Assembly (NCBI GenBank): GCA_023014335.1
Contig: JAECYW010000013.1
Coordinates: forward strand, 1,240,001 to 1,304,000
Direction of reading: 5' to 3'
From: Galerina marginata
Taxonomy: Eukaryota > Basidiomycota > Agaricomycetes > Agaricales > Galerinaceae
DNA length: 64,000 nt
Below are positions 1 to 64,000 of the stretch, one piece after another. Position numbers and translations under genes: made by a program. The notes below the pieces were generated by a model, which was not told where the DNA came from, made no database searches, and saw only the letters and a program-made list of their open reading frames with translations. How positions within the stretch are numbered: the stretch's first letter is position 1; every line of letters begins with the position of its first letter.

Positions 1-1620
1 GCCTTGTCCTGGCCCCGGCCCAAGCCCACCCATCCCACCTTGACCAGGCCCAGGCCCCATCCCACCCATCATCCCGCCTATATTCATCATCCCGACATTC
101 ATCCCGGGCACGACGCCCACCATGGGCCCTTGTCCTTGTCCTTGTCCTTGACCCGGTCCTCCTCCTCCTTGCTGCCCCGGCCCTCCCCCGCCAGGCGTCT
201 GCCGCGACGCCAACGAAGGGCTCGCATGCGTTATCATCCCCCTCCCCGGTGTGTTCGTGCGGCTCGGCGGGCGTCCACCAGGATACCCCGGCGTCGGCGG
301 GCCTTGGCCCTGCTGCCCAGGCCCAGGCGCCCCGTTCGTAGTGGGCGGGGGCGGCATGCCCATGCCCCCCACCCCGCCAGCGCGCATATGCGGGGACGGC
401 CCAGGTCCCGGGCCAAGCTGCGCCATCGGCGCCTGCCCCGGCTGGCCTCCCTGCTGCCCAGGCGAATGCGCCATCGTCGGGCTCCCATGGAACGGCCCGC
501 CATTCGGATTCGGTCCGCCCCCCCTCTGCTGCTGCTGCTGCTGCCCAGGTCCGCCGCCAGGCGCACCCTGTCCCCCAGGCGGGGGCGGGGGCAGCCCGTT
601 CATCATGCCCGATCTCTGCCCAGGCATAATCGTAAATTGCATAGCCTGGCCCGGCGCCCCTCCCCCAGGCGCCTGTCCGTGCGCCTGCCCTTGCTGCCCA
701 AGCCCCATCCCCAATCCCTGCCCATGCCCAGGAGCGCCATTGCCGTTCCCGTTCGTCTGGGGGAGCGGCGGGCCCCCCATGCCCGCAAAGTTCATCTGCT
801 GCTGCTGCTGCGCACTAGGCATGCCGACGCCGTTCGGCATGGGCATAGGCATAGCGCCGTTTGTCATGTACGCCGCGGAGGACGGGGGACGCGTCATGCC
901 TGGGGGGATGGGGCCGACGTTCATGTTGCCCGGTGGGAGGCCGTTAACGAGACGCCCCCCGCCGCCGACCATGTTCTGGTTCTGGCCGGGCTGGCCTGGC
1001 TGTTGTTGAGGCTGTGGTTGTGGGGGCTGGGACTGTTGTGGTTGGGGTGGTTGTGATTGGGGGGGCGGGCCGCCGCCGGGGGGCAGCTGGCCTGGTGGCC
1101 GCTGGTTATTTCGCTGGGCGGCTTGTTGTTGTTGGTGCTTCAAAGGGGTGTCAGGTATTGACAGCAGCAGCAGAACGGATCAAGACGCACATGAATGTAG
1201 ACGAGACCGTCCTCGGAGCCTCCGCCGTTCGATTTCGCCTGGAAGAGGACCCAGAAGACGCTCCACCATCTGCGAGTGTCCGATCAGCCAGTGGGAGAAT
1301 GAAAGAGAAAAAAAAGAGCAGCGCACTCAAAGAGCAGACCCTGGCGCGCGTTGATGGGGGGTGTAGGCTCAGTGGTGATCTCAGCCTCGCTCAAGAGCTC
1401 CCTAGCGGTCTTGCGGAATCCACGCTTGAAGCAATAGTCGTATATGTAGATGTTGAACCTATCGGATATGCGCATACATGAGGAAAAAAGCGACAGGGAC
1501 AGCAGCGACTACTCACATCTTGTCGCCCTCCCATGACAGCGGGGTGTTTATGCCTGGGGTATCGGTCTGCATCGGGGTGTTGAGGAGGGGGCCCGGAGGG
1601 GGCGGAGGGACGGCAGCCAT
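1..1620 (-). CDS. LisH-domain, Gln/Pro/Gly-rich transcriptional regulator (Flo8/SSDP-like), 3'-truncated
   Basis: Model: complement(join(<1..1137,1191..1269,1327..1458,1517..1620)); 484 codons are inside the window and the stop lies beyond base 1. The introns are 53-58 bp and all phases close. The start at 1620 gives MAAVPPPPPG. A LisH dimerisation motif follows at about residues 35-65 (FNIYIYDYCFKRG, then ARELL) and continues into INARQGLLFEWWSVFW, the signature of the SSDP/Flo8/Som1 family of nuclear cofactors. After about residue 105 the chain is low complexity: Gln runs (a CAG/CTG tract near 530-550), Pro, Gly, Met and Asn. Flo8-type proteins act with LUG/LEUNIG-like or Mss11 partners in morphogenesis; that role here is inferred from the family. 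The start lies only 139 bp beyond the stop of the large START gene on the same strand. The family call is solid; the orthologue assignment is not. Confidence 0.85.
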
Positions 1621-1759
1621 GGAGTGCAGCTGGCTCGTCGACGGGCTGAGCAGACAGGCTCGTGGGTGAAGAGTGGATGCAAGTGGGAGCGTGGAAATAA
1701 ACGGGGCACAGGCGAGGTCAACTTTCATCTCCCGACCGGATTATTCCATTAATAATATT

Positions 1760-4700
1760 CTAATGACGTCTCACAGCAGCTACCTGGAAATCCCACCCGC
1801 CCACTAAATATTTCACCTCCACCAACCGCCGTATCTCCCGCCACCCGCCCACCGCCCCTTCCTGCCCCACTGCCCGCGCAGCAGTAGCAGCAGCCTCCTC
1901 CACCGTCGCTGCCCCCCGGTCACTCACCACATAAATGAAATCAGCAGGCGACAACAACGAGCGCAACAGCGACCCGATCAGAAACGCGATCAGCGCGACG
2001 AACACCAGTGTCGAGGCCGCGTATCCCACAGTCTGGTGCCCCGCTTCCCTACCCGCCGTCCCCGTCGTCGTCGTTGATGTAGCCGCACTTGTATCCGTAG
2101 CCGTAGCCGTCTCCGTGCTCGCAGTCGTACTAGAATCCGTAGTCCCTTCTGTAGTCTCCCCGTTTCCAGAAATAGACTCGGGCTTCACTTCCTGTACCAC
2201 AACCGTGGGGCCTCTCCCCCCAACACCCCACCTCCCAAGCCCAAGCGCCGGATACCCCTGCAAGAACCCAAACCCAAGCAATCCGCCACTCCCAGTACCC
2301 ACACCAAGTCCCCCAACAGGCCCAACTACACCCTCCGCGTTCGGCTTTCGGGTTTGCATCGCCATTCCAAGTGTCAGAATTCGGAGAACATACGTCCACA
2401 ATCAAATATAACACAACGAGAACACCGAAACAACAAAAAAAGAACCCACAAACAACCCAGAAGCGAGCCCAAGCCAAGAAAAGACAGCACACGACAACAC
2501 AATCAGACAGACAGACAGAACGTAGGAGACATACAGAATAGAATAGAAAAAACACCACGTCAGCACTAGGCCAAATCCACACCACAAACAAAAAAAACAC
2601 ATACCGTCCCCGGCGAATCCTCGCTCTTGCTCTTCCCTCGATTCTCGCTATTCACCCCTTCCTCACCCTTCTCCCCGCTCGGGTCTTCCGACACCACAGG
2701 GGTCTCTCCAAGATCAACAAGGGCTCCGAGCGCAGGCACAGGCATGTCCACCAACTCATCCGCAACCCCCACGGCAAGAGTCAGCTCCTCCGGTATCGCT
2801 ATCGGGAGCAATTCCGATTCGCTCGGCGTTCTAAGAAGCACAAGTGGCCAAAAATAGATCAGTATTCGTGCGGAGAAGCAGGTGAGTGGAATGGATCGAA
2901 GAGCAAGTCCAGGCAAGTCGATATGTAAAAAGAACGTAGAACGGAAATGAAAAGAGTGAGAAGTGAAAATGAGATGAAAGTCCAGATGAGCATCATTTAA
3001 ACGCGCAGAACGAGAACAGGGTTGTTCCAGGCAAGACGAGGCGAGACGCGCGAAAAATGGAAGGGGGCAGAGCAAGCAAGAGCGGAAGCGCGAAACAGAA
3101 CGGGGCAAGACAGCGAAAACTGAAAAAGCAAAACACATCGTCGACAAAAAGAAAAAGTCCCAAATTCCAAAATCCAAACCAAAATAAGAAAAAGATGGAC
3201 GAAGAAAATCAAAAGAAAAGTAAAAACCCACCGAACAAGCACCCCAACCCCACCAAGCCCATCCACAAGCTCCTCCCGCCCAAGCGCGCTCAGGCTCTCC
3301 TTCTCCCCCAGCACACGCGTCGCAGCGCCGTTCACATGCACCACGACCTTGTCTTTGTCTTTCTCCTTGTCCTTGTCCTTGCCTTTGCCCGGCTCCTTGG
3401 ATTTGACAGGTGTAGAAAGAGGCAGGTTCGAAGACGATGCTGAACCAGTAGTCGAAGTCGAACTCGAAGCCGAAGACAGAGGAGACAGAGGAGACACGAC
3501 CAAATCCACAACAACCCCCGCCTCCTCAAGCGCAACTAACCACTCCGGTCTCTCTTCCCCCTTCCCCTCCTCTCCTTCTTTACCCCTCCCATCCTTATCC
3601 ACCTTGACCTTCTCAGCCACCTCAACCCTCAACGGATCCTCCCACCCCTCCCCCTCCCCCTGCCCCTGCCCAGCAACTTGAAAATACCTCGCACTCGGCA
3701 CCTCAACCCGCACCAAATGCCGCACAGGCCGGCTCTCCCCCGGACCACACTCCGCCAGGCTGCTCGAGTGCAGAGGCGACGAGGGCAGCGTGTAGATGGT
3801 CGTCACAAACGGTATATCCAAATCCCGGTCTCGGTCCTGGGATTTAGCGTTGACTGCAGTCGCATTGGAAGCATCAACACCAAGGCGACCTAGCGCAACC
3901 ACCCCTCTCCCCTTCCCCTTCCCCTCCTCACCCAACCGAACCTCCACACCCTCCCTCCTCCTAGCTCTCACATCAACCCGATACCCCTTCATCTTCCCCT
4001 TCCCCTTCTCCTTATCCACACCACCCACACAAAACATCCTCGAATCAACTACAACCTCCAACACCACGAAATCCCGCTCCTTATCCTCTCTTCTCCGCGC
4101 AGTAAACCCAGAACTCGTCGTCCGTCCTCTTATCATAGGAGGATACAGCGTGTGCAGGCTCGGACTGCCCTCGGGATAGGAATGGCTGAGTGTGCCAGAC
4201 CCGGACGAGGCGGCGCGTTGGCGGATCCGGGTAGGCGATACAGGCGGGGTGGGGTGCTGCTGTTGATGCTGGCGTTGGGACGGCAAACCGGACGAATTGG
4301 ACGGAGACACTGAGATAGACGACGACGAAGGCCGAGTATGCGCCGCGGGTCGCGTCCGACTCGGCGAGCGGGGCAAGCCGTCTATCGTCCTTGACGATCG
4401 CGCATCCAGAGACGGGAAGGCAGCTGTGCCAGGGGCAGCCGTCATGACCATCGACCCAGGCATGGGCAGCGGCGTCATCACAGGGCTCGGCATCGACGCA
4501 GACCCATGTCCAGGCATCTCCGTCGCATATCGGTTATGGTTTTGGCCATGACTATGACTATGGCCATGGCTCTGACCGCCGGTATTAGCATTAGCAGAAT
4601 GCGCCCGGGCATGCGCCGCCCCATAAGTCCCCCAGCCCAGCTCCATAAGCGTCGAGTCGCTGCTTGCCGAGTGCAAGCTGCTCGTATCAGGCAAAGACGC

Positions 4701-7700
4701 GTCCGACATCTGTCTCTGCCTGTCTCTTTCCCTACTGTGCGAGCCGGTGCTGCCCAAGACGAGTCCGCTGGGCCGCGGTGTAGTCTGTGTAGCTGTATCC
4801 GCGGCTTTCTCTCCAGTCGTCGGTGTTGTGTTGTCTGCAGAACCCATAGAAGGCCCAGTAATCGTCATACTCGACGCCTCCCTCCTCACCCGCGAACCGC
4901 CCCCAAACCTCGCAGGCAAAACCACCAGCACACTACTCCGATACACCTTCTTCTCCACGTCGAACTTGGTCTCCAACAACACCCGGCTCTCGTCTCTCTT
5001 CCTCAGCTTCCAGCCAGTAGCACCGCCAACACCAGGAACGACCAACGCTGACCCCGAGCCCAACCCTTCGCCCTCCTCGCCTACACCAGCACCGGAATTA
5101 GAGCCCATCACACTCGGTTTTTCCTCCAGCTTCTCACTGACCACCAGCCCAGGCGCAGGCAGCCTCGTCACCGGCATCGCCGCCTTTACGCTGCTCTTCA
5201 TGTACGCTTCCACCGCCAACACACTCCGGGCCAGCGTCGCGTTGATCATCGAGTTGAACGCAGCAGGTATCGACCCTGCATAGTCCACCGCCACGAGCCT
5301 CGTGCACCGTGCTGAAGGAATGGCGTAGTTTTCCTTCGTATAGGGGTCCAGAGTCTCTAAAATCCAGGCATCGATGTATACCCGCCCGATGGGAAGAGAG
5401 TAGGGGTTGTATTTGGCCAGTGAGAACGCTTTGGCGGAGGCCGAGTCGGGGCTGAACGACGCGGACACGCAGAAGATGGCATTGCGCGCTGTAGGCGAGT
5501 GCTCCGCCACCGAACGCCTTGAAGACGACCCAGAAGAAGAATGCGACGATGTAGAGCCAGGTAACTGCTCTCTCGCAACGAGACCGGCAAGGTAGAATCC
5601 TCTATCGCGGAAAGGGAATCCCCCTTTCCCCACCATGAACGCAGTGCGTGCTTGCCCGCCATACGACTCGAGCACGCGCGCAGAGTCAAACCGCTCATCC
5701 CATGTCTTCCGACAGTCGTACTCTGTTATAACAGACGCCAGCTCCTCCGCCGAGACACCCTCGATGACCTTGAACCCCTGATGAACCGGTATGAAAGGCG
5801 AGATTTCTGGGATGAGCTTCCGCTGGACGACCATCCCTTTGTCGCCAACAAGCGTCCAGCCCTCCTGTGTTGGAGGCTTGGAATTGAATTCCTGGGTCCA
5901 GGCAAGCGCTTCAAGGGCATGCTGCATGGGCGGCTTCGCAGGATCCAGGGCTGACGTTCCGCTAGCTGCATTCGCAGGAGAAATAGCAGCAACCGCCTGC
6001 TGTGTCGTTGTCGTCGCCTGGTCCACCGCAAACGTGAAGAACCTTGAGAGAGGACTCGAAATCTTCGGTGCACTGCCCCACGAGCTTGTCGACGTCCCAT
6101 TCGTCTGTCCTTCAGTCGCAGATGCTTCCTCTCCTTCCGCCCCACTCCACTCCGCCTTCCTCCTTCTGATGACACCCATCACAGGTGGTTGATCGAGTGG
6201 GATGCGCGGAGGTTTCACCCGCTTCTGCCTCGTCAACGTCTTGATCTCGTGCTCCGGCAACTCCTCCACGTCGACTTGCACCTTTGCCCCATTGACCATC
6301 ACTAAACCCTTCTCTTTCCCAGGCGCTCTCCGCACGAGTGCAAGCAATCGCTCGTCGTCCACAAAGATTGAATCGTGCGTCAATGTCAACCACAACCCGC
6401 CTCCCTCCGCTGACAGTCGGTGTCGTCGAAGACAGGTGATAGTTTGTGGTGGAGGATCGACAACAATGTCCAGAGAAGCGCCCCATGTGTCGATATCGCA
6501 CCGGATTTCGCATTCGATTGCTGGGAAACCCCCTTCGTCGTGACCTCCAGTTGAGCCATTGGCAGGAGATGTGGTGCTCGTTGATCTTCGACTGGCAGAT
6601 GGTTCATACTCGACTTTGAACAAGCCTCGTTCGTGGTCGTATCTGATCTCGTTGGCTTTCGACCCAGCGAGACGGGTGACGACAGGCGGACCACCGCATC
6701 GTATCGTGAACTCGCCTATTCCAGCGAGTGTGTTGATCATCTGGGTCGGTATTGAGGTCTTGTTGGTCCATCCTTTCGGGTCAGACTGTTCTAGGAGGGT
6801 AAGGAGGGTGGTGGTAGGTGACAAGGCCTCGATAGCCCATCCTTGTAGATCGATTTGGGTTCGAATGACATTTGGTTCCGCAGCGGGGATATGGGGAAAG
6901 AGGTGCGGATCGTCGGCGGTAAAGGAGAATACGTGTATCGTAGTCGGAGATTTATAGACCGTTTTCAGCACGACAGAATCACGCCCGCTTTATACATCAA
7001 CATGTTATTTATGCTATCAAAAACTGGGTTTCAGAAAGTTAAAAAGACACGCACAAGGCAGGCCAAGCTGGTTTGGTTTTAAATTGCCACAGCTCTGTAA
7101 GTTCATTGACATCCTCCAAGAGTACGCCGTCTTCGTGTTGTTTGTCCCAATGCACGCGGGCTCCAGGTGAGACGACGGCACCATATAAATCCCAAAGGCC
7201 CACACCGACAAAAGTCGCTTCAGCGCGGTACACAACGAGTGTGGGATCAATAGAGTCAAGCTGCGTGATTGAGACACCTCGGGCCTCCGTAGCTAAAGAT
7301 AGTGGATCAATAAAAGAGTTCAGATAAACGCAGTTAGCACATACTGCGTTTCCATTTCGCTTCCGGTTCTTGTAGCAAGGACGAGAAGTATATGTAATTT
7401 CTCCTCACTTTCGACAAGATCGACTTCTCGGCAGCAGGAGTTCGTTCAGGGTGGCGTCGGATAAGGGGAAGTCCATTCGAGGAGGATGCATTGCTGCTGA
7501 CCGTGCCTAGAGATGACGATGTTTGAATACTGAGGTCGACTGCACTGGCCACGTCCTGGAGCATCTTCTGGGGGATACTATATGATGATGGGTCACGCTC
7601 TTCAAGCTCGTGTATTTTGGTCGCCAAACCGTTCAATCTCAGCCCACTTGTTCCTCCAGAGACCTCGATGACAACCTTGACTTTGAGAACGGCATCGTCA

Positions 7701-8999
7701 TCCATTAGGGCACCATGAGTGATCCGCAAGAGAACCTGGTCAGGGGGAGAGAATGCTGAAGGATTGGACCTGCTGCGCATGGCATGGGCTGACCAAGGGA
7801 TCTCCTCCACCTCCTCTGATGAGCCTTTCATCGTTACTTGAATATCCCAGCCCTCCAGTAAAGGCAAAACACATTCGATTGACCTCGTCAGTCGACGGTG
7901 TTCTCGTAATGCATGTACCTCGTCCATCCCTTGTAGCCCGAGTTCGTGATGAATGGAGTGTTCTTCATCATCTGGGATGATGGCATAGTCCAGAGTCAAC
8001 GCTTCACGGTCAATTTGGTATCGCACACGTTCGATCGACACTCCATTGCCATACCCTGTTAATTTTGGGACCCGGCCTCCACGTTTCATGACCGTTTTGA
8101 GCAAACTAAGTGTCATTGTCGATAGTTGTTGCGTCAGAGCAGCAGTAGATGTGCCAAATCCCCAAAGGGCTTTGAGATCATGCTGCCAAAGACATGTTAA
8201 CCGCAGTCTTCCTCCTGAGCCAGATTTCTTGTCCGATGGAGAAGGTGGTTGGGGTTGTATATGTTGTATACACCATGCAAAAACTGGAAGAATTTCAGTT
8301 GAGATATAAGCACAAACGAACGAACTAACTGACGTTGGACGTGTGATCTAATAAATGGAGGTGAAGGCCGAAGGTAGGCGGGTTCATCTGGAGATCGTGG
8401 CAAGGATGTTGTAATGTCGATGAGGGTCGTCGTGTCGTAAAAAGCTCGTGAAATAGTTACTGAGTCTCGTGGACTAGACACAACCATTCAAAGGACGTAG
8501 GCTAGCAGGAAAATGAGACACACTTTGCAGGCCACCCCAGAGTATAATTTGTCTTGGAGATGCGCGTATTCCGGTCAAACATCTCCAATAAATGGGCGTC
8601 CTCTACGGCAGGATCCCACTCCTGCCTCAACTCAGGCGTCGTGAGAACGGCTTTCCAAGGCTCCAGTGACACCTGTTCATCACCGGTCGGAACATCCAGT
8701 ACCATCCTGTAGACAATGTCCCCAGCCTTGGTCGAATTTCGGTGGACCACCACATCCGCAAGCTCTGGAACCGACACAACCCTCGCCTTTCCCTTCTGCT
8801 TCGCCGCCACTCCGTCATTCGAGTGACTGAGGCGCTTCCACTCTGCTGTTGGCGACGTCAGCAATTGTCTGAACTGCGCCTCGGCTTCATCCAATGCTGA
8901 ATACCATGATTGCCTCAAACTAGACGTTGAGAAAACGTTTCCTTAGCATAAAACGAGGAATAAAAGAGCAAGAACAAAGTACCGAGAGCCATCTGACAT
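1760..8999 (-). CDS. Large protein with two START-like lipid-binding domains and a C-terminal membrane anchor
   Basis: Model: complement(join(1760..2191,2605..2830,3232..6987,7055..7292,7345..8283,8334..8473,8524..8919,8983..8999)), 2047 aa, phase-consistent. The first START-like domain starts near the N terminus (SWYSALDEAEAQF, then LEPWKAVLTTPELRQEWDP) and extends to about residue 350. A second lies at about 930-1175 (ALEALAWTQEFNS, FIPVHQGFKVIEGVSAEEL, FPFRDRGFYLAG). Between and after them are Ser/Pro/Gly-rich disordered stretches. One hydrophobic segment (FVALIAFLIGSLLRSLL, about 1966-1983) sits near the C terminus. START folds bind sterols, phospholipids or ceramide, so a tethered lipid-transfer or sensing role is an inference. 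The first five introns are 50-67 bp, but the last two are about 401 and 413 bp, so the 3' joins (2191/2605 and 2830/3232) are the least certain. The first exon is only 17 bp. It is divergent from the pyridoxal kinase gene across about 276 bp. Confidence 0.85.
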
Positions 9000-9275
9000 G
9001 CTGCTGGTCGACGTAGAAGAAAGTGAACAATCTCAAGAGTCAAAACCTTTGGGGCAAAGTCAGGCAACTTCAGGCGCGCTTCAAGGTCACGAGGTGGTGT
9101 GACGTCGTTTTGACTCGATTGAGAAAGTTAAGATCGGACCGGACCTAGAGTAATCTTTTTCATTTTCTCCTTGGACTCACTGTAATCGTTCCACCTCTCG
9201 TTAGTCCCACTTCTGCCAACTGGCATTACAAAAGGCCCTTTTTGCCTTCGAACCTCCCTCAAACAACCCAAATCA

Positions 9276-10637
9276 ATGGACCCTCTGGAGCGAGTTCTCA
9301 GCATTCAATCCCATGTCGTTTTTGGGTATGTTGGTGGAAAGGCTGCAGTATTTCCCCTGCAATGCCTTGGATACGATGTTGATGTACGTGTCTCTATCTG
9401 ACGATCCTTAGAAAGAAGACTGAGCTCTCTAATTCAAGGTAGTAAACACCGTACACTTCTCAAATCATTCTGGTACTGTACCCTCCGGCATCTCCCACTC
9501 ATTGACTTACTCAACGTGAATATCTCGCAGGTTATGGTCGTTTTGGAGGCACCAAAACCACAGCTGACGAGCTAAATGCGATATTCGAAAGTCTAGAACA
9601 TAATGAACTGCTTATGCCGACACGCCTTTTAACAGGTTAGCCTCTGTCGCCCCTTCGTCAACCCATCTGCTAATCGCGGTCACAGGCTATATACCTGGTG
9701 CTGAAGCCTTATCCGCGGTGGAAAAACTGGCATGCAAGTTAAAACACTCAAAGCCTAGCCTGATATACCTACTAGATCGTGAGCCCAAGAAAACCCTGTG
9801 ATATCATGCGTCCGACTAAAACCGTGATCAGCCGTAATGGGAGATACAGGGCGCCTGTATGTCGCTCCAGATGTAATACCCGTATACCAAAAAATGCTAC
9901 CCCTCGCCACGATAATCACACCAAACTGGTTTGAAGTAGAGTTCGTCTTCAGTGCTATTCTGGTCGAAAAATGACTAAAATACCCTTATAGATTGTTGAC
10001 GAAGACTGAACTTAAAGATATGAAATCTCTGCACCGCGCGCTAGAAATCCTTCATCAAGAATACCATGTACCGCACGTCGTCATAAGTTCTATACCCCTA
10101 AAGCCCTGGCTTGCGTCTGCCCTCCCATCAACGATCCTACCTGCTGAATGCTCCAGCTCCTCCCACCTTCTTTGCATATCCTCCTCTCTATCTACCTCAT
10201 CGTACCCAAACACAACTGCCCCGCTTCTCTCCACAGTCCATGCCCAGTGTGTTCCTCTAATCCCCGGCTATTTCTCCGGCGTCGGAGACCTCTTTTCCGC
10301 TCTCCTCCTCGCCCACTTTCACCCCAACCAAACACCCGAAACCATAAACACCACCCCGCTCTCCGTAGCAGCGTCGCTGGCTCTGACAAAAACCCACGCG
10401 TTGTTGCTTATGACCCATGGTCAGTCGCAGGCCCTGCCCGCGGAAGAGAGGCTACCGACAGACGACGAACTAGACCAGGATAACCCTCTGAGGAAAACAA
10501 GGCGAATGAGGGGCAGAGAGCTCGCTCTTGTGAAAGGACAGAATTTAATTAGGGGCTCAGCAATTGCCCACCCGAGAGAAATGATGTTGTGGGATGGATT
10601 CTGGGACTCGGTCTCCTCAGACGCTCTGATAGCCTAG
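9276..10637 (+). CDS. Pyridoxal kinase
   Basis: Model: join(9276..9383,9439..9472,9531..9635,9686..9778,9832..9940,9992..10637), 364 aa. It is a PfkB/ribokinase-superfamily pyridoxal kinase (PDXK/Bud16 type) that phosphorylates pyridoxal, pyridoxine and pyridoxamine with ATP in vitamin B6 salvage, in the cytosol. The N terminus reads [18 protein letters not shown], with the family's SHV-GYVG-KAA motif. It is followed by [33 protein letters not shown] (substrate/ATP region), [11 protein letters not shown], and the C-terminal [12 protein letters not shown] motif carrying the catalytic Asp ([10 protein letters not shown]). Introns are 51-58 bp and every phase closes. The length is slightly above the usual 310-340 aa because of C-terminal insertions after the catalytic loop. 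It shares a short divergent promoter with the START gene. The assignment is confident. Confidence 0.95.
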
Positions 10638-10853
10638 CCAAAGCCTAGCCGCCGATTAGAAGTTTATCTGAACTTAAGTTATACAAATATCTAGTATCAC
10701 GAAATAGATAGAGAGAATGTATTTTTGTCCGACAAGTCGGACCCGGTCCTACGTAAAAATATTTGAAGTCTCTGAGCAAAAACCATGACACAAGCTCGGA
10801 CATCTCATTTCAACATCAACACATCATTACTACCATCTATTCTTACTCCCAGG

Positions 10854-11392
10854 CTAATTAAAGTGCTTTTGACTTTCTGATGTCGGTTTGCCCACAAACT
10901 CCAGAGGCTCAGCAGCCTGAGCGCGTGCTAATTTTAGGCTTTCCAGACTGCCGTGTACCAGTCCGGGTGATGGTTTGGTCGTGTTCGCCCAAACCCTGTC
11001 ATTCATGGCGAATCTCGACCAACCGTCGCCGGCACTGCTGATCGCGTCATCGAATGGCACGCGGCGCAACCGATACCCTTCCAACTTGATAGCAACGCCC
11101 ATGATCAAGATACAGGAATAACTGAATCTCTCAAGCTCTCAAGGACCATCAAACGTGCATTCCAAAAGAGTCTAAGACGGACGTCGGATGGACTGAATAT
11201 CCAGCGCCAGTGCGTCAGTCCGATGCCGATAGATTTGAAGCGACTATTTGTCAATAGATAACCTCCCTGTGCGGGCACAGCGACCACAGCTGCTGCCGCA
11301 GTGATCTCGGCAAGCAGATATGCGTATGGCAGGGTTTCTCCGTCGAAACTACGAACCCTGGACTCCAGGTCGATTTTGAATAAAAGGGCCAT
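10854..11392 (-). CDS. Hypothetical small protein (two-exon model, weak)
   Basis: I do not recognise this protein. One frame from an ATG at 11392 reads MALLFKIDLESRV and then an Ala/Val-rich stretch (ITAAAAVVAVPAQGG). It stops looking coding at a GT (11262). A second frame ending at 10854 reads VAIKLEGYRLRRVPFDDAI and continues to a stop. Joining them needs an intron of about 125 bp whose acceptor I could only guess (near 11135), so the model is provisional. Both segments have protein-like composition on the same strand between two plus-strand genes. The start is 80 bp from the monooxygenase ATG, so the two would share a promoter. An alternative is that these are chance frames or an antisense transcript. 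Confidence 0.35.
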
Positions 11393-11471
11393 CTTCGAGG
11401 TGGTAGATTGCAAGACATCCTCAACAGCATTCAAATTTCAAACCAGACCCCTACCTTTACTCATACTCAAT

Positions 11472-13555
11472 ATGACAACCAACCCAATTCTCATCGTGTG
11501 TCGCCTCGCACCACTTCTTTATTTCATAATCTGTGCTGATATGTTATTCCAATTTACAGACAGGCGCCGGACCCTCTGGTCTCGTACTCGCATTATCTTT
11601 GGCCAAGCATGGCGTTCCCGTTCGCATCATCGATAAAGAGCCTGTCCCCCGCCTCGGTGAACGCGGTTCGGGAATAATGGTATGTAAAAGACGCTTGTCG
11701 TTGGACTTTCACTTACATCCTGTTCTTCTTCCTTAGCCTCGTTCTTTTGAACTCCATAAATTGCTCGGAACTCTGCCAGATTATTTAAAGGCCGCAAAGC
11801 CGGCTCCTTTGACGAGGCAGTATGATCCTACCGACGGACACAAAATAGTAAAAACCTCCGCGCTGGTACCCGTTCTCGAGCCTACACCCCAAATCCCATT
11901 CGTATGAGCGTTCTTCTTCGACTTATTCCCTTACAATCTTAACGTCTTTCCCACAGATCAACCCACTCATGCTGGGACAATGCCATCAGGAAGCAATTTA
12001 CCGCTCCCATTTGGAAAAAGTTGGCGTTTCTGTCGAATTTGGTTCAGAACTGCGCTCCTTCAAGGACGCTGGGGACCATGTTGTCGCCCAAATAGCCCGA
12101 CAAGTCGACGGGAAAGAAATCATCGAGGAGATGAAAACGCCGTGGCTTATCGGCACTGACGGAGCACGCAGTGTCGTCCGCAAGACCCTTGGGTTAGACT
12201 TTTTAGGCGAAACCCGCGACGGAGACGATATTTTCATGGGCGATATCAGGATCAAGGGTGAACAACGCCAGGTTGGTGACTGAACCTAGATACTTATTTT
12301 CTTTTTTAACCTCGACTATTTACAGTTCTGGGACCGCTGGGGATCTCCGGCGACCAAGATGTAAGCCCCAATAAATACGCCTTTTGCGTCCATCACTTAT
12401 TGTACATATCCTTCCAGGACATTCCTTCGTCCCTCAGGACGCGACGACGGGGTATTGCAGTTCTTGATCGCTGGTCGAAACGTCGATCTGTCAAAGGTCA
12501 TGGAAAGTCGGGAAACTATCATCGAGGAATTTTACGAAATTAGTGGAAGGCGAGACATTATTTTTGAGGACCTCATATGGTCTTCGCGATACAGGCAAGT
12601 TTCGATGGTCTTTCTCCGCTCTCGTATGAGCTGATCATTTTTTCAGGCCCAATATTCGTATGGTGAAGGAAGTTCGCGTTGGGCGGATTCTCATTGGCGG
12701 CGGTCAGTAATTCTTTGAATGACATTAAATTTAGCTGACACTTCGTGATTATTTCAGATGCTGCACATGTTCACAGTCCCGTTGGCGCTCAGGGATTAAA
12801 CTCTAGCATCCAAGATTCTGTGAGTTATTTTCTTCAAGGAGATATTCGGTCAGAATACTGACGTGATACAGTTCAATTTAGGATGGAAGTTGGCACTTGT
12901 ACAGAAAGGCTACGCGCCTTCCTCTCTTCTGAACACCTATGCCGAAGAGCGCCTCCCAGTCATCGCAGAGATGCTCGGAAAGACGACCGAATTGCTCAAC
13001 CAGGTCATGAACACTGGAGGCGATGCCCGACGCGGAGGAGACATGGGCCAGCTCGGCGTCAACTACCGTGGAAGCTCAATCGTATATGAAGACGACGTCG
13101 AAGCCGCTACGGTCAAGGGCGTGTCATATAACGCTGACAGCGAAACCGCCGCACGTCCAGGCGATAGGGCTGTAGGTGCACCAGGATTGATCGATACACA
13201 GGACGAGAATAAGATCGTGACTTTACACGACATCTTGTCGCCCTCTCGCCATACCATCCTCGTTTTTGGAAGTGCGGACGCCGATTATTCAGCCCTGTCT
13301 GAGGTCATCAAGAAACAGCCAGCGGGCACCATCCGTACAGTTTTGATGCTTCCCAAGGGCACTGATGCTATTACCAGTTCCGCCAACGCTGCTGGGTTGT
13401 TCGACCAAGTCCTCGTCGATAGCGAAGGCCACTCTTATTCTGGATACCACGTAACTGAATCTTCTATTGCTGTTATACGTCCAGACGGCGTGGTCGGTGC
13501 TCGCGTTCGCGGTGCCACGGGAGTCGAGAAGTATTTCAAAGGAATTTTTATGTAG
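11472..13555 (+). CDS. FAD-dependent monooxygenase, phenol/aromatic hydroxylase family
   Basis: Model: join(11472..11495,11560..11679,11737..11901,11957..12271,12326..12360,12418..12594,12647..12702,12758..12819,12872..13555), 545 aa. It is a class A flavoprotein (PF01494 type), probably NAD(P)H-dependent and hydroxylating a phenolic or polyketide-like aromatic. The dinucleotide-binding motif GAGPSGLVLALSLAKHG is at about 10-26, followed by an acidic residue of the IIDKE type. The DG motif is PWLIGTDGARSVVRK, and the GD motif is ILIGGDAAHVHSPVGAQGLNSS (seen across exons 7-8; FAD ribityl and pyrophosphate contacts). The C-terminal 200 aa resemble the thioredoxin-like domain of phenol hydroxylase and pentachlorophenol monooxygenase relatives. 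Intron 6 (12595-12646) begins GCAAGT instead of GT; only this GC-AG splice keeps the frame. No other biosynthetic gene adjoins it, so the substrate is unknown. Confidence 0.93.
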
Positions 13556-13968
13556 GTCCTATCTATGTGGACCACAGGGACTTCGTAGTTTTGTCAGTGC
13601 TGGCGCTTATACAACTAATTACTGTACATAACAAACACTGTCAACCTTGTACAATAATTCCGAGCCGAACCTGTTTTGTCTCTGAGAGATAAATATCGCG
13701 GATTGTTACTTGAAGGATTATAAAAACGGGAAGTTAATTGATTGCTTCCGAAACTACTGCCCTGTACATCAATTAACATGTCTAGTCTGTGGGCAGGATT
13801 ATGATGCATAGCAGCATATATCACAACATCCCGGTTGAACTGTGTCAAAATCTCAAAAAAAAGGCACCTAGAGCAGAGCATTATTTTCGAAATGAACTAG
13901 TACTTACATGTAATTGTGCGAATAGGTGGTTAAAGTGTACAGTATAGTAATTGGCACCAATTGAATTA
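13556..13968. other. Convergent intergenic region
   Basis: This AT-rich spacer lies between two convergent genes, the monooxygenase and the heptad-repeat protein. It carries the 3' UTRs. I see no further ORF or RNA gene in it. Confidence 0.6.
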
Positions 13969-14567
13969 TTAATTGTAGGAAGAAAAAGTATGGTTTATTG
14001 GGGTGGACCAGGCGACGAGCAATAGGACTATGAATAATACTATTAGGAGACATCCGGCCACAGTAGAAATGACCGTCAGCTGTATCTCCTGTGCTGTCAG
14101 CCGTGTCTCCTGTGCTGTCAGCCGTGTCTCTTGTGCCGTCAGCCGTGTCTCTTGTGCCGTCAGCCATGTTTCCTGAGCGTTCAACCGTATATCCTGTGCG
14201 GTCTGTCGTGCCTCTTGTGCGTTCTGCCTTTCCAGATGCTGCTGTTCCATCCTACGCATCCAATCCCGCCATTCTTGACGTTCCCGAATAAAAGCCTCGT
14301 CCCGCTCATGGCGCCAGTCGCGGTCCACTTCCTGTCGATGGTGAACGACTCGGAGATCCAGGAGTAAATCGCTCAAAATAAGGCGAGTCTCAAGATTATC
14401 TTCCAGGGAACCTCTCCATGCTAGTGAATCGGCAGGAGGCGAGGGCGATGACTACATACGGTAGCATACCGGCCAAACAAGTTAAGGTATGAGAAAGACC
14501 CCGAGGGTTATAGACGGCTAACCGGTGCATTAAGGCTCTCGGTGCTGGGTTGCGAAGGAGTAGGCAT
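13969..14567 (-). CDS. Heptad-repeat coiled-coil, C-terminally anchored membrane protein
   Basis: Model: complement(join(13969..14451,14523..14567)), 175 aa; the intron is 71 bp and phase 0. The first exon supplies MPTPSQPSTESLNAP. Exon 2 opens with SSPSPPADSLAW and continues as charged helix (RHERDEAFIRERQEW). Residues of about 100-150 are then consecutive 7-residue units of the form TAQETRL (variants NAQETWL, TAQDIRL, TAQEIQL), encoded by a 21-bp tandem DNA repeat at about 14065-14215. A single hydrophobic helix (VAGCLLIVLFIVLLLVAW) sits about 12 residues from the end, giving a tail-anchor topology. A heptad period fits a coiled coil. I do not know the function; a membrane-tethered oligomeric scaffold is only a guess. 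The short first exon is the least certain part. Confidence 0.6.
14065..14215. repeat. 21-bp coding minisatellite (heptad units)
   Basis: Consecutive copies of a 21-bp unit (plus-strand core gccgtgtctcctgtgctgtca) occur about seven times. The central copies are near-identical and the edge copies diverged. Each copy is one coiled-coil heptad of the gene that contains it. Confidence 0.85.
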
Positions 14568-16227
14568 TGATAGAGTGTTAGCGTAGGGAAGGGATTGATT
14601 AAATACAGCGAAATAAAAGGCTGACACACATTATTTCGGTTTGTCCTGACCACCGGGTATGCTGACGCCTTGCCAAGTTCTGGCTGGGTGATCGCGATCG
14701 GGGCTGGTGGTAAAGGTGGGGGACGAGCCTCGGAAGGAAGTCGGGCGGATTTTGAGGCGCCATTTGTTGCACAAAAAGAAAAAAGGATAACTGAGTCGGT
14801 GGCAACTTGGTGGTTCCAGGTGAAATTTTGAAACCTTGTGTTACGACCGGCCTAGTTGGACTATTTTTGGACGAACATGATTGGCGCTCACGTCATTTTC
14901 CTTTATCCGTGATCCGTGCAAGCCTCCAGAAGTCAACCACTGCAACACAGGCCATTTTATCACTGGATCTGGAAGACGTGAAACCTACATATAATTGGCC
15001 TGATATCCTTAGAAAGAAAAGAAACTCGCTCTACTGTACCACTGAGGCGGCAAGCATCATGACATAGCTACATTTCTTAACTGGAATTTGGGGTAAGAAA
15101 AGACCCACAACATATAATATGCCGCTATGAGTCCAGGTCTGCACCACGGACAACCTTCGTATGAAAAATTGTACGAGCAGGTATTGCCAAAGAACTTTGA
15201 AAATAGAGGTCCCGAATCCCGATGGGTCCTTAGATTAAAATAATTAAACACGACCCTTTAGGAAAGGGATAATCCAATGAGCAAGACCGGGTCCAAGAGA
15301 GGCAAATCACAGTAAATTTACCATTACTATAAAGTGACTCGAAGACACCGTCTTCTGGCCGCTGAGTGCTTGACAATTGGCAATGGACATATATATACAT
15401 TATCGGCTAAGTCGTGGACGTTGTAGTCCCTTACACCCTTATATAATAGTCAGACCATTGATTTGAACAACAAAAAAACCAACCAACAAACAACTTCAAG
15501 TCAATCAATACTTACCGTACATTTACAGAGGAACCCGACTGCCACGAGCAACGGATGGACAGAGGGTATATTGCAAAAAAAATTGGTTCTATACACAAAA
15601 CAAAACATTTGGTATCAGTGCTGAAAATGCAGTTATCGACCAGACCACGGTATAGTAAGTTACAGACTATATGATGGTGCCAGGAATGGGATATAGATAG
15701 TATAGACATTGGTTATTGGTCGGTTGAAATGATGGAAAGATAATGGGCGGAAACCGCGAGATGAAGGGAAGAGAAAGGGGTAAAGGGATAAAACATCAAC
15801 GGGTTATAAAGGACAACATGGAACATAGTGTAAGAATAAGAATAAAGAAGAGAGCAGCGGGAAATGGTGAATGTGGTGTGGACAGTGAAGGCAGGAGATC
15901 ATGATCATGAAGGCCGTTAACGCGCTAGGTGGTTTGTGGTGGGGACAATAAATAAGCGCATAGGTAATCGTAATCGATCCCCAATCCCAGGGGAAGAAGA
16001 AAGAATAGAATAGAAGAAGAAAGCAGGTTGAAGGAAGAAGCGAAAGCGCAGGGATGACGACAAGGCGAGATATCATCAAGAGCAACGCGACAAAATAAGA
16101 ATAAGAATGGAAAGAAGGAAGGAAGGAAACAGAGCATCGAGCCCTCCTCCAAAAACCAAAAACTGCGGATGATATCGCATCTCACCTCACCCTCTCACCC
16201 CCGTTTCCATCACCCATTGGTCGACCT
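14568..16227. other. Gene-free interval, 1.66 kb
   Basis: It holds the 5' region of the heptad-repeat gene and the 3' region of the next minus-strand gene. Purine-rich low-complexity sequence occupies about 15720-16130. An 86-codon open frame at 14807-15067 shows no recognisable motif and I do not call it. I see no RNA gene. Confidence 0.5.
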
Positions 16228-17930
16228 TTACATCCCACCATACGCATCATCCTGGTTATAAAGCGAATACGACGAGAGCGGGCGCGGTTTCGCCCCTCCT
16301 TGCGGTGCAGCACGAGCAGCGGAAGAGCCCGAGTTGCCCGCATCCGGCGAAGGAGCGGCCAACACGACCGGCTTCACCTTCACATCCCGGTTCGCAGTAA
16401 GCTTGGCGCCTTCTCCGCTCTCATCCATGTAGGCGGGAGGCGGGGCGCTACCGCTCGAGCCTTCCTCTTCATGTTCGTTAGAGGAAGCCAGATAGAGCTT
16501 CTGTTTCTCGGAGTATGGGGCGGCGGTGCCGGAAGACGAGGAAGAAGTCGAAGCTGACATTGAAGGTGGGGGCGAGGAGGCCTGAGCGCCGCCAAATCGG
16601 CTCAAGGCAGGGTTAGAAGGCAGGTTGTCCATACGCTGACCGTAACCTTGGCTTTCGCTCTGAGGCAAATGTTGTTGATGTTGCTGCTGTTGCTGGTGAT
16701 AAGCTGAATATTGGGGGTATCCTTGTTGTTGTTGGTGCTGTTGCTGGTATGAGTGTGGGTATCGCGGGTCGGCTGCCGACGCGCCATAGGGTGCATAAGC
16801 ACCAGGCGCGTAGGTCCCAGGAATAGGAGGCGCGCCGTACCCAGCCTGCTCGTACTGCGCGCCGAATGCACCGGGAGGAGGGACGCCATAGGCACCTGGG
16901 AGAGCGTTGCTCGTGTAAGCACCGCTCTGGGAAGGAGGTGGTGGTGGGGGCGGCATGGTGCCATATTGCGGATTCGCAGAGCCGTATTGGGCATACTGCT
17001 GCTGCTGCATGCCGTGGCTGTGGTCGCTGCTACTACCACTACCATATGTCGACGGCGGGGGAGGGAGGTTGTTCGCGTTGGAATGAGCACCAACGCCAGC
17101 GGCACCAGCTGCCGCACCTTGAGCATTCCTGCGCTCAATCATGCTCGGTGGGCGAGGTCGGAAGTCGGGCTGCTGGTCCTTCTCGTTCTCGGGGAGCATG
17201 ATGCCTGAACGGCGGAAGGTCGACGCGTCGAAGGCCGCCTGGCCTCGTCGGCTCTTCCTCATGCGGCGCAGGAAGAATGCGGCGATCACTGACACGATCA
17301 GGACGACTGCGAGGGCTCCTGCGACGATACCGAGGATGCCGCCTGTGCCGAGCCCTGAGGTGGTCGCTGCGGCAGTGTGGGAGGTGACAGCGCTGGCGGC
17401 AGAGGCGGGAGTCTTGACGCCGGAGGCTATAACACGGGGTACAGAAGTGGGAGGAACCTGGCGCGCGGGAGGCGTCTGTAAGGCGAATTTCAATTAAAAA
17501 ATCAGAGGAACGAGAGGAACTATGAGACGCACTGTGGGCGTGGTGGGAGCAGGAGGAGTAGATGACGTCGACGAGCTGGAGCTGGAGATCGAAGATGGCA
17601 ATGAGCTTGAAACCGACGAGCTGCTCGAGTTGGAGGTCGGAGGCACTGGACTTTTGACAGTAGGCGTCGGGGTAGGCGTAGGCTTCGCAACTGTAGTATC
17701 CTTGGGATCCTTTGTGGGAAGAGGGGTGGTGGTAGGTGCAGTCTCGGATGCGCCTAAACCATGTTATCCAATGTCAGCACCACTGCCATCATCGCAGAAC
17801 GGAGGAACGTACTTTTCCTGGGTCTGGGAAGCGCGTCCGCAACTGCATCCTTTTGTCGGGCAGCAAGTTTTCCTCTGCGATTGTGCAATACCGCCCTTTG
17901 TTGTACAATTTCATGGAGCTGGAGCGACAT
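16228..17930 (-). CDS. Single-pass membrane protein with Ser/Pro-rich ectodomain and Gln/Tyr/Pro-rich tail (paralogue A)
   Basis: Model: complement(join(16228..17475,17533..17753,17813..17930)), 528 aa, all phases closing. After a basic N-terminal segment (about 40 aa, no clear signal peptide) comes a Thr/Pro/Ser-rich stretch to about residue 160, likely O-glycosylated. A transmembrane helix (GGILGIVAGALAVVLIVSVIAAFFL, described here in parts) is followed by a basic RRMRKSRRG stop-transfer. The long cytoplasmic tail is rich in Gln, Tyr, Pro and Gly, and the protein ends DDAYGGM. The layout resembles fungal wall-stress sensor-like or Skg6-like proteins, but I found no WSC or cysteine-rich domain. 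The gene at 20081-21646 has the same order, a shared TM core (GIVAG), a shared juxtamembrane F-RS motif and the same AYGGM end, so the two are probably old paralogues. Function unknown. Confidence 0.8.
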
Positions 17931-20080
17931 GTTGGAACTGGACTCTAAAAGAGATACACTGAAGGAAGAGCAATCAAAAATTCAGACAAAATCTTCTTTT
18001 GCGAAGGTTTAAAATCGAATTGATGATTCGAACAGGCCAGATGTGCGTTCAATATGAAATCACAGTCGAAGCTGGAACTGAGGTGAGCTAGAGATTTGTT
18101 CAAGCTGATATTCAGGACGAGGCTAGGCGTCCTAACGTGATGTTGAATGAGCGGAAGGTTTTGAAGATAAAGACCGTGGGGGTGCAAGCGAATGACTGCT
18201 ATGGCCGTCGCGAAAGAAGAGGAGGAGAGGGATGGGGAGAACGACGAGCAAGAGGGGGAGAAGGAGGATGGAGGGTGGGAGAAAAACCGAGCCAGCCATC
18301 CACATCGGACACAAGCCGATCATTCAGGTCTCTGGCCAATCACAGATCGCCAAACTGATCACGGGAACACCGAGTTGCAAAAGAGGAACAAATAACGGTA
18401 TTTCATTAGGCTGTTCTGCTGTCATTTTTTTTTGGTGCCAAGACGACGACGACGGACAATTGATGATGGGGGGAAAAGGATCATCATCGTGTCATCGTGT
18501 TGCAGGAACAGCGCGAAAACTGTCCAGACATGTGTAAATATGACGCCGAGTGAGTACTTTGTGTCGACACCGTCTAACTCGTTCTCGTTGTCTCGATTCT
18601 CGACACCCTCCAGGACGAACTGAGTGTTCAAAAAAAAAGAAAAACAAGCCATGTTCCAAATTTGTTCTCCGTCGAACCTTACATTACATACCCCTACGTG
18701 ATCTGCCTCGACCCCGCCTCAAGGTTCAACCGAATCCCCACTCTAACTTATGTGAATCTTTCGTAAGAGGGTGGAACAGAGATCGACTTAACAGCACTCA
18801 AAATTACATACATCTTCGCACTAAAACCACGCAGTCGAACACCCAGACATCCAGCGCTCAAGCGCTCAACGTTCAACGTTCATCGCTGAAAGGCATCGAC
18901 GTCGAAGAGGTCGAAGTTTGGACGGAAAAAAAAAAACAACATCAAGCGAATCTAAAAATAGCACAACGCCCAGGTGGATGCGCCACATAAACCCCACATG
19001 GCAGGCAAGGACTTGATCGCATGGCAACCACACGATAATCCATGCTAAAGTTTAACGTTTAATTATTGAATCCCCAATCGTACTTCCAAGAACTTGACTT
19101 TTGAGAGGTCTTCAGGGCATTTAACTGAGAGGGAAGATACAAAAAATATAGAACAAGAAATAAAGTAAGTACATAAGGTAAAAAACTAAGGAGAAACTCC
19201 TGCGCCAAGTACGTATACCAAAATCACACATGATAAAATCATCCGCAATAAACCACCAACCCGACCTCGCTCACGATGCACATCTCTCTCAGGACAACAG
19301 CAGCAAGTATATAAGCCTAGCCTATCAACAATTCACACAACACAACACAACACACAAAAAGATAATTGCCAAAGATAAAACAATAAACAATAAAAAAGGA
19401 GGTTCAGTATGAACAGTTCAAACCCCAACGCCTATATCAGAAAAAAGAGTAAGCTAAAATATGCACATGGTCGTCACAAAAAATAATAACGAGGAGAGGG
19501 TTGGGAGACAGAGAAAAAGGTAATAGGCGTGGGTGGGTGGTATATTAGTAGACGAATGAACGATCTGACGAGAGGGATGGGGGGTTCGAGTCCGTGTAAT
19601 GCAGGAGGATGTTGGTTGAGTGTCGAGGGCGAAAACTGTGCGTAACCAGTAAAAGAGAGGACGGGGACCGACTATCGTCGGCCACCAAGGCGGATGGGGG
19701 GACTGAGGGCGGTAAGACGGTGAGCGTGCGTGCGGAAAAGGATGTCAAGGGGTCCAGGTAAACAGAAGGCCGATGCGATATGGGGTGGTACGGCGGGTAC
19801 GGTGCAGTGCGATGCGAATGGCGGGTCAAAAAAGAAAAAAGAGGGCATAACGCATAAAAACAGATACATAGACAAGGGCAAAATCGCATCAGAGCTCGCT
19901 GAGGAAATCACAACGGACTTCGACTCAACGAAGTCAAGTGGGGCACGCCGAGAATAGAAAGAAAGAAAAAAAAATCAATCAAACAAGCCCAACCGCACCA
20001 TCACCATCAACCCTCCCCTCCCCACCCGCGCCGAACTCCATCCACCTGGGTCCAATCTAACCGCGTCCGCAATAGCCGCC
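17931..20080. other. Gene-free interval, 2.15 kb
   Basis: This is a long spacer between two same-strand related genes. It contains the upstream region of paralogue A (about 17.93-18.9 kb) and A-rich sequence around 19.1-20.0 kb that probably includes the 3' UTR of paralogue B. Open frames in it are short and low complexity. I call no gene. Confidence 0.5.
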
Positions 20081-21646
20081 TCACATCCCACCATACGCAG
20101 CCTTCCCACCAGCCACCGCGCCATTCGCATACGGATGGGGCGGCTGGTACGCACTCGCCGCCTGCTCCTGAGGCTGCTGCTGCTGGGCGTACTGCTCATG
20201 CTGCTGCGAATAATCATACTGCCCCTCCGCATACTGCGCCTGCTGGTCGTACCCAACCGCATACCCCTGCTGGTGCTGCTGGTCGTAGTACCCCTGCTGC
20301 TGATTCTGATCATAGTACGCCTCTTGTCCGTTCTGATCGTAGTACCCCTGCTGGCCCTGATACTCCCGCTGCGCGTCCTGGTACCCGCCGCTAACAGCTA
20401 CGCCGACACCGCCGACGACGCCCTGGCCAGCGTCGTCGTACCGCGCGTAGCTGCCATAGGCTTCGGCGTTGTATGCCATCTGGGCCTGGGGCTCCGAGCT
20501 GTACACGCCGTTCGCGACGTCGCTCACGTCGTCATCGGAGGCGTTATCGTGTGTAGGCGCGGGGATCTGTCCAAAGACGTATTTCGGGCGCTCCTGGAGA
20601 GGTGCGACGGGTCCGGATGCTGCTGCGGCAGCGGCAGCGTTGGCCGCGGCGAGTGCCTGCGAGGGAGGAGTAGCGATACCAGCGACCTGTTCGTTGGTCA
20701 GGGACGGAGCAACGGTGTGTCCACGTTCGGCCATATCAGGCAGAACGGGTGGTTCCTTCTCCCTAATGAATGCCGAGCGGTTGAACGTGCCAAAGTCAGA
20801 CTCGTGACGGCCATAGCGCTGGTTGCGTTTGAGACGACGCTGTTGAGACGAACAATAAATGATCAGGGATCAGCAAAACGGTCGAAACTGAGATAAAGCA
20901 ATAGCAACGCACAAGAATGTAAAGAGATAGAAAGCCGATAATGGTGAGACCAATAAGGGTTCCGGCAACGATGCCAACAATGGAGCCAGTGGACATTTTG
21001 GCCGCGCCGGTAGTCTGGATAGGGTCGGCAACAACGGTAGTACCCGCGCTGTCGATATCAGTCGGGGTGACATTGCCAAACGAGCTGGTGGGGAGAAGGC
21101 CGCCCTGGGTGGGAGTATTAGGAATGACCTTGTTGGTGTTGAGCGCGACGGGAGGCTGTCAGGCACAGGGTCAGGTGGTGATAACGTATTTTTTAGTAGC
21201 AAGGCACGTACAATAGACACGCTGGACGACGAAGAGCTTGACGACGAGGAAGAGGAGCCCACGGATGCAGACGACGAAGTGCTTTTGGAGGTAGGAGTAT
21301 TCGCCGGTGGGGGGGAAGAAGAGGGCGAAGGGGGAGGGGGTGTCGGGGTGGGTGTCGTCTTCGAGGTTTTGGGGGGTGGGGGTGTCGAAGAGGGCGTAGA
21401 AGAGGGCGGTGGTGGTGGGGGTGGGTCTAAACAATATTATCAGCACAGTTCACCAGAAACCAGGACTGACGCACCCTTGCTGGTCGGAGAGGGAGAAGAA
21501 GAGGGCGGCGACACGGGGGGATCAGGAATGACCCCACCGCCTGCATTGCCAGCACCAGCTCCATTGCCGACACCGCCAGCGCCGCCGCCAGCCTGGCGAA
21601 CGACGAGCATGCGGTGGGCGACGTTACGATGTTGAATTTGAGTCAT
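20081..21646 (-). CDS. Single-pass membrane protein with Ser/Pro-rich ectodomain and Tyr/Gln repeat tail (paralogue B)
   Basis: Model: complement(join(20081..20839,20913..21155,21212..21426,21475..21646)), 462 aa, in frame throughout. The N terminus (MTQIQHRNVAHRMLVVRQ) leads into a Gly/Ala/Pro segment. Dense Pro and Ser runs follow (poly-Pro and an 11-12-residue Ser run near residue 120). The transmembrane helix begins STGSIVGIVAGTLIGLTI at about 180-205 and is followed by basic RRLKRNQR and FNRSAFIREKE. The tail has repeated Tyr-Tyr-Asp-Gln units (GYYDQ, AYYDQ) and Gln runs, and ends AAYGGM. Such tails are typical of disordered cytoplasmic adaptors. I cannot name a function. Relationship to the gene at 16228-17930 is supported by shared architecture and shared short motifs, not by an alignment I could run. 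Confidence 0.8.
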
Positions 21647-22038
21647 GATAACGTTTCTGTAAAAATTCTTATTGTTGGTGTGTGCTATTATTCGTATGGT
21701 CAGAACTCTCCTCAAAAACACACAAGCGAAGGCAAACCGTACAGGTCGAGTGAAAGGATAGCGACCGTAAGGAAAGTGGTTGGAAAAGAACGTGGGTGCC
21801 CTGGTGGACGGTGGACGGGGAGAGAGGGTAGCAGGGAGGAGGGAGAAGGAAACAAGGTCCTGGGAAGAATGGAATTAGACCATCTTTGCTCGAAACATGA
21901 ATCCGGAAGTAGTTGCCAAGATACACGTGATCGGATCCATCAAACTTCTCCATCTGATTTTGCCGCCAGAACCATACCGTCAATCACTCATCATGAAATT
22001 CGCCCGACGCGCCGCCGAATAAATTATAATATTAATTA
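21647..22038. other. Intergenic, 392 bp
   Basis: This is the promoter side of the preceding membrane-protein gene and the 3' side of COX10. I see nothing else in it. Confidence 0.5.
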
Positions 22039-23331
22039 TCATACATTTTGTGCATCGTTCTCCTTCAGCCCCAACCACTCCAGCCACTCCATACCCTGCT
22101 TATGGAACATCATCAGCCCCATCACAACCGGCAGATACCACAGACTCTGCTGGAACAGCACCCGCGCCTCCTTCTCGCCTCCCCGCCGCCAGAACCGCCA
22201 CGCAGCCCGCACACACACCGCGTTCGGGAGCAGCGTCGACACCGCGAACCACCACGTCGTCAGCCCCGACAGCGGGAACAGCACACTGCATATCGGGACC
22301 AGCAGCGCCGTATGCCTCAGCGCGACGAGCGCGTTCTTCCTCGGATCGAAGACGGAGAGCATGTGGTACCCCGCCTGCGCGTACGAGTTGCGCACGATGT
22401 GCGATAGCGGCATGAAGTGGAAGAATTGCCAGCTGAACAAAAACATGAAAAATGCGAACGGGGCAAGCGGGTTGTCCAACGTCATCAGATCCATCACAGG
22501 CTGCACCCCGTCCTGAAGGAAAGGCGGCAAGAACACCGGAAACGCATCGAGCGACCACGTCTCAGGGAGCAGCCGCCCCCCAGTCGCCGTCCACCCCATC
22601 AGCGGCGGGATCCCACCCACCACCGCCCCAACCCACGTATTCCACACGCTCCGCCTCTTCATCCACGTATACACCCCCGCATACAGCACCACATTCGCCA
22701 GGCCAAGACACGCCGTCGTCCCGTTCGTCATCGCCCACAGGACCGCAGGCCCCGCCACGCCCGTCGTCAGCGCGAACCCGAGCCCATGCAGCGGCGTGAT
22801 CGCCCGCCTCACAAACGGGCGGTTCCTCGTCCGTGCCATCTGCGCGTCGAACGGCACCTCCTGCAGCTGGTTCAGCGTGTTCGCTGAGGCGGAGCAGAAT
22901 ACGGTGCCGAGGGCTGTGGCTAGTAGTACCGGGATGGTTGTGGGGTATGGGGAGAGCGCGACGCTGGACATGGAGGTGAGCACGACGAGGATGGTTAGGT
23001 TCGACTTGGCGAGCTGGTTGTAGATCTTCAGTAGCCCTCCTAGCTTCGGCCTCTCAATTGCTTTGAACGCGGAGGGGTCGACCGTAAGTGACGGCGCGGG
23101 CACGGGCCTGTGAGCCAGGTCAACGATGCTGGCGCGTGCAAGTTTTGTGCGCCGAGGACTGCTGGTGCTGGTTTTGGTACCGCCGTTTGTAGGTGACACC
23201 CATTGTGCATTGTGGAAAAAGAAGGATGTGAATGTCGGGTTGCGGAGCGAGGAGTGTATTCGTCTGGGAGATCCTAGGATGAAGCGGGGGTGTCGGTAGA
23301 AAAGAATAGAATTGGATATATTTCGGTGCAT
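22039..23331 (-). CDS. COX10: Protohaem IX farnesyltransferase (haem O synthase)
   Basis: A single exon encodes 430 aa. It belongs to the UbiA prenyltransferase superfamily and adds a farnesyl group to haem B to make haem O for cytochrome c oxidase, in the mitochondrial inner membrane. The N terminus (MHRNISNSILFYRHPRFILG) is basic and hydroxylated, as expected for a mitochondrial presequence. The first conserved Asp-rich region appears as ANTLNQLQEVPFDAQMARTRNRP with the downstream basic motif. The second is in NTWVGAVVGGIPPLMGW followed by FFHFMPLSHIVRNSYAQAGY. Seven to nine hydrophobic helices are visible. The lack of introns is unusual here, since most neighbours have several. The assignment is confident. 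Confidence 0.95.
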   Translation of the reverse strand: MHRNISNSILFYRHPRFILGSPRRIHSSLRNPTFTSFFFHNAQWVSPTNGGTKTSTSSPRRTKLARASIVDLAHRPVPAPSLTVDPSAFKAIERPKLGGLLKIYNQLAKSNLTILVVLTSMSSVALSPYPTTIPVLLATALGTVFCSASANTLNQLQEVPFDAQMARTRNRPFVRRAITPLHGLGFALTTGVAGPAVLWAMTNGTTACLGLANVVLYAGVYTWMKRRSVWNTWVGAVVGGIPPLMGWTATGGRLLPETWSLDAFPVFLPPFLQDGVQPVMDLMTLDNPLAPFAFFMFLFSWQFFHFMPLSHIVRNSYAQAGYHMLSVFDPRKNALVALRHTALLVPICSVLFPLSGLTTWWFAVSTLLPNAVCVRAAWRFWRRGGEKEARVLFQQSLWYLPVVMGLMMFHKQGMEWLEWLGLKENDAQNV

Positions 23332-24202
23332 GATAGTGGTATGCCTGAGTGCTTTGTTGAAATCCGAATCAATATCACGGCAACGTCAAGGAGTGAACCG
23401 GATTGGCGCCTTCCAAGACACAGCACAGACCAGTGATCTCGGACAAGGAGTTTGAAGTGATAAGAAGCAGACGCCAATTATCCGTCCTCGAAAAAGGCAG
23501 TCGTTCCCCTGCCTTAATAGTAATAACAGTTTGAGGAACGTTAATCCCAAAAGACCCGTCAGGCCTGAAGTTGGTCAGACGACACTGAAAACTTTACAAA
23601 ACCACACATCCATCAGCGTCACTCAAACCCACAGACAGAGACAAAACCCATACCAGGAAGAATGCGAATGCAAATGCCCGGGGTTAGTGAGCTGAGGCGA
23701 GCCCCAAGTTCGGCCCCCAACGCGAGGAGAGCTTCCAAAGAGTGGAAGTCTTGTCAAAGACTCAAAGTTGCAGATGTCGACGATGAGGAACGCCGCCGCC
23801 CGATTTCCCAGGGTTCGGACCGAATAAAATTTAAATTTGACCTTTCAGGCTTACCCACACAGACAAGCGACGCTTTTTCTTTCTTCTGTCAAGACTCAAA
23901 TTTCAATATTAATGCCCGGGTCGTTTACTATCGAGACTGTCTATAATTATTATACAGGTCATTATGATACAAGTCCAACCCCTCGCTGCCCAATTATAAG
24001 CAGAGCCTCGGGTATTAGTACAAAATTCCGATTAGCTATTTTATACCTATGTCCATGTGTCCAAAGTCCTCGCTAAAATTTCTAAAAATCGTCTATGGTC
24101 GTGTCCAGCCATGATAGTCGTTACAGTCGTCGAGTAGTCGTCATTCGTCCATTAGCAAACCTAAGCGATCCTCCAGTGCTCAGCAGTTGGAGCCACCCTG
24201 CT
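23332..24202. other. Intergenic, 871 bp
   Basis: This lies between the start of COX10 and the stop of the first kinase. Part of it (about 23.94-24.2 kb) resembles the sequence downstream of the second kinase (short shared blocks such as ccaattataagcag), consistent with it belonging to the duplicated kinase unit. No gene is called. Confidence 0.5.
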
Positions 24203-25914
24203 TCAGTGCTTGCGATGAACCAAGCACGGTTCACGCCTAACCTCCAGCCTCGTTTCACATTCCAGCCGTTCCCGAATCGAAAAGACCGGCGTCCTCGAAA
24301 GTAGCTCTGCGAACTCTCGCGCAGGATCTCCTCCCCTCGGTGTTGACGGCGGGGGTGCTTTCGAGGGGCCCAAGCCCGTTTTCTCATCATCATCATCATG
24401 GTCATTGCAAGTGCACCGCTCGCGTTTGATGACCTCCTTGGGCGGAAGGAACTTGCGCACTGAAAACGAAACGCCATGTTTGTTAGCTCCACGATACTTG
24501 TGGTTGATCAACCTGAGGCAACATACATTCGTCTGGGTACCGGTCAGAGTGCCTGAGTCTCCATCTCTTCTCCTTGATGAACCTCCTTGCCTCCTTTCCC
24601 GTGATTCTTTCCTGTGGCAGGATGCGGCAGCACTGCAGGAAATCGCATAAGACGAGGAGCAATTCGTACGCAAAGCGAGACGCACTCTAATGATGAACTC
24701 CTTCACATCTGGGTCCACCCCCTTCGACTCTTTCAACTCCTGTACCATCTCCTCAAATGCCATGAAGCACGCCACGATGTTCCTCTCCCTCTCTTCCAAC
24801 AAATCCACAAGATCCGCCAACACCCGTGTCTGACCACAGACAGAAAGATAGATGATGACACCCAAAGACCAAAAGTCGAGCGACTCGTTAAAAACGAAGA
24901 CATCCTGCCCTTTTCGCTTGACCGGGATGATTGACTCGGGGGGAGAATAAGCAGCCGTGAGCATGGGGTTGAAGTTCGAGCAAAAGTAGCGGCCGTGGAC
25001 GGGCTCTGGGACGCCATCCTCGTCCAGGGCTTGCAACACCACTGCACCGCCAAAGTCGCCGATTCGACAGTGTCCTCTGCGGTCCACGAAGATGTTCTCG
25101 GGCTTGATGTCGCGATGAATTATTCCGAGGCTATGGATGTGGTTGAGCCCACTAACCTGTTTCATGAAAATTGTATAAGATGACGAAATTTTAAGGGGCA
25201 GAGAACATGAAAGTACCATTTCGTAAGCCATATTTTTCATGTACTCGGATGGAACTGGCCGGTTCTCCACTCTAAGGTAATAGTCAATAACAGCGAACCA
25301 ATCTGTGCAATATAATTTCTTTTAATATCCATTTATGAGTTGCATTCATTAACAACAAAAAAAGAACTTACGAATAACATATAAAGCGACGCGTTCTCTC
25401 TGCACCACCAGGTCAGGTCCGAATCTTTCACGTCGGCTGGTTGTTCAATCAGGCAAGGTCGTTTTGGAGGATGCTCTCGAATCCGCTTCAATGCTTCGAG
25501 TTCAGCCCTGAGCAGCCACGTAAAACTTGCTGGATATTTATCGAGCCTCACAACCTTCAACACAGCGTCCGAGGTCGCTTGGAAACTGCCGTCCCCGTAA
25601 ATTTTCGTCCTATAAATCTTGCCATACGTCCCACTTCCTAAGACTCGAACCTTCCATGGAGCAGTTTGAGTGCCTTCATTATGAGGTGACGTTTGCCGTT
25701 GTCTCCGGTCTAGACTCTTAGATGAATGTTGTGTGCCGCGGATCACAGAGGGGCCAGCGATACGCTCTGAAGGCGGAGGGATACTTCGCGGAAGCGAGTG
25801 ACGTGACCGGGTGAGGTTGTGGCAGGATCCAGATCTTGCATTGATGTTGCGTCTAGCTTTCTTGTATTGAAAAGCATTGCGTGGTTCCAGTCTGTCCGGC
25901 AAAGTCAAGGCCAT
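24203..25914 (-). CDS. Protein kinase-like protein, tandem copy 1
   Basis: Model: complement(join(24203..24459,24527..24632,24686..25156,25217..25318,25372..25914)), 492 aa. The start at 25914 gives MALTLPDRLEPRNAF. After a basic, Ser-rich leader of about 85 aa, the kinase core shows the Gly loop (LGSGTYGKIY, about 92-101), a lysine in the VAIK position ([10 protein letters not shown], Lys120), the catalytic loop HRDIKPEN (229-236), DFG (249-251), and SPPESII where an APE motif is expected. Exon 4 carries CCRILPQERITGKEA, the C-lobe helix with the conserved Arg. All catalytic residues are present, so an active Ser/Thr kinase is plausible. The substrate is unknown. Intron 2 (60 bp) is read-through compatible (no stop, in frame). 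The copy at 27364-29034 has an identical exon plan, with exons 1 and 2 of exactly the same length. Confidence 0.85.
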
Positions 25915-27363
25915 CTCGCAACAAGAAGCAAACAGACGGAGAGTGTGGTTTTTGTCGGTTTCTAATGAAAAGACTCGTTAAAACACAACTGGTTATATGC
26001 ACAACGGATTATTGTTACTCTACCCGACACACCATAAGGATCCTACATCTCGACACAAGTGTTGAATCCAAGGTGATGAGTGTGTGCGCAATCCATGGCT
26101 ACGGGACGGAGGTGCACCGTCAATTGTTCTTGTCTTCTGCGAATGCCTTGTATTCCCTGTCTTGTACTCAGGGCCCATTGGCGATTCCGAGAGACGGTGC
26201 CATAAGAAAAGCTGCCTCGGGCATAACAACCGTCAGGCAATGGCAATTCGTCGGTGCGTTTGAAGGACAATAATGGGGGAATAATAGCTCTGAACACCCA
26301 AATGGCAGAAGGCGGCCGACGGTTGTTATCATGATGGTTCGAAGCAACGATGATGTGTCCACAATTGACGTTTGTTGTTCCTTCGCGGTCATGTGATTCG
26401 TGCACGGGCGCCTAATGAGGGAATGTCCTTCCCACATACGGTACACATTGTAGGATACAATTTATCCCGAGCGCCATCAACAGGTTCCCATATTCGTATC
26501 TACAGGAGATGAGAAACCATTGAGCCGTGCTTATCGACTTCTTGATTCCACTTAGTTATAAGCAATCAGAATAGAGAACCTTTCGAGATGTGAGTATTAT
26601 AGATACGATTCAGACATTATACAGGATCCCTTTGAGCCAAACGTAATGTCGAAAAAGTACATCTTGCCAACATCCTGCAGAAGTACTGAGGTGATTAAGG
26701 AAGTGGGCTGGAACCAGCGAGAAAGACCGAGTATGCTGGCTTAGTCGCTCGTGAAGATCTATCATCGTCTGCTGGTTGTTTAGGTTCTGGCCATGGGTGC
26801 TCCACTGCCATTTTATATACATATTCGCATGCAATTTGGAAAAATAAGGGGAGAATATCATATTGAGAAGCGAGGAATTTATCCTTATACTCTGTAGAGA
26901 ATGGGGCAGGATATTCACATACCGGAACCCACTGGTTTGTTGGGCTCCGTTGAAAGGCAATCCCCTTCAAAAGGCAGTGAGAAGGGAGCTTGATTGTACT
27001 CAAAAGAAGTACAGCTCAACCCTGGCATAAAATTTCAGTTCAATGCTTGAGGTAATCTCGAAAATAGGACTTTATTTGTTTCTCAACGGCTCATGAAAGA
27101 GATTCTTCTGCCTTCAACTCATCTTTCTTCGAGTCTTTCTCCAATTTATTGTTTCGAATGCTAGTAAACATTGCATAATCATTACTATTAAGTACATACA
27201 CATTGTAAATATAAGTCCAATTATAAGCAGGTAAATGTCCCAGAGTCCAGATAAAATAAGTCCCAAGTTGTCAAATGTCCTTCTAGTAGTAGATATGAAT
27301 AGTCCACAAAGTCGTTAGAGTCATGTCGCCATAGTCATTAGGCGGTGTACACGGACGTTCAAT
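25915..27363. other. Spacer between tandem kinases, containing duplicated promoter sequence
   Basis: About 26040-26440 is clearly similar to about 29160-29560 upstream of the second kinase. Shared blocks include gtgttgaatccaagg, gtcaattgttcttgtcttctg, tgccttgtatt and cgcggtcatgtgat. The duplicated unit therefore includes the promoter. A weak open frame (26695-27003) is listed separately. Confidence 0.7.
26695..27003 (-). CDS. Hypothetical 102-aa open frame (weak)
   Basis: An ATG-to-stop frame lies between the two kinases. It reads MSTIKLPSHCLLKGIAFQ and ends VFLAGSSPLP. Its composition is protein-like (aromatic FFQIACEYVYKM), but I recognise no domain and see no kinase motif. It could be a small gene, a decayed exon of something else, or chance. 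Low confidence. Confidence 0.2.
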   Translation of the reverse strand: MSTIKLPSHCLLKGIAFQRSPTNQWVPVCEYPAPFSTEYKDKFLASQYDILPLFFQIACEYVYKMAVEHPWPEPKQPADDDRSSRATKPAYSVFLAGSSPLP

Positions 27364-29034
27364 TCATAAAACTTGGGAGCTGCGGCTAGTAGGAGGATGA
27401 CGCAAACAGGGTCTATAGGCAACCTCAAGCCTGGTATCAGACTCCGAACGTTTGGGAACCGAAAGAGCCGGAGTCATCGAAAGCAACTCAGTAAACGATT
27501 GTCCAGCATCTTCGATTGTCGCCTCTAACTCCCAACGCTCCGGATCGTTGTCGCAAGTACAACGTGCTTTTTCCCAGAAATCCCTGGATGGCAAGAATCC
27601 ATGTACTGAAACGCAAGCAGAGGACTATTAGTAAAAGATATCCATCAGGAAGGGTAATATCACATACGATCTTGGTCAGATTGCTTGAATCTACGTTCCT
27701 CTAAAAACTTCAATGCGCGCCGTCCCTGGATGCGGTTTTGGGGCAGAATTTGACAGCACTGCCGATAGAATGTGAGACGAGGAGGCATTCCAGGGAAAGG
27801 ATCTTACCTTCTTGACGAATTTCCTCAGATCCGAGGACTCCTGCCCATCCATTTCGTCCATCAACTCCTTGAATGTATCCAAGCACTGTGGGTAGCTCCT
27901 GATCCGGTCTTCTAAGACTTCCCTGAGCTTTTCGAACACCGCAGAAGCACGCATAGCCGTCGAATAAATGACAAGCCCCAAGGACCAAATATCGACCGAC
28001 TCATTAAAAATGAAGCAGTCCTCAAACACCCCAGTTCGACTTGGTATGATTGCCTCAGGAGGAGCATAAACTTCAGTGAGCACTGAGGTGAAGTTAGAGC
28101 AAAAGTATCGGCCATGAACAGGTTTGGGTACGCCGTTTTCGTCTTTATCCTGCAGCACCAAAGCTCCGCCGAAGTCGCCGATTCTACAATGTCCATCATA
28201 GTCCACGAAGATGTTTGCAGGTTTGATATCTCGATGAATTATCCCAAGGCTGTGGATGTGGTTCAGTCCATTGACCTAATTCATAAAGACTGTTTCAGTT
28301 AAAGTATTTTGCAGAAGCATCCAACACCGACATACCAGTTCGTAAGTCATATTCTTTGCATATTTCATTGGTATTACGCCGGCCTCCGAATTCCGCCAGT
28401 ACTCCGAAATAGTGTGCAAATCTGTGGAATATAAGTTCTTGGTGTCCGTTTAATGGCGCACTCGCTGACAAGAAGAAAAAAAGAGACTTACGAAAAGGAT
28501 ATAAAGCGACGCGTTCTCCTTGCACCACCAGGTAAGGTCCGAATCTTGCACGTCATGTGGCTGTTCGACGAGGACGGGGAGAGTTGGAGGATGCTCTCGA
28601 ATTCGCTGTAACGCTTCTATTTCTCCCCGAATTGTCCAGATACCCTTGGTTGAATGTTTGTCCAGCCTAACGACCTTCAACACCGCGTTCGACGACTTTT
28701 GAGCGACTCCAACACTGGGATGTAGCTGTGTCCTATAAACCTTCCCATATGATCCGCTACCTAGGGTTTGAACCTTCCAGGTACCTTCATAGGAGGTAGT
28801 TTGGACACCTTCATTGAAGTGCGAAGTGGAACGCGGTCTCCGCTCCGATCTTTTACCTGAGGGATGTACCACAGATGGACCGGCAATAGGCTCGAGTGGA
28901 GAAAGATTACTGGGTGGAAGTGAGCGTAGTGAACGGGAAGGTTGGCAGCAGGATCCTTCTGCTTGGCGACTAGCTATTTTCTTGCGCTCGAAGGCATTGC
29001 GTGATGGTAAACTGGCCGGCAAAGTTGGGGCCAT
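27364..29034 (-). CDS. Protein kinase-like protein, tandem copy 2
   Basis: Model: complement(join(27364..27605,27668..27758,27808..28275,28336..28437,28492..29034)), 481 aa. It is a paralogue of the kinase at 24203-25914, with the same five exons; exons 1 (543 bp) and 2 (102 bp) are the same length. Motifs: [10 protein letters not shown], Lys120 in [18 protein letters not shown] at 229-236, DFG at 249-251, APPEAII (closer to the canonical APE than copy 1), and [15 protein letters not shown] in the C lobe. The hinge region (LYILFNLYSTD) matches LYMLFKLYCTD of copy 1. The tails after exon 4 differ most, though both keep a C-C-T-C-type RCTCND/RCTCDND element and the RLEV-x-x-x-PCL end. Both copies look intact, which suggests retention rather than decay. 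Function unknown. Confidence 0.85.
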
Positions 29035-29938
29035 GATTTTCTGACAAGAGCGAGTAAGCAGGCGGCAGGCGTAGTTTTAGAGATTTTAACGAAAAATCCA
29101 TTAATACACGACAGGTTTTATGGACAGAGAGGACTATTGTTACTCTATGAGACGCACCATGAGAATTGCACATCACTACACATGTGTTGAATCCAAGGGA
29201 ACGAGAGCGTGAGCGATGCTTGGCTACGGGAGGGAAACGCATCGTCAATTGTTCTTGTCTTCTGCAACTGCCTTGTATTTCAAAACTTCATGTCTTGTAC
29301 CCAGTTGTACCCAGGATCCATTGGCAATTTTGACAGAAGGTTTGAGAAAGCTGACCAGCGCATAGCAACCGTCAAGGCAGCTTATCGCTGTTTGAAGGAA
29401 ATAATAGAATTCTGAGAGTCCTCGCTGTTGTCATTGTGGTCGTGAGACAGAGAGAATGGCTATCCACAATAATCAATTGACGTTTGTTGTTCATTAACCT
29501 CTCGCGGTCATGTGATCCACGATGGGCGCCTAAGAAAGAATTTTAAGACATACCTCCCTTCCCAGCATGAGAGCATCTAGAAGACCAAAACGTGCCATAA
29601 GCTCAGTCGGCAGATTGCAGTATACATAGATGCCAAAGACAAGCGACTCAGTGAAGTTAGGATCTCTAATTCCTGGGTCAACTTAGTTTGAGTTATTTGG
29701 CTGTAATTGATTTTGTGTGAACAGGAATGTCTAATAAACCCTTCCAAGCTTTGATGTTCACCTCAATTCAAATTGGTGTAGTTTGAGAGGTTTTGGAGTC
29801 CAAGTGTATTTTGATTTGAGAACAATACAGGCACCCACGTTCCAGTCAACCGAAGTACAGATTGGTGTCGTTTCGGTTTCTTACCACCCATTTGTCCATC
29901 CACCAGCATCCCCTCTCCAGTAAAAAGAGACAGGCAAA
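29035..29938. other. Intergenic, 904 bp
   Basis: The kinase-2 promoter side (29.03-29.6 kb) duplicates that of kinase 1. The rest is AT-rich sequence and the 3' region of the beta-galactosidase gene. No further gene is seen. Confidence 0.5.
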
Positions 29939-32900
29939 TCACATCGGTGCACCAAACGAGGGCACTGGACGTAGTGCAGCCTGGTCTGCAAAACCGGGTG
30001 TTTCGTAGTCAATAAACGGGAACGAGCTCTCGAATATTCCATCCGTGACGAAAGCCATCTTGGCGATGCTTGCCCCAGTTCCATCAAGAGACCACAAAGA
30101 TAGGGCAAGGGTGTTGGTAGAGTTGCGTAATAGAATTCTGATCAAATTTTTATAAATATGTCAAACAGGAAAAACGGAAATGAGATAGGATCATACCCTG
30201 CAGGAAGCACGAAGACGGTTTGAGGACTACAAGATAGCCCGTTAGATATTCCTTCGGGCACCAAGAGGAACCTTACCCAATGTTATTGATATACTTTCCG
30301 ACCTGCCATCCATTTAGATATATCTGAACGCGGAAATTGGACGTTGTCGCGCTTGGCGTAATGGACAACCGGACTGGCATGTCGATTCCGGCAGGAACCC
30401 TCTGTCATGAATTTCGACTTTAGCGACCCAGCTTGGAGCGAACGGCAGCATAGACACACCAGGTTAAACGTAGTGCGGAAGAAATTGACTCCTGCTCCTT
30501 TGACTCCTCCACCAGTGAATGGTGTGCCATCGGCCCAAGAAGAGTCCGGGAAGCCAGGTAAATGTGCTCCGACCCGTTCAGCATACAGTCCGCCTTCGTT
30601 CAGGTAGCCGCGGAACGTATCAGGAGTGTTCGCAGCGCCGCCCTTAAATATCGGGGTAAGTCCAGGTATTATGGGATACACTCTGGCCTGGTACACACCT
30701 GGTTCCCTTGGAGCTTCCATAAATTGAATTTTGCAGTGCCACCGACAATCGTGAAGCCTCTGATTCCTCGTGGTTCCTTACCGCTACTGGCTATAAAGAA
30801 TGAATTAGCGAGGCCTACGGAATAGGTTATGCGATACTCACTGCTAGTTTCAACGATGCTAGATAGATAATTAGGAAGTGTTAAAAAACCTCGAACTAAG
30901 ATTGACTGAGCCTCACCCCATGTGATCTATGACGGATATCTCAGAAACACACATGATGAAAACGAGAACACCTATAACCCACCTTGCAAGACAACGAAGA
31001 CATTGTCGCGACCCACGCGAAGTATTGATGAGGTAATATTCCAAGTATCTGTAGTCGCGCTAATGGTCGGAGTCCCTTGACTGGACCCAAGGAATATGCC
31101 GTTCAACCAGGCAGAGTAGCCTCCTGCAAATCCAGACTGTACGGTCGTTATTATAGCGGTCTCTTGTCCGGTAGCGTTGAAGTGTCCACGCCAAATAAGG
31201 TTGCCTCCATAAAATCTAGATTCAAAATCAACAACTTGTTGGGTGAAAAGGCACAATATCCATCACCCGTATTGTTGCGAGTACAAAACACGATCTCCGG
31301 CAAGAACTGGGAAATTAGTGTACTATGAGACTGGGAGTCAACGATCGTATGAAACGAATAGCTTTTGTACCTACATTTGTGGACGTCAAATTAGCGGTGA
31401 CAAAACTGGAGTCATCGAAATCTGGGCTGATTTCAGGGAGACTGATTGAATCTCTGTTAAGTGCATTTCTTTTGCAATAGAAAGAAGATATCACCTTCCC
31501 GCTACTTTCCATTTCGTGAGGGTGGGTAAGGGGGGGATTGCCGGTGAAGCAGCGATACTCTGAACAGTTGCAGTTATGAAGCCTGAACTATTCCTTGAGC
31601 CTCCTAAAGCCACCGCGTTCCATGTGACTGTTTGGACGCTGGGGGGTACAATAGCCTGGATGATAGTTGTCCCGTTCAAGTCTCCGGTCTAAAACGACGT
31701 CAGGTCAGATCAGGGTAAAAATTATCGTCAACCCGGAAGATTGTGGCTCAGATTAACACGCACCAATGCCAAGGTATTTCCAGAAACTGAAGCCGTACGA
31801 ATAAGATATGGTCCACCAACGAGAACACTGTAGGCGGGCTTTCGGACCAGGTAGTAAGAAGATATGAGAAAATCAGAACTCACCTGTCGTTAGTTCCTAC
31901 GGAAAAGAAATTCCCGAAGTTACCTGTTGCTGCGAGGACAGGTGCATGCCAGGTCTTCGCAGTCGACTTATCCATAATGATTACGACAATAGCTTTGTTT
32001 CCGTCCTGTATGGAAATCGCTTGGCTACCTCCTACCGCATAATTGAGGGTGAGCAAGCCATTCATGAATCGCGAAGAGACGTTCGGGAAAGCAGAAAGGT
32101 CCACTACGGGATTTGTCAACTGTATCGCTGTCTCTCCGGTCTGACCAGGCAATGCAAATAGAACAACATAGTCAGTCGAACCAACGCTATAAATAATTCA
32201 TCTTCTGAACTGATATCCTTGAGACGCGATCAGAAATAACTCACGTTGTCCAAGTCATGATCCTATAAATTATGACGAATATTGAATGTCAAACAAATTC
32301 AAGAAGGGAAAAAAAGCCTCTTACTCTGCGGTTGAATACAGAATGTTGATTTTGTTGGCACCGAAGATGAAATCCGTGACCAAGATCTTGCTGTCCAGTC
32401 CATTGAAAGTCAAAGATCCAGAGGATGGAACGAGTAGGTTACCGGCAGACGTCGAGACATTAAGCTTTGTCGTCGTCAAAGCAGTTGACCTGAGAGAATT
32501 GCATCGTACGTGACATAATTCTGGAGGGGTATTAAAGGACCTACGTGGATGCATCATGTCGCGCAAAGTAAAATGCGGCTCCAGTGTCCAAGTTTCGCAA
32601 TTCCGCGGTGTGGATAAGTGAGGACGTCGTGTAGTTCGTTCCATTGGAAATCATAGTAGCTCCGAGAAGATCACGGGCGACTCGCAAGAACAAACCTTGG
32701 AGTCGCATTTCGTTCATCTTCGACGTCGCCACTCTGTTTTCACCGATGCCTTGGAGCAATTTAGAGATGGAAAATAATCCAAGTTCAAAATTCTTACCCG
32801 CGCCATAGTCATACGAGGTGTAGCTTTACAAGGCGTTAGTCGTGGAAGCAAAAAATCAGTTGTCGAACTTACACAGTTGGTTCCAATGTTTGGCCCCAAT

Positions 32901-34559
32901 TTGTCCCTCCGAAAACCACTGTGATAGGTCTAAATAATTATGCCAGATAGGAAAATTTTCTTCGAAGCGCACTGTAGATATCTGTTTGCAAATGCGTAAG
33001 AAATAAATTTTTGAGATAGAGGAAGTATAGTTACTCAGAATTGTCGCAGTTTGCGCACTATACCAAGGGGTCAGCAACCTGAAGGCCACAAACTAAGGCC
33101 AAACGTACTAGTTCTCTTTATAAAAGATAGTTTCTGGAGACGAAGTTAGTTGAAAAACGAAGAAAAATCAATAAGGTCTGACCGTAGTCCTGATTCGCCT
33201 GTCCCAATCCGGTTGCCACGTCGTCTGACAATGTCGTCAATATCACAGCTGGCAATGTTTCTAGCTCAAAGGTCACTGACAGTACTTCTCATAACCTGTA
33301 CCACCCATTGGCTGAGATCCCCAATTCAGCAACGACCCACCCGCGAACTTGCGAAAGACAGGATTGAGTTATACTAACTTATATTACGGTGTGAGCATAC
33401 GATACGTACCTCAGCAAGACACATGGGATTACTTGGTGCATTAGTTACATGGAGTGAATAATAAACAGCTTGGACTTGTCCTGAAGGATAGGAGTCGCCA
33501 CTGTAACGAATAGCCCATAAGGACGTTGATTTGTATGACATCAAATGTGCTCACCAATATATATTGACATGTGTCCCAGGTCTGTCGGGCGAGAAATTTC
33601 CTGCTCCTCCAGCATGTTGATCGTTGAACGTTGTAGCTACCTCGCAATGAGAAGGGTATAATAGGCGTAAAATTCTCACTTACGAACAACAATGCCATTG
33701 GCTTTGTACAAGTCGAGGATGGCCTGCATATAAATATTGTGACTGGTGCTGGCACTGAACTCATTCTCTGCTTGCACGAGTATAACTAAGCCACAGAATT
33801 AGATACCTTCGCATCGTGAATGATTGTCACATATACTTACTGGGTCCGCCATTTGTGATTTGATTTTTGGCTATGATTTTGGTTATTGCGGTCATATACG
33901 GTGTCCAAGCTAGATGAAAAGGTAGGTCAATTGTTACTTAGATCGAAGTTTTTGTACTGACCCTGTTGATAAGCTGGATTGTTATCACGAAGGTTTCCAG
34001 CGATGTTGCCGACCCAACCAGGGAATCCTCCGCCGGTGGTTTCCCCGTCTGCGGAGTATTGTAAATACAACTCATTGAAAACCCTCAACGACTATGGCTT
34101 ACTGATGTAAGGTCCTGGCCTGCTATCGTTAGGGACATTCGGGAATAGATAATTGGAACGAAATATTTACCTGGCAATCATCCACAAGCCAGCAGCCTTG
34201 GCCGCATCGATGAATCCCTGAATATCTCGATATGTCCCTTCCTGGAAGTCACCTTCGCCGCCGTTGGTCGAGGGAGTCGGGAAGTGTGTGGCCCAGCTCA
34301 CATAGAAAGATACTGTATTGTAGCCATTAGCTTTGATCTTTTGAAATACGTCAGTCCAGTGGTCGGGGTTGCCTGGCAGCCTCCACGGGTGGACCTCTGC
34401 TGAAAGTATGAACACTCGTTGTCCAAGAATTGACAATGAGTGAGGATCCCAGGTAACTGCATCCGTCAGGCCAGTGGAGTTTCTTCTGTCGAGACCGTTG
34501 AACGAGGAGCGTACAGACGCGACGTATAGGCCTAAAATTCCGAGAAAATACCAGAGCAT
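29939..34559 (-). CDS. Secreted beta-galactosidase, GH35 (30 exons)
   Basis: Exons from 5' to 3': 34559-34171, 34119-34103, 34048-33962, 33909-33841, 33785-33684, 33636-33555, 33500-33410, 33347-33281, 33224-33183, 33133-33109, 33057-33035, 32981-32973, 32918-32873, 32823-32798, 32749-32545, 32489-32325, 32262-32245, 32186-31884, 31827-31764, 31688-31495, 31441-31371, 31306-31267, 31215-30983, 30926-30917, 30858-30842, 30790-30699, 30642-30460, 30401-30277, 30226-30197, 30137-29939. The sum is 1007 aa, the size of fungal LacA enzymes, with one frame throughout. The signal peptide begins MLWYFLGILGLYVASV. Catalytic residues: the acid in VQAENEFS (Glu195) and the nucleophile in CLAEFAGG (Glu279). 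Other family motifs are ARPGPYI, MVFGGTNWGQT, YTSYDYG, IWRGHFNATG, LNEGGLYAER and GPQTVFVLPAG. It removes terminal galactose from plant cell-wall galactans and xyloglucan; the secreted location is inferred. An upstream in-frame ATG (34592) would spoil the signal peptide. Confidence 0.93.
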
Positions 34560-34613
34560 TGTTGAGCACTTGCTTTGCTGTCGGATTATCATTCACCCCA
34601 AAGATTCGATGTC

Positions 34614-34622
34614 TATTATATA
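34614..34622 (-). promoter_or_regulatory. TATA-like box of the beta-galactosidase gene
   Basis: TATATAATA on the minus strand lies 55 bp upstream of the chosen ATG (34559). This fits a core promoter but is not proof of one. Confidence 0.4.
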
Positions 34623-35418
34623 TGCCAGAATCGTTTGCCAGATGACTTTCAGCCAGCATCTTAAGAAGCCTTGCCAGACAACTAGGAGCAGGTGACCCTC
34701 ATTCGCGCAGGGAGAAGTAATACTGACATGTGGGGTGGACGGTCCGTTCCCGCTCCATAGAACGGGCATTTCCTCGGGAGAAATATGTCTCGTCGCGGTG
34801 CGAAGAACCTGTTCATTGTTTCCTACTTACACTCGTAGTTTGCAGTAAAAAGGCCGCCATAGATCGCAGAAAAACAGAGTTCGGAATGTAGATGGCGGAG
34901 TCGGAAACCATCAATCCACTGTCATGGCCAAGGCGTGCCAGCGCTCATTTCCACCATCCACTATCATTTGACTGTTAACTATTCGTTCACTTTTATGTGC
35001 GCTGGTGCTATACATACACCGAGGTAGATGTGTTATTGTGCACGGGCGGGGTACTACCTGGGTTCCCAAGATGCAGAAGTCTGTTTGTGTTCAGGTTCAG
35101 GCCGTCTCCGCTGACGTCGCTCTGGCTGGTGCCTCGATGTGTCCATCTCTTCAAAAAATACCCCATAGGTATGGTTGCACGAAGCTACTACATGCTCAAT
35201 ATTTGCGTGCTAACGGCCTTCAAGTCCTCCAACCACCTCCGACCCAGATGTTTTCTATCACGAGGCCCATTCCTAGTCTAAATCCTAGATCAGGTTTTGA
35301 CTAGATGGAATTACATTGCAATGATCTGCCACTTATCAGCTCCGAAACCACATATTTGTGAGGCGGCATCATTTCGACGCCGATGTTCAACTTACGGGGA
35401 TCATTTCCTAGAACATCG

Positions 35419-35426
35419 TATAAAAG
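35419..35426 (+). promoter_or_regulatory. TATA box of the patatin-like gene
   Basis: A perfect TATAAAAG lies 58 bp upstream of the ATG at 35484. Confidence 0.5.
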
Positions 35427-35483
35427 TTCCTTAGAGGAGTCGTTTTCCTGGTAGTCCGGCCCCCATTCTCTTCATACCCACCC

Positions 35484-38286
35484 ATGTCAATCCAGGAAAT
35501 CGCCCGTTCGTCTGCGCCATGCCGCGTAGAAGCGAACAGCGACGCGCTTGTTTCCCAAGTCTGGTTCAAGTCAGAGCCCATCAACCGTATTTTCTTGTAC
35601 AGGGCTGTGCAATTGCAGCTTCAAACCGACTCTCGCGACCACGGTCAATCTGAAGCAGTAGTCCCAGGTGGCTGGAGCGGGTTTGAACTGGTAGTTTTCA
35701 GAGATAAAGACGCGTCCGAAGTGCTCGTGATAGACGGTAAACCGCTCGTGTGGAGGAGCCATGGGAATAGGACAGACCCACTCGACCAAGGTGCTTCCAT
35801 CGCGAGACATTTTGGTATGGTTTTTGATCGTCGACAAGAGTTATTCGATTTCCTTGAGGTTCGAGATTATTCTTTTTAAAACCTTGGCCAGTTCATTAGC
35901 TTTTCGATTCACATAGGTCGGCAATGTCATCGGCGTCCGCGCTTGCGCCAAGCTTCCAGGCTGGATCAATGATGCGCTTGAAGGTAAAATTGTTGCAAAA
36001 CTCCTTGACGAAGGTAGGTGTCTTCAGATGACTTCAATCCTTGCGGCTCATATCCAACGTCATAGATATTTTCTCACCCATGTCATGGACCCTCGGAACA
36101 TCCAAGGAGACCCCTGATGACATCCCAGAAACTATCGAAGATGGCGTTTACTCCTTGATACCCACTACTGGCTGTCATGTCAAATCGACTGGCGATGAAC
36201 AAGTCCACACTATATGGTTCACAAGTCCGGTTAGTCCAGAGTGTTATATCCCGAACTAGATTCTCATTCTCGTTTATACCCACAGATTTTAGAATCAGAT
36301 GTCATTCCAAAGATAGAAGATATCCAGTTATTCACCCATGCTCACCACGACGGCAGCCCGGCGAGTGATGCTATAGGTATATGGTGCTGGTTTGATCTCG
36401 TCCTTCTGCAAAGTCCAGAGGCGACGGAGCCGCGCGAGAAGGATGGTCGTGCTCTGGTTTGGCGGAGCCATGACATACCAAAGACAGCCACGGCCGACTC
36501 GGATGATTTGGAGCAAGTAGGGAATTTGTTTGGTCGGGACCATGAACTCCTTCGCCTGATGGAAGTAAGTGCCAGTCATTCGTTATCTAACATTGGAATT
36601 GAACAATACATCGACGCAGGAAGGGAATGTCCTTGCCATCCGTGCCTGTGCGCGTTTCCCTGGCTGGGAGTTAGATGCGCAATCTGCGCGATTGATTGTT
36701 AGAATTTCTAACAAAGGTGAAATAGCTTGAGAAGATGTATGATTGTTCAATCTAATTTTTCTTAAATTATCTTCTCTAGGACCTCGTCGTGCGCCGTCCA
36801 ACCCTGCTGTCGACTGGAAGGCTGTGGTAACAACAAACCAGAAACTGCAAGACCGATTGAATCAATATCTCGACGCCGTGACCCCAGAAGGTGTTGCACC
36901 TGCTGTCTCGGTTGAAACCACGCTGCTAGCCCAAGAGCTGCGATCGGATAGGCAATATGGTCAAGGAGGGCGGCCATTACGACTCCTGTCTTTTGGTTGG
37001 TGTCTCTTTTGCGTTTTAACTTGTCATATATTCATGGTGTTGCAGATGGCGGAGGCGTCCGAGGCATCTCTTCACTCCATGTTTTGAAGGCTGTTATGAG
37101 CAAGATCACGGGCGATCCAAACGCCAAACCTTGCGAATACTTCGACATGATGGCGGGAACCAGTACCGGGGGGTAGGTATCACGTTTCATCGTCATCTCT
37201 CAACTCGACCATTAATTCTTGTTATCCACCCACTTCAGTCTTATAGCGATCATGCTGGGAAGGCTTCGGATGTCTGTCGATGACTGTATCAAAGCCTATG
37301 AGAAGATGGCCTCTGATATCTTCAATGCTGGCATTCTGAGCGAGGTAAAGAACGGCTCGGAAACTGGTGCCCGATTCTCAGCAGCAGTTCTGGAGAAATC
37401 TATCAAGGATGTCGTGGAGAAGCACACGGGGGATCCAGATGCCCCAATGAGAGACCCGAAAGAAGACTGTAATGTGTGAGTTTATAGATGTTCACAATCC
37501 CTATGTTTGTCTGACTGACTGGTGGTGTCCCAGATTCGTGCTTGCAACCCGTGCCGATGATATCAGTAACCGGGTCGCAACCCACCTCAGGACGTATATT
37601 AATAAGAATGTGGAGAAATCCTTTGCGGACTACAAAATCTGGGAAGCAGCTAGAGCAACTTCAGCTGCGCCTACCTATTTCCCCCGCATCAAGCTGGACG
37701 ATTATGAATACGTGGACGGTGGCTTGGGATTTAACAACCCAGTGCTTTTGTAAGTCGCCTTCTTCCCAATGCCATCTCATATTAAAGTTCCTGCAGGTTG
37801 ATGGGTGAAGCACGGCTGCACTTTGGATTCGCGCGTTCTTTCGGCTGCTTGGTGACGATCGGCACTGGCATGGGGCCCAATATTTCCCTACCAGCGGAAG
37901 GGACCAATGTTTTCAATAACGTCGTTGGAACAGCCGGCCTCCTAGTTAGTATGTGGGAGTTAGCAACAAAGGGCGAGCACGCGAACCAGATGGCTGAACC
38001 TCTCTGCGAGAAAGGGACATATTACCGCTTCAACGTTGGTGAAAAACTCGCTGAGAAACGCTGGGTGGAAAAGGTTGATCCACCTTTCTACGAGAAGTGG
38101 TTTGGTGCCGACACGAAGGACGTCGACCACTTTACTCCAGAGAACTGGGCTAACGTGACTATCGACCTAGCGGATTACGCGCACATGCCCGACTTGGTTC
38201 GATTGACCCAGAAGTATACGGAGAGCGATGATGCGCGGGTTACTCAATGTGGAGAAAGGTTGCCGCCCAAGCGCCCGTCAGTATGA
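35484..38286 (+). CDS. Patatin-like phospholipase with a duplicated N-terminal domain
   Basis: Model: join(35484..35858,35917..36013,36066..36229,36286..36564,36620..36716,36780..36995,37046..37172,37239..37475,37534..37749,37797..38286), 765 aa, all phases closing. The C-terminal half is a patatin lipase: oxyanion box FDGGGVRG (about 409-416), nucleophile elbow AGTSTGG (Ser about 449) and the catalytic Asp in YVDGGLGFNNP (about 591). Patatins deacylate phospholipids and galactolipids. The N-terminal 340 residues are two copies of one module. Each has a LVWRSH motif, a FDFLE or LRLME helix and a VRACAKLPGW or IRACARFPGW block, and the last exon of each module is exactly 97 bp with the same phase. 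Basidiomycetes attach this module to signalling and defence-type proteins; the meaning here is inference. It is the best candidate in the window for a lipid-signalling or self-recognition role. Confidence 0.9.
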
Positions 38287-38841
38287 TGAGGATAATGCTT
38301 TGTTTATGGTAAATTGGAACAGGCTTGTGCGATAATATTTTGTTGGAATAGCTTCTGTGTATTATTCATGTTGTAAATATAGCATTTGATAGAAAACTTG
38401 CGTGTCGTGAATTAGAACTCGACTGACACTCTTAGTATTAACACTGCATTCACGCCTCACCGAACACAGGCATAATGATAAGACCATGCAGATATTCCTC
38501 CATGCTTCCGCTCAAGGGTAATTCTCACCGAGGCTGGGATCTGCCACCATGAACGGTTACTGTTAGATATTGGTAAGACATGCTTGTCAAGGCGACTAGT
38601 TACGAAGAGAAGCTCCAGAAACCTGAAAGTGATGAAGACGAAAGGAGTGTGTATGTGTGATGTGCAACGATAATAATACAATAATGATACTTATGGTCAA
38701 ATGCCGATAGCAGGGGTATGAAAACGAGTGGTATGCGATGGTGAGAGATGCAGTGAAAGATAGCCAGGTTCAAAGCGAGTACTAAGCTGGATGAAGTGGT
38801 CTCGATATACCACAGAGTTCCATTGCGGAACAGCGATGGTT
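38287..38841. other. Convergent intergenic, 555 bp
   Basis: Two convergent 3' ends (patatin-like gene and membrane protein) meet here. I see no gene or RNA. Confidence 0.5.
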
Positions 38842-40436
38842 TTATATGTATGAATCTCGTTGCTTAGAGCCAGCAACTGCCTCCAAGGCCTTTGCTTGAC
38901 CCCATGTCTGATATCCACCGTAGTACGAGGCATTTTCATCCAGATCATCGAGATTTTTTGAAGACCGAGGTAATTGTTTCTTTGACCGAGACCCACTGGG
39001 CTGGTTATCGTAGGACGAGGTGTCGTTGTCACTGTAACCCGAAGGTTGGGCTACCCGGGAATATGACTGAGATCCACTGGGTTGATTACTTTCCAGGTCA
39101 AATCTGTCATAACTCGACCCGCGTCGACGATGAGAAGGCATTATTCGGGTTGCTGGTGGAGTTGAGGGCGGTCCAAAAAGATTCAGGGTGGAGAGGCTAT
39201 TCGTTTCGATAGGGCGGGGTATAGAAGAGCGAAAGGATACTCGAAACGGGTTCAGGACGGCCAGTTTTCTGGGTGGTTTTGAAGTGGGGTTTCGTTGGTT
39301 TCTTTGGTTCCGATAACGGAAAAGCAGAAATGCGAGCAGGAAGAGCAGAAGAACGAGCCCTAAGACGCCTCCAACGATACCAGCCGTATTGATCTTTTTC
39401 ACATTGCTCGATAAAGTAGAGAGCGTGGATGTCGAGGAAGCAAGAGGTACGGGAATACTAGAAGAGGGTGTGCTGTTGGTATTTAACGGCAATATTCCGT
39501 TCTGTACAAGCAGATGTTGAAGGGTTAAAGGGGTGGAATTGGAGTCGCCCCCGTATGTAACAGTGATACTATGTGGACCAGAGGGGAGGACAGGAGTTTC
39601 GAAAAATTTCTGGCTATATTGCGTCACTTCTCCTGGGTTAAGGCCTTGAAGCACGAATGCATTATGCGGACCGCCATCTATGGAATAAGTTCCAACTGAA
39701 GAGGGACCCGGACGCTCGCTTGGCACTATCCCATACCATGTAACGCTTGCACCTGGTGTTTGATTATGTGCGTCAATAGCAAGACAATTATAAAAGCACT
39801 TCTTGGTACCTATAAAGCTGAAAGTCGCTTTGGCATCCTTGACATTTGTCATGGTGGCAACAGTTCCCAGTGGTTCCCAATGATGATCGTAAGAAATCTC
39901 TGCATCTGTATGAGGAACGAAAACAAGGGCGTCGTTGAGCTCGTCGCTGTCGGACGGGGTATACTTCAGGTAGTCCAGCCAGAATGTGCGTTTGTGAGCG
40001 CTCGCGTTCACGGTTAGGACGTGGGAAGAATTTGCGAGGTTGTCTGCCTCACAGAGAACCCAGTTGTTTTCAAAGAATTGAAACGGGTCGGTGGGGATTT
40101 GAACACCGTCGATGAGGCACTCCCAGCTGGGATCTGTCGTCCCATCGGACGAGTTTTTGGTGTCTATCGTCCCAAAGACGCCCATTTGGGAGCCTATTGA
40201 TCACAGCGCAGTTGAGATGAATTGAAATGAGAAATAGGACGCGTTGACCAACCTGAAAATGTAAATCTTAGAGTCCCACTACTGTTTGTTCCGTGTAGTG
40301 TCGACTTCAGTGTGGGTCCAAAATTTCCCCGTCCATCGAAGCCTTTGCTCCCACTGTCAGTCGTGAACCATGTGTCGGAGTAGAAGATACTGCTGTCGTT
40401 ATCGTCGACCACGACCTGCCGCGGTGCGTCCGACAT
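38842..40436 (-). CDS. Single-pass membrane protein with jelly-roll-like ectodomain
   Basis: Model: complement(join(38842..40193,40253..40436)), 511 aa, one 59-bp intron. The N terminus MSDAPRQVVVDDND has no obvious signal peptide. The first 280 residues are beta-rich, with many Asn-x-Ser/Thr sites and repeated short elements (GTLRFTFSG, SQMGVFGTI, ATFSFIGTK, HSITVTYGG), like the two tandem beta-sandwich halves of the common basidiomycete membrane-protein family. A Ser/Thr-rich stalk precedes a transmembrane helix (IVGGVLGLVLLLFLLAFLLF) and a basic RYRNQRNQR flank. The tail is polar and Ser/Pro-rich. The domain resembles carbohydrate-binding modules in predicted strand pattern only; ligand and function are unknown. 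Confidence 0.75.
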
Positions 40437-41029
40437 ATCCTATAATCCTACAGTATGGTGGAGGATATAGTCCGGTGGGGACTGGTGGGTGGGGACAAAA
40501 GTGTTGATAAACCGACTTAATTTTGAAGGGTAAAGGGGCCGAGAGGGTTCCTAAGCGCTAAGTAACCATCAATTTAAATCTAACACTGGTTTGTTCGGTT
40601 GTTGGGAGGAGGCGGAGTTTCACGGACGTCCATCATGAGGATTGATTCCGTCGTCAGCAAACGCGGGATCGTTTTCAGATGCCGTCATCGGGCAGTCTGT
40701 CATAGTTCGTAAATACCATACCATATATTACAGCTCTCAACTTATCGATAGCCTGACAAGTTTGTGGAGCATTTACCAGTGGAATTCGCGACTGCGAGTC
40801 CATGAGATTGAATGAATGAAACAGCTTCCTAGGTCAAGTAATTTTCAGGTTGTCAAGCATCAGGATGCTTCTGCACAGGCTATAACATGTTAACATGATA
40901 TTAACATGATATTAACGTATGTAAGTATCTCTTAAACGCATGATTAAAATAGTACAAACTGCCACTAGCCTTCTCACTTTACGTGTATTAGAGATGGACC
41001 ACGCATAGAATCCATCTACCACACTGCCT
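40437..41029. other. Intergenic, 593 bp
   Basis: This is the upstream region of the membrane-protein gene and the 3' side of the F-box gene. It contains a short tttaacatgatattaacatgat direct duplication near 40890-40915. No gene is called. Confidence 0.5.
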
Positions 41030-42712
41030 TTAGCCTACATCTTCTTGGTCAGAGAGGTCTTCTGCAATCAAATTGGAACCCAAAGAGCCCAGCGTAACTT
41101 TCACATTCCCTATCTGCGAGAGAGAATCTTCGGTCTCTTTGGTGATCTTGCTCTCTATGATTTGCAGCTCGGTAACGGGCATGTGCATCTTGGTTCGCCA
41201 TGTCAAAAAGTCAATGACCGTGTAATAAGCAGAACGATGACCGTCCTCGAAATTAGTACGTGTGAAACGGAGCGAACGGAGAGCAGGGAAGACTGGTCGC
41301 TCGGGCGAAGATGCTGTTTGGAAGATTGGGAGAAGATATACAGGCGACCGTCCAAGGAGATTCAGATTCTTGACTGCGGAAAATGAATGAAGTGTGTTTC
41401 GGGAAGGTCCTGATGCTAGTCCGTTTACAGGTGCGGTGGCCATAGTAGTAAACTCCTCATCGACCCACAACTCCAACATAGTCGTCGTCGAATAGGTCGT
41501 CTCGTACAGGGCAAGGAGCTGGTTAAAGAAAATAAGGGTGTCGTCGGAGCTGTCGAAAGAGAGAACAAGCCAGATCAATGGGTCAGCAGAAGTCAGGGCA
41601 TGTTCTTGAATTACAGCCGACTCTGTCATGTCCCATATATATCCTACGCGTCTGGAGTTGCCAAAATGGACTCTGTCACCACTTAGAATTTTTGCCTGGA
41701 GGTACCGATCCTGGGAGCCGTCGGGCCAATATGAGAGGCGGGTACTCAGGAAGGACAGAAGTTTCGTCCCGTCCAATCCTGGGCCGGATCTATTATGACT
41801 ATGACTGAACCTCAACCTAACGCCGCACGTGGCCGGTATCGAAAGATGATGGAGGAACGCGGTGCCATCGTTGAACGTAGCGCCGACAGTCAGGAAGAGG
41901 AGATTGGGCAGGTGGACATCCGGCATCGGATCGTCTTCGTTGGAAGAATGAGTGATAGCACTGCTTAACGTGAGGTATAGAAGGGAAGGGATATGCTCCA
42001 GGATGCGTAGCCACCCCCCAACGGTTGGTGCGACCTTCAAGGGGTGATCGGGTTTCCTCATGGACATGATTCTTGGTGCTAAGATATCCAAAACCGATAA
42101 TTCGGTGAGGTTGGTGAGGACCGGCGAGGAGAAGTCAATGAGACATCTTTGCAGGTGCAACCGTCGCAAACGAGGTGCCTCAAGCGCGAAAAGCGGCCCA
42201 GGATAAAGGCAATCCGGGAACGGACACGACGTGATCAAGTTGAGATATTCCAACAAGGGCGCGGGGTATTGAAGGAACTGTTTGCAGATTATGGCCCAGG
42301 GCGAGTAAGTAATCTGAAGGCTAAGGGTCCTTATAGTTGATGCATGTTCAAAGATTTGCCCGAGCACCGCCTTGCCGCCATGGTTTCTAAGTCGAACATG
42401 CTTGAAGACAGAATCTTCTCCAACATCGATTGGCGAGGACTTGGAACGCCGTAACAGCTCCTCGACCCATTGGGGTGGATGCCTTTCATAGTTGATGATA
42501 CGACTCCAGAGTGCCGGATAGTCAAGTGCGATGTTGTGCCATCGTTTACAAACGAGGACAGTCGCGATGGTTGTACGGTGTGGGTCGTGAATTAGGCAAT
42601 CATTTTGGAATTCTTTGCTGGTGTTGAGAAGGAATACCGCTTCAAGTATTTCATCGGGTAGCTGGTCGACCAAAGCTGGAGGTCTCTGCTCGGCGTCCTG
42701 TTCCTTTGACAT
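41030..42712 (-). CDS. F-box protein with leucine-rich-like repeats
   Basis: A single exon encodes 560 aa. The F-box-like motif lies at about residues 12-65 (PALVDQLPDEILEAVF, then ATVLVCKRWHNIALDYPALW), the usual basidiomycete form (F-box-like PF12937 type). It would dock on Skp1 in an SCF ubiquitin ligase. The remainder contains irregular leucine-rich stretches (PRLRRLHLQRCLIDF, FPALRSLRFTRTNF), as expected for substrate-binding LRRs. These proteins form a large, fast-evolving family in Agaricomycetes, so the substrate cannot be guessed. The start at 42712 is the first ATG in frame before the F-box. Confidence 0.88.
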   Translation of the reverse strand: MSKEQDAEQRPPALVDQLPDEILEAVFLLNTSKEFQNDCLIHDPHRTTIATVLVCKRWHNIALDYPALWSRIINYERHPPQWVEELLRRSKSSPIDVGEDSVFKHVRLRNHGGKAVLGQIFEHASTIRTLSLQITYSPWAIICKQFLQYPAPLLEYLNLITSCPFPDCLYPGPLFALEAPRLRRLHLQRCLIDFSSPVLTNLTELSVLDILAPRIMSMRKPDHPLKVAPTVGGWLRILEHIPSLLYLTLSSAITHSSNEDDPMPDVHLPNLLFLTVGATFNDGTAFLHHLSIPATCGVRLRFSHSHNRSGPGLDGTKLLSFLSTRLSYWPDGSQDRYLQAKILSGDRVHFGNSRRVGYIWDMTESAVIQEHALTSADPLIWLVLSFDSSDDTLIFFNQLLALYETTYSTTTMLELWVDEEFTTMATAPVNGLASGPSRNTLHSFSAVKNLNLLGRSPVYLLPIFQTASSPERPVFPALRSLRFTRTNFEDGHRSAYYTVIDFLTWRTKMHMPVTELQIIESKITKETEDSLSQIGNVKVTLGSLGSNLIAEDLSDQEDVG

Positions 42713-43175
42713 TCAATTCAAGGGATCAGATACCTGATAAGCCTGTGTTTAGTGGGCAATCGATCGAGCTGTGGATAGGCAACAACTTTACCTCTGTGCA
42801 GAGACTTGATTTCTCGACGGTGGAACTGAACAAAGGGGGTTGTTGAAAGGATTCCAAAGGTCATGGTTCAGGTCCATATTTGTATGATGGAAATTGCCTG
42901 CGGCGGCTTTGCCGCAGAACAAGACCGTCGTTCTCACGGGTCCCAGGCTAAAACTGCGGCCTACGCCGCTACGGTCTATCTCCTCGTCGTTGAAACAGAT
43001 TGCTCTCTGTCAGTGCCATTTGACAGTCAAAGTCCTTTTACTTGTCTTTTCGCTTGGGTTTTTTCTCAGGAATCTGCTGGTTTTGGCTCAATCTCTAGCC
43101 CACTTGTTGCCTAGATTGGAATCGCAAACTGTCTACCAACTATCCACTGTATTAAATTCTATCCAGAAATTACGG
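42713..43175. other. Intergenic, 463 bp
   Basis: This is the F-box gene upstream region and the 3' region of the secreted Ser-rich gene. A plus-strand open frame here (42894-43295) overlaps the real gene in antisense and is not called. Confidence 0.5.
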
Positions 43176-44953
43176 CTACCTCTCTTGCGCTTGGAATTTC
43201 CATCGATACGGATCCGTGCTAACAGGGGTCATAACCGCGTCGGCCGCTTTGACCCAGGCGGCTCTCTCCAGAACGGCGGCGACGTATGTACTTGAGGAGG
43301 CGCCGGAGCTCTGCGTCGAGCTAGCGCTAGCTGAAATATCTGCTGCTGCCAGAGTTGACGAGGTGGAAGTGGAGGCGGCAGCGGCAGCGGAAGCACTGGC
43401 CATTGAAGAAGAGAAAGAAGCGACGATGCTGGAGGCGACAGCAGCCGCATTGATCGACGACGAGGGATAGGCTGAAGATGACACGATGGAGGAAGACGCG
43501 ACATCCATTGCCGCCGCCGAGGATGACGTCGCAGATGATAATGTTTCCAAAGAATGCGCCGAGGAACTCGATGGTGTGGGGTTTCCTCCGAAAACCTCGA
43601 CGTTCAGCGCACTTTGACTAGCAGCCTCAGCACTGGCGCTGGAAGTCGACGACGACGAAGCAGACCCAGTCGCGAAGACCGTAACTGTTGTGGTTGTAGT
43701 CACAGTTGCAGCCGAGGAAGAAGCGTTCTGAGATGCATCGCCAATGTCAGCCGCCGCGGCCTTGCCAGTGGGAACGAAGATCAAGGTCACATTTTGTGCT
43801 TTCGGATTGGAGCTGTCCATTGAGGTAAGCGTCGTAGAGGACGCCTGACTGCCTGACGCCGTAGAGGTGGCATTCTGAGTGCTTGCGGTTGAATTGCTCG
43901 GCTCGGATGATACTGCCTGACTGGTCTCATTGGTAGTCCCGTCGTCTTGACCTGCGAACCATGTTGGACGAATTTGGCCGGAAGTTTGGTTGTACATGAA
44001 CGTCTGGCTTGCTTGAGAAGCAGAGGTCGCATCCTCCGCGTTGTCGCCGACGCAAGGCTCTACTGTCAGGGGTTCTGGCTTCTGTGGGTTGGGATTGAAG
44101 GTTACACAATGATTCTCAGAGTCTTCGGAATTCGGCATCATGAGGTGGACGGGGACATCGTCATTCGAACTCGAAGCTACGGCCTCTCTTGTCGTCGACG
44201 AAGCAGCGTTGACCAGGTAAAACTCCGTGGCATTGTTCTCCGAAGCATTGAGGATGTGCTGGTCACCGAGCAGTAACGAAGCGATCGTGCGATCCTCGGC
44301 AGCCTCCATAGGGCTCTGTTTTCGGTTAAAAACGACCAGTATTTTGAGGAAGAAGAACTTACTTTAATCAGAACGGTTCCACGTTCGCCCTTTGGGGCAC
44401 TAACGGACTGAGTGGTCGTCGCATTTGTTTGAGCGTTAGTTCCATTCGATGGCGGCGTTGAGATCCACTGTGGCGTATCTGCCCGGCGAGCTTGTGAGAG
44501 CAGATATGAACTTTGGTGATCGTTTGGAATGATGATCGTCTTGTGCGAGCGCCTGTGGTGACTTCGTCGACGCTGTAGACGATTCAAGACGACGTCAGCA
44601 ACAAGCTGGAAAGGACTAGTCAGAGCGAGATCTCCGAATCTCTGGCAGCCGGCATATGTCAGCCACAAGTTATTATATAGATTATTGGAAAGACTGACCA
44701 CCTTGTGTATTCTGCTGTTCAACCGGCCGCTGTAGTCCTGAGCTTTGGATACGTCTTGCTTCGACCTCGACCCTGGAAGAACGTGTTGCGAGTGCGAATT
44801 GGCGGTGTCGCCGATGTTACGGAAAGGAGTCGTCGACGATTCATAATTTCGAGATATGACAGCCGCATGAGCGGTAGCAGAGGGTGAAAGCGAATGAGTT
44901 GAAAGGCAACAGAGGATAGTGAGAAGAGCGAATCGAGCATTGAGCGCCAGCAT
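43176..44953 (-). CDS. Secreted Ser/Ala/Thr-rich protein
   Basis: Model: complement(join(43176..44315,44363..44641,44702..44953)), 556 aa; the first donor could instead be 3 bp downstream (44699). The signal peptide begins MLALNARFALLTILCCLST. The middle holds a conserved-looking part (RFGDLALTSPFQLVADVVLNRL and GERGTVLIKSPMEAAED). From about residue 330 onward the chain is almost entirely Ser, Ala, Thr and Val, the signature of heavily O-mannosylated cell-surface proteins. The last 35 residues (VLERAAWVKAADAV) are less biased, and I see no GPI-attachment signal at the end. Likely extracellular matrix or wall associated. No enzyme motif is recognised. Confidence 0.7.
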
Positions 44954-45738
44954 GACACGAGCGTGAGGGCGAAAAATGCAAGTGGTAGTTCCAAGCGAGT
45001 GTGTGGTAGTAGCAGTTAATGTTTCGGGGTAAAAGGTAAAAGGCGAGACCGGTCGCGTTAGAAGAAAGAGGGTAGGGTAGGTTGTAGTGAGAGATGTGTG
45101 AAGGCGGTTTTAGGAAATGGTATAAAGAAAAAGATCGCCGGGATCAGAAGAAGGGTAAAAGCGGGAAGAAAGGAGGGATGGGCTACACTTTGGCCTGGCA
45201 GCAATACTTATAGGTTTATTCCTGTTGTGAAACGTTTGTTTTCAGCCAGCCGGGACTGGTCAGCCTCTTTTTGATCGTGCCATTTTTGGATATCCAGTTT
45301 CCTGATTGGGAACGGTACTGATGCTCAATTGACTCAGCCCGCAGTCAATATCGCACAAGTCAGACTCGAAGCTGACTTCTGCGGCACGGGCTTTAAACTA
45401 CTGCGCAACCCTATATACTGTACTAGATGGTACCCCTCAAGTAAGTAACTGGGCGAAATTGAACATAAAAGCAAGTCTATTAAATTTTGATTAAATTTTG
45501 CATAAATTTGCAACGGCAACGCTGCCAACGGGGATTTGAGGTTGTTCCTAAGCGAATGAATTTAACGTCGTGTTCCCCTGCGGCTCTCTTCCAATGACGG
45601 TGATGCAGTTGCATTTCAGTGACTTACGAGTACAATATTCTGCCGAGGTGCCGTCGGAAAATTTAGGGCCGCAAAGTCCGGTGCAATTTTGGTTCCATCC
45701 CCTCACCGACTGCCAGTTCACAATCTTACATCTGCTTC
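44954..45738. other. Divergent promoter region, 785 bp
   Basis: It separates the secreted Ser-rich gene and the thioesterase gene, transcribed away from each other. I see no coding sequence in it. Confidence 0.5.
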
Positions 45739-46776
45739 ATGGCTACCACCCTTAGGTCAAGAGCCCTCAGCACGACGTTCTCCGTTACATGTAGAAGAAT
45801 TGCCAGCCGACGTCTAGCAGTAGGCTATCCCACTTGCCACAACAGAAAGTCTTCAAGTTCGATCAGTGTCAGTGTTCCGATGTTCTGGTAATACGAAGTC
45901 GCCCTTGAACAGAGATGGATATATTTAGGCGCTTCAAGCTGCTTTTCGTGACCCCTCCTCGCCGTTTCACATTCCACCTGGCTCTCAAGGTCCTGAGTCG
46001 CCAGACTCGCCAGCAGATCACGCCAATTTGACAACTTTGGCATCGGAATCGCTCGACTCCCTTGATCCTTTAGAAGAAGCCCATGAGAAGCTCCGGCGTG
46101 CTGGGTTTGACCCTCAATCGTTCTGGGAACAGCGTATCGTGTGGGGAGACCACGACTCATTTCAGTGAGCCTTGTTCTGGACAAATTTCTTCGTCTTTGG
46201 AATCTCACATTCTTTTTGATAGGCATGTAAATAACGTGCGTTATGGTAAGTGCCTTTCAGCTAGAGAGTTCCCTTATAATTAACTCACCCTTTCTCTTCA
46301 GTCCGTTTCTTTGAATCAGTGAGTTTCAGAAGTTCCGGTCAGTAAGCTATTAGTTGACACCCTCGAAGGCACGTATCAAATGGATGATGTCCCTTGGGGA
46401 GGAACTCGGGGGACCAAGTAAAGCCAAAGCTATGATGAATGCTCAAGGAATCTCCTTAATACTCAAATCTATCGAAGTCCAGTTCCGGCGCCCCGTCACG
46501 TACCCTGACTCCGTATGCGCAACACGTTCTTTTCTAAGCCCGCACCTCACCCTCGTCTCGTGCTAGCTTTTAATCGGGTACCGTCCTTTACCCCCAACCA
46601 GTGAGCATGACACCGCGACATTCCACGTGGCCGCATCCGCGTATTCTCTCGCACAGAGGGCTTTTGTAGCACACGCCAAAGAAGCCCTCGTGTGGTACGA
46701 TTACGATAAACTCAAGAAATGCGACCCAGATGAGCGGGCTAAAGAGGTTTTGCGTGGAAGGATGAGCAAAGAATGA
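45739..46776 (+). CDS. Hotdog-fold acyl-CoA thioesterase-like protein, probably mitochondrial
   Basis: Model: join(45739..45867,45929..46164,46223..46245,46302..46318,46369..46512,46567..46776), 252 aa. The basic, hydroxylated N terminus (MATTLRSRALSTTFSVTCRR) resembles a mitochondrial presequence. The hotdog active-site motif is WGDHDSFQHVNNVRYVRFFESARI (read in pieces across three exons; the Asp-x-x-His-Val-Asn-Asn pattern of 4-hydroxybenzoyl-CoA thioesterases and YbgC/FcbC relatives). It is followed by the core helix and the strand ILKSIEVQFRRPVTYPD. It probably hydrolyses an acyl-CoA; the substrate is unknown. Two very short exons (23 and 17 bp) carry the catalytic loop. The donor of exon 1 (45867) was chosen for phase; 6 bp downstream is an alternative. 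Confidence 0.88.
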
Positions 46777-47781
46777 GTTTCAATGAGGTTTTTATCTATC
46801 ATTTTACTGTTATCTTACTGTCATAATCACTGTCGTATTTCAGGTGTACTTGAGAATTTTTTTCGGCATCTGGACTTCGGTTTGTCTGCTGACAGGAACG
46901 GATCTTGGTGTCTGAAATTTTCCAAAACGTGATGATCTTCTGCGACTGTGAAAATCCCCATGTCATGGTCAAGGGATGGGTTCCGTGCCTTTAATCAACG
47001 CGAGAGGACTATTTATGTCCCAACAGATGAGCAGTGCCTTATCTGTTTCAGTGCCAAGGCCAGCTGAAGGCACACATTGTGTATTCGAAGTGATTCTATG
47101 TCACATATTTTCTCGCCTAGATATGCAACTGGCAACTTTATTTACAGAACGCAACCCAAAACGTACGAAGGCTGTCGTATGACTTTTTTCGACCTGGACT
47201 GCGTTCCATGCAATGTGCGTCATGAATGGTCATCCTAATTGTGACGGTCCGGTGTCGGGTATAAGGGAAGCTGATACTGATAACCTTCGTTTGTCGAAGA
47301 TCAATACGCCGCATTAAATGCGGTCGAAATATTAATGTGTGGCCAACCTGCTACTGCTCTTGTTCATGCTGTAGTGGAAAACGTTACATGCAGTGACTGC
47401 TGCTAAATGCCAAGCTAAAATCGAAGTGGAGGCGGTATGCCACCTGCGAAGGCCCATATCGGCCTGGCAATGATAGCCAACATTGACTTGGAAAGATTAC
47501 AAGTCCGATCGATCTCTAAGTTTTTCAAAAAAATCACCTTGCTGAAAGCAAGGTCCCTGCACCCTCTAAATTCACGTTTAAGGAAATCTTCGTTGCCATC
47601 GTTCATGATCATGCTAGTATGTAACTTACCTTATTTAATACTGCAAGTGCACCTAATCTTGAGGCGACCGACTCTGAGAATCATTAAGACTATTGATTCC
47701 GAGTCGTTGACTCTGAATTTCCCAATTTACGAATCACCTATCGCCGACTTCAATATGATTCAGAGGCATCGCTCTTGAAAG

Positions 47782-48060
47782 GCCTGAAGAGCAGAATCGA
47801 GCTCTTAGTGTATCTCCAATTGTTGAGCACATAAACAGAGATTTCGACTTTCCTTCTAGAGCGGTGTCTGAAGAATTCCTAGCTTAAGATAGGCCAGCGA
47901 AGTATCAATTTGAACACTTCCGAGCCTGCGGCTGAGCAGAATCGAGCCCTAAGTATACCCCACTTGAGTATATAAACAAAGATTTTGACTGTTCTTCTAG
48001 AAGCGGTGTCTGGAGAATAAGATAGACCGATGAGATATCAATTTGAACACGTTCGAACTC
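47782..48060. repeat. Diverged tandem duplication, about 135-143 bp unit, two copies
   Basis: Copy 1 is about 47782-47924 and copy 2 about 47925-48060. Shared blocks in the same order: gagcagaatcgag, ataaaca-agat, ttcttctaga(a)gcggtgtctg, agatag, and atatcaatttgaacac. Function unknown; it may be a solo-element remnant. Confidence 0.75.
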
Positions 48061-49116
48061 TATGTGATTCTTACACATAGATGCACGATCTAAAATTTGT
48101 ATCGAAATTCAACCTCCAAATATCATTCAGTGTCTGGCCCGGTAAGCAAGGAGGCCAGCCTTCGAGTCAATTCCTGGATGAGCGGAAACGAGGGAAGCTA
48201 CATCCGCAGCTTCCTGCAGCTTCCTGTAGCTTCTCGAATTTGCGTCGCGATCATTCAACAAACGGAAGAGTTACTGCAGCGTCTATCGTTAACAGTAATC
48301 CTAGGTATGTAAATGGTAGAATCAGTATCCCAGATGCGACAACACTTCGGCCTTTTGGACCAAGACCTGAAACACGCGTTGTCCTTGCTGAATATTTGAT
48401 CATAAGCGGCCTTGATGTCTAGATAAAGTAATACTTTTAAACTGGATTGATTTGATTGAATGTTTAACAAGTCATTGAAAGGAGTTGATAAACAACTTAA
48501 CAAGGCAATTATTAACATGGAGCCTAACAGGTAAACCATATAGTTGACTAACGGTTACATCGCAGTTCGTAAGAAGGACACAGACTTGAAAAAGTATCAT
48601 TCAAGCGCTCAGCTATGGGCCGGGAAAGGCATCCAAAGTCAGTTTTCCCACAACCCGTTTTTACCCGATCTCCCTTAAAGGGCCATACCCCGATCTAACC
48701 GGTTGCATGGCCTCATTGCTTCTATCCACATCGACGAGAGCGGCCAAGGTTGTCGACCTTCATCGGAGCTCCATTTCAACCACCACCACTACTACAACCC
48801 GCTCTACTCCCACCCTTGCATAATCCATTCCTCCAGATCTGTCGGAACGTGTTAGTTGAATAGTTGATCTGTCAAGTCCATGGCAAGTATAACTCATTCA
48901 AACCCGTTTGAATATGCTCAAACGATGTTCAAACCTGCATCGAAAACGTATTAATTTCTATTATTTGTTCAAACAGTGTTCAGATATCCGACAGGCAGAG
49001 TTACCGTGGTTCGCTTTCCTTCAAATGCCTATTTTGTGATCTGTTTTGGAACACACCACCGCTTTTGCGCGGAATCGTGTTCGGCAATGCCGGCTCCCAG
49101 AGCAAGAATAAAAAAG

Positions 49117-49124
49117 TATAAAAG
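49117..49124 (+). promoter_or_regulatory. TATA box of the NRPS-like gene
   Basis: TATAAAAG lies only 12 bp before the first ATG (49136) and 42 bp before the next in-frame ATG (49166). With usual TATA-to-start spacing, transcription would begin after 49136, favouring 49166 as the translated start. Confidence 0.5.
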
Positions 49125-49135
49125 CTCTAGATTGT

Positions 49136-52100
49136 ATGGACCAGGATCGTTGGTCTTTGTCGACAATGTCTGCTCCTCTCGCATCTCTGGACGTCTCCAC
49201 TGGCTTATCGCCGAAAAATTTATCCTTTGGAGAAATTTTTGGCGATCGCCTCTCGAAATCTTCCATTAAATCTCTATTAGACTCCTTATGTCAAGATAAC
49301 CATTCTGCTCTCTACTCATCTGACATTCAGCGCGGGCCTTTACATCATTCAAGCCTGCGCGCATTTATTGCCGAATTTGTGTTACCTCATTCAAGGAGTC
49401 GTCTTCCTCTGGGTAAAAATGACCGTGTCATGCTCGCCTTACCTGCCGGCCCAGAAAATGCGCTAGCGTTGTTGGCACTGTCCAACTACCACACATGCGC
49501 TCCAGTCAATCCTAGTTGTACCGCTGCGGAGTTGAAGGAGGATATCTCCAGAATAGGTGCTAAGGCAGTTTTGACGACCAAAGACGCGGCCAAGCATCTC
49601 GAGTTGAAGTTGTTGCAAGACGAATTCCACTTCGAAATTATCTACATTCAAGCTCGCTCTGTGGGGCCGGCCGGGCTGTTTGACATGTCTGTACCAGGAG
49701 GCGATAGCGAAGTACCACTTCATCCCTCCGAACCGCATGGCCTCAATGATATATCCCTCGTCCTGCACACATCTGGCACCAGTGGCAAGAAAAAGGTTGT
49801 TAGGTATTCGCTTCGGACACTGTTGGTCGGAGCTTGGTGTGTGGTACAATCCTGGAATTTGAAAGCTGATGACATTAATTGTATGATCATTCCATCCTTT
49901 CCGAACTGCAAGAAAATACTGAAGTTAATTTTAGTGAATATGATGCCGCTCTTCCACGTTGGAGGGATAGTACGGAATTTATTTGCTCCGGTTCTTTCAG
50001 GAGGCAGCTCTATCGTGTGTGCTGGGTTTGACCCAACTGCATTTTGGTTACATGCTCGTGAACTCAAAGCCACATGGTGCGTTCAACCAGCATATCGAGA
50101 CCAATGATTGTCTAACTATGGAAATTGATTCTATAAAAAGGTTTTACGCGGCTCCTACGGTACATCATGCAATTCTCTCAGCGAAACCGGACGCTATTGT
50201 TCCGTCTAAAGACTTAAATATACGCCTTATCTGCAATGCAGCTGGGGGATTATTACCATCCCTTGCCTCGGAACTTAGAGACGCTTTTGGGGCGACTGTA
50301 TTACCTTCCTATGGGATGACTGAGTAAGCTCTCATGAGTAAGCTCTTCTATTTCTCATCTGATGGGTTGCGAATTTTACTCTCTAGGTGCATGCCAATTG
50401 CAACTCCTCCGATTGGTTATAAACTCGATCGGCCAGGCTGCTCGGGTGTTGTTTGCGGTCCGTATTTGTCCATACGCGAACCCAGTAACCTTGAACAACC
50501 AGTCGTGCCTGGAGCGACTGGCGCTGTTTGTGTTCGAGGCCCTCCTACTTTCGAAGGATATGAAATTTCGTCGGATATCACTGTTCCTCTTGACACATCT
50601 TCATTTTCAAGCCAAGGCTGGTTCGACTCTGGTGATATGGGGTATCTTGACGAAGATGGGTGAGTTTCTGTTCTTCGGCAATGCTTGCACCTGAGAACTT
50701 GTTATACTGACTTTGGTAAGGTATTTATATATCACAGGACGATCCAAAGAAATTATAAATAAAGGAGGAGAAGTAGTTTCACCCTTTGAAATTGAAGAAG
50801 CCGTGGCGACCACTGCGAAAGATTACGTGAAGGTGTGAGAGCTTTACCCTCTTGCTGGTCACTTTTTCATAAACATATTTTCCGATCAAACTAAGGCTTC
50901 GCTGGCCTTTTCCATTGAACATGATGTTTTACAAGAAAGCATCGGTCTGGTTGTAGTGCCCAATCACAACAAATCTCGCGTGGATCTACGCCAACTGCAT
51001 GATTTGCTCAAGTAGGTTTTTGTATATACTTTCGTCTGAATTTTTCAAATGGATGGTGATTAGGGGTCATCTCCACCCATCGAAATGGCCGTTTGCTATC
51101 GTTTACATGGATGACATCCCGAAGAACAGGTCCGTACTTTATATCAAGAGCTATGAAGCTGGACCTAATAGCGAAAGTTTGTAGTGCTGGAAAACCTTTG
51201 CGGATAGGCTTAGCCCAGCGCTTGGGAATCGGGCAGTTGACAGATCATGATCCGCTACTCCATCGTCATTTTGAAGCCATATTACCTCCAATATCTCAGT
51301 CGATCCAGGACCCAATCCTATGCCAAAGGGTTCCTGTTGACAGAGCAATTCTATGCAATGCCCTAAAGGATCTTTCCGGCGTCAATGGCGTAGCTTTGAG
51401 GCACAGCATTGACGGACCCATTGAGGCCTACGTTTCTGTCGCTCCGACATCCCCCCTTTCATCCGACAATGTTAACCGGTCAATTTCGCACTGTCTGCCA
51501 GGTTATATTATACCGACTCGCATCCACATCGTTCATGGACCGCTTCTCTATATGTCCAATGGCGACTATGACTTCGAGAGAATGGAAAAGGGATTATCAA
51601 GAAACCCTGGCGTCCAAATGACCAAGAAGCAGATACTGGTCCGCGACATTGTTGCAGATTTACTGAACATGGATTCCACGGATATACACAACGAGTCCGA
51701 CTTTTTCTTACTCGGCGGCAACTCCCTCTTGCTTGGAAAGTTGTCCTATCACCTTCGTAGACAATCTGGTGTCAATGTAGGGATCACAGAACTGTTCTCC
51801 GAATCCACTGTCCGCGGTATAGCTTCTTTGATCGAAGAAAAGGAAACCGAGGAGACAAAAACCGGCGCGGTCGATGAAGATATAAAGGATAAATTTACTC
51901 CAAGCTCGTCCAGAATGGCACTTTCTATGGACTACGATTATGAGCGAGACATCGAATATGCCCAGACTAAAGGAAGGAGGAGTCAGGATCATCCATTATG
52001 TCTCGTCGTTCAAGCAATTCCTTTTCTTTTTTTCCATCCACTGAAATCGGCATTCAGATGTAAGTAGACTTATATTTTTTGCATATTTTCCTATTTAACT

Positions 52101-55052
52101 GTTTTTTTCTAGGGTCTCTGTTGGTGTGGATGCTGTGTTATCTCGCCCCCCTGTTCAATGGCCTTTTTTGGGAACGCATGGTCGCCTTATTGACAGCTAC
52201 CTTGGTTGCGAGATTGGTTACTCGTACTGTTTCCCCCATTGTCGCCATCGTATGCAAGTGGATCATAATTGGAAGGTACAAACCAGGGAAATACAGAATG
52301 TACGCTTCCATATGTTGAATATACCGTTTGATTTGACATTGACCCTCCTTCTAGGTGGTCCATATATTACCTGCGCTGGTGGATCGTCAACCAAATCTTG
52401 AGGTAATAGCTTTAGTTCTTTACGATATCTCCGACTGACTCGTCTATATAGGACAACTGGACGAGGGATTTTTTCTTACCATCCCTCATTAGTTATACTT
52501 TATTATCGCTTGCTAGGAGCAAATATCGGACAGGACGTGCTTATAGACGAACACACGAAGCTATTCGAATGTGATCTTCTTACTTTCGAAGATGGCTGCC
52601 ACGTGGATACTAGCACGCTACGTGGGTTTTGCGTTGAGAGAAGTGGCTGCTTTACTCTTGCTCCTATAACAATCGGACGCAAAGCTTTTGTCAACACATA
52701 TACCAATATTTCTCCTGGTTCTCATATCCCAGATGGCTCAGTGTATGGGCCGCATGCATCCTCGCATGATGGGCCTTCGCCCAAATCATATGCCGCCTAC
52801 AACCGAACTCTATCACAGAAACCTACCTTATTATTACGAATTTTCGTCGCATGGCCGATAATCGCTATCGTCACTTTTATTTCATGTGCGTATTTGTCTT
52901 TATTCTCAGTATGATTCCTTATTTTCGTCCAGATATTCCATGGATGGTGGCGATTTTTATAATGCTCAACCAGGCAGAAGTGATAGTTCAGAACCTGAAC
53001 GAGCTCGAATCTGTAATCTATTGGTTTGCTGAACCGGAGCGTGTTTTATACCATTTATTGTCGACGGTCGTTCGAGCTCTTTTTAGGCCTCTTATTCAAC
53101 TGGGGTTAGGAATTATGGTCAAACGGGCGTTCGGTTTTAATACGGAAAACTCATCTATGACCGTTTCTCAGTTGTCACTTCTCAGAAGATACATCAACTC
53201 GTCGTTACTTTCCAAAGGAGCCCTCAATGATGCTTTCGCGATTCTAGGAACTCATTACGAGATTGTGTCTGTAAGGGGTGTTCCACTTCTCCAGTATCAG
53301 CTTTTCAATAACCATGCCTTTTCAGATTGTTTATAGAGCAATGGGCGCAAAAATCGGTCAACGTATATACTGGCCTGGTTCGGGTATTTTGTGTCCAGAT
53401 CCAGAATTGCTGGACATCGGCGACGACGTCGTCTTTGGATCTCGATCTGCCCTTATTACAACTGATAGGTTGGGGTCGGGGAAGATCGTGATAGAAAGTG
53501 GAGGTGGGATCTTTATCGTTCTTGAACGGGCAATTGACACTGAATCTTAAAAATGCTCCTCCCGCTCAGCCATGATAGCTGACCGAGTGATTCTCCTCCC
53601 TAAAACTCAAGTAGGACGCGGTGCTGTTATGGGTTCGGGTTCACTTGGCAAGCGCAATACTGAATACGAAGCCGGGTCGACGTGGATCGGAAATGGTAAA
53701 GTTTGGTCAATCGACAACTACGACATGCTAACCGTCAATCCATTGCAGAAAATGGGGAGGCAGTACGCCTTAGCAAGGGCCCTGGCACTGACACCGAGTC
53801 TTGCACCGACACTTGCACACCTTTCGGACGAGCTTTCTATAAGAACGATGCCTATTATTTTGTCTTTCCGTACCCAATGATCCTTTGCATCAGCATTTTG
53901 GCTACCGCGCTTTCTGCTATATATTGGACAACGGCCGCTGTAGGAACCGCTCAAATACTACGTGACGCCAGAATTCACCATCTTCATATTTTTCGACCCC
54001 GTTGGTACCGATATGGACTCCTCTACGGCCTGATTTCCATCTGCTTCGTCGTTATCCTCAGCTTCCAAGGGCTATTATCCATTCTTTGGGTAATTGCGAC
54101 GAAGTGGTTGGTGATTAAACAGCGTCGACCAGGCCGATATGACTGGGATCAAAGTAGCTACTGCCAGCGATGGCAGCTCCATCTTATCCTCTCTCGCATT
54201 ATGCACAGAGGGTATGGTTATGGTGGGGTCCTCGCTCCGTTGACAGGCTCAGCATATATTGTGTGGTATCTGCGTACTCTCGGTGCCAATATCGGTGAAA
54301 ACTGTGCAATATGGGCAGGAGGACGACCAGGTTTAATGACTGAGCCCGACCTCGTGGAGGTATGTACAATCTAGACGTATTTCGAGGAGATGCTGACCAA
54401 AGCTATTTAGCTTGGCGATGAGGTCAATCTCGACGATTGTTCCGTTGTCGCACATATCAATTCGAGAGGGAGGTTTTCATTAAATAAACTCAAGATCGGA
54501 AACCAGTATGTCAATTGTGGCACAGTGACGAAAATTTCTCTAAACTTCCGGCCGTTCAGATGTGCTATGCGCGTTGGGTCGAGGCTTCTGTCTGGGGCAT
54601 CGATGGAGGATAACAGCATGCTGGCCGAGCATACACTCCTGACCTCAGGCGACGTAGCAGATTCCAATACGGTATATTTCGGGTGGCCTGCAAAACCACT
54701 GGAGGAGCCAGCTCCAGATAACAAAACCGTAATTAATCCGGCGATTTTGACTTGTCCAATATGTCGCCGGTTCCCAAAAGATAGCTCAATCAGCGACTGC
54801 GGCCATCTATTTTGCCAAGCGTAAGTCTGTCGCCTTGATCACTTGCAAACCGGTCTCTTATTTACTTCTAGGTGTATCGCCCGTTTTTTGATAAAGCGCA
54901 AATACTGCCCAGTGTGCTTTGAACCATCGAGCCTCCAAAAGTTGAAGCGAGTTCACCTCTCTTTTACCATGGAAGGACCTCGCCAGCGTACTCCTGAAAA
55001 GTTGGAGGGTAATGGAGACTGCTTTAGTAATGAGAGTACCTGCTGTGTATAA
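49136..55052 (+). CDS. NRPS-like synthetase: adenylation, carrier, three membrane/beta-helix units, C-terminal RING finger
   Basis: Model: join(49136..49880,49935..50076,50141..50323,50387..50659,50721..50832,50896..51011,51064..51129,51185..52059,52113..52299,52355..52402,52452..52885,52933..53270,53326..53503,53570..53695,53749..54359,54411..54505,54560..54820,54872..55052), 1656 aa. Adenylation motifs: HTSGTSGKKK (about 210), SYGMTE (357), GWFDSGDMG (about 435), GRSKEIINKGGE (about 455) and the A10 lysine in AGKPLRIG (about 548). Carrier motif: FLLGGNSLL, phosphopantetheine Ser about 726. Then hydrophobic segments alternate with three hexapeptide-type beta-helix blocks starting LGANIGQDV (about 935), MGAKIGQRI (about 1178) and LGANIGENC (about 1450). 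This is the layout of Pls (epsilon-poly-L-lysine synthetase). It closes with a RING C3HC4 motif (residues 1575-1612: CPIC, DCGH, FCQAC, CPVC). Exon 17 encodes both the end of the last block and the RING, so they are one protein. Product and substrate are inferred only. Confidence 0.88.
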
Positions 55053-55146
55053 GGTGAAATGCTAGAGGAGAAATATATGTATCTAATAAAGTACTTAATG
55101 TGCAACGTTCATGAGAAGTTTGAATGGTCCTTAAAAGACACAGGGC

Positions 55147-57018
55147 TCAGTCTATGATGTTGAGTTCCCTTAGGCGGGCTTTGGCAAACTGGTCCTTGTA
55201 CGTATTCCAAATTCTGTCAACAAAGGTCAAGCCCATGAAGAAGGCAAAGCACAGAAACTGATGTACTGACCTGGTAAGCTCTTCAATGTACCTCGTTTGC
55301 ACCCTCATGACCTCTTCTATTGTTGGTTTATCGCATTGCTGCACGTGTATTGGGTTTCCAACTGGAAAAAAATCGACGTCAACATCAAAGACTAGCCGAC
55401 CTTGCTGCTCCAGTCAACTTACTGACTGCGACAATCTGTCTCCTATACGGCATGAGCCCGAGGTTGTCTGATATAACAAAGGTTCATTTATCTTTTACTG
55501 GAAAACCCTTATCAAACGCACAGTTAAGCAGCCCTCTTCCATGGAACAAGGGCAATGTGAATCCAAATATCGATTGGAATTTCCGTTGGAGAGCATATAC
55601 TGTCGTCCCTTTTTCATTTGGCATTTGCTGGTAAATCTGGGTGACAGGTCGGTTACTGAGTGTGAAACGGTAGATACGATAAAAGCCTACATCATTTTCT
55701 CCAAACGAAAAGACGGGCACTAGGTCAGCTCTAGAATGGATGAAATCGTGAATATATGTGCTAGTCCTCGACTTGGGTGGTGAACGAACCCATGCTGGAT
55801 CGCAAGTTTGATGAAACCCAATCTGAAGTTAAAACACCAATCAACATCAAAACCTCCCGAGGACGATGGTAACTTTAGGGACGCACCTTTTTCTCAGCGT
55901 CAAATCCGCTGTCCCTGGATGGGCACTCAGGCTCTCTGCCGCCCCACCCACTACAATCGTAATCGCAGAACCTGGCCCGCTTTTCAGGATATTCGAACAC
56001 GATTCTTTGCTGACGCTACACACTCCGAGACTCAAAAGAATATCTCGGTAGAATGGCATTTGAAAATTTGTCGTTAAGGTTAGGAGGTGGGGCTTGATGC
56101 CAGGAAACGCTGCGGAGAAACCAGTGGCTGTATTACACAAAAGAAGGTCAGTATATGCGTGTGATTTGGGGAGATGAGCGTGCAAACCTTCAGTGGCAAA
56201 AGTGGCCAATGCCCCCCTGTTTCCAACAAGACTTTAGAATATGTTTAATGATGGTAGTTGATCAACCTACATGCCAATAATACCTTGAGGCTAATGAGCC
56301 AAGTCCCAGTTGCAGAGAAATTCGAGACATACCATGGGGATGATAACCAAACACGTATGGTCGATCTGGAGGTAAGTCGGCCTCCTATACCAGTGCAAGA
56401 ATAAGCTCTCTTGGATAGTCTCCACAAATAGAGACTGGTACCTTTAGAAATCTATTACATCATCGGCAAGGGCAACCAAGAGGACAGGAAAGGGAACTCA
56501 CGAAGCAGGATAATAATCTGCAAAATACCTCCAAAATCTCATGGATCGGAACCACTGGCTACTTCGCCCCCCGCGCTCCGGCGAAGTGTCAATCCATCTA
56601 GCCCATATGAAATAAATGGCCAATAATGGCCACAGAGGTGGGATTGACCTGAACAGAAAATGCCATAAGAAAAAGCTAAGATAAGATCAACAGCAGGGCG
56701 TAACCTACAATAGCAATAACCACGCGCAGGTCGTGATCACAATCATCACCGACCATATTGCAACCGCGAGCATCTGCAGCCTTCTCTTCCGGGGTATCTT
56801 TGCTGGGACAAAGCTTAACGACACAATTAGCCATTGCGCACAGGACACAAGTCAAAAGAGGCGTACTTGAGGTTGGCATGAAGTGCAGCCACAGGATTCG
56901 GGACACTCAGAGGCGTTGTCGCTAGTTTCGATAGCCTATCTTTCAAAGATCCCGCTGAGAGTGTCCGTGAGTTCGTCGTGAAACTAGGTCGTAGGGCGTT
57001 TGACTCTATTTTGGACAT
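55147..57018 (-). CDS. Diacylglycerol acyltransferase, DGAT2 family
   Basis: Model: complement(join(55147..55213,55271..55361,55423..55467,55522..55636,55691..55730,55790..55822,55887..56127,56188..56216,56271..56283,56333..56384,56436..56451,56502..56648,56709..56813,56867..57018)), 381 aa in one frame. It acylates diacylglycerol with acyl-CoA to make triacylglycerol in the ER and at lipid droplets. Motifs: PRKRRLQ before the N-terminal transmembrane hairpin (WSVMIVITTCAW, IPPLWPLLAIY), YFADYYPASF, the catalytic YHPHGIIGMGA (HPHG 155-158), GIKPHLLTLTTNF, FYRDILLSLGVCSVSK, VGGAAESLSA, PVFSFGEND, FHGRGLLNYNLGLMPYRR and the end LRELNIID. Two exons are tiny (16 and 13 bp); family conservation across them supports both. 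Its stop is 94 bp from the stop of the NRPS-like gene (tail-to-tail). Confidence 0.93.
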
Positions 57019-57469
57019 CTTTCGCAGATTTACAGCCCCTCTAAATGGGTATGTTGGTGCCTTTGAAGAAGACCAAGGTGGCAGCACCTATCAACAAAAA
57101 AATGACGGTAATGTGGATAAAGAACACAGTCGGCGATGATGTCGACGCTGGGGAAAGAGAAATGGCAGGTTGTGCGTGTAATGCGAAGGCAAAACGCAAA
57201 TATCGCCGTATCGGCTATAGCGGGTCGAAAGCTGATATCATTCATGGCACGTGAAACCGGTCTCATGTCAGAACAGCAAATGCGTGCATGTCGTTTTGTC
57301 GATAACTCGAATGTAACACTGACAAGAAATACCCTTACATTCTAGTCAACAGAGCACCAACTTGTAACGGCTAGCAATACAACCTGCGAGATAGATAAAA
57401 ATGCATAGGTGTGAGTAAGTACTCATTCAATCCCAAGCCTGATTTTGTGAAACATAGATTAGAAGCCAT
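57019..57469. other. Intergenic, 451 bp
   Basis: This is the upstream region of the DGAT2 gene, ending at the CDC48 relic. I see no gene here. Confidence 0.5.
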
Positions 57470-58445
57470 CATCCATGCATCATCTCTGATTCATCAGTTG
57501 TATCATATTGGAACCCTGCATTGGTAACAGCGTCAGGGTTGACTGCGTCGTCGCTTTCTGGGAAGTGAAAGTTGCAGCAGCGTTGCTTAGTCCATGCGAT
57601 TGTTGCAAGTTCTGTACCAATAAATAACGAGAACAAAGATAACATGGGAATAGACCTGGCTGAACTTCTCATGGCGCCTAAATTTCTGACACGGAAGGGC
57701 GAGCATGCTTCAGTGCCTACCAGTAACCAGAAGGGGTCTCTGTAGAGAAGAAATTTATAAACACTCGCTTGCGCAGTTCAACTACGTTACAGACCGTCTA
57801 ATTTGAGGAATAGAGTTGTCCTCGCTCTCTATTAGAGAGTCCATGGCCAGGAAAGCTAGGTCACGGTCCACGCCGGGAGCAATGATTTTTTTAGCACAGT
57901 CATACCCGCAGAATACCTGCAGAATAAAAGGATGTGACAATTCATTGGGTAGATCTATCGAGGCAAACGCAGAAATCGATCCAGATGACCAGGACAGAGA
58001 GCAGGGTCGTGTTGGTTGGGTCTGTTGGTAGCACCAAGGATGAACACCCGTCGAAACAAGACTCTCGACAGCATAGATTTACAAAAATAAACAGGTCGTG
58101 TCTTCTTCCATAGGACCAGTCCTCGGGGTTCCCGAACTGCAAAGAACGGCAAAGCCATCAAGTAGGAAACGTTAACTTGTGTGCTGACCAACATCGTCCG
58201 AGGAATTTACAGATGGGGCACTGGCACAGGCCATAGCCTTTAAAGTGGGCCCTCTATGTAGGATGTGGCCTGGTAGCCGTAGGAGCTCGCAGCACAACAT
58301 AAGGACCTCTTTACCCGATAGAACCAGACGTCCAGTCGTCGAATATATTGTAAGAAGCGCATTCGTGCTCCTCTCGATACTTGTTTGCACCAGGCTGGAT
58401 GAGGTGGCCCTAGGCGGCCTTCAAATGGCCACCATCTTCCAAGCA
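57470..58445 (-). pseudogene. Decayed CDC48 fragment (second AAA domain to C terminus), intron retained
   Basis: Minus-strand sequence collinear with the intact CDC48 at 61072-62300 but eroded. Visible remnants in order: a Walker A region (KEVLMLCCELLRLPGH against [13 protein letters not shown]), VFILGATNRPNQHDPAL (against [17 protein letters not shown]), HLDRFLRLP (against RLDQLIYIP), and the tail NFHFPESDDAVN then TNAGFQYDTTDE (against NFKFPEGEG and [12 protein letters not shown]). Frames are broken repeatedly and deletions shorten the spacing. The short intron before the tail exon is still recognisable at about 57600-57655. That points to a DNA-level duplication rather than a retrocopy. 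No start, no N-terminal domain and no continuous frame remain. Confidence 0.85.
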
Positions 58446-58675
58446 AGATAGAACAGGTTTAAAGTCATCACTAGCGGCGGTAGGAACCCGACTTTGGACG
58501 CGTACAGACCGGGGTCCTCAGAGTTGGAGCTAAGAGGGAAGACCGCTGAGGACTACCGCTTTGTCGAAATGCCGCACTGCCGAAATTTTTGCCGGCCTCG
58601 TGCGTCTCCACCACCATCTACCCCAGCCTCGCCCCGCCTTTTTATGCCCAAGTGCTAGTCTCCTAACGACCTCTC

Positions 58676-60596
58676 ATGTTATTTTCTAGGAAGTCCATCC
58701 TTACAAAGGGCAAGAAGCCACTCTACGCCGCCTCCAGGGTTATCAATGCTTCATGTGGCTCCGCCACGTCGGTCTTTGCCCGCTGCTGGGTCCACAGCAC
58801 CAATAAGACCTCAGCTCTGTTCAAGACAGTAAAGAACCAAGGATTTAGGAGGGCTTACTCATCGAAGAGCGGTACACAGGGCACGGCAGGAAACGGACCC
58901 AACGGGTTGAATGGCAGCGGGCTACCACTGTATCGTGCGTCCATGCCTTTGCGCCTTTGGACATCGTGTGACTCAATCTCCCATTTGCAGGGAGACTCGT
59001 TAATGCTTGGACCGAAACCCCAACTAAATGGTATCCCCTCCCTCTTGCCGTTGGCGCATTGCTGCTCGTTGCCATCCAGTACAGGAAGAAGGTCAGGCGT
59101 GCCCGTCTGGAAGTCGAGCTCAACGAACAAGGTCTAGAGATTATCAAACTCAAGGGTCCTTGGCATGTGAGTAGATCTATAGTGCAATTCCTAACCACTC
59201 ATCGAATATCAATTGCTAGGTACATGTTATCGGTGCTCTACCTCTACGCAACATGTCACGACTATGGGGTTACGTCAATTCACTCGAGCTTCCTATCTGG
59301 TTCCGGCCCTATGGTTTACGACTTTACGCCTCCGCTTTCGGATGCAACTTGGACGAAATAGAGCCTTCCGACCTTCGCGAATACCCCAGTCTAGGCGCAT
59401 TCTTCTATCGTAAATTAAAGGATGGTGTTCGGCCCGTAGATGATGCTATTCTTGTAAGCATGTTCTGTCACTTTATTTATATTGATCTGCTTTAGTTAAA
59501 ATTTCCCTCGTCTTCCTATGCAGGTCAGTCCAGCAGATGGCACGATACTCCATTTTGGTGCTGTCCAAGAATCAAGAGTCGAACAAGTGAAGGGCATTAC
59601 GTATTCCCTAGATGCATTACTAGGCATTGAACGCCCCGGTTCGCCGTCGTCTATCGTTGCTCATACCCGCGACATGTCAGTTGTAGACGACCACGAATTT
59701 GCTATTGTGAACGGCATCGAATATAGCTTGGAACAACTCATCGGATCCTCGAGCCCGGCATCTGGTACACAAACTCCTTCAGACTCTTCATCGTCCGCCA
59801 ACACACTCGTTAACACGCCGTCCACCTCCTCTACAACAACAGACGACCATGTCCCTAAGAAATTTGGAGACCAGATTGATGCCTCCGTCAACTCTAACAG
59901 AGACACGGAGGAAGCGCTACTGCATGACGCCTCAGTCGCGCTGCAGATGGGTGTCAAAACCCCCACGGAAAGCCGAAGGCGTAGCGTGACCTCAGGAAAA
60001 CACGTTCGCCCTGGCAATTCGCTTTTCTTCTCTGTCATTTATCTTGCACCGGGAGATTACCACCGCTTCCACAGCCCGACGGCCTGGGTCGTCGAGAAGA
60101 GGAGACACTTCGTTGGCGAACTGTTCTCGGTTTCTCCATGGATGGCCAAGCGTCTTGAGAATCTGTTTGTTCTGAACGAGCGTGTCGCCCTTCTCGGGCG
60201 CTGGAAACATGGTTTCTTCGGAATGGTCCCTGTCGGCGCTACCAACGTAGGGAGTATCAAAGTCAATTTTGACCAGGTTAGTACGCTATCTATCTCATGA
60301 TTGGGCCAATCACCAACCTTATACAATAACAGGACCTCCGAACTAACCTCCGTGGCCGTCGTCCCCCACCAGGCGCATACACTGAAGCAGTATACTCCGC
60401 TGCGTCCCCGATTTTGCGGGGCCAACCTTTGACACCAGCAGAAGAGATGGGAGGGTTCTGTCTGGGCAGCACAATTGTCCTGGTGTTTGAAGCCCCGAGC
60501 GACTTCAATTTCACAGTCCACCCTGGGCAGAAAGTAAAGGTCGGGCAACGGTTGGGCGATATTGTCGAGAAGCTGGCAAAGGTGAAGACTGATTAG
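58676..60596 (+). CDS. PSD1: Mitochondrial phosphatidylserine decarboxylase
   Basis: Model: join(58676..58934,58991..59166,59220..59453,59524..60276,60333..60596), 561 aa. It converts phosphatidylserine to phosphatidylethanolamine at the mitochondrial inner membrane. The N terminus ([14 protein letters not shown], Arg/Lys/Ser-rich to about 80) is a presequence, followed by a transmembrane segment ([16 protein letters not shown]) anchoring the protein. Family landmarks: [57 protein letters not shown] and the self-cleavage motif [15 protein letters not shown] with LGST at 518-521, where the Ser becomes the pyruvoyl cofactor. A Ser/Thr-rich insertion of about 100 residues (370-470 region) interrupts the catalytic domain, a usual place for fungal insertions. 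Confident. Confidence 0.96.
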
Positions 60597-61071
60597 GGTT
60601 GTTGGGTCGGATGGATTGAGCATCCTTGGAATTGCTTATGGGTCTGAAGTCTGTGGAACCATCTAGATCCCCTTTCTTGTTTTCCTGGAATAATGTCTCC
60701 TTTACTCTACATCAACTGTGCTTTCCTTTATATTACTATTGTACATTCACTTGGGAAATATACACAGCTCAACCTGTGAGAATGATTATACCTTCTGGAA
60801 GTTGAGTAGTGTAGACTGGAGTGCAGACACAAGATATTACATATACAGCCGTGGTTCAGAAAACAGGAACGAGGGAACGAGATGCAGCCCTTCTTACTGG
60901 CCATGGTTTTTCAGCCTCAAGAGTGTTTCCATGAAGAAATGTCTATATTTGTGTTTAACAAGCTAAAATGTAACATGTACTAATACGATACGCGGGATAG
61001 AAATGAAGTGCAGAGGAAGAGAACATTAGCCGCGGTCCCAACCGCTCGAGGTCATCACATGTTGGAGTCTT
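60597..61071. other. Convergent intergenic, 475 bp
   Basis: It holds the 3' regions of PSD1 and CDC48. No gene or RNA is visible. Confidence 0.5.

Positions 61072-64000
<2,929 letters not shown>

What the first reader, a model, noticed from the sequence alone, without database searches (positions are those of the whole stretch)
54560..55052. RING finger fused to the end of the Pls-like synthetase
Exon 17 runs uninterrupted from the last beta-helix turn (VYFGWPAKPLEE) into CPIC, DCGH and FCQA. Exon 18 completes the C3HC4 pattern with C and CPVC. I know of no Pls or NRPS carrying a ubiquitin-ligase-type domain. It could make a membrane-tethered E3 that regulates or degrades the synthetase or its carrier, or that ubiquitinates membrane partners. 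It could also be a zinc scaffold. The tail ends in two adjacent cysteines (TCCV).
Basis: seen in the sequence. Interest (0 to 1): 0.85.

Follow-up and report, generated by a model that had tools for sequence, protein, structure and literature searches.

The report
RING-tailed membrane synthetase of mushrooms
A mushroom gene for a membrane enzyme that loads small acids onto a carrier really does end in a ubiquitin-ligase-type RING finger, and many related mushrooms have the same fusion, so it is an old, shared design and not an accident of one genome.

Summary
Confirmed. An 18-exon gene (49166-55052, +) with only GT-AG introns reads as 1646 aa: adenylation, carrier, three left-handed beta-helix domains alternating with three pairs of membrane helices, then a C3HC4 RING (aa 1565-1602; Pfam zf-C3HC4 E=4.9e-8). 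The RING is split by a 51-nt intron whose retention stops translation at FCQA*.

The fusion is not local. Of 141 relatives listed, 62 carry a complete RING and 17 a half RING; 9 of those 17 models stop 1-2 residues after the fifth zinc ligand, where the window's intron lies. The nearest relative (Galerina marginata) keeps the intron as coding, so Pfam misses its RING. On a tree, with short models left out, one change separates RING-type from other, mostly coiled-coil-like, tails.

Two corrections. The adenylation domain is nearest to oxalate/acyl-CoA ligases, so "Pls-like" fits the membrane half only. TCCV is not conserved.

Best reading: a membrane-tethered E2-recruiting module, probably a weak E3. 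The usual basic linchpin is absent (4 of 63 rows Arg/Lys; Phe here). Ubiquitination is untested. Six paper searches listed no report of the fusion.

The parts
49166..55052 (+). 18-exon gene, 1646 aa: A - T - TM1/2 - LbH1 - TM3/4 - LbH2 - TM5/6 - LbH3 - RING
   Evidence: homologous proteins
49409..51212 (+). adenylation domain (aa 82-545), acyl/oxalate-CoA ligase type
   Evidence: Pfam AMP-binding 9.2e-44; 5ie0 oxalate-CoA ligase 7.4e-55
51639..51833 (+). phosphopantetheine carrier domain (aa 688-752, LGGNSL)
   Evidence: Pfam PP-binding 7.9e-11; coordinates
51993..52267 (+). membrane helices 1 and 2 (aa 806-879)
   Evidence: helices of the AF2 model of relative P0012 mapped to the query
52516..52773 (+). 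left-handed beta-helix domain 1 (aa 928-1013)
   Evidence: mapped
52828..53132 (+). membrane helices 3 and 4 (aa 1032-1117)
   Evidence: mapped; hydropathy peak at aa 1042-1060
53344..53679 (+). left-handed beta-helix domain 2 (aa 1170-1259), Pfam Hexapep
53871..54116 (+). membrane helices 5 and 6 (aa 1306-1387)
   Evidence: mapped; hydropathy peaks at aa 1302-1320 and 1362-1380
54279..54698 (+). left-handed beta-helix domain 3 (aa 1442-1546), ending in the conserved Y-x-GWPAK
   Evidence: (3ixc, 4e-8)
54560..54820 (+). exon 17: end of beta-helix 3, linker, first half of the RING (CPIC..CGHLFCQA)
54753..54917 (+). C3HC4 RING finger (aa 1565-1602), interrupted by intron 17
54821..54871 (+). intron 17 (51 nt, GTAAGT..CTAG, phase 2) inside the RING; retention gives an immediate stop (FCQA*)
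   Evidence: 9 relatives' gene models end at the same place
54872..55052 (+). exon 18: C6 to C8 of the RING, conserved R/K-V/I-H/Y-L/P-SF motif, non-conserved tail ending TCCV, stop

Best explanation
The gene encodes an integral-membrane, carrier-dependent acyl transferase. An acyl-CoA-ligase-type adenylation domain charges the carrier with a carboxylic acid, and three beta-helix acyltransferase-like domains, each hung between membrane helices, pass it on. In one lineage of mushroom-forming fungi the protein gained, or kept, a RING-HC domain after the last beta-helix. The RING most likely recruits an E2~ubiquitin to the membrane next to the synthetase, as a low-activity or partner-dependent E3 that marks the synthetase itself or close partners. 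Shown: gene structure by homology and splice signals, RING ligands, conservation in relatives. Predicted: fold and membrane helices. Inferred: a single change of tail type, cytosolic side, E2 binding, ligase activity, cis-regulation, the substrate.
For: All 8 zinc ligands occur in 62 of 141 relatives listed. Positions recalled as facing E2 are kept in the 63 RING rows, query included: M, I, L, V, F or A at C1+2 in 60, I, L or V after C6 in 63, Pro in CPxC in 59. The commonest linchpin-place residue, Met (23 of 63), is one that kept activity in RNF38 (R454M; PMC12326332, section 8 read). The RING region of relative P0012 is predicted at block pLDDT 79-92 (residues 1041-1090) with a hairpin and helix. 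The best PDB sequence matches are E3 or E3-partner RINGs: RING2/BMI1, BRE1, RNF4, TRIM. With 37 short models left out, one change on the tree divides RING-type tails from other tails.
Against: The linchpin place is Arg or Lys in only 4 of 63 rows (His in 1) and is Phe in the query; in RNF38, linchpin variants tested other than Arg, Lys and Met showed minimal activity, and Phe is not among those named in the sections I read. C6+4, another E2 contact as recalled (Trp in c-Cbl), is Ala, Ser, Thr or Gly in 46 of 63 rows, though Phe in the query. Top matches include BMI1, recalled as an E3 partner rather than a strong E3. Three relatives have decayed or broken RINGs (P0081, P0085, P0088), and other members have mostly coiled-coil-like tails in its place, so the domain is dispensable in some lineages. 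No transcript, E2-binding or activity data.
Confidence: 0.55

Rival explanations
1. The RING is a zinc-stabilised dimerisation or docking module without ubiquitin chemistry; it holds the synthetase together or binds partners, as the coiled-coil-like tail may do in polypores.
For: At the same place 20 of the 22 rows with another long tail (polypores, Gloeophyllum-type fungi, Jaapia) have a tail with at least 56 percent E, K, R, Q, D, L or H, which looks coiled-coil-like (no coiled-coil program was run). The linchpin place is not Arg or Lys in 59 of 63 rows. BMI1-like and BRE1-like RINGs, recalled as dimerising, are among the closest PDB sequences.
Against: Several residues recalled as E2-facing (hydrophobic C1+2, Ile after C6, Pro in CPxC) stay conserved, which a pure scaffold would not obviously require.
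Confidence: 0.3
2. Intron 17 is a switch: spliced mRNA gives a RING-bearing, short-lived synthetase, and intron-retained mRNA gives a stable one that ends at half a RING.
For: Retention gives a stop right after the donor. Nine of 120 relatives' models end at that place, though the source calls one of them, P0065, partial. The G. marginata protein has 17 extra residues that match the window's translated intron. Papers on mushroom splicing that hold the term intron retention were listed, not read.
Against: Gene predictors often drop short last exons (recalled), so the truncated models may be artefacts; no RNA reads were available; the donor here is the consensus GTAAGT.
Confidence: 0.1
3. The RING exons belong to a separate gene and were joined to the synthetase by prediction only.
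For: None found; transcript data were not available.
Against: Exon 17 encodes both the last beta-helix turns and half of the RING in one open frame, and 62 of 141 relatives listed show the same order.
Confidence: 0.02

Closest known systems
Pls, bacterial epsilon-poly-L-lysine synthetase, and fungal Epls (Epichloe); NCBIfam TIGR02353 Pls/PosA
   Same: A and T domains followed by membrane helices and tandem C1, C2, C3 domains (architecture of Pls and Epls from passages of PMC7179176)
   Different: Adenylation domain of acyl-CoA-ligase type; TIGR02353 score 185.7, below its cutoff of 423.1; a C-terminal RING, a word absent from the Epls paper's held main text
Oxalate-CoA ligases (PDB 5ie0, 6qjz, 8aff; recalled as AAE3/Pcs60)
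   Same: The three best solved matches of the adenylation domain
   Different: Recalled as stand-alone CoA ligases; here fused to a carrier, membrane helices and beta-helices
RING-HC E3 ligases and E3 partners (BMI1/RING2, BRE1, RNF4, TRIM, PEX10)
   Same: C3HC4 ligands and spacing, conserved CPxC proline
   Different: Linchpin place not Arg or Lys in 59 of 63 rows; fused to a biosynthetic enzyme
Polypore members of the same family (such as Trametes gibbosa, P0113)
   Same: Same A, carrier and beta-helix domains; P0113 is 60 percent identical over 84 percent of the searched region
   Different: Coiled-coil-like tail without cysteines in place of the RING (P0113)

Membership tests
RING-HC (C3HC4) finger | eight zinc ligands with C3HC4 order and spacing | tested here: met
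RING-HC (C3HC4) finger | beta-beta-alpha zinc fold | tested here: inconclusive
   hairpin and helix at block pLDDT 79-92 in the model of relative P0012; the RING was not folded or searched alone, and says such parts are barely tested
RING E3 ubiquitin ligase | E2-facing hydrophobic residues and CPxC proline (positions recalled) | tested here: met
   query has I at C1+2, I after C6, F at C6+4, P in CPVC; in the family C6+4 is small in 46 of 63 rows
RING E3 ubiquitin ligase | basic linchpin after C8 (common, not universal) | tested here: not met
   query has Phe; Arg or Lys in 4 of 63 rows
RING E3 ubiquitin ligase | E2-dependent ubiquitin transfer | not testable with these tools
   needs biochemistry
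Pls/PosA (TIGR02353) | score above the curated cutoff of 423.1 | tested here: not met
   185.7 bits in 3 stretches
Pls/PosA (TIGR02353) | A-T, six membrane helices, three tandem C domains | tested here: met
   A and T in the query by Pfam; helices and three beta-helices in the model of relative P0012, which lacks most of the A domain
Pls/PosA (TIGR02353) | amino-acid-type adenylation domain | tested here: not met
   closest to acyl/oxalate-CoA ligases; His in LFHVGG where amino-acid A domains have Asp (recalled motif)

The most novel reading that the evidence does not exclude
A biosynthetic assembly enzyme with its own built-in ubiquitin ligase: the RING, held beside the acyl transferases at the membrane, ubiquitinates the synthetase, its product or the acceptor lipid or glycan, so that product formation and ubiquitin tagging are coupled in one polypeptide, possibly switched by splicing of the intron inside the RING.
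Probability: 0.12. Interest if true: 0.9.

Novelty: new variant of a known kind. Interest (0 to 1): 0.62.

Why it matters
It would tie ubiquitin signalling directly to a carrier-protein biosynthetic enzyme, a pairing for which no paper was listed in the searches made here. The fusion is shared across many mushroom genera, so it can be tested in tractable species. The nearest relative's RING is hidden by its gene model, and others are cut short, so the fusion is easily overlooked.

Tried and rejected
Local fusion artefact: rejected by 62 complete and 17 half RINGs among the 141 relatives listed. TCCV as a lipidation signal: not conserved. Second copy in the genome: none found; the tail alone also hit three RING-like places on other contigs at E 7e-5 to 1e-3, not followed up. 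Counting the 37 short models as lacking the RING gives 14 changes on the tree against 1 when they are left out; many may be truncated models, so the number of true losses is unknown, and with no outgroup the direction (gain of RING or gain of another tail) is open. The tree is a quick one with SH-aLRT support only, and the program warned of long branches (P0092; P0087 with P0097). A search with residues 1540-1647 of P0074 found only P0074 itself among 11 candidates. Foldseek and VIA-align matched the carrier and beta-helices and did not list a RING, which says nothing against one.

Bias: the two large protein searches listed 120 of 737 and 120 of 970 hits, ranked by likeness to RING-bearing queries, so the RING fraction is not a family frequency.

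Full report
What was checked. I rebuilt the gene from the sequence as 18 exons, 49166-55052, + strand, introns 47-66 nt, all GT-AG, 1646 aa. Exon 17 ends in half of a RING and exon 18 completes it. Pfam finds AMP-binding (9.2e-44), PP-binding (7.9e-11), Hexapep (8.2e-7) and zf-C3HC4 (4.9e-8, 33.1 bits, cutoff 21) along the protein. A wide PROSITE-like RING pattern, recalled, arose in 3 of 20000 shuffles of the 147-aa tail.

The splice sites. Retaining intron 17 gives FCQA*, so the RING exists only if it is spliced. Intron 16 is open in frame, but relatives match the spliced form (consensus). No RNA data were available.

The organism. The nearest protein is from Galerina marginata CBS 339.88 (P0001), 98 percent identical over 743 columns of the tree alignment, so I infer a Galerina or something very near. 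A search of the own genome with the last 378 aa of the beta-helix part matched only this gene.

Conservation of the fusion. Searching with residues 1050-1646 gave 737 hits, 120 listed; searching with P0074 residues 1000-1647 gave 970, 120 listed, 21 of them new. Of the 141 relatives listed, 62 have a strict RING, 17 a half RING and 62 none (the query makes 63 RING rows). RING bearers include Crassisporium, Flammula, Agrocybe, Psilocybe, Crepidotus, Panaeolus, Hypsizygus, Mycena, Moniliophthora, Lentinula, Macrolepiota, Athelia and Taiwanofungus (names, RING). The conserved block continues past the RING as R/K-I/V-Y/H-P/L-S-F; a loose pattern for it matched 54 of 63 rows.

Half RINGs. Nine of the 17 half RINGs stop 1-2 residues after the fifth ligand (P0004, P0007, P0009, P0025, P0047, P0065, P0072, P0078, P0100); the source calls P0065 partial. 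In the window that is where intron 17 begins, and a phase-2 GTAAG donor yields TAA there. I had no DNA of these relatives. These models are probably annotations that miss the last exon, though real intron retention is possible. P0001 has 17 extra residues there that match the window's translated intron, and its Pfam list lacks the RING.

Rows without a RING. Of 62, 28 end under 30 aa after Y-x-GWP, 32 go on for 30 aa or more and 2 lack the motif. For the tree I sorted the 62 as 37 short, 22 with another tail of 60 aa or more, and 3 decayed or broken RINGs (P0081, P0085, P0088). In 20 of the 22 other tails at least 56 percent of residues are E, K, R, Q, D, L or H, which looks coiled-coil-like; P0138 and P0140 do not (no coiled-coil program was run).

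Tree. On residues 800-1545, RING columns left out, 142 rows: with the 37 short rows uncounted and half and decayed RINGs counted as present, one change separates RING-type from other tails; with the short rows counted as absent, 14 changes are needed. The tree is a quick one, SH-aLRT support only, with a midpoint root and long-branch warnings, so the direction of change is not known. Taiwanofungus (P0074) groups with Plicaturopsis (P0111, a short model) and, with Athelia, falls on the polypore side while carrying a RING.

Structure. The AlphaFold2 model of P0012 (Panaeolus, 1102 aa, most of the A domain missing) from a 55-row alignment has mean pLDDT 82.9 and pTM 0.71: six long helices or helix pairs, three beta-helices, and a RING region at block pLDDT 79-92 (residues 1041-1090), falling to 64 and 33 at the very end. 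Foldseek and VIA-align match the carrier domain and hexapeptide acyltransferases; the RING was not searched alone. That the RING is cytosolic is inferred from Pls topology, recalled.

The synthetase half. The A domain is closest to oxalate-CoA ligases in the PDB (5ie0, 7.4e-55) and to a FadD7-type model in NCBIfam (205.7 bits, below its cutoff of 650). TIGR02353 scores 185.7 against a cutoff of 423.1. The motif LFHVGG has His where amino-acid A domains have Asp (recalled). So the enzyme probably activates a carboxylic acid, not a lysine-like amino acid, and its product is unknown. The Epichloe Epls paper (PMC7179176, passages read) describes an epsilon-polylysine synthetase with the same A-T-C1-C2-C3 order; its held main text has no word beginning with 'ring' or 'basidiomyc'.

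Is it an E3? For: C1+2 is M, I, L, V, F or A in 60 of 63, the residue after C6 is I, L or V in 63 of 63, and CPxC proline holds in 59 of 63. Against: C8+1, the linchpin place, is Met 23, Ser 12, Thr 10, Phe 6, Ala 4, Arg 3, and one each of Lys, Glu, Val, His and Leu; C6+4 is Ala, Ser, Thr or Gly in 46 of 63. In RNF38, Arg was best, Lys and Met next, and the other variants tested were minimal (PMC12326332, sections 6 and 8 and passages read). The Phe of the window protein is not among the variants named there. I therefore favour an E2-recruiting module of low or partner-dependent activity, at 0.55.

Literature. Six searches for the fusion listed no paper that describes it by title or abstract start; I opened none of those listed, and one search listed none. 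The domain is visible in precomputed Pfam lists, so the fusion is unremarked in what I searched, not hidden.

Neighbourhood. A thioesterase-like gene lies upstream and a diacylglycerol-acyltransferase-like gene downstream on the other strand. Whether they work with the synthetase was not tested.

Noticed in passing
window about 46030-46776 (+): Fragments of a thioesterase-like gene (4HBT_2, 8.7e-20 on a hand-joined protein whose first ~12 letters are wrong) upstream of the synthetase.
   Followed up: partly
window about 55484-56233 (-): Diacylglycerol acyltransferase-like exons (DAGAT, 4.3e-24 and 2.9e-12) just past the synthetase's stop, convergent with it.
   Followed up: partly
P0113, P0117, P0121-P0129 and others (C-terminal ends): Polypore relatives carry an E/K/R/L-rich, coiled-coil-like tail where mushrooms carry the RING; P0125 and a few others are short models.
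   Followed up: partly
P0081, P0085 (Lentinula), C-terminal ends: RING with lost zinc ligands, apparently decaying, while two Lentinula relatives (P0071, P0077) keep all eight.
   Followed up: no
Mycena proteins: Several Mycena species hold more than one copy, and some copies end just before the RING; true loss and truncated models cannot be told apart here.
   Followed up: partly
window 18001-20000 and 2001-4000: High AT skew in these 2-kb bins (0.299 and 0.261), out of line with most of the window.
   Followed up: no
L004, L005, L006 (own genome, other contigs): Weak RING-like matches to the tail (E 7e-5 to 1e-3), possible cousins of the RING; not identified.
   Followed up: no
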